Position numbers and translations under genes: made by a program
Notes under the pieces: model-generated
Seen by the model: the letters and a program-made list of their open reading frames with translations, nothing else
Told to the model about the DNA's origin: nothing
The model's database searches: none
Shown: positions 1-64,000 of the stretch, piece after piece
Numbering within the stretch: the stretch's first letter is position 1
How the letters are laid out: each line of letters begins with the position of its first letter
Assembly: GCA_032622095.1 (NCBI GenBank)
Contig: CP136062.1
Location: 13,169,710-13,233,709 of the forward strand
Direction: 5' to 3'
Length of the DNA stretch: 64,000 bases
Source of the DNA: Siphonodentalium dalli
Taxonomy: Eukaryota; Mollusca; Scaphopoda; Gadilida; Siphonodentaliidae

Positions 1-316
1 ACATATTGTAACTCACTTGTGTTGAACATATTGTAACTCACCTGTGGTGAACATATTATAACACAACTGTGTTGAACATATTATAACACACCTGTGTTGA
101 ACATATTGCAACTCACCTGTGTTGAACATATTGTAACTCACCTTTGTTGAACATATTGTAACTCACCTGTGGTGAACATATTATAACACACCTGTGTTGA
201 ACATATTGTAACTCACCTGTGGTGAACATATTATAACACACCTGTGTTGGTCATATTATAATACACCTGTATTGGACATATTATAACACACCTGTGTTGG
301 ACATATTATAACACAC
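1..316. repeat. 25-bp minisatellite seeded on an SLC23 splice donor
   Basis: About 13 tandem copies of a 25-bp unit built on acatattgtaactcacctgt plus gttga. Read on the minus strand, the transporter's strand, each unit carries CACAG followed by GTGTGTTA or GTGAGTTA. The first unit overlaps the end of the exon at 317-590, whose last bases are GACACAG. The array therefore starts at the exon-intron junction and repeats the donor in every unit. It runs off the left edge of the window, so its full length is unknown. Confidence 0.92.
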
Positions 317-590
317 CTGTGTCGATTGATGATTCGTTCTTTTCGACCCACTGCGGCACCATCAAACCAAATATCAATGCACACCCTAAAACCGTTAGGT
401 TACGAGCAGACTCCAGGTTCGTAAACTTTAGTGTCGATATCCCAACAGATGCGAGAATTCCAAACACAATCGATAAAGTGCCACCTATAACCGGCTCCGG
501 AATAAGGGAGAGTACCGCGCCAAACTTGCCGATAACCCCGCACACAATCATTATAAATCCGGCGGTGATGAACACTGCTCGACTAGCAAC
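317..590 (-). CDS. SLC23-like: SLC23-family transporter, internal exon (TM9-TM11 region)
   Basis: This 274-bp exon encodes about 91 residues of a nucleobase/ascorbate transporter, a plasma-membrane carrier of the NAT/NCS2 fold. It reads VASRAVFITAGFIMIVCGVI, then GKFGAVLSLIPEPVIGG, FGILASVGISTLKF and SARNLTVLGCALIFGLMVPQ. The Pro-x-Pro-Val-Ile-Gly-Gly loop and Ser-Arg-Asn-Leu are family hallmarks. The acceptor is ttgttttcag (591-600) and the donor is ACAG|GTGTGT (316-315). It starts in phase 0, directly continuing the exon at 14628-14881 (AVTK|VASR), and ends in phase 1. The C-terminal exon or exons, with the final helices and cytosolic tail, lie beyond position 1. Family assignment is firm; whether the substrate is ascorbate or a nucleobase cannot be told. 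Confidence 0.95.
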
Positions 591-632
591 CTGAAAACAA
601 TGAAACCAGACAAATGGTACCATTGGCTAGCT

Positions 633-786
633 CAGTTAGATATGCCACCACATATATATAGTGCCACACCTTAGATATATAACCCCATGTATATATACTG
701 CCACACCTTAGATATACCACCCCATATATACTGCCACACCGTAGACATACAACCACCACCCCATATATACTGCCACACCTTAGATA
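633..786. repeat. 33-bp minisatellite, segment 1 of 3
   Basis: About five copies of a 33-bp unit (ctgccacaccttagatatac plus caccccatatata). It begins some 40 bp upstream of the acceptor of exon 317-590. It is the left end of an array that resumes at 2152-2174 and 8142-9195 in the same orientation. The three pieces look like one array split by two insertions. Confidence 0.9.
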
Positions 787-2151
787 TAGTCCAAGTCTTC
801 TCGTACTGAAACCGGCTAAGATATTGGGATGGAGGTGCCGGTCTTTAGTCCGAGTTCCAGGCCCATGCATTCTTATGACACGACTTAAGCGTTTGTGACC
901 CGCTCAAATAAAACCACAATTATATGAAATAAAATATCACAATTGCGACAATAAACGGATATTTTCCGCAGAAGACATGCTATTTGATCTGAAACCCACA
1001 TCAGTTGTGAATTGAAAGCGGTAATTTAATGCGAAAAGAGACATTTACCGCAATGTTTACAAATTTTTAAAAGTATGCGAACTCAGTTGACCTCGCGAAC
1101 TGTGTTCGGCATTTTCCGTTGAAAATATTCCGTAGATTTTCGACTGACCACGCAAATTACGATGAATTCTCCATTGTAATCGTAATTATGTGTGTCAATA
1201 AATGAAAAATAAATAGATTAATTAAACATTGAAGATATAAATGTAATACATTAAATAAATTACGGGGAATTACAACACTCTCAAAGTTTAAAACAGTGTA
1301 AACACAACGACCATTAGAATAAATAATATGGTGCTACATTTCCCACATTTGGTGGACTTCAGCGAAATTAAGATATATACTAAGCGAACAGAGAAATATA
1401 CTGCTCTTGTTAAGCACACAAAAAATCAAACAAAATTTGTATAAATTTTTAACCTTAAGTTTGAAAAGTCCCACTAAAACGGAAGAACTATATTTCGAAA
1501 CTGTGTGATTCGGTTCACCGATTATTTTATCAACACAAAAGTCAAAATGCACATGGATGAAAATCACACGCATGGCAAGTCAGACACAAGGGTTCTAATT
1601 TGCTCCAATTTTGACAAGTTGCTTGCGAAAATTGTCAACAAAACTACCTTTCTGATCCTCCATTATGTCATTAAGTTTTTAGTGCGGGAATTGTTCTCAA
1701 AGCACATTGGAAACTGGACTTTGCGGCGATCGGGTTTCGCTATTTTGTTCGGAAAACCCCGCGCTATATATAGAAATGGAAACTAGAATACTCAGAACAA
1801 ACACCGGACAATGCCGAAGTTCTTCGGAACCTGAGTTCGGCTTTCAGTTAAGTAAACAAACAGAAAAAACAGCGATGTTGGTGACAATCAACCGGAATAT
1901 TCTATGCGTAATTTAACATGAAAGTTAGATTATTATACACCATTATGACCATAAGATGTCTCTCTTTCCGATGTATATAGCATCATGTATTGATTCATTA
2001 GGTAAATCGAGTAAAATACACCACAGATTCCCGCCACAGATCGTGGGCGTAACTCGTGTGATAGGATTGGTATGCAAGCGGGCTTGGACTAAAAACAGCA
2101 AATCGCCATCCCAATATCTTGGCTGGTTTTAGTACAAGAAGACTTGGACTA
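787..2151. mobile_element. Non-autonomous TIR element with an 8-bp target duplication
   Basis: The terminal inverted repeats span about 46 bp with roughly five mismatches; both begin TAGTCCAAGTCTTCT (787 onward on plus, 2151 downward on minus). CTTAGATA lies directly outside both ends (779-786 and 2152-2159). That octamer is part of the host 33-bp unit, so it could be a true target duplication or two array units. I see no transposase: the interior (900-2070) is AT-rich with only short ORFs. An 8-bp duplication would suit hAT or P-like elements, but the termini do not identify the family. Confidence 0.75.
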
Positions 2152-2174
2152 CTTAGATACCACCCCATATATAC
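2152..2174. repeat. 33-bp minisatellite, segment 2 of 3
   Basis: A 23-bp remnant (cttagataccaccccatata and a few more bases) of the array at 633-786 and 8142-9195. It is trapped between the element ending at 2151 and the one starting at 2175, which shows that both inserted into a pre-existing array. Confidence 0.85.
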
Positions 2175-2627
2175 TCGCGACCTGTTTTCCATTCTGTCCT
2201 AAGTGACATGCTGGTACGAAACGTCCGTATGGGTATCGTTGGAATCGGCATCAAATTCCGCGTCTAACGGTACCGGCCCCTAAGCGGTATCTGTTTTTTC
2301 GCGGTGATATTAGCTATTCTTTTCTGTCCGTTCTGCATAAAAACACTCTTTCTTAGAACCATTATGTCCTATAAATAAAACATACTTATAAAGCCAGTTA
2401 TATCCTGTCATTTAAAACAAAGATGAATTCTATCTTGAGTTTCAGACACAACAGATACTTATTCAGATCGATGTTGTTCTATGTGCAGTTCGACTTTACG
2501 AACTGTCACTTACTACAGGATGGAACTGAAATATTTTGCTAAATTCTCTCACATCGAACAGGTTGCAACTCAAGTTGCGATCGAACAGAGAACAATTTTC
2601 CCGCGAAAAGAAACACACGTAGTCGAG

Positions 2628-3780
2628 GAGATAGTGGTCGACCTCTGCACCCCAGGACTCAACTTCATCCCACTAATTTTCTTTCTTAATGAATGCTCTA
2701 ATTTTTTTCGGTTGTTAACAAGAACAAAAAGTGGCCACAGAGACTCCAGACAAGATGGCGTCCATCATGGCGTCCATTTTTGTTATATGCACCAGGTCTC
2801 TTTGATCGCCGTTATCGTAAAGATTATATCAAATGCGGTCTTGTTTTCTGCTCGATTCGTTATGCCAATATATGACCCTTACAAATTAGCCAAAAGTCCG
2901 ACACCATAATCTAATATGGCGGCCAAGATGGCCGCCGAAATGTGAAAACATGCTATTTTTCTTACATTTCACCACTTTTTGTTTGTCTCTATGGGAATAT
3001 ATTGGCATCTTGGCGTGAATTTATACATTTATCGTATAGAAGAATCATTGACGAACACAATGGGATCATAATATATATTAATTGTGTGATATTTTTGTCC
3101 GATATCACGTTTTCCCAAATGCCGATATAATAGGTCAAAGTCGAATCGAAGCTAATAACGCGATGTAATGTTTCGAATCAATGAAAGTTATTGCTATCAT
3201 AACAACACCCATGCATTTGTGTGCAGGAGATAATCGAGCTATGATTCCTCTTATACCTGAGTTGAGGAATATTCACCCAAATCCAAGATGGCGGCCAAAA
3301 TGGCCACCAGAAATAGAAAAATTGCCGAAAATCGCTGATTTTAACATCAGTGAGCGTTATTGTCACGACAACTCCAGACCTGCTTATTATTATGAATTGG
3401 GAACACTTAGACGAAGAACTGTCATTGTACCAGATCCAAATAAAAGTTTCCAAAATGGCGCCACAATGGCACCGAAATGCCCTCATATTCACATCATTGG
3501 ATACTATTGTCGAGACAACTCCACCCATGCTTACAGTTGAGTTGGAAATACTGAGGTACAGGACAAAAATTTCCAAATCGAACATGGCGGCCAAAATGGC
3601 CACCGAAATTTTAAAACAGGCCTACATTCCTTAATTTCCTATACTTTCTTACGATGGGCGTTAATGTTTCGCGATTTCTACCCCCCATTACATGTTGAAA
3701 TGGAATACTGATATGAAGTATTCATTTGAGTTTGGCAATTGATACTCACAGTCAAGATGGCGGCTAAATTGGCGGCCAGA
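2628..3780 (+). repeat. Left arm of the inner inverted repeat
   Basis: Pairs with 6345-7512 on the opposite strand. Matching blocks include the phrase around caccccaggactcaacttca (left) and its complement near 7480-7500, and the aagatggcg-rich blocks near 3290 and 6850. Arms are diverged by scattered substitutions and small indels. A third diverged copy of part of this family lies at about 26760-27650. Both arms contain ORF shadows of up to 142 codons, which I do not regard as genes because the matching arm has shifted frames. Confidence 0.75.
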
Positions 3781-6344
3781 AATTGAAAAGAAATCGATAT
3801 TTTCACATACTAATTTGAACGTTTTGTCATAATATCAATATGTGTGGACGAAACTGTACATAAACAATCTATTAGTTTAACGTAATACGTATCAAAATGC
3901 ATAAAATGGCTCGTATCCTTCTGGAAAGTCGAAAACCCACCATTAATATCGCGATGTGGCATTTCGAAATCCATTCCCCACTTAGCACCGATAATGGCCG
4001 TAACCGTAGGTGCGCCGAATAGTAATATTAGAACAATTACCTGATAACAGATTCTGATTTGCCACATCACGTTCATAATTATCTGGACCAGCTTCCATTT
4101 CTTTGTCTGGTAAATCTGGGTCGCTCACACCGACAAAGTATTCAACACCTCCTGGGAGAAGGGTCCCTCTAATCATAACGTTTCAAACAATGCATTCTCC
4201 GGTGTCTAGCTTGCGATTTTAAATATGCTAAATATGGGATTTGTGCGTCATCTTGAACTAGAAAGGCATATGGTCGATGAGTATACAAGCTTGCATAATG
4301 CCATCTCTATGTATGTGTCTCATACCCCATGGGGATAACGACATGTACACCTGGCGAACCAATTAGCTAGTCACTTCTCAATAGATGGTTCAACTCACAA
4401 ACTTAGCGAACGCATTGGCATATGTGGACAACTTCGGCATTGTTTCGAAGGTTGCTAGCTGTCTCATTCCCTTGGACAGATGTATATCTGCTAAGGAGAA
4501 GACCATAATGTACCGACTACCCACACTTCTTGACCATGATCCTAAGAAAACTGTGTGATGTCCCGCAGTCGTCTCGTCCAATAGCTCCCAGCAGAGAAGA
4601 ACAATACTCGCGGTGTTAGTTTGTGGACATACGCCATGATGGTGGGAATGAAATAAATTGGCCATGGTAAAATGGTCGGAATGGTGATGTTGCCAAGAAA
4701 TCACTTGGTGTACCCAACGTATGTTGAACTGAATGCAAGATCTCATCAACGTAACATTCCTCTGGGTGTTCTTCGCGTTGAACATTTCACCCTTGTGTTG
4801 ATGTCATTTGTACTTTCATGAACCATACCGACCACCACCCAGTGTGTGTATGACATATCAACCAACTATGAAAGGCATCGTCTTTAAGACTACACCCCGG
4901 TCTGGGTGGGGCTTATATAGTAGTAGCCAGTGGTACACGCCTGGTCCAGTTGATTGTGAACGGCTTCCAAACGGATGGGAACAATCTTAGCATACAAGGA
5001 AAGCAAAGCCACACATGAGATCATGTCTGAATCTAAAACATACCCAAAGAAGGCGATGCAGTCATGGTCCAATTTCATTTCCACTATCATGACACATGCC
5101 CACAAACTGGCACCGTGCGTATTGTTATTATCTGCTTGAATTTGTTCGATGAGACAATTGCTGTACGCAACAAGATTTTTCTTTTGTTCAAGGTCAAGAC
5201 GTGTGGGTATGTTATGCATTATGGTCTTCTACGCCTTAGTGCCACCGCACACGCTGCGATTAAAATCGTAAGTGGGGAAAATCGCAGGAGGAAACATCCA
5301 ATGCGCATGCCCACGACAATATCGTAGCCAAATCGTAGCAACCAAGCACTGTTTGATTTTACCAGGAAAATCGTGGCGTGACCTTGGCAACGCGCGCGAT
5401 CGTAGCTGTCACGTGACCACTGTCGCACTGGTCATGTTGTAAATACCACGAAAAGAAAACATTCAAAAATGGCGCAAAGTTTACAAACTTCTTGCACTTA
5501 CAAAAACGAGGCCACATTGGTGGAGATGTGGCGCGACAGGGAGCGCAGGCCTATACCACATATCAGGCAAGGAGTAGAGGGCTGCCGCAATTGTTGAAAT
5601 TCAATTGGGGCAGCTGAGCCTGTTGAGTTGACAGGTACAAAAATGTCAAAATTAAAAAAATATTCAATTTCACTTGAACTTTCAACATCAACTTGTTAGT
5701 TTAGAACATTGAGATACATGCCATATGTATTTAGTTGCATACTGCGGAGAATGTGGGATAACATTTTGCTATCATGTGATCGATCACGTTGATAAAATAG
5801 TAGCTGCGAACATCGCAGCACCGTAGCGTCTGCGGGCAAGCTACGATCTTTCCACCTACGGTTTACCCCACTTACGATTTTAATCGTAGCATCTGCGATG
5901 GCACTTAGCAGAAAGGCATCCGTCAAATGTCTGGCTTTCAACATTCGAAGCCATATACATAAGTTGTCCGGGTACGTCAGTGCATTAGATGAGTATGTGA
6001 ATTGATGAACCATATAATGAGAAGTGGCTGTTTGGTAAGATCACCAGGTGTATATGTTGTTATCCCCATTAGGTCACCAAAGCTGAAAATGCTCAGATAG
6101 CGATGTCCTTCTGAAAGCTAGTATACGCATCGACCACATTCCTTTCTAGTTTATCGCACAAAATAAAGCTCATATCCCATATGTAGCATCTGAATTATAC
6201 CATAAGCTATACCACGAATGAAGATCGCCAAGAATAAGGCTAAGAATTCCCAGCTTTCGAGACACCGGCATATGTATTGTTTGAAATATTCCGATTAGTG
6301 GGACCTTTCTAAAAAGAAGTGTAGAAAACTGTGATGGCAACCAT
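3781..6344. other. Spacer between the inner arms
   Basis: No gene is recognised. Two further inverted similarities are visible. One pairs about 4600-4700 with 5065-5130 (phrases tttgtggacatacgccatga and catgacacatgcccacaaac). The other pairs 5240-5300 with 5850-5910 (tgcgattaaaatcgtaagtg and cacttacgattttaatcgta). The centre thus looks like several fold-back units nested in one another. A minus ORF at 3810-4076 has a short FGAPTV stretch, which I attribute to chance. Confidence 0.5.
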
Positions 6345-7512
6345 CTTGACTGTGAGAGTTCGCCACACCCAAATGAATACTTCATATCAATGTTCCATAT
6401 GAACATGTAATTGTGGACAGAATTCGCGTAAAAATAACGACCATCGTAAGAAAGTAAAGGAATGTGATTTTTATTTCAAATTTCGGTCTCCATTTTGGCC
6501 GCCATCTTCGATTTGGAAAACAATTTATTGTATGAGATGCAAGGTAATTACTTCACCTCAGTATTTCCAAATCAACTGTCCGCATGTGTGCAGTTGTCTC
6601 GAAAATAATGCCCAATGATGTGAATATGAGGGAATTTCCAGGAATTTCGGTGATTTTTCAAAATCTTTCCGCCATTGTGGGCGCCATTTTAGATCTGGGG
6701 AACTTTTATTTGGATGTGGTATAATGAAAGTACTGCGCCTAAGTGTTCCCAACTCACAATAGTTAACAGGTGTGGAATTGTCGTGAAAATAACGCTCACT
6801 GATGTTAAAATCAGCCATTTTTGGCGATTTTTCTATTTCTGGTGGCCATTTTGGCCGCCGTCTTGGATTTGGATAAATATTCCACAACTCAGGTATAAGA
6901 GGAATCCTAGCTCGAGTATCTCCTGCACATATATATGCATGGGTGTTGTTATGATAGCAATAACTTTCATTATTTGAAACATTACATCGCGTTATTAGTG
7001 TTGGTTCGGCTTTGACCTATTATACCGGCATTTTGGGAAACGTGTTATTGGACAAAACTATCCCGCTATGAATGTGTATTATGATCCCATTGTGTTAGTC
7101 AATGACTCTTCTATACGATAAATGTATAAATTCACGCCAAGACACTGGCCAAGATGCCAATATTTTCCCATAGAGACAAACGAAAGGTGGTAAAATGTAA
7201 GAAAAATAGCATATATACACATTTCGGCCGCCATATTGGATTCTGATGTCGGAATTTTGGCTAATTTGTGAGGGTTGTATATTAGCATAAAGAATCGAGC
7301 GGAAAACAAGACGGCTTTTTATATCATCTTTACTATAACGGCGATCAAAGAGACCTGATGCATATAAACAAAATGACCGCCTTGATGGACGCCATTTTGT
7401 CTGGAGTCTCTGCGGCCACTTTTTTTTCTCGTTAGCAACCGAAACAAATTAGAGGAGACATTAAGAAAGAAAATTAGTGGGGTGAAGTTGAGTCCTGGTG
7501 GGGGTGCAGATG
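6345..7512 (-). repeat. Right arm of the inner inverted repeat
   Basis: Complement of the arm at 2628-3780. The two are similar enough to form a cruciform or long double-stranded RNA if transcribed with the host gene. From 7513 to 8110 the sequence is unique AT-rich DNA with no recognised feature. Confidence 0.75.
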
Positions 7513-8141
7513 TCGACCAATATCTCCTGTACTGATATATACGCGTCAAATTCGCAATGTAACATTAACGAAGAGTACATTCCATGAAGCCATATCAACA
7601 TTACGTATGCAATATATCATCAAGAGTCGCGTGCTTTCCATACAACACCAATTCAAAATGCTTGTTTCTATGTCGATGTGCTGGCTAACTGTTCCAAAGA
7701 GCGCACATATCACACTCTGCTCACATTGTAATCTGTAATTCTATCATGTTATACGGTAAATTGAGACTAAATATTTCTTCATGTTGTCCCAAGTGCGTAT
7801 TATCTCTTTTATAATCACCACTTGGAACAGACCGGTCCTGGAATAATTTACGTTTCTATAGTGTCCCACGAAAAATATTCTACTAAGACTGAGTCCATAT
7901 TGTGCTAAATGCAAAAAATCGCACCCCACCTCCCGAATCTGGTCGACATATCATATAACAAAGAGCATCTCCTTATCGAAGTTGATGGTTATTGGCAGAA
8001 TGAATACTGATTTATCGGCAGATACCAGGATATCCACCATAAGTCTAATAACAACCAATTGCCAGAACTTTGAAATTTAAAAATCGATTTACTCGGAAAC
8101 ACAAAAAATGCACTTAGGACAGAATGGAAATCAGGTCGCGA

Positions 8142-9195
8142 ACTGTCATACCTTAGATATACCACCGCATATATACTGCCTGCAACACCGTAGATATACA
8201 ACTCCGTATATAGTGCCACACCTTAGATATACCACCCCATGTATACTGCCACACGTTAGATATACCACCCCATATATACTGCCACACCTTAGATTTACCA
8301 CCCCATATATACTGCCACACCTTAGATATACCACCCCATATATACTGCCACACCTTAGATATACCACCCGATATATAGAGTGCCACACCTTCTATAAACC
8401 ACCCTATATATACTGCCACACCTTAGATATACAACCCCATATAATGACACACCTTAGATATACCACCCCATATATACTGCCAAACCTTAGATATACAACC
8501 CCATGTATATATACTGCCACACCGTAGATATACAACCACATATATATATATATATACTGCCACACCTTTGGTATACCACCCCATATATACTGCCACACAT
8601 AATATATACCAACCCATATACTGCCACACCATAGATATACAACTCCGTATATAGAGTGCCACACCTTAGATATACCACCCCATATATACTACCACAACTT
8701 AGATATACCACCCCATATATACTACCACACCTTATATATACCACCCCATGTATACTGCAACACCGTAGATATACAACTCCGTATATACTGCCACACCTTA
8801 GATATACCACCCCATATATACTGCCGCACGTTAGATATACCACCCCATATATACTGCCACATCTTAGATTTACCACCCCATATATAGAGTGCCCCACCTT
8901 AGATATACCACTCCATATATACTGCCACACCTTATATATACCACCCTATATACTGCCACACCTTATATATACAACTCCGTATATACTGCCACACCTTAGA
9001 TATGCCACCCCATGTATATATACTGCCACACCTTAGCTATACCACCCAATATATACTGCCACACCTTAGATATACCACTCCATATATACTGCCACACCTT
9101 AGATATTCCACCCCATATATATATACTGCCACACCTTAGATATACCACCCCATATATACTGCCACACCATAGATATACCACTCCGTATATAGACA
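8142..9195. repeat. 33-bp minisatellite, segment 3 of 3
   Basis: About 31 tandem copies of the 33-bp unit seen at 633-786, with small length variants (extra tata or gag). Because 33 is a multiple of three, the array produces long ORFs of up to 147 codons rich in Tyr, Ile and Pro or in Val, Tyr and Leu on both strands. These are repeat artefacts, not genes. Confidence 0.95.
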
Positions 9196-9292
9196 GAAAC
9201 ATGGTGTTTAAGAAACTAATGTAAAACTGACCAGCGTACTCAAATATAAGATTTCATTACACGTTTCCATTGTCCGTTTGGACATACCTATA

Positions 9293-9692
9293 TTAACCTT
9301 TTACCCAACAAACCGGCCAAAATCGGCCAAATAAAGCTGCAACAGCCTAAATTATCTTGGGTCTGTCTCAATAAAACCATACAAATATGGATATCATTGG
9401 AACCGGCTCTTTGACCACACTGTGATGGTTACAGTTATGCCATGTGCCAACGCATTCTCTTATATATGCGAGTCGACCATAGGTCGCCTGGCATATATAA
9501 GAGACTGCATTGGCCTAAAACAAATTTTTTTTTAACACTTTTTACCATATTTTCTTACATTCTTTAACAATTTTATAATTTTTAATGTGTTAAGCCAATG
9601 CATTCTCTTATATATGCGAGGCGACCTATGGTCGACTCGCATATATAAGAGAATGCATTGGCACAGGGCCGTTCTGTTGGGTAAAGGGTTAA
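9293..9692. mobile_element. piggyBac-like MITE (TTAA ends) with paired hairpins
   Basis: A 400-bp element bounded by TTAA at 9293-9296 and 9689-9692. The inverted ends read TTAACCCTTTACCCAACA, with CCTTTT on the left. TTAA target sites and CCC-starting ends are typical of piggyBac-derived MITEs. Inside are two copies of a roughly 70-bp hairpin (near 9450-9513 and 9597-9662) in opposite orientation, separated by an AT-rich spacer. A second copy in reverse orientation is at 29846-30245. There is no ORF of note. Confidence 0.85.
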
Positions 9693-9699
9693 AGATAAT

Positions 9700-9830
9700 C
9701 TTCCAAGTGAACACCCCTCAATTAAAGAAACCATGTGCAGTTGAACATCCCCTAATTACAGCTACACTGTCAAAGTGAATACCCCTAAATTAAAGATACC
9801 CTGTCCGACTGAACACCCATACATTATTAT
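9700..9830. repeat. Short degenerate tandem repeat of about 42 bp
   Basis: Three imperfect copies of a phrase like gtgaacacccctaattaaag followed by a variable tail. They lie between the MITE and the large 40-bp satellite. No coding potential is seen. Confidence 0.7.
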
Positions 9831-9924
9831 TTCTTCAGATTCGGGGTAGCAAAGTATTATATTTAAACTAAAATAACAAAATCCGGAAGAAATATGTAAG
9901 GATATGCGCAGAGGGCACACTGTG

Positions 9925-12900
9925 TTAGAGGGACATATACAACCCAATGTTTATGTATTACTGTATGAGATGGAGACATCAAGACCAATGTTGATGTATT
10001 ACTCTGTGTATGTATTACTGTGTGACAGGAATCATAAACCCCAATGTCTATGTATTACTGTGTGAGATGGTGGCCAACACCCAAATGTTTATGTATTACC
10101 GTGTGAGAGGGAGACATAAACCCCATTTTTATGTATTACTGTGTGGGTGGGAGAAATAACCCCAAATGTGTATGTGTTACTGCATGAAATGGGGACATAA
10201 ACCCCAATGTTTATGTATTACTATGAGAGGGGAGACATAAAACCCAATGTTTATGTATTAATGTGAGAGAGGGAGACATAAACTTGAAGGTTTATGTATT
10301 ACTGTGAGACAGGGAGACATAAACCCCAATATGTATGTATTACTGTATGAGATGGAGACATAAACCCAATGTTTATTTATTACTGTATGAGGGAGACATA
10401 AAACCCAATGTGTATGTATTACTATGAGAGGGGAGACATAAAACCCAATGTTTATGTATTAATGTGAGAGAGGGAGACATAAACTTGAAGGTTTATGTAT
10501 TACTGTGAGACAGGGAGACATAAACCCCAATATGTATGTATTACTGTATGAGATGGAGACATAAACCCAATGTTTATTTATTACTGTATGAGGGAGACAT
10601 AAACCCAATGTTTATTTATTACTGTATGAGGGAGACATAAAATCCAATGTGTGTGTATTACTGTACGAGAGAGACATAAACCCCAATATGTATGTATTAC
10701 TGTGTGAGATGGAGACATAAACCCAATGTTTATGCATTACTGTATGAGGGAGACATAAAATCCAATGTGTGTGTATTACTGTACGAGGGAGACATAAACC
10801 CCAATGTGTGTGTATAACTGTGAGACAGGGAGACATAAACCCCAATATGTATGTATTACTGTATGAGGGAGACATAAACCCCAATGTGTGTGTATAACTG
10901 TGAGACAGGGAGACATAAACCCCAATATGTATGTATTACTGTATGAGATGGAGACATAAACCCAATGTTTATGCATTACTGTATGAGGGAGACATAAAAT
11001 CCAATGTGTGTGTATTACTGTATGAGGGAGACATAAACCCCAATGTGTGTGTATTACTGTGAGACAGGGAGACATAAACCCCAATATGTATGTATTACTG
11101 TACGAGATGGAGACATAAACCCAATATGTATGCATTACTGTATGAGGGAGACATAAAATCCAATGTTTATGCATTACTGTATGAGGGAGACATAAACCCC
11201 AATGTGTATGTATTACTGTGAGACAGGGAGACATAAACCCCAATATGTATGTATTACTGTACGAGATGGAGACATAAACCCAATATGTATGCATTACTGT
11301 ATGAGGGAGACATAAAATCCAATGTTTATGCATTACTGTATGAGGGAGACATAAACCCCAATGTGTATGTATTACTGTACGAGATGGAGACATAAACCCA
11401 ATATGTATGCATTACTGTATTTGGGAGACATAAAATCCAATGTTTATGCATTACTGTATGAGGGAGACATAAACCCCAATATGTATGTATTACTGTATGA
11501 GATGGAGACATAAACCCAATGTTTATGCATTACTGTATGAGGGAGACATAAAATCCAATGTGTATGCATTACTGTGAGACAGGGAGACATAAACCCCAAT
11601 GTGTGTGTATTACTGTGAGACAGGGAGACATAAACCCCAATATGTATGCATTACTGTATGAGGGAGACATAAAATCCAATGTGTGTGTATTACTGTGAGA
11701 CAGGGAGACATAAACCCCAATATGTATGCATTACTGTATGAGATGGAGACATAAACCCAATGTTTATGCATTACTGTATGAGGGAGACATAAAATCCAAT
11801 GTGTGTGTATTACTGTGAGACAGGGAGACATAAACCCCAATATGTATGCATTACTGTATGAGGGAGACATAAACCCCAATGTGTGTGTATTACTGTGAGA
11901 CAGGGAGACATAAACCCCAATATGTATGTATTACTGTATGAGATGGAGACATAAACCCAATGTTTATTTATTACTGTATGAGGGAGACATAAAATCCAAT
12001 GTGTGTGTATTACTGTACGAGGGAGACATAAACCCCAATATGTATGTATTACTGTGTGAGATGGAGACATAAACCCCAATATGTATGCATTACTGTGAGA
12101 CAGGGAGACATAAACCCCAATATGTATGTATTACTGTACGAGATGGAGACATAAACCCAATATGTATGCATTACTGTATGAGGGAGACATAAACCCCAAT
12201 ATGTATGTATTACTGTGAGACAGGGAGACATAAACCCCAATATGTATGTATTACTGTACGAGATGGAGACATAAACCCAATATGTATGCATTACTGTATG
12301 AGGGAGACATAAAATCCAATGTTTATGCATTACTGTATGAGGGAGACATAAACCCCAATGTGTATGTATTACTGTACGAGATGGAGACATAAACCCAATA
12401 TGTATGCATTACTGTATGAGGGAGACATAAAATCCAATGTGTATGCATTACTGTACAAGGGAGACATAAACCCCAATGTGTGTGTATTACTGTGAGACAG
12501 GGAGACATAAACCCCAATATGTATGTATTACTGTATGAGATGGAGACATAAACCCAATGTTTATGCATTACTGTATGAGGGAGACATAAAATCCAATATG
12601 TATGCATTACTGTATGAGGGAGACATAAACCCCAATATGTATGTATTACTGTGAGACAGGGAGACATAAACCCCAATGTGTGTGTATTACTGTGAGACAG
12701 GGAGACATAAACCCCAATATGTATGCATTACTGTATGAGGGAGACATAAACCCCAATGTGTGTGTATTACTGTGAGACAGGGAGACATAAACCCCAATAT
12801 GTATGTATTACTGTATGAGATGGAGACATAAACCCAATGTTTATGAGGGAGACATAAAATCCAATGTGTGTGTATTACTGTGAGACAGGGAGACATAAAC

Positions 12901-14440
12901 CCCAATATGTATGCATTACTGTATGAGGGAGACATAAAATCCAATGTGTATGTATTACTGTGAGACAGGGAGACATAAACCCCAATATGTATGCATTACT
13001 GTATGAGGGAGACATAAAATCCAATGTTTATGCATTACTGTATGAGTGAGACATAAACCCCAATGTGTATGCATTACTGTATGAGGGAGACATAAAATCC
13101 AATATGTGTGTATTACTGTGAGACAGGGAGACATAAACCCCAATATGTGTGCATTACTGTATGAGGGGGACATAAAATCCAATGTTTATGCATTACTGTA
13201 TGAGGGAGACATAAAATCCAATATGTGTGTATTACTGTGAGACAGGGAGACATAAACCCCAATGTGTATGCATTACTGTATGAGGGAGACATAAAATCCA
13301 ATATGTGTGTATTACTGTGAGACAGGGAGACATAAACCCCAATATGTGTGCATTACTGTATGAGGGAGACATAAAATCCAATGTTTATGCATTACTGTAT
13401 GAGGGAGACATAAAATCCAATGTGTATGCATTACTGTATGAGGGAGACATAAAATCCAATGTGTGTGTATTACTGTACGAGGGAGACATAAACCCCAATA
13501 TGTATGCATTACTGTATGAGGGAGACATAAAATCCAATGTGTGTGTATTACTGTGAGACAGGGAGACATAAACCCCAATATGTATGTATTACTGTATGAG
13601 ATGGAGACATAAACCCAGTGTTTATGCATTACTGTATGAGGGAGACATAAACCCCAATGTGTGTGTATTAATGTGAGAGAGGGAGACATAAACCCCAATG
13701 TGTGTGTATTACTGTGAGACAGGGAGACATAAACCCCAATATGTATGTATTACTGTATGAGATGGAGACATAAACCCAATGTTTATGCATTACTGTATGA
13801 GGGAGACATAAACCCCAATGTGTGTGTATTACTGTGAGACAGGGAGACATAAACCCCAATGTGTGTGTATTACTGTGAGACAGGGAGACATAAACCCCAA
13901 TATGTATGCATTACTGTATGAGGGAGACATAAAATCCAATGTGTGTGTATTACTGTGAGACAGGGAGACATAAACCCCAATATGTATGTATTACTGTATG
14001 AGATGGAGACATAAACCCAATGTTTATGCATTACTGTATGAGGGAGACATAAACCCCAATGTGTGTGTATTAATGTGAGAGAGGGAGACATAAACCCCAA
14101 TGTGTGTGTATTACTGTGAGACAGGGAGACATAAACCCCAATATGTATGTATTACTGTATGAGATGGAGACATAAACCCAATGTTTATGCATTACTGTAT
14201 GAGGGAGACATAAAATCCAATGTGTGTGTATTACTGTGAGACAGGGAGACATAAACCCCAATATGTATGTATTACTGTATGAGATGGAGACATAAACCCA
14301 ATGTTTATTTATTACTGTATGAGGGAGACATAAAACCCAATGTGTATGTATTACCGTATGAGAGAGACATAAACCCCAATGTGTATGTATTACCGTATGA
14401 GAGAGACATAAACCCCAATGTTTATGAATTACCGTATGAG
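9925..14440. repeat. 40-bp satellite array with three-unit higher-order pattern
   Basis: About 110 tandem units of 39-41 bp, with the core ggagacataaaccccaatgt followed by a tattact spacer. Three unit types recur in order: a 41-bp type starting gtgagacaggg, a 40-bp type starting gtatgagatgg with gtttatgcat, and a 39-bp type starting gtatgaggg with aaatccaatgt. Together they form a 120-bp higher-order unit, clearest from about 12,500 to 14,300; the left part is more degenerate. Long minus-strand ORFs (up to 205 codons with phrases like HTHWGLCLP) arise because 120 is divisible by three. The array ends about 190 bp from the donor of exon 14628-14881. Confidence 0.95.
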
Positions 14441-14627
14441 AGGGAGAAACTTAGTTATTCGACCCCTGTGTGGTATATTCTTATTCCAATAATACTTGCT
14501 TAACCCTAGCGTTACTAAATAATTATTAATTCAGCACTTAACACATGCGTTACACCGAATACGGCACGATCGCTGTAAATACAATTCGGTATGTGGTAAT
14601 ATCACTATGGGATGAGCCAATAGGTAC

Positions 14628-14881
14628 CTTGGTAACGGCAATCTCTCCGATGTTTCCGCTGTATGAAGTCGTTCCGTGACCGGCTCCCACTAAACCGGAT
14701 ATGATGCTTCCGAAACCCTCCATGGCGATTCCTCTATTTATAGCGTGGGACGGTGGCGGTGGTGCTCCTGCGATTCTTGCGCATGCGTAGTAGTCACCAA
14801 CAGATTCTACTACTGATGCGATGGTGGCAGCCAACATTGCAACATAGCTAGCGGCTGACACGGTTGGTACACCAAACTGAA
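14628..14881 (-). CDS. SLC23-like: SLC23-family transporter, core exon with NAT signature
   Basis: This 254-bp exon is the most diagnostic part of the gene. It encodes [14 protein letters not shown], then [38 protein letters not shown] and [10 protein letters not shown]. The Glu of ESVGDYYA is the TM8 substrate-site residue of the family. GAPPPPxHAINRGI is nearly invariant in animal SLC23 proteins. The NAT signature (normally Q, E or P before NxGxxxxTR/K) is present, but its first residue is Gly. The acceptor is gctttcag|TTCAG, in phase 2, completing a codon with the T left by the previous exon. The donor is ACCAAG|GTACCT in phase 0. The following intron of 14 kb is almost wholly repeats. Confidence 0.97.
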
Positions 14882-14929
14882 CTGAAAGCAAACTAATATG
14901 CAACATAGCAAAATATACAAAAACATATA

Positions 14930-15445
14930 CAAAATACTAATGTGACTAATTGTTAATGCGATTTAGTACCAATGCGACTAATAACTAACATGACTAATTA
15001 ATAACATGATTGCATGATTTCTAATTTGACTAATGAATAATTGCTAATGTGACTAAGTGATAATGTGACGAACCACTAATGTGTTTAATTATTAATGTGA
15101 CTAATTACTAATATGAATAATTACTAATCTGACTGAATACTAATTTGACTAATTGCTAATTTGACTAATTGATTATGTCATCAATTACTATTATGGCGAA
15201 TTACTAATGTGACTAATTACTAATGTCACTAATTACTAACGCAATTTATTATTAATGTAACTAATCTCTAATGTTACTAATTGATAATGTGTCTACTTAA
15301 CAATGTGGTTAATTACTACTGTAACTAATAAATAATGGGATTAGTTACTAATGTGACGATTTACTAATGTGACTAATTACTAATGTGACGATTTACTGAT
15401 GGAATTAATTACTAATGTGACGATTTACAAATGTGATTGGTGACA
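14930..15445. repeat. About 16-bp minisatellite beside a splice donor
   Basis: Some 30 degenerate copies of aattactaatgtgact fill almost all of the 576-bp intron between exons 15458-15614 and 14628-14881. On the minus strand the array begins about 12 bases after the GTAAGT donor. The unit is noisier than in the other arrays, suggesting age. Confidence 0.88.
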
Positions 15446-15457
15446 AATAGAACTTAC

Positions 15458-15614
15458 ACGGGTATGGGAAGTAGAACCATGGCGCACTGTCTAGAGCTCC
15501 GAGATTCGCATCAGTACGCGCCCGGTAACCCACATCAGTAGAATTCGATGGGAATGTGTCTGTCTCTGTTAGTATGAATGACAACAACCACGCAATTCCG
15601 ATGCTGAACAAAAT
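15458..15614 (-). CDS. SLC23-like: SLC23-family transporter, exon (loop before the core exon)
   Basis: A 157-bp exon encoding ILFSIGIAWLLSFILTETD, then TFPSN, GYRARTD and APWFYFPYP. The TxTDxxP motif, the Y-x-ARTD motif and APWxxxPYP occupy the same place and order as in vertebrate SLC23A1 and A2. It forms a membrane helix followed by an extracellular loop. The acceptor is catccacag|ATTTTG. The donor is CCGT|GTAAGT, leaving one base that joins TT of the next exon to make Phe ([13 protein letters not shown]). This phase fit selects GTAAGT over the overlapping GTGTAAG. Confidence 0.93.
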
Positions 15615-15739
15615 CTGTGGATGACAAAACAACACAAGCCCAATAATGAACAAATGGTGGATGGGAAACAAAATCATCTGCCACTGCACGAAGAATATAA
15701 TTAATTCTCTGCATAAATCCCGAAATGTATGAACATATA

Positions 15740-16140
15740 TTCACCAATTTATTCATGGATACACTTCCAAATTTATCCTCAGTTTATTCAATGAATAAAC
15801 CAACCTTTATTCAGCAGAATAAACTTGCATTTATTCAAAGTCTATGCAATTTAAATTTTTTTGCATAAATATGGATTTATTCACTGAATAAACGTGCATA
15901 CATATATGTAAGTAAATTTATTATGTTAATATGTTAAATTCCAGTTTCAAAATTTATATTTAATTTATTCAGTGAATAAACCCATCTTTATTCGGCAGCT
16001 AAACTTGCATTTATTCAAACGTTTATGCACATATAATCTTTAAATTTGTGATCATAAATCTGGATTGATGTACACATGCAGGTACATGTATCCACGTGCA
16101 TGTAAATTTACATGTACATGTGTATGTAAATTTATTCTAT
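15740..16140. repeat. Degenerate repeats of a tttattcagtgaataaa phrase
   Basis: About nine loosely spaced occurrences of near-palindromic tttattcagtgaataaa or relatives, in two blocks (15745-15895 and 15960-16015), then a gcatgtacatg-rich stretch to 16130. From 16141 to 16519 the sequence is plain AT-rich intron DNA in which I see nothing. Confidence 0.6.
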
Positions 16141-16519
16141 TAATATATTGCAGTTTCGCAGCATGATTTGTAAAGGTCGGAATTTCCATGGAATTTAAAC
16201 GTTTATAAACTACCAGAAATTTAGATATTTATAACATATTTCCATTGCATAAATTCCGAAAAATAACTGGTAATTTGTTTCAAAATTTTTGGGAAATGAA
16301 TTTTCGAATTTTACATATCTGGATAGATCCTGATAAATGTTGTGGAAGCTGGCTCAAATTCTGGGAAATATGAAATTGCCAATATAACAAATTGTTCACA
16401 AATCTGGATATATCCTAATAAATGTATTGGAAACTTGTTATAACATGGCATTGACGTTCTGAACATATTGATGTGTCATTGCCTAAAACCCACGTTTGAA
16501 TGTTAAGAATATAAACGCA

Positions 16520-16974
16520 CTAGATGACGTGACCGACTTCGTCTGGGCTATTTATGGATTTCTTTGTGTTCGCCTCCGCCTGGGCAGAATATACAGCGTC
16601 TGGATAAACTATTGTTCGATCGGTCCAGAAACATGCATATATGAGCGTATATGAGCTAGGTCAAGGTCAAGAACACGGTCTGCGTAAAATTGGACTCGCT
16701 CATATTGTTCCCGGGATCAAAGTAGGCCAACATACCTAATTTGAGTCGGATCGGTCGTTCATTCCAGAAACATGCCTACATGAGCATATATGAGCGAGAT
16801 CAAGGTCAAGGTCACGATCGCACGTGTGAAATTGGACCAACCGATATTGTTCCCGGAATCAAAGTAGGCATACATACCAAATTTGAGTCGGACCGATCTA
16901 GCAGTTTTCGAGTCAATAACACACATACATACAGACAGACAGAGAGAGACAGAAATTCCAAAATATATAGCAGA
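16520..16974 (-). mobile_element. Non-autonomous Helitron, family 1-like
   Basis: Read on minus, it starts TCTGCTATATATTTTGG with a (TGTC)-rich stretch, preceded by A. It ends with a GACGAAGTC hairpin about 12 bases before CTAG, followed by T. TC start, subterminal hairpin, CTRR end and A/T flanks are the Helitron hallmarks. It has no Rep-helicase ORF. Its interior holds the phrase tcaaggtcaaggtcac shared with the other copies. Confidence 0.82.
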
Positions 16975-17280
16975 TGTGTTGGTGGCCAAACATAGACGAT
17001 TTTCGCGATGCTTGCATGTGTCATACAAATACTGCTGACATCTTGTATTTTGCAGTTTACTTTGCATTTTAAACGGACATAGCTCGTTCCACATTTCAAT
17101 TATTGTCTACTTAATTGGAAGGAGTTATAAGATAGGTTGACAAATACACAAAATATTGTTAAACCGGCTTCATATGTCTGAAAAATACGTGCTATTGTTG
17201 CAACCATTTTCCAGTTGTTTTCATTTGTTTCGTAGAGAAGTGAAGCAAACGCTCTTTATGTCTACCATGTCAGAAATAGA

Positions 17281-17597
17281 ACAGCACCGAACAGATCAGC
17301 ATCGATAGCTCCACCCGTTAGATCGATAGATCAACATCGATCTATAGATCTATAGATCTATAGATCGATAGATCAGCATCGATAGCTCCACCCATTTCCG
17401 ATGTATCGTCTGCGCATGCGCGAAGCGGGCACCACACGGGCTCGCCAATACGACAACGACGACCGCCTGGTCAAACTACACACACGTACACAGTTTCGTC
17501 CCGATCGGTCGAGAATCGTAGATTTGTATAAATGGCATGCATACATACATACATACAGACAGACATACAGACAGAGGTCTTCAAAATATATAGGAGA
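17281..17597 (-). mobile_element. Truncated Helitron, family 2
   Basis: On minus it starts at 17597 with TCTCCTATATATTTTGA and the same internal text as the copies at 18788-20136 (for example the tcgaccgatcgggacgaaac region). It decays at about 17400 into short repeats of agatcgatagatc and the phrase atcgatagctccaccc. No CTAG hairpin end is found, so it is 3' truncated. Confidence 0.7.
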
Positions 17598-17599
17598 TG

Positions 17600-17607
17600 T
17601 ATGTATG

Positions 17608-17661
<54 letters not shown>
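17600..17661. repeat. Microsatellite (gtat)n then (ta)n
   Basis: A short atgt block and then a pure (ta)n run, directly in front of the Helitron at 17662. A further (at)n run follows that element at 18454-18517, so the element appears to have entered an AT microsatellite. Confidence 0.95.
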
Positions 17662-17664
<3 letters not shown>

Positions 17665-18452
17665 ATTATATATTTTGGAAGATATGTTTGTGTGTGAGGG
17701 TGTGTGTGTCTGTGTGATCGCGATGGACTCGAAAACGGCCGAGCCGATTTCGATGAAACTTGGTATGTGGGGGTATTTTCGGCCGGGGTGGCATGGGCCT
17801 ATTAATTTTCGGATCCGAGGTCAACTTTTCACGTGCCGAGGTCAAATCTGTTTTTACACTGTGTTACGGGACTTTCATTTGAGTTCGGTGCTTACAAATC
17901 GATTCGAAACAGCGCGAATAATAAAATGCCAGTCATAATAATGACACTGTGAGAATCTTTCGTGTTTCCTCTTTCCAACGATAAATAATGCGTATGTATC
18001 CGTTTTAGTTATCTGCCTCAATTATCAAGAATAAGTGGTACTATCTTCCATCAGGATAAAAACAATGCGTAACTTCTATGACGTCGTTAGAGGTCATAAC
18101 GTTAGATCACGTTAACGCTTAACCGGCCGATGCATTTGACTGTTTCAGACGTCTTGGCGATATCTCGGGCACCGATGGTAATTTATCTTTACGTTGAAAC
18201 TTGATAAAAATGAGCGTGTGTATATGAGGCGCGTTTATATACTTGAGTGGAAATCAAATCGGGTTAAACTGGCGGATTTTTACGGACGAAATTTGATGCA
18301 TAGGGTATCTCGGTATCCGCTGGGCCGGTTTCCCGGTATCCGCTGGGCCGATTTCCACCATTTTTGGGGTGTTGGTGTTTGACCCCTCCTGACCTTGACC
18401 TTCAAAATGGTCAATTCAAGATCAAACCCGGACGAAGTCGGGTCACCTTCTA

Positions 18453-18453
<1 letters not shown>
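17662..18453 (+). mobile_element. Non-autonomous Helitron, family 1
   Basis: Begins TCTATTATATATTTTGG and continues through a tgtgtgtctgtgtg stretch and the shared text gcgatggactcgaaaacggc. It ends with the hairpin CCCGGACGAAGTCGGG and then tcacctt CTAG at 18450-18453, followed by T. Both flanks are (at)n. It has no helicase ORF; the 113-codon ORF over its 5' end is a microsatellite artefact. Confidence 0.85.

Positions 18454-18517
<64 letters not shown>
18454..18517. repeat. (at)n microsatellite
   Basis: A nearly pure AT dinucleotide run immediately after the Helitron terminus. Confidence 0.95.
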
Positions 18518-18520
<3 letters not shown>

Positions 18521-18657
18521 TATATACTTGCCCATGAATTATAAGGTTTTAGCAGTGAGATATAAGTGATATCCCACTGGTGAAATGTCTGATGTATTGA
18601 CATTCATTGGGGGCCATAGGCAAGTGACTAAAGTATAATATTATTATAATAAACAGA

Positions 18658-18778
18658 ATATCCACACTTTTCAGTGGGTATGGGTTAAGTCTCATTCGGG
18701 ATGACAAAACATTTGAATTTAATGTTTTGTCATCAATCATGAGATATAACCCATATCCACTGAAAAAGTGTGGATATC
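18658..18778. repeat. Fold-back hairpin, 121 bp
   Basis: The left arm starts atatccacacttttcagtgg and the right arm ends with its complement. The arms are about 55 bp with a few mismatches and a short loop around gaatttaatg. It ends ten bases before the Helitron run at 18788. No ORF is seen. Confidence 0.85.
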
Positions 18779-18787
18779 CTCTATATA

Positions 18788-19036
18788 TCTCCTATATATT
18801 TTGAAGACCTCTGTCTGTCTGTATATTTGTTTGTATGTCTGTATATATGTATGTCATTTATACAAATCTACGATTCTCGACCGATCGGGACGAAACTTGG
18901 TACGTGTGTGTAGTTTGACCAGACGGTCGTCGTTGTCGTATTTGCATGTCCGTGCGGCGTCCGGTTCGCGAATGCGCAGAACAGATCTCGGAAACGGGAT
19001 ATTGAATAGCCCGGACAACGTCGGGCTCATCGGCTA
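18788..19036 (+). mobile_element. Helitron of the tandem run, copy 1 (family 2)
   Basis: Starts TCTCCTATATATTTTGAAG and ends with the hairpin CCCGGACAACGTCGGG, then ctcatcgg CTAG at 19033-19036. Its terminal base abuts the TC of the next copy without a spacer. At about 249 bp it is the shortest of the four. Confidence 0.85.
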
Positions 19037-19870
19037 GTCTCATATATATTTTGAAGACCTCTGTATGTTTGTCTGTCTGTATGTTTGTTTGTCATTAATA
19101 CAAATCTACGATTCTCCACCGATCGGGACGAAACTTGGTACGTGTGTGTAGTTTGGCCAGGCGGTGGACGTTGTCGTATTGGCGAGCCCGTGCGGCGCCC
19201 GCTTCGCGCATGCGCAGACGAGATCTCGGAAACGGGTGGAGCTATCGACTTGAAATTTGGTATGTGAATGTATCTTGCCCCGGATACGAATTCTATCGGG
19301 TCGCCGAGCCCGTGCGACGCCAGCTTCGCGCATGCGCAGACCGGATCTCGGAAACGGGTAGAGCTATCGACTTGAAATTTGGTTTTTGAATAGCCCGGAC
19401 AACGTCGGGCTGGGTAGAGCTATCGACTTGAAATTTGGTCGACGAGCCCGTGCGACGCCAGCTTCGCGCATGCGCAGACGAGATCTCGGAAACGGGTGGA
19501 GCTATCGACTTGAAGACGAGATCTCGGAAACGGGTGGAGCTATCGACTTGAAATTTGGTATGTGAATGTATCTTGCCCCGGGTACGAATTTTATCGGGTC
19601 GCCGAGCCCGTGCGACGCCAGGTTCGCGCATGCGCAGACCAGATCTCGGAAACGGGTGGAGCTATCGACTTGAAATTTGGTTACTTGAAATTTGCTATGT
19701 GAATGTATCTTGCCCCGGATACGAATTTTATCGGGTCGCCGAGCCCGTGCGACGCCAGCTTCGCGCATGCGCAGACCAGAACTCGGAAACTGGTAGAGCT
19801 ATCGACTTGAAATTTGGTTTCTGAATAGCCCGGACAACGTCGCCCGGACAACGTCGGGCTCATCGGCTAG
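19037..19870 (+). mobile_element. Helitron of the tandem run, copy 2 (family 2)
   Basis: Starts TCTCATATATATTTTGAAG and ends CTAG at 19867-19870. It is longer than copy 1 because the block around cgcgcatgcgcagac and agctatcgacttgaaatttg is repeated four to five times inside it, and its terminal hairpin text also recurs near 19390 and 19830. No helicase ORF is present. Confidence 0.85.
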
Positions 19871-20136
19871 TCTCCTATATAGTTTGAAGACCTCTGTCTG
19901 TCTGTATGTCTGTATGTATGTATGTATGTCATTTATACAAATCTACGATTCTCGACCGATCGGGACCAAACTTGGTACGTGCGTGTAGTTTGATCAGGCG
20001 GTCGTCGTTGTCGTATTGGCGAGCCCGTGCGGCGCCCGCTTCGCGCATGCGCAGACGAGATCTCGGAAATGGGTGGAGCTATCGACTTGAAATTTGGTTT
20101 TTGAATAGCCCGGACAACGTCGGGCTCATCGGCTAG
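19871..20136 (+). mobile_element. Helitron of the tandem run, copy 3 (family 2)
   Basis: Starts TCTCCTATATAGTTTGAAG and ends with the CCCGGACAACGTCGGG hairpin and CTAG at 20133-20136. It is nearly the same length and content as copy 1. Confidence 0.85.
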
Positions 20137-20776
20137 TCATTATATATTTTGGGAAATCTGTCTGTGTGTGTGTGTCTGTCTGTTCGCGATGGACTCGAAA
20201 ACGGGCCAGCCCATTTCGATGAAACTTGGTATGCGGGGGTACTTTCTGCCGGGGAGGGGCATGGGCCTATTAATTTGCCCGTGCGACGTGACCTTGACCT
20301 TGAAATCTGGTCATTTCAATGTCGAACGCCCGAGTATCACGGGATTTCGATGAAAATTAGTGTCTAGGAATACTTTCGTATGGGGAGTGTCGTAAGCCTA
20401 TTCGTTTGCCCGTGCGACGTGACTTTGACCTTGAAATCGGGTCAATTCAAGGTCAAACCGCGAATTTTTATGGGATTTCGACGAAATTTGATACGTAGGG
20501 TTACTTTTGTCCACTGAGTGTTTTGGACGGGTCAAATCGTGACTCCGACCTGACCTTGACATTCAAACTGATCAATTCGAGGTCAAATCGGGTAAAATTG
20601 GATGGATTTCGACGGGTACTTTTGTCGTGTACTTTTGTCCGGGCAGTGTTTTGGACGGATCAAATCATGACCCCACCTGACCTTGACCTTCAAAATGGAC
20701 AATTCAAGGTCAAATCGCGCAATTCGCCGAAAAGCAGAGTGGAAACAGCCCGGACGAAGTCGGGTCCACCTGCTAG
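20137..20776 (+). mobile_element. Helitron of the tandem run, copy 4 (family 1)
   Basis: Starts TCATTATATATTTTGGG and ends with CCCGGACGAAGTCGGG and CTAG at 20773-20776, followed by a TA-rich stretch. It belongs to the other family, so the run cannot come from simple read-through of a single element. Confidence 0.85.
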
Positions 20777-20913
20777 TATATACATATATATATTTATATA
20801 TATATATATATATTTCATATATATATATATATATTTCACAGTTTAAAGTAACGTGTGCACAGTATTATATATTGTCCAAGAATAACATAAGACATGTCTT
20901 ATGTTATTCTTGG

Positions 20914-20957
<44 letters not shown>

Positions 20958-20993
20958 ATTCTTGGACAATATATATATATATATATATATATA
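20777..20993. repeat. (ta)n with a perfect 48-bp palindrome
   Basis: AT microsatellite blocks surround a perfect 48-bp palindrome at 20871-20918, with the half-sites attgtccaagaataacataa and gaca. A further half copy (gttattcttggacaat) lies at about 20955-20971 before another (ta)n run. Confidence 0.9.
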
Positions 20994-21416
20994 CTAGCAG
21001 ATGGGCCCGACTTCGTCCGAGCTGTTTCCCTCTGCTTTCCGTCGAAAGGAGCGATTTGACTTTGAATTGACCATTTTGAAGTTCAAGGTCAGGTCGATGT
21101 AACGATTTTATCCGTCCAAACACTCCCCGGAGAAAAGTATCCCTAGGTATAAAATTTCGTCGAAATCCGTCCGTTTTAACAGATTTGACCTTGATTTGAC
21201 CATTTTGAAGGTCAAGGTCATGTCGGGGTCACGATTTGACCCATCCAAAAATTTCGCAGGTCAAAAGTACTCCTAAAATGAGGGAACTTGAATCATTTGA
21301 GGATGGCATGATAAACTGGGTAATATATTATAGTCCATCCGGCAGTTTTCCCCGCCATTGCTAACAGACAAACAGACAAACAGACAGACAAACAAAAGTT
21401 CCAAAATTTTTGTGTA
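20994..21416 (-). mobile_element. Non-autonomous Helitron, family 1-like
   Basis: On minus it ends with the GGACGAAGTCGGG hairpin, then cccatctg CTAG (20994-20997), inside a TA run. The 5' end near 21416 reads acaaaaattttggaac with a tgtttgtctg-rich stretch but no clear TC, so that boundary is approximate. The interval from 21417 to about 21690 is plain AT-rich DNA. Confidence 0.75.
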
Positions 21417-21689
21417 TATATATATATATATATATATAATTTGTGTCCCCTGTGATCTAAAACACTAAACACTAAAACACTAAAAGCTAGATCGACTGAT
21501 TTCCGCATTTATGCACATCGAAAAATAGATTTATATCTCATAAGTTCACCTTTTCGTGCAGTGTTTCATTCTGAACAAAATAATTGGATGGGAAATAAAA
21601 TCATCTCATATTCTGAACAAAATACGCGGATTGGAAACAAACAAATCTATTCTAAACAAAATCTTTGACAGGAAAATAAAGACTAACCG

Positions 21690-22243
21690 ACTGGATTATC
21701 ATGAGCAACAAGCAGCATAGTAAATTATCAAGTCCCACCAACAACATAGCAAAATATTAGGACCAACCATCAGGATAGCAAATAATTAGAACCAACCGAC
21801 AACATAGCAAATAATCAGGAGCCATCAACACCATATCAAATTACCAGGACCCACCAACATAATATCAAATTACCAGGACCCACAAACACCATTTCAAATT
21901 ACCAGGACCCACCAACATCATATCAAATTACCAGGACTCACCAACATTATATCAAATTACCAGGACCCACCAACACCATAGTAATTATTAGGAACAACCA
22001 ACATCATACAACATTATTATGACCCATCAACATCATAGTAATTATGAGGACCCACCAACATCATATCAAATTACCAGGACCCACCAACATCATAGTAATT
22101 ATTAGGAACAACCAACATCGTAGAAAATTATCATGACCAATCAACATCATAGTAATTATGAGGACCCACCAACATCATATCAAATGCCCAGGACCCACAA
22201 CATCATAGCAACTATGAGGACCAACCAACATCATAGTAATTGT
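21690..22243. repeat. 29-31-bp minisatellite beside a splice donor
   Basis: About 18 copies of phrases such as caggacccaccaacatcata followed by tcaaattac or gtaattatta. On minus, the array starts directly after the third copy of the exon donor segment (22248) and shares the text aattactatgatgttgg with the bases following that donor. Confidence 0.92.
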
Positions 22244-22380
22244 ACTTACAGGTAACCTCTGCAGTACATCGTACCACGTCACGATGCCGTACATATGAAC
22301 GTAATGTAATTGTACTTACAGGTAACAGGTCTGTGGTAATGGGAACCAGGTCACGCTACAGTACATATGCACATAAATTA
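22244..22380 (-). repeat. Two extra copies of the exon-end and splice-donor segment
   Basis: On minus, the last roughly 34 bases of exon 22397-22517 plus about 40 intron bases are present three times in tandem. The donor junctions are at 22397/22396 (the real exon), 22320/22319 and 22250/22249. Each reads TTACCT|GTAAGTACAATTAC, preceded by a GTGAC-TGGT and CAGA pattern. Spacings are 77 and 70 bp. The extra copies lie in the intron and lack the rest of the exon. They could act as decoy or alternative donors, but their use is unproven. Confidence 0.88.
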
Positions 22381-22396
22381 ATGTAATTGTACTTAC

Positions 22397-22517
22397 AGGT
22401 AACGTCTGCAGTAGTGGGTACCATGTCACGTGACATCCCTCATCTCTTGAGTAGACAGGTATAGGGACTTTCACTTTATTTAGATACAAGGAGAATATCA
22501 AGAGCAACACTGCCGTT
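22397..22517 (-). CDS. SLC23-like: SLC23-family transporter, exon (TM6-TM7 region)
   Basis: A 121-bp exon encoding TAVLLLIFSLYLNKVKVPIP, then VYSRDEGCHVTWYPLLQTLP. The order of helix, xxFSxYL, VPxPVY and a short basic loop ending before the next helix matches SLC23 proteins. The acceptor is ttgtttcag|AACGGC. The single A completes a codon begun by CT of exon 26211-26392. The donor is TTACCT|GTAAGT in phase 0, so LP joins ILFSIG of the next exon as in the family. Two tandem copies of its 3' end follow in the intron. Confidence 0.9.
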
Positions 22518-25500
22518 CTGAAACAATATAAAATGAAAATGAAATGAAATAAAAACATAAAATTTAAAGTCAAATCCTAATAATAGCGAGTGTGCGATTT
22601 CAAACAGGTACGGGTACGCGTACGGGTAGATACCCGTACCGGTACACGTTTTGTAATAGCAAACAGTTTTACGGGTATAATTCATCACATCGACTGGTAA
22701 TGTATGGTGAGCCAACTGCAACAAAAAAGATACTATGATATAGATAGATTGTTATTCGCATCAGCATTATTGGCCGATGGTATACTTACCGTTATGGATG
22801 GATGGAAATTTTTATTTAGATTAGATGGGCCTCAGGATAATCAATTGCTTTCATCAAGGACCAGGCGGCAGTTTGAATGGGTTGGTGCTTTTCTTTCACC
22901 CATCTGGTAACAATTTCAACAATTGGAATCTACAAGTCATAGACCGGTCGAGTGTTGACTATAAATCGGTTGGATTTTCAGACTTAGAAAATAGATTATG
23001 ATAGCCCAAATATACAATTAAGTTATAGTTAAATTTTCCAACCAATATTCAGTGTAAAATGTAGTGTTTTAGACCCAGGGTCTAATAATGTCCCACATGT
23101 ACTTTCAGTCAGATGCAAGACTGAATTTGTCCCTTATTTTAGTTGGGAACATTCAGTCATATTAACTAAGCATTGGTTTGGAATCTTTCAACAGATCGAA
23201 GGGTATTTTTATCCAAGGGAATTTTTATCCAAAGAATTGGGAATTTTGTCGGGATCTAAACCCGGAGGTAGGTTGAAAAGTTAAACTTGGAATAAAGAGC
23301 GTTTGCTTTAGATAAAAGAGCTGAAACTCGCTCTAATTATGCTTAGATTTTATAGAGTATGTATAGGTATTTCGTATCTTTAGCGACCTATGTTATGCCC
23401 ACAACAATATACACTAGTATTGTGGTTCAAATGCGCCATGTCCCTTCAGATTGTAAATATATATTAAAATTAGAAATCAGTCCCCACCTACATATGATAG
23501 AGTAACTAAACGGTTGTATACAAATTTGCAATACATGGATACATCCAATTGATGCCTGTGTACAAAGTGTTGAGACTGGGACGTGACGACAGGGGTGTCT
23601 CACCCCCCGAACTTTGGTCAAATGTTCAATTGGAAATTATGATATACCTGACACAACATTTGTTTTAAATTTCACACCAACAATATGTTGAAATTGTTCT
23701 CGTAGTTTGATTTTCCAACAATTAGTGGAGAATTTGTAGTTGTTAGACAAAACTTATTTTCCTATTATTAGTAAAACAAATTGCTATCAGAAACTGTTGC
23801 AAATGTTCCTACCTTTGGTGGGTGTCAGATCTCATCATTTCAAAAAATTGGACAGCTTGATGCCAGTCTGGATGCTAGGATTTAGCAAATTTCATGTTCA
23901 GATTTCACAAATTTCTCACACCGGACCGAACCATGGTCGATCCGGTGTCCCGGTCCCCACAGTGGCCAGTCAGAAACTGATAATTAATGTAAGTAAAACA
24001 AATCGGGTTGAATTTGCTTGGCGTTAGACCACGAGGTGTTAGGATATTAGGATTGCTCAGGCTCAGGATCAGGATCTACACATTTTCTTGTACTGCATGG
24101 TCGACCCAGTCGATTGTGCCCCGGGCACCCGCGACTAGTGAAAAAAAGAGAATATACTTCGAGGCGGTTATGAGGGACCAGTTGGGAAAAATCAAAGCCC
24201 AACGGGGGGGGGGGGGGTGAAAATGGAATTACACGCAAACTTGTGAATTCGATATGGTTCAAGGGGTGTAGTTAGAGATTCGAAGGTGAACAACCCTCCT
24301 AATGCGGATACCAACTATACCCACGTCCCTGCAATGGGTCGAGACTGCGTCTATCGAACTATCTACTCACTCAATTAACCACAAACTGTCATTAATGCAG
24401 TGAACAAAGTTGTTAGTGAAAATATCGGCTTTCCATTTATCTAAGCGCTGGAAGCATCCTGGATAATTTGAACATAAAACCTGGCTTAAAATGACAACTT
24501 TATCAATAAATTTACTGGTCAATGGGACACATCTACCCGTTCTAAATGGCTATCGCTTTATGTGCTGCATTGGAAGTACCCAAGTGACAGTGACGATGTT
24601 CACCGATTTACCCGTACCGTTGCCGTCGGACGGGTATCGCAAACTCGCTATAATAAACAATGTGTCCCCATATCCGGTTGTAACGAACAATACATGTATA
24701 TTGCCGACAACGCGTGCTCGTTTCGCTATGTCCCTGCATACTTGACATTGCATTGGAGTCGAGGAGAACGTGCGCTCATTGTGGGTATATGATGACGTTA
24801 CTATATCACGCAGTGGCTGCCGTCACATGAATACTTCCGATTCATAGGTCGGTTACTGAATTCTTATTGTCGTGAATTGATGTGAGGATGGATGTAATAA
24901 TTTAAAAAATAATTATAATACAAAATTAAAATCACTGTGGGACCGGGATACGTACACCCCCCTGCGCAAGTATTATGGCGATCAAAACCAAAAAATTAAA
25001 AACCAAAAAAATTAAAATTAAAATAAAATTTAAAATAATTAAAAAATAATTAAAATAAAATAAAAATTAAATAAAAAATGAAAATCTAAAATAAATTGAA
25101 AAATAATTAAAAACGAACTAAAAAATAAATAAAAAATAAAAAATACTAAATAATTTCAAAAATAATTAAAAAAAAATAAACATTAACTCTAAATTTATTT
25201 GATTACACGACTCAAAGACCCCTTTGTATACTATCTAAGATACTAGGGTTATACTTATACTTTATTTATTACTATAATGACATTTGTAAACTGCCGCAAG
25301 GTAGAATGCTCTGGACATCATTAGTGAAATCATCCACTACCGACGTCCAAGAAGGGTACCTCTACTGTAGGCCCTGGATACGAGCATCCCCCTGCTCATA
25401 TGTTATGAGTATTATAAAACAATAATTCCGATTCATAGGTTGGCTACTGAATTCTTATTCTCGTGAATTGACGTGAGGATGGATGTGAGGATGGATGTGA

Positions 25501-25799
25501 GGATCGATGAAAATTGGCCCATTGTTGTATTGTTGTGGGCGAAAACGGTGTAGCTCTGCCAAGTGTTTACATTTCACAGTTTGCCAATTCTCAGAGGTTC
25601 GCACTCACGATATAACAATTATGAAGGGTTTCGTACGCACACTATGGCTCACTCTAGTGCTTCGTAGTCACACATTTGTTTTATCTCGTAGTATCGTGGG
25701 GTACATGGACATCTGAAGTATGGAACAGATCAGCGCCCCATTTGGTTTAAAATTTCACTATAGTAACATTGCACATAGATTGTGTGATATGTGTCACAT
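22518..25799. other. Sparse intron sequence
   Basis: No gene is recognised. Visible items are a poly-G run at about 24206, an A-rich low-complexity block at 24975-25190, and a direct repeat of about 60 bp (gaattcttattgtcgtgaat and flanks) at 24850-24895 and 25430-25490. ORFs of 60-95 codons here show no family motif. Confidence 0.6.
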
Positions 25800-26210
25800 T
25801 GTTCATTATTCACAATATCGCCTTTCTCAATGCTTCGTAATCAGATTATCGCCATTCCTCAGTGTTTCGTACTCATAATATCACCATTCCTCCGTGTTCG
25901 TACTCTCTAGTGTTTCGTATTCACAATGTGCCGTTCCCCAGTGTTCCATACTCACAATATGACAATTCTCCAATGTTTCGTACTCATAATATCACCATTC
26001 ATCAGTGTTTCGTACTCACAATATCGCAATTCCCTAGTGTTTCATACTCACAATGTGGCAATGCGTCAGTGTTTCGTACTCACAATGTTCCCTACCCAAA
26101 TCGTTCATACTCACATAATGGCCATTACACAGTGTTTCGTACTCACATTTTGACCATTACACCGTGTTTCATACTCACAATATGACCATTCCCCAGTGTT
26201 TCGTACTCAC
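25800..26210. repeat. 32-bp minisatellite made of exon end plus splice donor
   Basis: About 12 copies of a 32-bp unit. On minus, each has GTGAGTACGAAACACTGGGG followed by AATGGTCATATT. The last 24 bases of exon 26211-26392 (GAAACACTGGGGAATGGCCA and TACT) plus the donor GTGAGTAC make exactly one unit. The array thus extends the exon-intron junction into the intron with a donor-like GTGAGT in most units. Units farther from the exon are more diverged. Confidence 0.92.
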
Positions 26211-26392
26211 AGTATGGCCATTCCCCAGTGTTTCTCGTTAAATAAGTTAGCGACGCTGGTCAGTGAGAGACCGATGAGGGATATTGTCGGCGCGATCGTT
26301 AGAGGCCCTACGAACTGTAGTATGAACCCCAGGACGCCCGTCATTCCGAGCACCAGCTGTGTCAGCGATGCCAGTATAAGTGACCCTTGAAT
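26211..26392 (-). CDS. SLC23-like: SLC23-family transporter, exon (TM4-TM5 region)
   Basis: A 182-bp exon encoding IQGSLILASLTQLVLGMTGV, then LGFILQFVGPLTIAPTISLI, GLSLTSVANLFNEKHWGMAI. The IQG start, the GPLTxxPTxSLIGLS signature and HWG near the end are strongly conserved in SLC23 members. The acceptor is ccattcacag|ATTCAA in phase 0, joining LE of exon 28710-28756. The donor is ATACT|GTGAGT in phase 2, matched by the single-base start of exon 22397-22517. Its final 24 bases are the template of the neighbouring 32-bp array. Confidence 0.95.
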
Positions 26393-26759
26393 CTGTGAAT
26401 GGAAATCGAAGAATGCAATAATACTGCTATTCAAGGAGATTTAATGATTTTATTTATATTAGTATTCATGCCCTGAAATCTAGCTCAGGAAGCTTAAATG
26501 TGAGAAGAATAAATAAGAAAATTACACTCCACCCTCAACAAATTTTTAAAGACCATTATATGTATATGTAAAACGGCTCCTGGTCCGCATGGTTCAATAA
26601 ACATGTAATTCTGTGTATGTTTTCTCAACCTCATAATTTTCAGTACTTTTTACTATGACAAATCCGAAACATTCTGAGTGGAATATGTGCTCATCAGTTT
26701 ATCGTCATCGCGATATTTTTGTAATATTTCCGATCAGAATCATTGTCATGTGGTGTTCG

Positions 26760-27650
26760 TAAGTTTGTTAAAATGAGGAGTTGTCGTTACAATAACGCTC
26801 ACTGATGTAAAAATCAATTGCTGGTGGCCATTTTTGACGACCATCTTGGATTTTGGTGATTAATCCTCAACTCAGGTATAAGAGGAATCCTAGCCTACGT
26901 ATATATATTGGTGTATTTTGGGTAACAATAACACTCATTGATTCGAAACAAACATAACGTTATTAGCGTCGATTCGGCTTTGATTGGATTATACCTGCAT
27001 TTGGACTACGACTATGATTATTTATTCATAACTCATTCATATAATATAGACAATTATATACACAGTGTAATGTTATAACATCCAATGAGCTATCGGGGAC
27101 AGCATAACCAAGAGGGTTGTCTACCTGCCGTCCCCGTTGAAAAGTAATATAACTATACATGCAATAATAATTTAATTTTATCTAGGTTTTGTCTTGTTAA
27201 CTTTAAACATTGGTATATAAACGTCTGTTTTTAAAATAATAGTATAATTCGTTGGTCATTCGCCGTTCATCGCTCAGTTTGTGATGTGGTATATACAGTA
27301 CAGGCATGTGGAATATGAATAATGTGGATGAGGCCAGGGGAGAACCATGATACTTGTTTGGAAAAACGTGATATCGGACAAAAATATCCAGCAAGTAATG
27401 TATCTTATGGTCTCATTTTGTGCGTAAATGACTCTTCTATACGATAAATGTCTAAGTACACCATAGAGACAAATGGTAGGTGTAAAATGTAAAAAAAGAG
27501 CAAATTTTCACATATCGGCGGTCATCTTGGCCGCCATATTGGATTTGGGTTTCGGATTTTTGAGTAATTTGGCTAATTTGTAAGGGTTGTATATAGCATA
27601 ACGAATATAATGGAAAACAGGACCGCATGCGATATTATCTTTTATATATT
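26760..27650. repeat. Diverged copy of the 2175-8141 inner arm family
   Basis: Blocks near 26790-27000 resemble 6790-7030 (phrases ataacgctcactgatgt, ctcaggtataagaggaatcc). Blocks near 27420-27600 resemble 7100-7290 (gactcttctatacgataaat, ggccgccatattggatt). A roughly 400-bp unrelated AT-rich insertion lies between them. No ORF is supported. Confidence 0.7.
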
Positions 27651-27816
27651 TTGGCCAAACTGAAAAAAAGCGAAAGTGAAACAAGAATATCAATCACACA
27701 CATAAACAGACACATAAAACTAGTGCATTATGAGTTGGACTGTAATCAGACAAACAAGGAAGGATAACTCTAGAATGGAAATCCACAGCAATCATAGGAG
27801 CCGCTAAAACTACGTG

Positions 27817-28396
27817 TTAAAGGAATACTGTACTCAAATGTTGTTGTTGTTTTCTATAGTCTCTGAGTCGTAGAATAAGGTAACCAGATTTCCATTATTT
27901 AAAAGTCTGTTGTGAGTACGAAGTAATGTAATGGATGGCAGATTAGCCGGAATGCGAAAATACAAATTGTCGTTGTCGATTAATTTTTGTATAGTTTTCA
28001 AGCAAATGTATCAAATAAATGTCATAGTATATGTATGCTAGTCCTATATACTCATTTAAGTTATTATATAGCCATGTGTAGCTTGAGTGAATGCCCTGTA
28101 TCAATATAATTGTTTACACGATCATGCGTGTGTGCCACGCGTTGCCCAATCCACTATCAGTGAAGTAATGTGATTACGTCTTGTGGACGGAAATTCGTAA
28201 TATATTTTATGGCTCCAGCCATAAATTCAATTAAATTTATATAAAATAATTAACTTTGATTTTAAGATAACCTATTAACCTGATCGTTTACAGAATACAT
28301 CTTCGACTCAAATTACTTATTTTTCTATATAATATCGATATTAGATCGTTGTTATTACCGGGAATTTATTGAAAATGGCGTACAGTACCCCTTTAA
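27817..28396. mobile_element. MITE with TTAA termini
   Basis: A 580-bp element bounded by TTAA at both ends, with inverted termini TTAAAGGAATACTGTAC (left) and TTAAAGGGGTACTGTAC (right, complement). TTAA suggests a piggyBac-type target. It has different ends from the MITEs at 9293 and 29846 and no internal hairpin pair. A minus ORF at 28355-28624 overlaps its edge and has no recognisable domain. Confidence 0.75.
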
Positions 28397-28709
28397 CAGA
28401 TAAATGATTTGTTGAAAATCTGATGATGAGCGAAGACGTAAGAACTGAATGCTGAACATAGCATTGAATTTGGTCAAAACGTTTGGTAAAATGAAATTCC
28501 GTTGACCATTGGCCATATGCTCATATTCTTCAGAAGAACTACATTTCTGAATATCACTAATAACAAACATGGCGTCAAAATGTATTAAATACCATGACAC
28601 TATCGATGTCGCCATTAGGGGCATGGATATATATTTTACGTTAGCGTTGTCACATTTTAATTTAAGACCGCGAAATTCTATTGGTCAAATTCCGTGTTGC
28701 CATACCAAC

Positions 28710-28756
28710 CTCTAGCATTCTGGTTTCCCAGGCATCGTCGGCTTCTGCTGGATCAT
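28710..28756 (-). CDS. SLC23-like: SLC23-family transporter, 47-bp micro-exon
   Basis: A very short exon encoding DPAEADDAWETRMLE. It is the variable extracellular loop that ends just before the IQGxxxxxS helix; WxxRMxE-IQG matches the family pattern at this place. The acceptor is ttggcatttcag|ATGATC and the donor is CTAGAG|GTTGGT. It starts with two bases completing a codon begun by G of exon 35990-36078 and ends in phase 0. Support comes from phase compatibility on both sides and the tryptophan-arginine motif. Its size makes it easy for gene finders to miss. Confidence 0.8.
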
Positions 28757-28971
28757 CTGAAATGCCAACATATCAATTCAAGCATGGTTTTAAAAATATT
28801 TAGTTCTTCCCAAAACATATAATTATGAAACATGACATGTGTATAGAAGACGAGAAGGGATGACGAGGATCTGACAAGAAGCCTCAGATGCTTATATAGA
28901 TCAATATCCTTAGAAAAGAACAGTTTGAGTTTAGTGGTCAAGCATGACAACCTGAACATATGGCGGCAAAA

Positions 28972-29246
28972 CAGAGTTCAGTCCCCTCGCTACACGATGT
29001 CTGAACGCTGCCGAAATGTGTATTTTCTTACTTAAATTTAACATTTTTTATTGAAGTGTTTTGCCAGTTAAAATTCATTCTGGCTTGATCTAGACCAATT
29101 TCAAATGAATATTTACAGTTCAGTTTCTCAGAATGATGCAGAATGAATTGTAACCTACACTAGTCTCAAATAAATAAATGCGACATTTCTTCACATTCCG
29201 TGTTGGTGCGGGCAGCGGTAAGGCCTGTATAGGGGACTGAACTCTG
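28972..29246. mobile_element. Short TIR element, 275 bp
   Basis: Perfect 16-bp inverted ends CAGAGTTCAGTCCCCT at 28972-28987 and 29231-29246. Both flanks and the left interior share the diverged phrase tgaacctctggcggaaatgg, so earlier rearrangement is likely and I cannot assign a target duplication. The interval 29247-29845 is AT-rich intron DNA with nothing recognised. Confidence 0.65.
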
Positions 29247-29845
29247 CATGGAGCTTGCCTGAACCTCTGGCGGAAATGGTGTATTCACATCATTTAAGGG
29301 TCAGACACACGTTTGGCAAACTGTCCTGATATTTTAAAATTGATTTGCTCAAAATATATCGGAAAATTTCTTTTTGAAATTAAAGTACAACTGGTAGTTG
29401 TGATGACACACGAATCATAAACTAATTGTTTTTGTCGTATGTCCGTATATGATTAGGCTCTTTTGATAACTAACTCACCCCAAAGAAAGAAGACAAGAGA
29501 AGCCTGGTCTAGTACTGCCTAGCGAAGTTATGTTCAAATAACGAAATCAACAGATCTATGGTTCAATGAGTTGTCGTGACCAAACAAAACAGTACACAGC
29601 GTGAAGACCAAATGACCTATATCCAACTTAGGTTCTGCCACACGAGAAGACAAAATTACTCTTGAATAAAATCTTTGTTCCATTGTATGAAATATTATAA
29701 TATATAATTATAAGTACATAACAAATTATATATTTATTTACAACTGCGTGTACTTCAGACATTTTTATTTTTTAAATCGTACATTCGACGTGATTGGAAT
29801 TGACGTTTCTTTAATTGTTGTCTTGTTTACAATTATTTATTTGGA

Positions 29846-30245
29846 TTAACCCTTTACCCAACAGAAGGGCCCTGTGCCAATGCGTTCTCTTATATATGCG
29901 AGTCGACCATAGGTCGCCTCGCATATATAAGAGAATGCATTGGCTTAACACATTAAAAATTATAAAATTGTTAAAGAATGTAAGAAAAAATGGTAAAAAG
30001 TGTTAAAAACAGATTTTTTTTAGGCCAATGCATTCTCTTATATATGCGAGGCGACCTATGGTCGACTTGCATATATAAGATAATGCATTGGCACGGGGCA
30101 TAACTGTAACTATCACAATGTGGTCAAGGAGCCGGTTCCAATGATATCCATATTTGTATGGTTCTATTGAGACAGACCGAAGATATTTTAGGCTGCTGAA
30201 GCTTTATTTGGCCGGTTGTGGCCGGTTTGTTGGGTAAAGGGTTAA
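29846..30245. mobile_element. piggyBac-like MITE, second copy (reverse orientation)
   Basis: Bounded by TTAA at 29846-29849 and 30242-30245 with inverted ends TTAACCCTTTACCCAACA. It is colinear in reverse with the copy at 9293-9692, including both 70-bp hairpins (about 29878-29944 and 30025-30092) and the phrase ggagccggttccaatgatat. The two copies are alike enough to suggest recent activity. Confidence 0.88.
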
Positions 30246-30755
30246 AACATGAACACCATAAACATATTAGTTCAAAAAATAAAAGAAGACAACTGGGTTT
30301 TAAATAAAGATGTAAAAATAAATCTGGTGGGTTAGACTAAGATTTTGTGGACACCGCCATTGTTATCGTTTTTCCATGAAGATACAGATGTTTAAAGAAA
30401 TGTCCAGGTGCTCCTCTGTTCATTGTGCTATACTAGCTAATTATTTTCAGTTTAAAAGAAATGTTGCTGTATACCAGATACATGTGCCCGACACAGAGCG
30501 ATAATTTAAGTTTATGTGAGGATGATCGTTTTTATTTCCCCAATATTGTATAGCGATCGTGTCCTGACCATCAGATCAGCTACAGTTTGATCCGATGCCA
30601 TACCACCCTTCTCTGCCTCGCATGTCCGTAAACAAGCCGGACGATTTATTATACAAAAATGGTTCCTTCTTTATTCTTGTTACTAGTGGCCTACATGGTT
30701 TCATTTCACAACTAAGTGTGCTTTTTAAATAAAAATGATGTTATATAATAAACCT

Positions 30756-30918
30756 GTTATCGCTGCAATTAATTCATCTGGGCTTCGCATCACGTCTCGT
30801 TGAAGAGGTCAGATCGCTGGATCAAACTCGACGCCTGCGACGGCTCGTTTGATCCAGCCATCTGACCTCTTTAACTGGACGTGATACTTCGCCCAGATCA
30901 ATTCATTGCAGCGATAGC
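30756..30918. repeat. Fold-back hairpin, 163 bp
   Basis: Arms of about 78 bp with a few mismatches. Inner stem phrases are aagaggtcagatcgctggat and atccagccatctgacctctt; outer ends are gttatcgctgcaat and its complement. The loop is near 30837. No ORF is seen. Confidence 0.85.
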
Positions 30919-31080
30919 ATGTATGTATCGGGCAGATGTACCTTTGTCAGATGAAAATATTGGAGAATCCTGAAAATTCACGTGCTACTGACTGCGTTTT
31001 TTCTTCTTTTTTTTATCTCAGAAGAAACTACATTTGACTGCACACAAAGCGACATATGCATGGGAAAGATGATTCAATTC

Positions 31081-31190
31081 TGACCCGCCCATATCAAATC
31101 CAGTCGGAAGTCAGGATTATTTTACCCTATGCCAATGCATTCTCTTATATGTGCGAATCGACAATAGGTCGCCTCGCATATATAAGAGAA
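31081..31190. mobile_element. Left part of a hairpin MITE interrupted by a Helitron
   Basis: Starts TGACCCGCCCATATCAAATC, continues through ccagtcggaagt and the first 70-bp hairpin, and breaks off at tataagagaa (31190). The missing continuation tgcattggcctaac resumes at 33860. Together with 33860-34183 it makes a MITE of about 434 bp like the copy at 46918-47318. Confidence 0.88.
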
Positions 31191-33859
31191 CTAGCAGGGT
31201 TACCCGGCATTGCCCAGGTTAAAGTGATGTGAAACCCTCTTAGAGATAGAGATGTATCAATCAATCAATCAATCTAGGTTATCATATATATCTTCATGAA
31301 GATACAGATGTTTTAAAGATTTGTCCAGGTGCTCCTCTGTTCTGGTGCTATATACTGGCTAATCATTTTCAGTTTAAAAGAAATGACGTTATGCATGAAA
31401 AGCTGCTACATGTGCCCAATACAGCGATATTTTGAGTTGTTTATGTTAGGCGATGAGTCTGTTCTAAAAAATGAAAGAAATCCTCTGTATCTGGCAGATA
31501 TACCCTTGTCAGATGTAACTATTGGAGGATCCTGAAAAGTAATGTGCTACGGACTGCGTTTTCCTTTATCTCAGAAGTAACCATATTTGACTGCACACAG
31601 TGACCACTATTTTTGAACAGGCCTGCTGTACATTTCCATATCTCTTGGCTATTGTAACTTTGTTTGTGAAAACTATATTGAATGGGACAGACTCAATCGT
31701 GTTATAATATATACATGAGCCATTCTAATATGCAATCCTCTGACGATTCAAGGTCCCTCAGTTCGAATGAATATATGTATCTCTTAAATAGATTGATATG
31801 AATATATTTTTAATGCTTTCTTCTATATATCTGTGTTGCTAGATTATTATAGGAATGCCCTGATTTCCATCCCCATATAAATATGACAGTTGAGAAGATA
31901 TAATTGTTCAAGTGACTTAATTCGGTCACTATTTGTCGAGATTGTGAAATTGGAATGCCAAAAAAACTCCTTAGAACGACATGGAGATGGCCTGGGAGAT
32001 GACTATATATAACTTTGTTGGATATCGGCGAATCGAACAATCTTATTAATGTTAGTGAATCTCTTCTCGCCATCCATGACCCAAATGACCACAATTGTGA
32101 TTTAATTCATCATATCATTAGAGAAAAACGTGCATGAATTTGGTGGAATCAGTGCTAAATATATTTGTATCAACTTTGGTGCAACTCCCCTCATGCATGA
32201 CTTGAACAGCGCCACTTTTGTCATATTTAAACCACGTCTATTAGACTCGTGCATGCATTATATAATGGAGATGATTATATATAAGGTAGTAATCGGCAAC
32301 TAAACAAATTCTTACCATAGTTATTACCCCCCCCCACCATCTCTCACCAAAACGGCACCGATTTCGCGTCTTTAAATCACATGTTAAATTCCTCGTATCA
32401 CGGAGAAGAATATTATATCAATTTGGTCGAAATCTGCACTAAAATAGCCCCTCCCCTGACCACGTCACTTTAAACATTTTTAACCAGCACCATTATCTTA
32501 CTCGTAAAAAGTTACCCGTGTTAGACCGCATTGGTGCCATCTCGATTGTACCCTTAAAGTTATATATAGAACACACACAGATATTCGCAAATATTTTATT
32601 CATTGTATCATTTGAGAAGAACGTGTATGAGTTTGATGGTAATTGGCACTAAACATATTTTTATAAGTTTTTGGTGACCCTCCCATCCCTATTTCGGACT
32701 CAAGCGGCGCCACTTTTGACATCATTAAACCACACACTTAGACTCATTATTGAAATGAATATATATAAAATTTATGAAAATTGGCGAGTATACAAATTCG
32801 TATCAAATTTAGGGCCACCATAGCATATCTCTCATCCAAAAGGCACCAATTTGGCACATTTAAACCACGCGATTAGATTATTCGTATCACGGAGAAGAAT
32901 ATGTATCAATCAGGTGGAAATCTGTGCTAAACATATTGTTTATCCATGTTTGTGTCCCTCTCACTATCTAGGCACCCCTGACTCGAATGGCCCCACTTTT
33001 GACATCTTTAAACCACATAATTAGACTCTTGATATCATGGAGATTATTATTTGTAAGTTTGGTGCTAATCCGCGACTAAATGTTTATTTATCAAATTGAG
33101 TGCCCACCCCACCCCACCCCATCTCTCACCAAAGCAGAACCAATATGACGTCTTTAAAATCACACGATTAGATTCCTCATATCATGCATAAGAATGTGTA
33201 TCAATTTGGTGGAAATTGGCGCTAAAAATATTGTGTATCATATTTGGTGCCCCTCTCCCTTTCAGTGCACCCCTGACTCGAATGGCGCCACTTTTGACAG
33301 CTTTAAGCCACGCCATTAGACACCTCATACCATGGGGCTGAATTTGTATAAGTTTCGTGGCAATCCACGACTAAACCAATGTTAGTACCCACCCACCGTC
33401 CCCACCCCCAATCTCTCATCCCAACGACACCAATTTTGTGTCTTTAAATCACACAATAAGATTCCTTGTATCATGGAGAAGATCTCAGAAAAATGTGCAT
33501 CAATTTGGTGGAATTCGGCGCTAAAATTATTTTGATCAATTTTGGTGCCCCTCCCCCTTCCGGACATCCCTGACTCGAACGGCGCGACTTTTGACATATT
33601 TAAACCACACCATTAGATCTCTCATATTATGGGGATGATTATATATATGTTTGGTGGCATTCGGCGACAAATTTTTTTTCAGCCCTTCCCCCTTTTCTGC
33701 CCCTGACAACAACGGCATCACTTTAGAAAGTTCTAACCCTCGCCATTATCTTTCTCGTAAAAAGTTACCCATATTAGACCCCTTTTGTGTCATCTAGGTG
33801 GTCCCCTGTGAATTTCTATAGAACACAGACAGACAGACATTCGCAAATATAGATATAGA
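31191..33859 (-). mobile_element. 2669-bp non-autonomous Helitron, exactly bounded
   Basis: On minus it starts TCTATATCTATATTTGCGAA at 33859 and ends with the hairpin text GGCAATGCCGGGTAACCCTG and CTAG at 31191. It sits between A (33860 side, read on minus) and T of the MITE phrase agagaa^tgcattgg, with no target duplication, exactly as Helitrons insert. Its interior holds about five diverged direct repeats of roughly 360 bp (phrases ggcgccacttttgac, taaaccacaccattaga, atctctcaccaaa). No Rep or helicase domain is visible, so it is non-autonomous. Confidence 0.92.
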
Positions 33860-34183
33860 TGCATTGGCCTAACAATTTTTTACAATTTTAATAATTTTTT
33901 TCTTGCACCCATACAGAGCCCCAGACAAACATGAGCAGACGACACTATTATATATGCTTCTATATATGTGTGGGGCTCCCTGCAGGGTAATGGATGTTTT
34001 TTATTTTATGTCCTAAAAATTGTAAGAAACATTTATTTAAAAAAAAATGATACAAAATTGTTAGGTCAATGCATTCTCTTATATATGCGAGGCGACCTAT
34101 GGTCGACTCGCATATATAAGAGAATTCATTGGCACAGGGTAAAAAAAATCCCGACTTACGACTGGATTTGATATGGCGGGTCA
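33860..34183. mobile_element. Right part of the interrupted hairpin MITE
   Basis: Resumes with tgcattggcctaacaatttt, has the spacer with cagagccccagacaaacatg, the second 70-bp hairpin (about 34066-34136), and ends ccgac, ggatttgatatggcgggtca at 34183. It is the other half of the MITE starting at 31081. Confidence 0.88.
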
Positions 34184-34264
34184 CATATATGTATCGATTA
34201 AATACAACGATATTTATTTATCGGTTTTGCTAGCTCATTATATGCATGCCCTGCTTGTCGTCCC

Positions 34265-35229
34265 CAGTGTTCGCGCTAAACCGAAAAAAATGTAGCCAAA
34301 AGTTTAGCCAAATGAAAATTTTATTAACCAAATGAAATAAACTTTAGCCAAATGTTTTTTGGCCAAATTAAATCATCGTTTTATGGTCGGTTCACAATTA
34401 ATGACTAAAACGTCAAATCTAACAGGCACAGGTAAAATACACAATAATTTAACTAATTTTGATGAACTAGAAATACTTTTATATATGTAATTTATTAAAA
34501 ATTTGTTAATCTTTATGTGAAAGAGTGATTTGTGGGGGGGGGGGGGGGGGGTAACCCGGGATTGGGTATACGTACATTTCCCCACCGGACATTTACCCAC
34601 TTTCTTCTTTTAAATCATTAAATATTAATTATCCTTGCGAAAATATCTAAGTGACATCTGGAAACTAATAACTTAATATTGTTACGCCATTATCAAATTA
34701 CAATCTGTCATAAACGCATGCATATTATTTTGAATGTATCGGTATTGACGAAAAATAGCCACAAATTATCTGTCGTGATTCACATTTGGCTGATTAAGAT
34801 ATTGTCTTACACTTGGTGCTCATAAACCTTGGCCGTCATAAATACAATGTCGTCATAAATATGCATTGTGCAGGAGTCCCGTGAGTGACCAGACAGACAA
34901 TGGGGGATTAGCGGATTAAATGTAAAATAATGATATGACCTCTTGCTGTTTCGTGCAGAGTGACGGGTCTACCTTTGTACTGTCCGCGATCGGGTTTCCC
35001 TTTGTACAGTCGGCGATATATTCCCACTTACGTATACGATGTTTTCGGACTACATGTAGATCGTTCACATCACAGAATTAAAAACCCACTTGCCAAAAAT
35101 TCATGCTTCCAGTCTCTATTTGGGGTCAAAAAAAGTTTAGCCAAAAGTTTAGCCAAATGAAATTTTTATTAGCCAAATTCGAAAAAGATTAGCCATTGGC
35201 TAATTTGGCTACCGACAGCGCGAACACTG
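34265..35229. mobile_element. TIR element with CAGTGTTCGCGCT ends (hAT-like?)
   Basis: Ends are CAGTGTTCGCGCT and its complement. Subterminal text on both sides repeats tagccaaaagtttagccaaatg. CAGTG-type ends are common in hAT elements, but I see no matching 8-bp duplication in the flanks. The interior includes a poly-G run near 34537 and no transposase. Related fragments are at about 44500-44610 and 44740-44815. Confidence 0.65.
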
Positions 35230-35975
35230 TCCACACTTCCACATATAAATATGACAGTTGAGAAGATATAATTGTTCAAGCGACTTAATTCAGTCACAAT
35301 TTGACGAGATTGTGAAATTTGAAAGCCAAAAATTACTCCTTATAACGAATTATGGAGATGAACATATCCACTTTGGCGGATATTGTCAATGTTAGTGCCC
35401 CGCCTCTCTCCATGCTTGACTCAAACGGCACCAAAATATGTGGCTTCTTTAACCCACCTGATTTAATTCGTCGTAGCATTGAACAATAACGTGTATTAAT
35501 TTGGTGGACGTTAGTGCTAAACAAAAATATTTGTGTCAGCTTTTGTGCCCCTCCCCTCCCATTTCATGACTCAAATGTCGCCACAGCATTTAGACTCCTG
35601 ATAGGACGGAGGTGCTTATGTATAAGTTTGGTGGTAATCGTCAACTAAACAATTATTATAAAATTAAGTGCCCACCGCGATCTATCACCCAAACGGCACC
35701 AACTTGGCGTCTTTAAATCACACGAGTAGATTCATCGTAGTTGGATTATAAATTAGTTGGAAATTGGCCCTAAACACATTTGTATCAGTTTTATGACCCT
35801 CCCGCCCTATCCCTGAATCAAGCAACGCCACTTTTGACATCTCGTTACAACACCACACAATTGGCATCAATTTAAATTTGGCGAATTTAAATCACACGAT
35901 TAGATTCATCGTATCATGGAGAAGAATATTGGTGGAAATCGGCGCTAAAAATATGTTTTATCAAGTTTTGAGAAT
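35230..35975 (-). mobile_element. Fragment of the 31191-33859 Helitron family
   Basis: Shares long phrases with that element, such as atataaatatgacagttgag and agatataattgttcaag, then two of the 360-bp internal repeats. It lacks the CTAG hairpin and TC ends. It comes to within 15 bases of the donor of exon 35990-36078. Confidence 0.75.
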
Positions 35976-35989
35976 AAATAATAACAAAC

Positions 35990-36078
35990 CTTTAGATGGG
36001 CATCGTAAATGTTTAATTGTCATTATTGATATCAAAGCTGGCATGAATGTGTGGGATCCACCCTGGATGATCGGTAAC
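35990..36078 (-). CDS. SLC23-like: SLC23-family transporter, exon (TM3 region)
   Basis: An 89-bp exon encoding LPIIQGGSHTFMPALISIM then TIKHLRCPSK. LPxxQGxSxxFxxP is the conserved third-helix segment of SLC23 proteins, and the basic-Cys-Pro tail follows it in homologues. The acceptor is atatcttacccacag|G and the donor is CTAAAG|GTTTGT. The first G completes CG of exon 43930-44087 to Arg (GVR-LPII); the last G joins AT of exon 28710-28756 to Asp. The exon lies beside retroelement and Helitron debris and has no ORF large enough to attract notice. A tandem copy of its start lies upstream. Confidence 0.9.
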
Positions 36079-36165
36079 CTGTGGGTAAGATATAAACTTG
36101 ATGCATATCAAAGCTGGCAGGAAAGTGGGGGATCCACCCTGGATGACCAGTAACCTGCACTGGTA
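36079..36165 (-). pseudogene. Tandem partial duplicate of the acceptor and start of exon 35990-36078
   Basis: On minus, a roughly 76-bp unit is repeated directly upstream of the exon: branch and acceptor text tttatatcttacc-nn-CAG, then G and about 50 coding bases. The duplicate starts at 36154 and reads LLVIQGGSPTFLPALI in the same phase, with substitutions at three or four residues. It runs without a stop into the next acceptor region but has no GT donor. It could be a dead half-exon, or could be included through a retained stretch. Confidence 0.8.
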
Positions 36166-36302
36166 AGATATAAACACGATGGACATAACATTATAGTGTA
36201 TGCTGTATCAATATGATGTTTGCAAACTTTACATAAAACTCACTAATGATGTCAATCCCTACCTAAATGCATGATATTCTCCCTGGATGAATCATGTTAA
36301 TA

Positions 36303-36767
36303 TCATTCTACAGCACCTTTGATAGGCCGGGTTGTTGTGTTACAGCCGCACGTCGGATTACGGGTGGGTGTGTTGGAGCCATACACCGGATCATGTAATA
36401 GAGTCGGATTGCGGGCGGGTGTGTTGGAGCCGTACGCCGGATTGCGGGTGTGTTGGAACCGTACGCCGGATTGTGGGTGTGTTGGAGCCGTACGCCGTAT
36501 ATGGCGGGTGTCTTGGAGCCGTACGATGATTGGTCTTAGTTGGAGGTCGTCGGGTCGTAATAACTCTACAATCTCGCTATCTTGATGTTTGTTGAATCGC
36601 TGCTGTATTAGCCTGGATTTATGGATTTTTGACAATCCATACAAATTGCTACACCGAGGTTCAAATACTGTGAGGTAATCAACTTCTGTTGTTGTCAGAC
36701 ATCGTGAATCTTTTTTCATTAATTGTCGAATTTGACATGAATCGCCGGTCCAGTCTGTCCCACGCAC
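36303..36767 (-). mobile_element. Penelope-like element, inverted 5' RT segment
   Basis: The minus frame carries CSNLYGLSKIHKS, then ELLRPDDLQLRPII. These are the N-terminal RT blocks of Penelope-like elements (LYGLPKIHK and LRPI types). They lie on the opposite strand from the RT core at 36830-37400, so the 5' part has been inverted. The downstream portion of this ORF dissolves into a roughly 30-bp tandem repeat (36340-36540; plus phrase gtgttggagccgtacgccgg). It is a degraded copy, not an intact gene. Confidence 0.75.
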
Positions 36768-36829
36768 ATATTGAGTAACCTTCTCGATATCCTGTTAAAA
36801 CCACTATTAACCAAGATTCCAAGTTATCT

Positions 36830-38237
36830 ATGAGATGATATACAGTTCATCCGAACCCTACCTAGGACTGTCAATTCAGACGCTATACTAGCCAGTTTTG
36901 ACGTTGTGAGTCTGTATAGCACCATCCCACATGATTTAGGTTTGGAATCCATAGCATATTGGATTGGCAAGTGTAGGGAATCGATGGATGAACGCTTTAC
37001 AATGGAGTTTATTACTGAAGGACTACAACTTGTTCTTGAAAATAACATTTTGTTCTTCAAACAACCGGTACTGCTATGGGCACTAAGGTGGCCCCAACGT
37101 ATGCGAATCTGACAGTGGGGTACCTCGAAGAAACATTGTACGACATCATGTCTAACAAGTTCAACGAGTCGTATGCAACGCATATAAAAGACTCATGGAA
37201 AAGATACATTGATGACTGTTTCGTTATTTGTGACCCTACTCAAGGGGACTTGATGGAATTCCACGCTATTCTGAATTCATTAAATCCGGTAATACAATTT
37301 ACGATGGATACCGACCACAATGAATTGCCTTTCCTGGATGTCCTCGTGAAAAAATCACAACGGAGATTTACTATAAACCTACCGACACGCACCAGTATTT
37401 AAACTTTAAGTCGTGTCCCCCATCTCATACCAAACGGAATGTTCCTTATTCCCTCGCTCGGAGGGTTTGTACAATTGTGGATGACATCACGCAGAGAAAT
37501 ATTCGACTGGAGGAACTGAGGATATTTATACTGGCACAAGAATAGCTGAGGAAGCTAATTGATAATGGTATTTCTGAAGCCAATAAAATTCCTCTCATAG
37601 AACGCCGCACAGATAAAACTAAAGCGATCCCGATCTAATTCCGTTTGTAGTTACACACAATCATCGCAATCCAAATGTTATGGTAACAGCTAGCTTACTA
37701 ATACCAGTACTTCATAAAAGTCCGAAGATGAAAGCACTAGTTAAAAATGATCACCTACTGCAGAGCTGACGACAGCCTTGGCATATAAAAAAGATTTTAA
37801 CACGGGCCAAGTTTGACAGTGGTGAGAATCGTGAGCAAGAGATCACCAAATGTGGCGACTCCAAATGCGGAACATGTCGCTACCTGTACACCGGGACACA
37901 CTTTACCATCAAGAATGGGCATGTTGTCCGCCATAATGAGAACATGGACTGCAAAACCCGAAATTTAGTTTATATTATAGTATGTTCTGGATGTGAGGAA
38001 TGCTATGTTGGACAAACGGGAAATTTCCTTGTCGAAAGAAAAAAGATCCACCGCCAACAAATCAGACAACCGACTTTCCGGATGATTCCATTAAGTGTAC
38101 ATCTTGATGAATGTGGGGATGGATCCTTCCGAATTTTCCCCATACACAAAATGATGGAAGTGAACACGTTCAAACGGTTACAGATGGAACAAAGGTTTCG
38201 GAACAAATTAAATCCGAAACTAAACTCTATCATATAA
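36830..38237 (+). mobile_element. Penelope-like element: RT core and GIY-YIG endonuclease, broken
   Basis: Plus-strand fragments in different frames follow the Penelope order. First is SLYSTIPHDLGLE (36906 region). Then GTKVAPTYANLTVGYLE (37079 on), with the catalytic Tyr-Ile-Asp-Asp at about 37205-37216, and a LPFLDVLV block. Last comes a cysteine-rich linker (CGDSKCGTCRY) and the GIY-YIG-type nuclease with YIIVCSGCEECYVGQTG (about 37971-38020) in a frame ending at 38237. Several frameshifts and the inverted 5' part make it inactive. It is inserted in the transporter's intron on the opposite strand. Confidence 0.88.
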
Positions 38238-38425
38238 TCGCGACGCCACACACCCACCTCCCGGACGTGACGTCACAATAGAAATAATTAAAATAATAAA
38301 ATGGCGTTAACCTGATGATCGTCCAAAAGCCGTGAAAGGCCTCGTTATAGAGCCAAAAAATGTGTTTATGTTTATTAACATCTTACCTATATATATATAA
38401 CTGTACGTTTGAACTTTCAACCATT

Positions 38426-38429
<4 letters not shown>

Positions 38430-38492
<63 letters not shown>
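38430..38492. repeat. (ta)n microsatellite
   Basis: A nearly pure TA run ending at the terminal CCAG of the next element. Confidence 0.95.
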
Positions 38493-38494
<2 letters not shown>

Positions 38495-40262
38495 AGGGGG
38501 TTGCCCGTCACAAAATGACGGGTAATAAATTGTCTTGGTTATTTTCTAGTGTCCGCGTTCATGGACACATGGAATGGTCATGCTTCTCCGTTTTGTTACT
38601 GGATGCGCGTTGGAACACTTTATTTCACTAAAACTGTATTTCTACACACCCAGTCCACATATGCGCTTGCACATATTGAACGAAACAAAATCAGTATATT
38701 ATTTAAATACTATGCACCAACTGAAACATACTCAATTCAGGAGCCTATATATACATTCGGGAGCTTGCTGCACATTTTGAACGGACCCCCTTTGGAACCT
38801 GTATTCAGCATGCCGCCTAATGATCACACGCCTTCACTGCGCGGCCCGTTTGTATGAATACATTATTTCAATAAAACTGTATTTTTACTCCCACCCCCAT
38901 CTCCCCAACCCATGTATATGCATGCACATATGGAACGCAACAATCAAAATATTTTACTTTATCTATACTAACTGAAACAGGCTCAATTCGGAATCTTTAT
39001 TTAGAGGGGAGGGGCCTACAGCCCCTTTCTGCGCTTCGCGCACATTATATGATCTTAAACTGCGTGAGCTTCGCGCACATATAGGGAGCTTGCAGCACAT
39101 TTTAAACGGACCCTGTATGCAACATGCAGCCTATTGATCACACGCCCTGCACTGCGTGGCCCATTTGTATGAACACTTCATTTCAATAAAACTGTATTTT
39201 TGCCCCACCATCATCTCCACAATCCTCGTATATGCATGCACATATATGGAACGCAACAATCAAGATATTTTACTTAATCTATACTAACTGAAACAGGATA
39301 AATTCGGAACCTTTATTTAGCGGGGGAGGGGCCTGCAGCCCCTTTGTGAGCTTCGCGCACATTATATGAATTTAAACTGCGTGCGCTTCGCACATTGTGA
39401 TCATTTAAACATTTATTCTTGTATCAGATTTGCACTCAACCGAAAGATTAAAAGAGCATTAATTAGCGTCGGCAGTATTGTTTACACGGTATGCCCTATT
39501 ATTAGGCCTGTCCCGGGAATGTGCTTTTTCCAACTGAGTTCCGGCGAATTTACTGAGTTCACGGTACCAACTGGCGGGAGGTCAGACTGTGTCCATTCGC
39601 CATCTTCCGTGTATACCGGCACTCCTTCGATTCCACACTCAATGCACAACTTTATTATCAAAGACAGCATTCTTTACTTATGTTCAAACCCAACTGGCAA
39701 ATTCAAATACCATATTAGCACCCATTCCCAACGACGAACGTTCGAGTCTTGACTCTGCACACCACTACATCCACCCATTCCCAACGACGGTAGAACGTTC
39801 GAGTTTTGACTCTACACCCCACTATACATGCACTTCCGCGACAAAATCAACATTCGTTACCTAAATTCACACTGAACCTGAACTGACACATTAATTTAGC
39901 GCCTATTTCCAACAACGCTTTGGTAGAGCGCATGGACGTTTCGCCTACAACAGCAAAGCAAGTGTGGGTTTGCGTGCGACGTCAATGACGTCATTTCGAC
40001 AAACGTCATAAGAAATAGTGTCTACTTGAGTGCAAATGCTGCATTTGGGAACCATGTTAGATCTCAGGTTTGCTTTGACCAATCGGCGTGAAATTTGGTG
40101 AGTCACCTTTTATGACACACTATAGGTCGTGGTACAAATTTGGGCCACATTGGACGCATGGTTGAAAAGTTATAAACGCGCCAAAAGCGTGACCGAGTTA
40201 TACACACACACACAGATACACACACACATACACACACAGACGACGGGTTTTATATATATAGA
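38493..40262 (-). mobile_element. 1.77-kb non-autonomous Helitron, third family (CTGG end)
   Basis: On minus it starts TCTATATATATAAAACCCGT at 40262 followed by a tgtgtgtg stretch. It ends with the hairpin CCCGTCATTTTGTGACGGG, then caacccc CTGG at 38493, followed by TA repeats. CTGG satisfies the CTRR rule. Three diverged direct repeats of about 330-350 bp (phrase tttcaataaaactgtattt) fill 38610-39380. No helicase is present, and the plus ORFs here are unrelated to known domains. Confidence 0.8.
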
Positions 40263-41201
40263 TATATATATCTATTATTTATCTTACAATATAGCTATAT
40301 TTCATCAAATACACGCGAAAACGCCTAGGCGGTTTCCGATCTTGTATCCTGGATGGCAACAAGGATATCTTCGATGGCAACAGCTGGTGCACGTGCGTTT
40401 CGACAACTGGCTTGTTTTCAAAACAAAACGTCTAAATAACCAACTAAAAGTCGTAAAATAATATACTCGTGTGCTACGAATGTAAAATAATCAATAATTA
40501 GTTCAATAAAGTTGACAAAATGTGGAGACAGGGCCCAAAAAGCTCAAAATAACCACCCAAAAATGTTTGGAAATCGAAAAAGGAACGAAGTTTACACATT
40601 GTTTACAGCGCGCACGAATACGGACTATTTTGACAATTTCTATTTTAGCGAAGTAGGGAATTCCCCGTAATTCAGTACGGTCTTGATCAAAAGCTACTGA
40701 ACGCATTTTTATTCGATAATATACAGAAGGGAAAATCAAATTAATTTTATCTTATGTTAAGGATATAAAACAGAATACTTACGAAAAGTCCGTGATTTAT
40801 TGCATTTCCTCTAAATGGGTTATTTTAGTGCGAGTCAGAACTCGATTGTCGAAGTGTCGGAAAGTTCAAAATTCACCAAAACTCTGAATGGACAGTCATC
40901 TCCGGCAATGCATCTCGCCAACACTATCACTATCCAAGGAGATTGCACCATAAAATAATACAATTATCCTGTTAAAAGTGACAATTATGTCGAACATATG
41001 AAACGAAAATATCGTCGCCTCTTCATTGAATCGGATTCCAGCCAAAGTGAATTTGAATAGTGACGTGAATTTCTCAGAATTTGACTTATCACAACGTCGC
41101 GTGCTGAGAATTGTGTACGTTGTGTGTTGCGCGTAATAAAATAGTTCCTGTTTTAAATTGAGTTTTATTGCATTTTTATGGGACGAATTGTAAGATAAAT
41201 T
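40263..41201. other. Intron sequence without recognised feature
   Basis: AT-rich DNA with two ORFs (minus 40503-40739 and 40896-41213) that show no family motif. I see no repeat or element boundary in it. Confidence 0.5.
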
Positions 41202-41360
41202 GGTTATCATCACCCTGTGTGTTTCCGAGATCCGTATTCAAGTCTCGCTGCCTTCTCTGGGCTGTCTATCGACTCGTCCTACGGACTCGTCGATAGACTG
41301 CCCAGAGAAGGCAGCTCGACTTGAATACAGATCTCAGAAACACACATGGTGGTGATAACC
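41202..41360. repeat. Fold-back hairpin, 159 bp
   Basis: The arms are about 75 bp with few mismatches: outer ends ggttatcatcaccctgtgtg and the complement, inner stem gggctgtctatcgactcgtc and its complement. The loop is near ctacgg (41280). It abuts the Helitron that starts at about 41361. Confidence 0.88.
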
Positions 41361-41962
41361 TATATATATTTTGGAAGATCTGTCTGTGTGTCTGTGTGTG
41401 TGTTCGCGATGAACTCGAAAACGTCCCAACCGATTTCGATGAAACTTGGTACGTGGGGGTATTTTCGGCCGGGGACGAACATAGGCATATTAATTTGTCC
41501 GTGCGACGTCACCTTGACCTTGAAATCGGGTCATTTCAAGGTCAAACGCCCGAATATCACGGGATTTCGATGAAACTTGGTATGTGGGGGTACTTTCTTA
41601 TGGCGAGTCTCATAAGCATATTCATTTGCCCGTGCGACGTGACCTTGACCTTGAAATCGGGTAACTTCAAGGTCAAATCGCCAATTTTGATGGGATTTCG
41701 ACGAAATTTGATACGTTGGGTTACTTTTGTTCACCGATTGTTTTGGACGGGTCCAATCGTGACCCCGACCAGACCTTGACCTTCAAAATGATCAATTCAA
41801 GGTCAAATCGGGTAAAACCGGATGGATTTCGACGGGCACGTTTGTCGGGTACTTTTGTCCGGGCAGTGTTTTGCACTGGTCAAATCGTAACCCCACTTGA
41901 CCTTGACCTTGAAAATGGACAATTCAAGGTCAAAGCCCGGACGTAGTCGGGTCACCTTCTAG
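41361..41962 (+). mobile_element. Helitron pair, copy 1 (family 1)
   Basis: Starts near tatatatattttggaagatc (no clear TC) and ends with CCCGGACGTAGTCGGG, tcacctt and CTAG at 41959-41962. The interior is about four tandem sub-repeats of the cttgaccttgaaatcgggtc type, giving the 152-codon ORF artefact. Confidence 0.82.
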
Positions 41963-42688
41963 TCTATTATATATTTTGGAAGATCTGTGTGTCTGTCTGT
42001 GTGTTCGCGATGAACTCGAAAACGGCCAACCCGATTTCGATGAAACTTGGTATGTGGGGGTATTTTCGGCCGGGGACGAACATAGGCATATTAATTTGTC
42101 CGTGCGACGTCACCTTGACCTTGAAATCGGGTAATTTGAAGGTCAAACGCCCGAATATCACGGGATTTCGATGAAACTTGGTATGTGGGGGTACATAAGG
42201 CCGGGGAGTGGCATAAACCTATTAATTTGCCCGTGCGATGTGACCTTGACCTTGAAGTCGGGTCATTTCAAGGTCTAACGCCCGAATATCACGGGATTTC
42301 GATGAAACTTGGTATGTGGGGGTACTTTCGTATGGGGAGTCTCATAAGCATATTAATTTGCCCGTGCGACGTGACATTGACCTTGAAATCGGGTCAATTC
42401 AAAGTCATATCGCCAATTTTGATGGGATTTCAACGAAATTTGATATGTGGGGTTACTTTTGTCCACTGAGTGTTTTGGACGGGTCGAGTCGTGACCCCGA
42501 CCTGACCTTGACCTTCAAAATGATAAATTCAAGGTCAAGTCGGGTAAAACCGGATGGATTTCGACGGGCACGTTTGTCGGGTACTTTTTTCCGGGCAGTG
42601 TTTTGGACTGGTCAAATCGTGACCCCAGTTGACCTTCAAAATGGACAATTCAAGGTCAAAGACCGGACGAAGTCGGGTTACCTTCTAG
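41963..42688 (+). mobile_element. Helitron pair, copy 2 (family 1)
   Basis: Begins TCTATTATATATTTTGG directly after the CTAG of copy 1 and ends with CCGGACGAAGTCGGG, ttacctt and CTAG at 42685-42688, followed by (ta)n. The internal text parallels copy 1. Confidence 0.85.
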
Positions 42689-42734
42689 TATATATATATA
42701 TATATTTGTGTGTTTGTGTGTGTGTGTCTGCGCA

Positions 42735-43220
42735 TAATGTTAAACTCGCCCAACGGCCTCTCCATACAATTAAAATCGCCTATCGGCCTCTCCATAATGT
42801 TAAAATCGCCCAACGTCCACTCAATACAGTTAAAATCGCCTATCGGTCTCTCCATAATGTTAAAATCGCCCAACGGCCTCTCCATACAGTTAAAATCGCC
42901 TATCGGTCTCTCCATAATGTTAAAATCGCCAATCGGCCTCTCCATACAGTTAAAATCGCCTATCGGTCTCTCCATAATGTTAAAATCGCCCAACGACCTC
43001 TCCGTGCAGTTAAAATCGTCTATCGGTCTCTCCATAATGTTAAAATCGCCTATCGGCCTCTCCATACTGTTAAAATCGCCTATCGGTCTCTCCATAATGT
43101 TAAAATCGCCCAACGGCCTCTCCATACAGTTAAAATCGCCTATCGGTCTCTCCATAATGTTAAAATCGCCTATCGGCCTCTCCATACAGTTAAAATCGCA
43201 TATCGTCCTCTCCATAATGT
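42735..43220. repeat. 60-bp tandem array (two 30-bp half-units)
   Basis: Eight copies of a 60-bp unit consisting of two related halves, each near taaaatcgcctatcggtctc plus tccataatgt. As 60 is divisible by three, frames on both strands stay open, giving ORFs of 306, 251 and 195 codons of simple 20-residue repeats (for example LKSPIGLSIM). The repeat explains them. The interval 43221-43495 after it is unannotated intron sequence. Confidence 0.95.
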
Positions 43221-43495
43221 CGTTCAATGTATATGACGTCACGAACAAGTCGTCCGGTAAGAGACTACGCAATTGTTGTCATGGTATCCTTTCATCTCGT
43301 ACAAATCAAAAACACTGTTTCATGTTGGAGCCGGAACATTACCTGCCATTACAGTATACTGTTTACAAAACTGTGTTTCAACCTACTGAATTTCATCACT
43401 GGACGATTATTGATATTGGTCTCCTTGTCAACAATGTCATGATTTGCAGCTGTAGCAACCGATAGAACGCCACCCCAATTATCACAAACAAACTT

Positions 43496-43888
43496 GGAAG
43501 TCGGGATTTGTTTTACCCTGTGCCAATGAATTCTCTTATATATGCGAGTCGACCATAGGTCGCCTCGCATATATAAGAGAATGCATTGGCCTAACACTTT
43601 TTTACAATTTTAATAATTTTTTCTTGTATTCTTTGACAATTTAATAATTTCACCCATACAGAGCCCCAGACAAACATGAGCAGACGACACTCTTCTAGGT
43701 GCTTCTATATATGTTTGGGGCTCCTTGCAGGGTAATGGATGTTTTTTTTATTTTATGTCCTAAAAATTGTAAGAAACATTTATTTAAAAAACATGATAAA
43801 AAATTGTTAGGCCAATGCATTCTCTTATATATGCGAGGCGACCTATGGTCGACTCGCATATATCAGAGAATGCATCGGCACAGGGTAA
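43496..43888. mobile_element. Hairpin MITE next to a splice donor
   Basis: Left end ggaagtcgggatttgtttta, then the 70-bp hairpin (43521-43588), the spacer with cagagccccagacaaacatg, the second hairpin in inverse orientation (43812-43877), and cagggtaaaa. The right outer end is missing. Its right border lies about 40 bp from the donor of exon 43930-44087. Confidence 0.85.
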
Positions 43889-43929
43889 AAACCACAATAA
43901 TCTGCTTTATACATTTTTGAGGAACTTAC

Positions 43930-44087
43930 CGCACACCAATAACATCCTGAAGAACGGTGACGACTCCGCACATGAAGAGCGTTATACTGAGAAGCTTGGC
44001 TCGGACGTCCTCTCTGTCGTCGACACATATAATGCCGACGATAATGTATGGTATAGATATGATGCTGCCGATACACATAACAGCTTG
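43930..44087 (-). CDS. SLC23-like: SLC23-family transporter, exon (TM1-TM2 region)
   Basis: A 158-bp exon encoding QQAVMCIGSIISIPYIIVGI, then ICVDDREDVRAKLLSITLFM, CGVVTVLQDVIGV. The layout of half-helix, IPxIIxxxxC, an acidic loop, LxxxxFxxCGxxTxLQ and GVR follows the N-terminal repeat of SLC23 proteins. The TM1 motif normally reads Gln-His; here it is Gln-Gln. The acceptor is gtttcatttcag|CAAGC and the donor is GTGCG|GTAAGT. It starts in phase 0 and ends in phase 2, matching exon 35990-36078. The preceding exon with the initiator Met was not found in the window. Confidence 0.9.
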
Positions 44088-44149
44088 CTGAAATGAAACG
44101 AAATGGCGTGTGTAAGTTACGTAATGTGTCATAATCTGCCTCCAGTCTA

Positions 44150-44960
44150 CTAACAACACGGACTCACATCATAACAGGTTTGAATACAATAGATATCCAA
44201 CAGTTATCGCCTTACTATAATAAGCACTAGTTAGCGAGCGTCATGGTGTCAGCGACATAGAGTTATTAGAATTGGTTTAGCGGATTTATGTGATTATAAT
44301 TATATAGAATGTTAGTTTAATGTTTCCGAATATCGTTTCAGGTAATAACTCTTATAGTGCATCTGAACAAATTTTGAAGGAGAGTTAAACATAAATAAAA
44401 TAAAAGTAACAACCATAGCTAAAGCAGAACAGTTTTTATTGTGAGTAACAAATACAGTTTAAAACAAATATGTTAGTCATTAATTGTGAAGCGCCGAGAA
44501 AATGAGGATTTAATTTGGCCAAAGTTTTTTTAATTTGGCCAAAAAACATTTGGCCAATGTTTTTTTCATTTGGCCACAAAACGTTTTGGTCCAGCGCGAA
44601 CACTGCTCCCGTCAACTAACAACATGGATTCACATCATAAAAGGTTTTAACACAATATATATTCAACAGTCATCACCTCACGATAATAAGCAACATTTAT
44701 TTTGTAATTTTACCACAGGTTTTTTAGTTTGGCCAACAAACATTTGGTCAAAGTTTTTTTTAATTTCGCCAATATAATTTTCATTTGGTCAAACTTTTGC
44801 AGCGCGAACACTCAAGTATATACCACTCTAGCCACGAGCGTACATATGGGAGAGAAAATACGGTTCCTTCGAATTAGGATGATGATGATTTTAGTTAGTG
44901 CATACAAGGTCATTTAAAACTATAGATATATAACAGTCACACAATCATCGCATTCCCACC
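44150..44960. repeat. Diverged direct repeats and hAT-like fragments
   Basis: Three diverged copies of an 80-bp phrase (ggactcacatcataacaggt and relatives) lie at about 44160-44230, 44630-44695 and 44905-44945. Between them are two fragments with the sub-terminal text tttggccaaa and the end gcgcgaacactg, related to the TIR element at 34265-35229. No gene is seen. Confidence 0.6.
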
Positions 44961-45020
44961 AGCATGTTGGTTTAGGTGGTCGAGAGCGGGAAAAACGTCT
45001 CGTCCTCTATCTAAGCCACA

Positions 45021-45459
45021 TTATCACAAACAAACTTGGAAGTCGGGATTTGTTTTACCCTGTCCCAATGCATTCTCTTATATATGCGAGTCGACCATAG
45101 GTCGCCTCGCATATATAAGAGAATGCATTGGCCTAACACTTTTTTACAATTTTAATAATTTTTTCTTGTATTCTTTAACAATTTAATAATTTCACCCATA
45201 CAGAGCCCCAGACAAACATGAGCAGATAAACTCTTCTAGGTGCTTCTATATATGTTTGGGGCTCCTTGCAGGGTAATGGATGTTTTTTTATTTTATGTCC
45301 TAAAAATTGTAAGAAACATTTATTTAAAAAACATGATAAAAAATTGTTAGGCCAATGCATTCTCTTATATATGCGAGGCGACCTATGGTCGACTCGCATA
45401 TATAAGAGAATGCATTGGCACAGGGTAAAAAAAATCCCGACTTCCGACTGCGGGTCACA
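45021..45459. mobile_element. Hairpin MITE, near-complete copy
   Basis: Left end ttatcacaaacaaacttgga then agtcgggatttg, hairpin at about 45066-45133, the shared spacer, the second hairpin at 45354-45420, and a right end cccgacttccgactgcgggtca at 45438-45459. It has the same layout as 43496-43888. The left outer end differs from the TGACCCGCC end of other copies. Confidence 0.85.
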
Positions 45460-45544
45460 CATAGACAATAGTTAACTGTTCTTAGGGGAGTATGGTTTTT
45501 CTCCTCGAGTCTCTTATATCGTCATTTGATGGCTCCCATTGTCA

Positions 45545-46420
45545 GAACCCCATCTCGCGTTTATTGATAGCCAGATGATTTGTCCTGTACTGAGGTAATC
45601 GTGAGTGCACAGATCCCCATCTCGCGTTTATTGATCGCCAGATGAATTGTCCTGTACTGAGGTAATCGTGAGTGCACAGATCCCCATCTCGCGTTTATTG
45701 GTAGCCAGATGAATTGTCCTGTACTGAGGTAATCGTGAGTGCACAGATCCCCATCTCGCGTTTATTGGTAGCCAGATGAATTGTCCTGTACTGAGGTAAT
45801 CGTGAGTGCACAGATCCCCATCTCGCGTTTATTGATCGCCAGATGAATTGTCCGGTACTGAGGTAATCGTGAGTGCCCAGATCCCCATCTCGCGTTTATT
45901 GGTAGCCAGATGAATTGTCCTGTACTGAGGTAATCGTGAGTGCACAGATCCCCATATCGCGTTTATTGATAGCCAGATGAATTGTCCTGTACTGAGGTAA
46001 TCGTGAGTGCACAGAACCCCATCTCGCGTTTATTGATAGCCAGATGAATTGTCCTGTACTGAGGTAATCGTGAGTGCACAGATCCCCATATCGCGTTTAT
46101 TGATAGCCAGATGAATTGTCCTGTACTGAGGTAATCGTGAGTGCACAGAACCCCATCTCGCGTTTATTGGTAGCCAGATGAATTGTCCTGTACTGAGGTA
46201 ATCGTGAGTGCACAGATCCCCATCTCGCGTTTATTGATAGCCAGATGAATTGTCCTGTACTGAGGTAATCGTGAGTGCACAGATCCCCATCTCGCGTTTA
46301 TTGATAGCCAGATGAATTGTCCTGTACTGAGGTAATCGTCAGTGCACAGATGCCCATCTCGCGTTTATTGATAGCCAGATGAATTGTCCTGTACTGAGGT
46401 GCTCATGAGTGCACAGGGCC
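45545..46420. repeat. 67-bp minisatellite, 13 copies
   Basis: Highly homogeneous 67-bp units containing ccccatctcgcgtttattga, agccagatgaattgtcctgt and gaggtaatcgtgagtgcaca. Most differences are single bases (gatag, gatcg or ggtag). Such homogeneity suggests recent expansion or conversion. No exon was found at either border. From 46421 to 46917 I see no feature. Confidence 0.95.
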
Positions 46421-46917
46421 ACATCTCAGAATATTACAAGTGTTATAAAAAGAGATGAAATGAAGGGATTTTCCATTGTTTTAGTAATGTTAACACTAGA
46501 TTATACTATGATTACAAAGACAAAAGTATTCTGGCATGTTCGTATAATTTTATCCATAGACATTTTTAAGATGGGATAATGTTAATACTGTCTGATTTCG
46601 GTTTGTATGTGAACCGGAGAATATAGTAATCTACTAAATCCGGCCTATGGCTAGTATAAACAATCATATTTTCCTGAAACATGACACTGAGTCGTGACTG
46701 ACACATTGACAGTGTTGTAACTTTCGAAAGGATAGGACCCATCTCAAGTTCCACCAGAGTATAAACTCACCAGAATAATTAACAAGCAATTTGTTGTTAA
46801 TTAATAGAGACTAGTACATGACAACAACAATAACAACATAGAACGTTTACTCGAAATTGGTTGATGTGTCGATATTCTCACAGTCCAGTCATATTAATAA
46901 ATTTCCAACAAAATATG

Positions 46918-47318
46918 TGACCCGCCATATCAAATCCAGTCGGAAGTAGGTCGCCTCGCATATATAAGAGAATGCATTGGCCTAACAATTTTTTATCATG
47001 TTTTTTAAATAAATGTTTCTTAAAATGTTTAGGACATAAAATAAAAAAACATCCATTACCCTGCAGGGAGCCCCACACATATATAGAATCACATAGAAAA
47101 GTGTCGTCTGCTCATGTTTGTCTGGGGCTCTGTATGGGTGAAATTATAAAATTGTTAAAGAATACAAGAACAAATTTTTAAAATTGTAAAAAATTGTTAG
47201 GCCAATGCATTCTCTTATATATGCGAGGCGACCTATGGTCGACTCGCATATATAAGAGAATGCATTGGCACAGGGTAAAAAAATCCCGACTTCCGACTGG
47301 ATTTGATATGGCGGGTCA
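46918..47318. mobile_element. Hairpin MITE with one half-hairpin deleted
   Basis: Clear outer ends TGACCCGCCATATCAAATCC and complement. The possible target duplication aatatg is weak. The left hairpin lacks its first half: after ccagtcggaagt the sequence goes straight to aggtcgcctcgcatatataa. The right hairpin (47205-47270) is intact. The spacer is inverted relative to the copy at 45021-45459. Confidence 0.85.
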
Positions 47319-48010
47319 AATATGTGTGGCTATGAGTTGAGAGCCAAGTCGCCATATCATCGTCCAGCTACGGAGTTTGCTGTTGTTTTCAATGTTTCTA
47401 TCGAACTCTCTGCGATGTCAAAAGTGTCGCCGTTAGAGTCAGTGAAACACGGAGGGGAGAGGGGGGGGGGGGCCCAATTGATACATAGACAATAGTTAAC
47501 TGTTCTTAGTGGAGTATGGTTTTTCTCCTCGGGTGAGACGCGAGGATTATTTTCATGTCTCAGTTTGCCGTATTTTACAAAAACAGCGGTGTTTGTTGGC
47601 TCTTATACCTCTAACTTTGCATAATAAGTTATGTATATTTCACACCGGATTCTATGTGGTGTGTATTGTCACGACCTTCAAAATGATATATCACAAGCCT
47701 GTTTGTGGTACCGTTGGATTAAACTTTCTGAAATCGATTTCGTCCGCCCCCTATATTCGGGGGAAAAGAAATGAAGCAGACATTAAGATGGTTTACGTGT
47801 AATGCTCTTATGTGAAATTAAATATTAAACAGTATCATTTCACACCTGAAAGACTTGAAGTGTCAAGCTGACCCGGTCCATCTAATAGAAAACACTGAGA
47901 CGCGGTTAGTATCGATACTGCTATATTGCTACGATATACGTGGTCAAAGTGATCGATGCATTGTCGCGTTCTTTTGTTAGTCAGAGCGATTCGATGAAAA
48001 TTAATGTCTA
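47319..48010. other. No recognised feature
   Basis: AT-rich DNA with a poly-G run at about 47462. The phrase catagacaatagttaactgtt (47483 on) repeats the text flanking the MITE at 45465, indicating an older duplication. The 97-codon ORF at 47509-47802 has no family motif. Confidence 0.5.
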
Positions 48011-48011
48011 C

Positions 48012-48300
48012 ATGTCTGTTTTTTTACCCTGTGCCAATGCATTCTCTTATATATGCGAGTCGACCATAGGTCGCCTCGCATATATAAGAGAATGCATTGG
48101 CCTAACACTTTTCTATGTGATTATATATATGTGTGGGGCTCCCTGCAGGGTAATGGATGTTTTTTTATTTTACAATTTTAATAATTTGTTCTTGTATTCT
48201 TTAACAATTTTATAATTTCACCCATACAGAGCCCCAGACAAACATGAGCAGACGACACTCTTCAATATGTTTCTATATATGTGTGGGGCTCCCTTCAGGA
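48012..48300. mobile_element. Rearranged hairpin MITE
   Basis: Contains one full 70-bp hairpin (48031-48100), then the spacer segments in a shuffled order, with the phrase tatatgtgtggggctccc present twice (48126 on and 48277 on). The second hairpin and right end are absent. Confidence 0.75.
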
Positions 48301-48764
48301 CGCACTGGTGGGCATACAGCCTAATAGTGTTGTGTTATACGCATGGCCAGATATCAAATTCCACCCATTATCGCTGAGTCAATGAATCGACCACAAGCTG
48401 TGCTTTGACAATGCTTTGCACTTGTTCACTACAACTACGCTATGCTCTAATTAATCGAACCCTTTAAAATATTACAGGTCGTTAATGACTGCGGTTGTAC
48501 AGACATTCAACGATGGTTGCTAGCAGTTGACATGCGATACCCTCTATAATCTTACCGCGGAACTACATGTAGCAATATTTTGTTAACGGCAGTAACCAAG
48601 TAAATTTCCGCTGTGTTAAAGGTACTCAATCCGATCAGACACTACTAAATTACTATTTCTTTGGCTTCGGCGGTAAACAATATTCAATTCGAGTCGAGGA
48701 ACTCACCCATCAAAGCTCAGAGTGATTAGATATCGATGTTTGAACTTTGCGGTTTCTATTGTCT

Positions 48765-48925
48765 GTGGACCACAAACTGATTGAAGCACGAGGGTCAAAC
48801 GACGGTCTTGCAGATAAAGATGGATAACTCTAAAATCATGTCGTAATAATAACCACTTGATTTCACAGTTATCCATCTTTATCTGTACCGTTTGACCCTC
48901 GTGCTTCAATCAGTGTGTTGTCCAC
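48765..48925. repeat. Fold-back hairpin, 161 bp
   Basis: The arms are about 65-70 bp (gtggaccacaaactgattga on the left and its near-complement on the right) around an AT-rich loop of about 30 bp. There are no ORFs. 48301-48764 and 48926-49309 show nothing recognisable. Confidence 0.85.
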
Positions 48926-49309
48926 GTTTGTTGTGGCACCGGCTGCTGCATAGTAGTTTCGCCTTCCAGCATTTACACCTTCTCGTCTTACACTTGTTCG
49001 GACCACTTAGGCAACATTTCACAAAACTTTGCCCTTCACTTATCTAACATTGAGTAACGGCCTGTCGGAGGGAAAGCGGTGCTTTGGTCAATGTCTTTGT
49101 CAGTCATAAGTCGTTCAGGGGACAAACGTCGAATTGGTTTCGCGAATAGCTGCCTTTCAGAATACCACTTCCTTTAGCAATATGATTCATGTTGTCGTCT
49201 GGACACACGATCACACCGAGAATGTTTCGCGGATCGGCCGCGATCATCTTGAGGAATGGGAGCAGCAACATTGTCTCATATTTCGCTGGAACGCTAGCTC
49301 ATTGGCTTG

Positions 49310-49375
49310 TTGTGGTTCATGGACTGCATGTCGATAAGGTCAATTTGTCCTCTGGATGCGAACTCCGTTGTCATA
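49310..49375 (-). pseudogene. Possible transposon integrase remnant
   Basis: The minus frame reads EFASRGQIDLIDMQSMNHN. The GQxDLIDMQS phrase is typical of the integrase core in KRBA2-like or Ginger/gypsy-derived transposases, where the Asp belongs to the catalytic triad. Only about 20 residues match, and stops follow downstream. I treat it as a tentative relic. Confidence 0.4.
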
Positions 49376-49385
49376 GGCCAGGCAA

Positions 49386-50670
49386 ATATGGAGATAGGTG
49401 TCGCCTGGAGAGGGAATTTATGAGACCTACATTTTTGGTTAGCGTAAATACAAAACTTTCGGAATCCGTATGTTGGATTTGTCAGATAGGCGGACTTTTT
49501 TCTCTCTGTGTGGTTTTCTTGAGGCACCCGACGAAAAAATCGGTCATTTTTTAAATAAAGCCGACATTTTTGACAGAGCATTTTCACACATTTTCAGAAG
49601 AAATATTCGTCCAATTTTGATACATGAGGGTGGGGTGATAACCAGATTAGGGTAAAACATGTAACCATTGAATCTCGGAACGACAGTCATGACGGCATGT
49701 GACGTTAAATAAGTTTTAGGGTGAGAAGATGACGATTCACGCAAAGCGTTGTCTTTCGTTTCTTTTAAATCATAAAGTAAGACCGTTATGCCACATTGTT
49801 TTATACCTTGTGCAACTACTGCCAATTGGCCATATATTGATATATAACTTATAGCTGCAGGTCGCATTATTTTTTATCAGAGGCAAAAAAATCAACCCTC
49901 CCCCCTAAAGTTAAGATGCGCCATGATGTGGTATAAGGCACACATAACTCACGATTACATGCCGATAGGCTTAATTAACACAACGACCGTTGAAATTCTG
50001 CTAAAGAATGTAATAATATATAAGTTTCTGTCTACAAATTTGAACATTAACGTAGAAACAATATATAATGTACCCCCAAACCCGAAATTTTAATAATTTT
50101 TTGAATTTTTCCAAAAAAAAATGATATTAAACGCGTTTTTTATTTTCTGGAAGGCAAATAAAGAAAAGAGTTAGTAAGGGTGGAGATAATTGGTGTATAC
50201 GGCAATTTGATTCCGCCTTGGATTAAAAAATGACACATTAACCCAAAATGGCTGCCAATATGGCAGCCGCAATCTAGGTGGAAATTGTGAATTATGTAAG
50301 AATGCACAATTACTTGCTTAAATGGTTTACCTAACAACGCGGTCGTTGATGAACTGCCAAACTATAGTTTAAGGTATATATCCCGATCTACAAACCTGAA
50401 CCATAAAGTGAAATTATTACACAATGCACCTCCTGGCACAAAATTTTTATCAAATTTAGGCATTTTTCTCAACAAAAAAACCTAAAGTCATTTTTGTCAT
50501 CTTCTCAGAAGCCACAAAACGCAGAATGTAGCGTGGCGGGGATGTTTGGTGTGTACGATAATTCAATGTCGTTTTTGGATTACAAAATGGCTCACTAACC
50601 CCAAGATGGCTTCCAATACGGTGGTAAGAATAAATGGTGAAATATGTCATGTTTCACTTTTATCACCGTC
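49386..50670 (+). repeat. Left arm of a 5.5-kb inverted repeat
   Basis: Complementary to 53620-54906, with blocks such as atttgtcagataggcggact and the caacgctttgcgtgaatcgt region at similar distances from the edges. Each arm contains two diverged direct repeats of about 340-380 bp, with an acggtcgttg-like start and a catcttggg or aaaatggctgcc end. The conceptual proteins of the two arms match in short frames but are broken, so I do not call genes. Confidence 0.8.
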
Positions 50671-53619
50671 ATTGCCGCCATCTAATGTCTCACACAACAC
50701 AAAGTATTATATTCATGTTACTCCGGGACATCATAAGCGCAATTCTATTTGAAATTGCTACCCGAATGGTGCCCATTATTGACGAATCTTGCATTCATGA
50801 GCATTCGTGCTCAAGTAAACCCTTGAAATAGGTGGCAATTTGAGCGAGGTGAACAGACGAACAGATGAACAGGATTGTTTAAAACGAAGAACCGAGTAAC
50901 AGTAATACATTGAATGCCTGATTGTTATTTATGCCAGTCACCTTTGACATAATCAATATGAAATTACTTAAACCCGACAATAGAAGGTCAATCTTTCTCA
51001 ATGAATATTATTCCAAGTGCTACCAAATATGATGGTACATATGAGGTGGATGTTGTGGATACCATTATCGAAGTCTGGGCTAGACGAGGTTGATGCGGGT
51101 TCACAACCCGACTTGATTGGGCGAAAATTGTGACCGATTTTAAAGCTATATGTGAGATAAGGAACATCTCATTGTGCCATCCGATAAATACATGACCACT
51201 TCGATAAGAAATGATCATTTGTTCACACTCACTGAAGCAACCACACTTGAAAAAATGCTTTTGCTTCTGAGTCGGTGCCTCCATTAACCTGTTATATATA
51301 TACAATGCACAATTGCTGTACAATGTACAATAGCTTCGACCCACGGAAGACGGCTGTGCTGAAAAAGAGTGAATTGTTTCAGATCCTAAATCACCATCGC
51401 CGCTTTCATTGACTAGTGTCCAATAACGCAAAAATGAGATTCGAAAAAGATAGCGCTCGTCGTATAAAATAAGTTCAAATTGTGCATCTTCCGAAAAATT
51501 ATCTGATCAGTGATAAGCATAAGATTAGTCATGTCCAGAATGAGAATCCCTCCTGTGTTTCTAACTTAATTATGCAGTTTCTGTTGAACAAGATCGCCAC
51601 GAAGGACAGCTTTCTTTGCAATATATGAACGCGATAACCTTCAGAAATATCAAATGTTGTTTCTAACTTGGTGGAAAAGTAAACTTGTCTACGTTATGCT
51701 ACATCTGAACTGGTCATATTCAGACCAGGAGACCTGCTGCTGTTGCAAGTACCATTGGTGTTTGAAACGTAAAACCCATGTCATTAATGAGCCAATCGGG
51801 CTGTATTCAATATTCGTATTTACAGGCAACTCCGGCGGAAAACAATTTGGCGAATAATTCCTCGTCCCCATATCGTCCCGATTTTACACAGACATATGCA
51901 TGTATTCCACAGACGCTGTTCAGTAGATACTAAACCACGGCTATCGTGTCCAGTTACTGATTTCGCTCAGCACAATGGGAGTTGTTATGGATGAGTTATC
52001 GTAGATCAGATTCTGCACAGAAGTTGTTGCTCTTTCTGAGATGCAGCGACAAATTACACCAAGACTCGTGATCTCATTTTGTTCTACCCATTTGTACATC
52101 AACACTAACACAATATAATTTCAGGATACGCATGCACTATATACACACGGTCTACTCAATTCGCGCATAATGTGTTAACTATAGATACATTTGAATTAAA
52201 CTGCAGCACATATGGCGTTAGATATGACATGTGGGTGGAATTATAATGCTTTAATCATGAACGGCCATAATCAAAATATGGTATGTTTTCAGACAGCAGG
52301 TCCCTAACCGTATTTTCTTTGAACTTATCTAGAAAGTTATTATACGCTGCCTGGTATCAACCTGTGTATGGCATGTATACGAATCATTGAAATTGTCGTC
52401 CTTTTCATTTGGTGTCATAATGAGCTAAGACTTACACTGGGATACCAAAAAGTCCAAAATGTAACAGTCTACATGATAAAACTCCATGCCAATACTCCGA
52501 TCTATATGCTGATTTCTGAATGTACAGCCTTCCAGAAGAATCCTACCTACTCATCAGCATATCAAGATATGGGTAATTGGACTGTCCATCTAGGATGGGA
52601 TAACTGTCCATATTTGGGGTACCTCTTCTGACAAGCAATTGTTCAGTCACTTCTGGAAATCACGAGTGCACATGGGGTGACACGAGACTCCAGTACTGTA
52701 CTATACAGAGTAACATACAATCAAAATATATAGGGACATATTTTGACAGTTTTATGTGATTTACCACATCGCTGGTATTTTCATTGTTGGAAATGTCGCT
52801 TAGAGCCTTGGCTTTGCTTTGCAACTTATTTACTGCTAGTACAAGCAAATACCCACACCGTTAAGCAGCTGACAAACTACATGAGGAAAATCAACCAAGT
52901 TTCCATCTCCTTGTGTGCGAAATATGTGTCATGGAAAATAAGCTGGTAAATGTTTGAATAAAACATTCAACGAGTCTATTGCATGGTGATGAAACTGAAC
53001 GAACCTGTATGATGTGACGGTTTGATAATTTGATGGATATGTCCTCTTGCGGACTGGGCAGCAATTGCTATTGGTCAATGAGATCCATTTATACTTACTT
53101 TTAGAACGGTATACATAAGACCCAATGTATCAGTAGCTCCGTTCTTGTAACCACGCCTCGTTGATAGAGGGAAACTAACGACTCGTATAAACATGAGTTA
53201 TTTGATAAGATATGTATCCGAAATAGTTAATTGGTTAATTCTAAATTCTGTTATTCGCGATCGCATTTTGTTACAAATAGCTATAGAGAGTGCCAAGTAT
53301 GCTTAAATGTCGTGTTAGATTTAATGTAACATACACAATTGCCTTAATCATTCCCCAAAGATAGTCACACAGCCATCTGCCTTGAATCAATCATGTCTAT
53401 TGTGAAATAATTTGCACGACATGCCACAGATTTCGAAGAACAAATCTTACTTGAGCGCGAATGAATGCAAAATGTGTCGATCCCCTCACTCGTGGGTACC
53501 AATCTGGTTGTCATTTTAATAGAACTGACCAATGTTACGTCATAGTATTGCAAAAATGATATGAATATAATATGACTATTGGTTTTATAAGACATTCCAT
53601 TGCGATGGTGGTGTTAATT
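50671..53619. other. Spacer of the inverted repeat, no recognised gene
   Basis: About 2.9 kb of AT-rich DNA. The longest ORF (minus 50988-51431, 147 codons) has a Cys-rich stretch KCGCFSECEQ that faintly recalls DEG/ENaC channel domains, but it lacks the flanking family motifs. Two short acceptor- and donor-bounded segments on minus (about 51236-51296 and 53097-53142) could be exons of something, but they have no identifiable product. Confidence 0.4.
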
Positions 53620-54906
53620 GCGTCACGACAGATTTTACAATTTCCATCCATATACCGGCCACCGTATTGGCAGCCATCTTGGGGTTAATATGTCACGTAG
53701 TAACCGCCGACGGCATGAAATTATCGTACATACAAATTATATCCACACACCCAACATTAATGTCATTATGCATTTCGAGAAGATGACACAAATATGTTTT
53801 CGATTAGTTTTGGACTAAACTAATTAAATATTTAATAAAAAATTGGGATCAGGAGGTGCTTTGTGTACCGGTTTCACTTAAATCTTCTAGTCGATGGATC
53901 GGGATATATATATATATTACATAAAACTATAGCAGTTTATCAACGGCCGTTGTGTTAGTTAGGTCATTTTGGCAAGTAATCGTGCGTTCTTACAAATTTC
54001 ACAATTCCCACCTATATACCGGCCACCATATTGGCAGCCATCTTGGGTAATTTGGCCAGTTTTTAATCCAAGACGGAACGGAATTACCGTATACACTAAT
54101 TATCTCCACCCATAATACATTATTTTCATTTTTGCCTCACGGAAGAAGACAAAATGCATATTAGATTATCGTTTTGGGGAAAAAATCAAAAAAAAATTAA
54201 AAAATTGAGTCAGGAGGTACATTATGTAATATTGTTACTGTAATGCTCGAATGTGTCGATATACACATACATATTAGACAATACCTTAGCAGTCCATCGA
54301 CGGCCGTTGTGTTAATTTCGCAATTTGGCACATAATCAAGCGTGCTGGATGCCTTACACAACAGCCTGACGCCTCTCATCTTTAGGGGGAGGGTTGATTT
54401 TTCTGCCTTTGATAAAAAATGATGCGACCAACAGCGATAATTGATATATTAGAACGTAGCTAATTGGCAGTAGTTTCCCATAGTATAAAATAATTGGGCG
54501 TAACTATCTTACTTCTGATTTTATAAGAAACGAAAGACAACGCTTTGCGTGAATCGTCATATTCTTCTCACCCTAAAAATTATTTAACGTCACATGACGT
54601 CATGACTGTCGTTCCGAGATTCAATGGTTACATGTATTACCTTACTCTGGTTATCGCCCCATTCACACGTATCAAAATTGGACGAATATCTCTTCTCAAC
54701 AGGTGTCAATATACTCTGTCAAATATGTCGACTTTATTTTTAAAATGACCGATTTTATCACCAGGTGCCTCAATAAAACCACGCGGTGCGAAAAAAGTCC
54801 GCCTATCTGACAAATCCAACATACGGATTCCGAAAGCTAAGTGTTCGTGCTAAGCAAAAATGTAGGTCTCATAAATTCCCTCTCCAGGCGACACCTATGT
54901 CCATAT
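53620..54906 (-). repeat. Right arm of a 5.5-kb inverted repeat
   Basis: Complement of 49386-50670. The outer edge is at ggcgacacctatgtccatat (54888-54907), after which the two sides diverge. The integrase-like phrase seen outside the left arm has no counterpart here. 54907-55350 is unannotated. Confidence 0.8.
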
Positions 54907-55350
54907 CAGGATTGGTTTCACAACTACTCCCTTGGTCATTGGACATTTCCTCTTTTTCTGGCACTCCTGGCACAACGACGTGAACAGCTCGACAATAGCT
55001 CTCAGAATATTGGCGTTCCTATATCATTCTATCGCTACTGCCAATGCAAGTTGCGATATGGGTCCTCTTAATTATGTCGAACGTGTCTTCTCAGCTGGAA
55101 TAGTAGACTGGCAGTTCGTCGGAGGTCTGGCGCTTCTTGATAAGTTTCTGAATATCACCACATTGAAGAATTCCATACTTGTAGAGCAGGTAGTATTCAT
55201 GACGAGACTTCATGTTTGATAACTCATTGGTAGCCTTGGGAATAAAATATTTCGGAGATTTACTGTACGGTGAATTATAGCGGTATACATGTGAAATTAT
55301 ACAAGTTGACTCAAATTAGTCAGTTTGTTTAAAGAATTTAACTAAATTTC

Positions 55351-55457
55351 AGTCATTTCTTGAAATGACTGGAAATGTCAGCCATTTCATGAAATGACTG
55401 ACCCCCACAGTCATTTCACGAAATGACTGAAAATTTTAGTCATTTCACGAAATGACT
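55351..55457. repeat. Four spaced copies of a 20-bp palindrome
   Basis: AGTCATTTCACGAAATGACT or one- to two-base variants at 55351-55370, 55380-55399, 55409-55428 and 55438-55457. The start-to-start distance is a regular 29 bp, with different spacers between them. A short tatatacaccatcattt repeat follows at 55480-55560. Confidence 0.9.
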
Positions 55458-55877
55458 TGTTTCACAATCTGACTGTAACATATATACATTACCCGTCATT
55501 TATATATACACCCATCATTTTTATATATACACCAATCATTTATAAATACAACCACCATTTTATGTATGGAAATGCGGTTCAATATCTGCGAGAGCACTCA
55601 GAGTAGGTGTTTGCGACATACTATGTCGAAGTTGAACGTAAGTTGTGTGGTATAACTGTTATATATATGGTATGCTGTTGTATATGGAAATAGTGTTATA
55701 TTGTACATGTTTAGCTATAACTATTAAATATACGGCTCACATGGGCGTGTCGTTAAAACGAGTAAAATATAAATAAAAAATATATATAAATCTAAACTAA
55801 ATACGCCACATTAAAAACATCTCGATCTGATAACGGCTATTGTTTCCGGTGCACGAGTTGTCGATAATCCCTTAGAT

Positions 55878-57920
55878 CAGAGTCGTTATTTCGTGGGAAT
55901 CCCGATTCAGAATCTGGATACATATTACAGATTAGTCCCTGTACGATGTTTTACCGAACATACCAGAATCAGTAAACGAACAGACCGTAATCGTAATCTC
56001 GTGGTAATCCAGATTCGGATTCCGATTCCGATTACGGACTCAAATGTTCGTAATGTAAACAAACCGAAATTTCGCCAACTCGGAGTTTAAAAACCCATTA
56101 AATCATAAGAATCCGTCTCTTGTGTACAAATTATTGCAGAATATAAACGATCTATATCAAAGAATTTTAAATGCGCAGACACATTTGTTTTATCAGTGTA
56201 ACCTGGGAGAATATTACTGCAATTAGCCAAATAATAACGCGATTGATAGTAACGCTGGGGGAGCACTTCGGTTGATGGCGAAGCAAATCAATGTCGATTT
56301 CATTGTCACTTTCATATGTCCATTTCATAATTCCATCCATAAAATACCGCCCGAACGCATGTCGATTTCAAATTCGGCGGATACGTCACCATTGACCGAA
56401 TTCATGTGAACCTGCATGGATATGTCTTCTGCTTAGTTCGTTATTATAATGTTTCTTCTTATTCAAGAAATAGTAGGATTATATGATATCGATGGATTAT
56501 CAGATACACGTATGTACTGTCTAGTATTATAGCAATTTCATGTTTAAAATGTTTTGTTTCGTTAAACGCAGTCGTTTTGCACAATAGTCTCTGTATAGTG
56601 CACAAACACAGGCATTTGTTTGACCAACGTGCTGTACATTAGTTGGAAAATAAAGCTTTGCTCATGAAGCTAATGTGGTGGTCTTGTGATCGCAGGTATC
56701 TCCCAATCGCACAAACACAAATGTAAAGCTTACTCTAGGATCTCAGGACTATGTAGCGGAAATGTCAGTCAATTTATTGATTAAGTTCCCACACGTACAA
56801 GTTCTAGGGACGTGGTTAGAGGTTTCCTCAAACTTCCGGCCAACTGCACCCCCCCCCCCATTGAACCAAACATCAGTATCACAGGTTCGCAGAATTCCAT
56901 TTGCACCCCCTTGGAAATAGTCAACCTGACCAACTTTTACTGGTTGAAATTACCAACTTTTAATGGCTGAAAAAATCAAACAATGAGAACAATTCCAACA
57001 TATGAATGGTGTGAAATTAATGTCCAACAAATGCTGTGTCATGCATGAAATTTCCAACTGCTGTAAATGTACCAAAGTTTAGTTTAAACATATTTATTTC
57101 AAATATTTGTCAAATTTAGATAACACATGATATATATAACACATACATTTGTTTATACATACAATGGGATTGGAGGACAACTGCTGACTTACTTAATGGT
57201 ACCCCCTCCCCCATAGTTTATTACACTTAAAATAAATAATTAGAAATGGTAAAGCAACATGACGACCAAAAACAAGTTGAACAGATATACAGATCATCGG
57301 TCACTCCCTCCCCCGAGTTAATAATAAGTTTGTTTATGTATTTATTTAAAATCGGGTTCGTTTGTTGCGTTTGCTGGCATGTACGTATCATTATTTGGAA
57401 CAGTTAGTCAAAAGAATCCTGATTTGCCTCACGTATGAATGACTGTGCAGCTAAGAAAATTGTACCAAAGTTCGGGGGGGGGGGGGGGTTCGAGTCACCC
57501 AAACCAACCCCTATCGCCACGTCCCTGTACAACTGACAACTTTCGTGTGTTCTCCACAACGTCTTCGGAATTTGATTCAGGAGACCTGGAGCTGTTATAA
57601 ATGCCTGCCCTCAACAATAAACACACCTTAACTTGAAAAAAAAGAAGATGCGATTAAGTCGGATTGGCAGCTAATTAAGTTCCATGTATATACACATAGA
57701 AGCAAATCATGACTTTCAAAACAAACATTAACTTTATAAATATAAGATACAAATGATACTTGTGTCAAATACATGGGCCATGTTTGACGCTGGGAGAACA
57801 TTAAACATAGTATCGAAGACCACGGTGGATTTCAAAATCTGACCTAGAATCGGGAATTAGCCCCGCCCCTGTAATCGGATTCGGATTCTGAATCCGGATT
57901 CCCACGAGATAACGACTCTG
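55878..57920. mobile_element. Candidate TIR element, 2.04 kb
   Basis: Inverted ends of about 37 bp starting CAGAGTCGTTATTTCGTGGG (left) and CAGAGTCGTTATCTCGTGGG (right, complement). I find no clear target duplication and no transposase in the interior, which holds poly-C and poly-G runs (56850, 57476) and AT-rich DNA. It could be a single element or two inverted copies of a short repeat. Confidence 0.55.
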
Positions 57921-58279
57921 TCGTTTGCCGCTTATAGTCTATCCTCTTTTCTTTTGGGGTTTTAGTGATTCGCCCTCTTTTCTTTGAGGTTTTAATGATT
58001 TGTCACATTTGGTGGTTTGGAATCTTTGGCGCTGATACAATCTAGATGTTAGGAAATAATCAGTGTCGTGTTTTATTTATGTATTTATTTATGCAAAATA
58101 ATTAATAAAATGTATACAGGGAGATAACAGACATAACAAATACATGACAATAGTTTAACACAAATCTCACTAGCGAACTAATTGAGCGATAGAATCCAAG
58201 TATTCTAGAATGCCAATCTATATATCAATTTCATTAGTAAGAACAATCATGGCTGTTGAGATGGGTTATTCATTAAGTT

Positions 58280-58455
58280 ATCAAGTGGACTTGTGTGTTA
58301 GCATGGAAAATATAACACTGCGTGGTGAGTAAAGATCAACACCGACAAGACATTCCGGTAGATACATCATTGAGAGATCGACCGTCGCTGGTAGAGCTTG
58401 ATAGACTCATTGTGCGAATTTGCAGAGGGCGACATGGTTTGCTATGGCAAAGCCG
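58280..58455 (+). repeat. Direct repeat, left copy (LINE-derived)
   Basis: About 175 bp repeated at 59556-59730 with few differences, starting caagtggacttgtgtgttag. The frame DTSLRDRPSLVELDRLIVRI then CRGRHGL reads like a non-LTR retrotransposon C-terminal segment. The two copies bracket a 1.1-kb stretch of LINE tail. Confidence 0.75.
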
Positions 58456-59555
58456 CCAGAATATGTCTCAAATACGCACAATCCCTCCCAAAACGAGCGT
58501 CAACTAGGCTATCGCTAGGTCTTCTTAGATTTCTACCAATTGAATATCAACTGCATATAAAATAAAATTTAGTTTTCTGGGACGTCTTATCCATCTACCG
58601 TTCGGCCATCAATTACCATTACGACTGTTTGTCATGAAAGCACACCTGTACAGACTATACACTCGCTCCAGTGGTTGTGTACAGGAAATGTTCTCCATAT
58701 TAGCCAAATACGATCTTTTGAACTATTTGAACGACTACCTGGACATTGGGGTCTTCCCAAAACTGTCAACGTGGATAACTCTTGTGAAGGCAGCTGTCAT
58801 GGGAACGTTCATTTCCTCGTGGCAGACCAAAGTTTCGTCCGAAGCATCCTTGCGAATTCTGTGGAAAGGTCACCCTATCAAACTGGGCAGTCTGGAAACT
58901 TCTCCATGGAAACGCTCACATGTTGAAATATCTCAAAAACTTAGTACTGCTTCTCAACAGGACTACCTGTTCCAACAATTTAGTGTGTCATCTGCAGCGA
59001 AGTGTACTCGAACGAAATCGACCACGCCATGTTCGTATGCTCTTCTCCAGCCGCACTCATTATTATAAACTCTTTTTGGGAAGGGATTATCTCTCGTTTC
59101 GGCATACCCGAATATTTTCACCTTGCGTCGTTAGCCAGAGATGACCTGGTAGCAACCCTCCTCGGAAGTTCTCTGGAAACCCTAACAGAACACATATCTC
59201 ACTGCCTCAAGGAACTAGTACTATATTCTGCGAAGTTCATGTACGTTCTCAGCACAATGATAAGGAATGGCGTACAGCAACCCGTGTCACGTCCATTGTA
59301 ATTATCTTCTCAATACCCACGCATGTTGTAACGACTAACTTTCATATCTGTTGGACAAATCAGATTTTCCTGCAACAAAAGCTGTAGTGAACATTCAAAT
59401 GCATATATGCTTCACTCTCGTGGTTTCCAACACCTCTCCATACTTGTACATAACGGCCCACCACACTGGCCAGGGGATCCCACTTTAATCCAACTGTATT
59501 TATATGTCATGTGTATCGATCTCTCCTATACTTGAGGTAATAAAGATATCTCTAT
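58456..59555 (+). mobile_element. LINE 3' end remnant
   Basis: Broken frames on plus (58634-58860, then 59002-59260) with segments such as GCVQEMFSILAKYDLLNYLN and SFWEGIISRFGIPEYFHLAS resemble the region downstream of the RT in CR1/RTE-type LINE ORF2 proteins of invertebrates. Frameshifts separate them and no RT core precedes them here, so it is a dead 5'-truncated copy. Confidence 0.55.
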
Positions 59556-59730
59556 CAAGTGGACTTGTGTGTTAGCATGAAAAATATAACACTGCGTGTT
59601 GAGTAAAGATCAACATCGACAAGACATTCAGGTAGATACATCATTGAGAGATCGACCGTCGCGGGTAGAGCTTGATATACTCATTGTGCGAATTTGCAGA
59701 GGGCGACATGGTTTGCTATGGCATATTAAT
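59556..59730 (+). repeat. Direct repeat, right copy
   Basis: A copy of 58280-58455 with about ten substitutions. It continues only to tttgctatggca, then unrelated sequence follows to the 38-bp array. Confidence 0.8.
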
Positions 59731-59866
59731 TATGACAACCAATTGTCACCAAACTCCACCATAATAAATTGTCACACCTACTATGCCATCGCTACTGTGG
59801 TGCGTGTGTCCGCAGCCAAAATCGATGGACGCCAATGAAATACCTGAATGCTCTGTTTTGAACCAT

Positions 59867-60172
59867 GTCTATACAAGGGTATGTTCTGTATCCCCAGACA
59901 CCAGATCTATACAAGGGTATGTTCTGTATCCACAGGAACCATGTCTATACAAGGGTATGTTCTGTATCCCCAGACACCAGATCTATACAAGGGTATGTTC
60001 TGTATCCACAGGAACCATGTCTATACAAGGGTATGTTCTGTATCCACAGGAACCATGTCTATACAAGGGTATGTTCTGTATCCCCAGACACCAGATCTAT
60101 ACAAGGGTATGTTCTGTATCCACAGGAACCATGTCTATACAAGGGTATGTTCTGTATCCCCAGACACCAGAT
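59867..60172. repeat. 38-bp minisatellite at the end of a LINE
   Basis: Eight copies of tctatacaagggtatgttct plus gtatcc and one of two tails (ccagacaccaga or acaggaaccatg). On minus, the LINE frame runs directly into the array (GVWGYRTYPC near its right edge), so the array was built on the LINE coding end or inserted exactly there. Confidence 0.92.
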
Positions 60173-61700
60173 GCATAATCCATAATTAGGATAACGCAGT
60201 TTTGGAACATTTTACCAGAAGTTTTGAAACATATGTCCTTATATGTGTGCACATTTGATATGATGGACCCGAGGGATCTACCTGCTGACTTTGATAGAGT
60301 TTCAGCTGTCATATCGAAACTACCAAACTCATGGAAAATAAAACCAAGATATTTATATTGTTTACAGCCTGATTTTCGAAAATGAAACTATAATTGGTTC
60401 TTTGAATGTGTTTCTTTCTAAAATGGACAAATTTCGTTTTTTTTTAAATTAACTGTCATGTGCCATTTTCTACACCAGTTTTGAACTTTCTTCAACATTG
60501 TTTGCATATCAGTTTCTAACTGAGCCATTAAAGTAATGTCATCGGCATACATAAGTGAATGCCTCTAGATTCACTCCAATTTCTAAATGTTTAATATCTG
60601 AAATAAGATCGTTATCGAATATGTTAAAAGGTGTCGTGGATATACTATCGCCTTGTTTTACACCAAAGAAACATCTGAAAAGTGCTGATATGTTGCCATG
60701 TATTCGAACACGCGAAAAAGTGTTCTGATACATGATTTTGATAGACGGGTACATGTTGCCATCCAAACCACCATTAAGTAGCTTAAATATCAGCATATCT
60801 CGTCCAACGCAATCAAAGGCTTTTCTAAAGTCTATAAAAGTTGTAAAAATCTGTTTTTTGCCTCTTATAAGAGATGATAACATAAAGATATTATCCAAAC
60901 ATGATCGACCAGGTCTAAATCCATTATGTTCATCTTCTAGAATTTCATTCATTTCAACACACTCAATCAATCTATTATTCAATAAACAACTGTACAGTTT
61001 GCTACATGTAGGTATCAGCGATATTCCTCGGTAGTTTAATGGGAATCTTTGATAACTACTCTTATTTTTTAGTATAGGGCATATCAGAGATTGCCTCCAC
61101 GCTGAGGGAAATATCCCTGTATCAAATATAAAGTTAAATAAATTGTGTAGAACAGGTTTAACACTTTCATATTTTAGACATTCGTATGGGATGTTATCTG
61201 TGCTGAAAGACTTTTTATTCTTGGCATTCATTAGAACTTTGGAAATTTCCTCAATGGTAATGGATCTATTTACTCTCCGATTAATTTCATATAGGGATCT
61301 AAAAATTTATTCTCTATAAAAATTTTCTCTCTCAGAACCTCCCTTTTAAAAATGTCATCAAAACCACTCAATGTCTGATCGGTATTATACAATTTTTCAC
61401 ATTCTCCTTTCCATACATTGAGCACAGTTTCGGGGTCGTTAGAAATTGTGGTAGATGCACTATCATTTATATGTACTTCATTCGGAATAGTAAAGCTGCG
61501 ATTTGGACCCACTTTATTAATGGAGTCCCAAAGTGATTTTTCAATTTTAAACATAAGATCTCGTTTATATTGACGCTCGTAAATTCGTAAAGTTTAGTAT
61601 TGAATGGACGCCGAGATTCCTTAAAACATAAGAGGGCTCTCTGTTTTTCGCGCGATTTCGTTTTAAATCTCAGAAACTTTTTTTCCAAATTATTCATTTC
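60173..61700 (-). mobile_element. LINE retrotransposon, reverse transcriptase region, frameshifted
   Basis: The minus frames follow the order of a non-LTR ORF2. First is a pre-RT segment (61270-61554, with SLWDSINKVGPNRSF). Then RT blocks in 60539-61231: NYRGISLIPTCSKLY, EDEHNGFRPGRSCLDNI, TTFIDFRKAFDCV and FFGVKQGDSIS. The catalytic Tyr-Ala-Asp-Asp at 60538-60549 is in another frame, followed by a post-RT domain with SAGRSLGSIIS and DYASGVWGY (60173-60312). At least three frameshifts break it. The 5' end, with the endonuclease domain, is absent. Confidence 0.9.
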
Positions 61701-62369
61701 GTGCCATAAGTTGTTAAGATTTTCATTTCAAAACGGCTTTTGATATTTAAATTTCTTTTTAGATTTCGTACATTATCTAAACGTCAGTATCTTATCCTTC
61801 AATTCATCTGATCCAGTAAACTTTCGATGAGAAGAACTTATCTGACAAGATAGCGGATGGAGATCGATAACTCTAAAATCCAGTGGCTCTTTTGTGTCAG
61901 ATATTTGACAACCGGCAAAATTTCGTTGACAAAAACGTTAATAAATAACAGGTTTTGGTAATTTTATACTGTAGTTGACTGCGGTTAGCATTATTTTGGG
62001 CAATTAATCGATTCTGATAATTGAAGCGGCATTTCAAAAACTGTTGTTGTTGTTGTTGTTGGAATCTGGTGATATGGGGACCGTCGAATCGGAATGACTA
62101 CCTTTAATGTGGTGGACCATGTCCAATATGGTTGGTTAATGCTTCTATGAAACCTGGAAGCTTTCTGTACTATATCCAAGACTGAATAATCAGTATTATC
62201 AATTAGAACGCTCTTTATGGTGTGGCATTTCTGTTTTCAGAAGAATGGACGCTCTTTATAAGAATTTGTGTACGCAAGTACAGGTATATAATAATAAACT
62301 GCACGTATCGTACCTGGTCGGAATCAGCTAGATGATTTATGTTGAATTATTGTAGAACTACATATGTCG
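61701..62369. other. No recognised feature
   Basis: AT-rich DNA with a short (tgt)n microsatellite at about 62040. Nothing else is seen. Confidence 0.5.
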
Positions 62370-62666
62370 TTATTTGTGTTGATGGGGCAGTGCCGCACCA
62401 CATCCATTCTTGCAATACACCCAGTGGGCATTTTCGGATCGACGTGATTTGATGTCGTTGCATACCAGGTGATTGCCCTTGTCCATATTTCCAAAATATT
62501 TACATTTGCATTTACCTTTACAGTTTAATTGTTCAAAATCTCTTTCAAATAAATGAGTCTTTAGTCCAGATTTAAATTCATCAAATGGTATAAATGTATA
62601 ACTTATCTGGGAGACGGTTCCACAATAATTGACTAGGTATTGTTTTATGTATTCCGTTGTCTCCAC
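62370..62666 (-). pseudogene. Possible LINE C-terminal tail
   Basis: A 98-codon minus ORF with the phrase FDEFKSGLKTHLFERDF. Such an FKxxLKTHLF segment is common just before the stop of non-LTR ORF2 proteins. The downstream part is Cys-Lys rich. No other LINE block is nearby, so this is tentative. Confidence 0.35.
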
Positions 62667-63668
62667 ACCATGCGCATTGGCTGGGATAATAAAGCATATA
62701 AAAGGTTATGGCTTCACTTCTGTAAGATTAAAGCTGCATAATCACACAAAGCCCGTTACAAAACAACATTTTACTATTATTTCACTGAGTGGACATGAAA
62801 ATCGCTCATCTGACGACGACCCATTTGAAACTCATCTGGGCGGCATACCAAAACAACACTGCCTCGGGAGCAAACTGTTATTTAATTAATACAGACGATA
62901 GGCGCGACGTTCAAACCTTGAGGGCAATATTTTTGCAGGCTCGTCACCAAAGTGAGAACAAGAAAACCATAGTCAGAAAGGGTAACGCCACCAAGATCAT
63001 ATTATTAGCCATAAATATAAATTATAATATAATTATAATATAAAATATTATTCATTAGTTAGCGCTAATATAGGCGCTAAATAATGACTTGTTAAATACC
63101 ATCTAATAAATATTCATCTTATTCACAACTTTAAGGAGTCCTTCTGGCACACGAGAATATTTATCGCCGTTTGATTTGTACCAAGTGAACTCGGCGCATA
63201 TATAATTGATAGAACTGACCTTTATTATGATGATCGTGTCGTTATTTGTTTAAGATACGTATCAATTGACTTATACGCACCCGTTCCCTATTAAAATCTA
63301 TATATATCGCCCATTTTAGAGGACCTCCGCGAATTCGGGGACTTCCGCAAAGTGATCTCCACAAATCGGGACCTACTGCAAATCGTCGCACCCAATGCAA
63401 TTTGTAAACAAATACGATTGACATGCGTTTTAACGAGGTGAGCTTTAATTAAACGAAAGAAGCATTCTACATAAACTATTTGTCATGGACTCAGCCAGTG
63501 TGCCATATATATGTGTCAACTAAGGTCGCTTTGCGTGGTAAAAGTGAAAGTGGAAAATCCTATTGAAAATGAAAGTAGCCTACAATTTTGGGAAATTCCG
63601 CGGCAGATTGCAGTGGATCTATACTATTGGAAGTGAATGTACAATTCCTGGAATTCTATCAGATATCC

Positions 63669-63736
63669 CGACTCTGCTCGTTTTCGTGATCATAGGTTAT
63701 ATAGGCCCTATATGACCACGAAAACGAGTCGAGTCG
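63669..63736. repeat. Short fold-back hairpin, 68 bp
   Basis: Arms of about 32 bp (cgactctgctcgttttcgtg and its near complement) meeting at ggccctatat. The rest of 62667-64000 holds nothing I can name. Confidence 0.8.
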
Positions 63737-64000
63737 CGATAAATTCATCGGTACAAACACATTGTGTATACGATACAATTTTGACTTGATGACCAGAAAA
63801 TAAAAGATGGCGGTTAATCCAAGTTTCCAACAGAACAGACATGCGCGCTCCAATTAAAATTACCCATAATTCACTTCAGTATACAGTATACACGCTGTGC
63901 GCGCTAACAAACATTCGTAAAGTAGATATGAATGAATAGTTTACATGTGTGCAGAATATGTTGATAGTAAAGTTGTATATTTCAAGGGGTCTCTTTTCAT

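Follow-up and report, generated by a model that had tools for sequence, protein, structure and literature searches.

How the end of a coding exon, together with the splice donor that follows it, comes to be repeated many times over in the adjoining intron, and whether the copies matter to the gene, are questions raised by an array at one exon of a mollusc gene. The array lies in a 64-kb stretch of DNA (the window).

The host gene

The product of the exon bordering the array (exon C) matches the SLC23A1 structures 7ytw (E 5.7e-11) and 8jew (E 8.1e-11), as well as SLC23 proteins, 33 of 195 candidates lying at E ≤ 0.001 and the named ones being molluscan. A tblastn search of the window with those 33 proteins, coupled with inspection of boundaries and reading frame, yielded the eight exons of Table 1, all eight of which are preceded by AG and followed by GT. 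Joined through their exon-proximal donors, the exons form a stop-free frame of 427 residues, in which the junction between exons C and D reads ...HWGMAI-L-TAVL and fits SLC23 homologues.

Similarity to SLC23 proteins extends over the full length of this model: within the best 120 of 1362 matches, the top ten are 60%–63% identical over 99%–100% of the 427 residues, with E values down to 9.6e-179. Relatives of the model carry PF00860, and its identity to the aligned molluscs ranges from 53% to 64%. Among the matches listed, the best-scoring ones with a named source are molluscs, and the best-ranked lancelet matches stand at 47%–48%; none of those listed is similar enough to come from the species itself. 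By these similarities, the host is a mollusc gene of the SLC23 (vitamin C/nucleobase transporter) family. The model is without its N-terminal exon and 3′ part; the 64-kb window yielded no first coding exon (YGVEDxP), and the 3′ part likewise lies outside the window or was not found.

Table 1. Positions of the SLC23 exons and of the duplicated junctions within the window.
Feature	Position	Strand	Basis
Exon A (5′-most exon identified here)	43930..44087	-	tblastn and boundaries
Exon B	35990..36078	-	tblastn and boundaries
Exon B2 (47 bp)	28710..28756	-	weak tblastn match (lowest E 0.031), with reading frame and splice sites in its favour
Exon C (182 bp; begins in phase 0, ends in phase 2)	26211..26392	-	tblastn, boundaries, frame, PDB relatives 7ytw/8jew (SLC23A1)
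Exon D	22397..22517	-	tblastn and boundaries
Exon E	15458..15614	-	tblastn and boundaries
Exon F	14628..14881	-	tblastn and boundaries
Exon G	317..590	-	tblastn and boundaries
Exon C array, unit 1: final 24 bases of the exon with GTGAGTAC; the authentic donor is at 26210	26203..26234	-	alignment
Exon C array: run of 13 adjoining units in the intron, each about 32 bp except the truncated one at 25916	25806..26202	-	TRF; wrap-around alignment
Exon C array, degenerate distal island: 3 readable units and fragments	25559..25674	-	wrap-around alignment
Exon D end (CCT) and donor GTAAGTACAATTAC, three tandem copies; donors at 22396, 22319 and 22249	22216..22441	-	alignment
Exon G array, 25-bp period: 9 terminal exon bases with 16 intron bases, 13 units including the exon unit, to the window edge	1..325	-	TRF (1-322); unit alignment
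Exon B acceptor, present twice at a spacing of about 76 bp: end of the intron with the initial part of exon B; the outer copy has its own AG	36029..36190	-	TRF; alignment

The array at exon C

The 32-bp repeat unit consists, on the minus strand, of the last 24 bases of exon C and the first eight bases of the intron; the exon ends in phase 2 with ACT, and GTGAGTAC follows as the donor. TRF reports a 32-bp period at 25909–26234 and 25810–25905, and wrap-around alignment gives the exon unit as 26234–26203; the composition is as the original prediction had it. That prediction also placed about 12 units in the intron, a figure close to the 13 contiguous units counted here (one truncated), to which a degenerate distal island must be added. 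The island falls outside the region first described (25800–26392) and is separated from the contiguous array by a gap of some 130 bp that resembles the unit no more than controls do (score 14; controls average 14.8). The island itself scores 98, whereas none of 1500 control stretches from the window exceeds 28. With up to two mismatches allowed, the 18-base core TGTGAGTAYGAAACACTG occurs ten times in the 64 kb, all ten inside the array, against a mean of 0.01 in shuffled sequence. Upstream of 26234 the similarity stops, no match to the unit end being seen there by eye, and the duplicated segment therefore starts at this position.

The exon copy was also expected to be under coding constraint, and the protein alignment bears this out: the W and G of the HWG motif at the end of exon C are invariant in 23/23 aligned sequences (the model included), with the full HWG present in 18/23, in an alignment that spans molluscs to coral and placozoan. 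The exon copy differs from the consensus of the intronic units at only 2/32 positions. Because it is coding and conserved, the exon copy is the likely source of the array, and its designation as the ancestral unit is probably correct.

Divergence along the array

Units were further predicted to diverge increasingly with distance from the exon, marking growth of the array away from it; among the contiguous units, however, whole-unit divergence is not predicted by position. The first intronic unit is the full-length copy closest to the exon unit, with 3/32 differences; the remaining full-length ones of the contiguous array show between 4/32 and 9/31, in no order, and the truncated unit at 25916 shows 0/17. 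Across the 13 contiguous intronic units, the rank correlation between position and difference from the exon unit is 0.13 (p 0.33), or 0.28 (p 0.19) when the truncated unit is left out. Inclusion of the distal island raises these values to 0.36 (p 0.09) for all 16 units and 0.43 (p 0.053) for the 15 without the truncated unit.

A tree of the units, proposed beforehand as a check, gives the same picture. Exon-to-unit distances in a maximum-likelihood tree show no gradient over 12 contiguous units (rho 0.18, p 0.57), and with the island included the trend over 15 units is rho 0.47 (p 0.08); the tree is poorly resolved, with no node support above 78. The truncated unit was omitted from the tree as from some trend tests, and the alignment of units disregards a single inserted base in unit 25663. 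A gradient in whole-unit divergence—sought as distance to the exon unit, as distance to the consensus, and in the tree—was thus not supported within the contiguous array, and with the island is borderline (p 0.05–0.10). The distal island is, at this borderline level, somewhat more diverged than the contiguous array.

The distance between units is flat with respect to their separation: 0.22 at lag 1 and 0.19–0.26 at lags 2–10; the values for lag 11 (0.32) and lag 12 (0.26) come from few pairs. Flat distances and a poorly resolved tree are as expected of an old burst, and the array is better described as such a burst followed by independent decay than as outward growth from the exon. Two units about 3.5 units apart, 26011–25980 and 25899–25869 on the minus strand, share ATGAGTAC and stand at a distance of only 0.06, which points to duplication of a block of units inside the array.

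Further duplicated junctions in the same gene

Duplication of a junction had been predicted at a single exon edge; this holds for exon C, and three more junctions of the gene extend it beyond that claim. Locally duplicated junctions are found at three of the eight donors (C, D, and G) and one of the eight acceptors (B), all with local scores of at least 50. Each repeat unit—at C (24+8), at G (9+16), at the D donors, and at the B acceptor—holds exon and intron bases of the real junction. Intronic copies number 13 contiguous ones at C, 12 at G as far as the window edge, two at D, and only one at B.

Within the D array, a 21-bp block around the donor is, by eye, identical in all three copies and the exon-derived part differs. 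The G array has two common forms of the donor hexamer, GTGTGT and GTGAGT, the second of which pairs better with U1; in four of the 12 copies inside the intron the donor is CAGGTGAGT, which is stronger than the authentic CAGGTGTGT. The donor of exon E (15457) was rejected as a duplicated junction and left uncounted: the 16-bp array downstream of it (15034–15436 in the window) starts about 20 bp into the intron and, by eye, excludes the exon. Other large minisatellites, in and upstream of the identified exons, lie at 10005–14440 (41-bp period), 8142–9191 (33 bp), 42733–43220 (30 bp), 45543–46427 (67 bp, with 95% matches by TRF), and 59861–60172 (38 bp).

Whether four of 16 junctions is a high number depends on the null. 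The introns are repeat-rich, with a strong copy (score at least 40) within 200 bp at 24% of 6000 sampled intron positions. If any nearby repeat is counted, the 25% of junctions is not above the 24%–33% of intron positions within a 200-bp reach, a proportion that becomes 33%–45% at a reach of 1.5 kb. One-sided copies at the edge, a measure picked after this first test gave no junction excess, occur at 5% of intron positions at a score of at least 40, against which 4/16 junctions is an excess (p 0.007–0.009); with the score lowered to at least 24, the rate is 11%–12% and the excess diminishes. An enrichment at junctions is thus suggestive and null-dependent, and the seeding of arrays along the gene may be non-random.

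Proposed origin

The array, the make-up of its units, the gene, its frame, and the further duplicated junctions are shown; we infer the exon as source, the mutational route, and the continued use of the first donor. Probably, the array is a minisatellite of the 'mirage' type, seeded by the exon C junction, amplified, and now mostly passive in the intron, with splicing at the first donor. A single tandem duplication of the junction (24 exon and 8 intron bases) would have placed a second exon end and donor inside the intron, and slippage or unequal exchange would then have amplified the unit to some 14–18 copies, which would have decayed mostly independently. The exon-proximal donor would still be used, leaving the protein unchanged; constraint from coding and from splicing would maintain the exon copy, and the intronic ones would be mostly passive. 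The three other junctions would have undergone similar events, in a gene with many minisatellites in its introns.

Donor copies and splicing

Neglect of the intronic copies alone is not a full account of the array, given the unevenness of change within its units and the sparing of the hexamer near the exon. Heterogeneity between columns is strong (chi-square 90, 31 df, p 1e-7, a figure that is optimistic, as units are not independent). Columns 9–23 are variable (57/223 changes), columns 1–8 (GAAACACT) vary little (12/126), and the donor hexamer GTGAGT in columns 25–30 also varies little, with 8/93 changes over the whole array against 77/396 in the other columns (p 0.014); the distal island contributes 2/17 and 22/75 to these counts. 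The main alternative to a passive array is that selection keeps the exon-proximal donor copies, either as additional landing sites for U1, which would reinforce exon definition or shield a long intron, or as alternative donors that would add a stop codon and so lower transporter output. The low rate of change in the hexamer favours such a role, and this hexamer also shows the clearest position effect in the exon C array.

In the six exon-proximal intronic units—a cut chosen after the data had been seen—GTGAGT has 0/36 changes and the other columns 31/155 (Fisher p 0.0017); when only distinct derived states are counted, the figures are 0/18 possible and 22/78 (p 0.010). Decay of the hexamer rises with distance from the exon (rho 0.64, p 0.005, 16 rows; 0.81, p 0.001, 12 rows), with no clear trend in the non-hexamer columns (rho 0.29, p 0.14; −0.02, p 0.53). 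Among the 32 cyclic six-column windows, those starting at columns 24–26 take the top three places in each row set examined (15 and 12 rows). Pooling exon C with exon D, where differences were counted by hand, gives 0/48 changes against 42/209 (p 0.0001), and the identical donor block in all three D copies points the same way. On these comparisons, the nearest donor copies look preserved.

The predicted pairing of the copies with U1 is also in keeping with retained donors. GT is kept in 12/16 intronic donor copies at C, and RNAduplex energies of pairing with the 5′ end of U1, not forced into splice register, are equal to or better than that of the authentic donor in 8/16 intronic copies at C, 2/2 at D, and 9/12 at G. 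Read-through past the authentic donor meets an in-frame stop at all three: HWGMAIL-stop at C, ...QTCYL-stop at D (where the stop sits at the second donor copy itself, so that the outcome of splicing at the second copy is not separated from that at the third), and IDTGVL-stop at G. The outer acceptor copy at exon B would add 76 bases and shift the frame. Misuse of the copied sites would thus give truncated products in most cases and, given these stops and the frame shift at B, accurate use of the original sites matters.

Several observations nevertheless weigh against selection on the copies. The units are not independent, the sample amounts to one array and three copies, and the cut at six units is post hoc; over the seven units that follow, the hexamer changes no less often than the other columns (6/40 against 24/166). 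Columns 1–8 are about as well conserved as the hexamer yet lie outside any donor, and have a weaker distance trend of their own (0.40, p 0.06, 16 rows; 0.30, p 0.17, 12 rows). The G array, moreover, has two common hexamer forms. A structural role for the array RNA was rejected, since its folding is no better than that of shuffles (z +1.29). Retention of the donor copies by selection is unlikely to be the explanation. A broader form of the idea would have junction minisatellites in general be other than passive: the near donor copies would act as a row of decoys that bind U1 or add stops, copy number would tune splicing or output, and mollusc genes would gain such rows repeatedly. This seems quite improbable.

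Other explanations

A minisatellite that is passive and seeded by the junction may be set against two further readings. An ordinary intronic minisatellite of other origin might have reached the edge of the exon by chance; the introns of the gene are full of minisatellites, and 24%–33% of intron positions (by score threshold) lie near a copy, so that four junctions in 16 are unremarkable alone. The repeat, however, covers 24 coding bases that include the WG codons invariant in the 23 aligned SLC23 proteins, so a chance overwriting would have had to encode this invariant pair, and the core is found nowhere else within the 64-kb window; such an origin is very unlikely. Collapse or expansion of a repeat in assembly is scarcely credible as the explanation: draft assemblies do misjudge the numbers of tandem repeats, but the exon C units differ by about 22% on average and are therefore not copies made by an assembler. 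Only copy number at exon G, where the array is more uniform, is exposed to such error.

Comparison with known systems

Judged by the make-up of their units, the SLC23 arrays match the amphioxus 'mirage' minisatellites and the human CBS 31-bp repeat in kind. A search by title of open-licence literature found no title on junction-spanning repeats in molluscs. The mirages of amphioxus Adh3 are said to have been reported by Canestro et al. in 2002. As described in one account, mirages in the amphioxus Adh3 and globin genes are minisatellite-like tandem repeats across exon–intron boundaries, on either side, which are length-unstable, apparently leave splicing undisturbed, and have been proposed as a route to new introns (PMC3087553). 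Mirages are also described from troponin C, and similar imperfect repeats from PGBD5, in a second account (PMC3902484), and normal splicing is reported in both for comparable lancelet genes with boundary repeats (PMC3087553, PMC3902484). Whereas the amphioxus mirage genes are Adh3, the globins BflGb6 and BflGb9, and troponin C, the host here is a mollusc SLC23 gene; its exon C array, in contrast to the mirages, is diverged and looks old, and is known here from the DNA of a single haplotype.

In the human CBS gene, downstream donors are reportedly used. Lievers (2001), to go by its title, reportedly links the CBS repeat to reduced CBS activity. The repeat itself, a 31-bp VNTR written c.1444_1467+7(16_21), comprises 16–21 units with substitutions between them, according to its description (PMC2630376). 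On that notation, each unit holds 24 exon and 7 intron bases, almost the same anatomy as the 24 + 8 of the SLC23 exon C unit; the CBS repeat differs in being human, polymorphic, and invariably 31 bp in unit length. The same source describes CBS 844ins68, a duplicated intron/exon junction with two competing splice sites, one of them strongly favoured (PMC2630376). This is a single 68-bp duplication rather than an array, and its nearest analogue here is the two-copy acceptor of exon B. Internal tandem repeats in human genes within segmental duplications, as presented in another study, include minisatellite units of about 30 bp that can sit at exon–intron boundaries and alter splicing (PMC2812944). 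Half of those repeats lie within coding exons, and the boundary ones can form novel introns; the SLC23 coding sequence, by contrast, keeps one copy.

Junction-spanning minisatellites, previously described from lancelets and human genes, are thus encountered here in a mollusc gene, and the presence of four duplicated junctions in that one gene suggests a wider feature of repeat-rich animal genomes. They also suggest a way in which rows of competing splice sites can be produced, and where an array includes a reference copy under constraint, as at exon C, one can ask which part of the unit is kept by selection.
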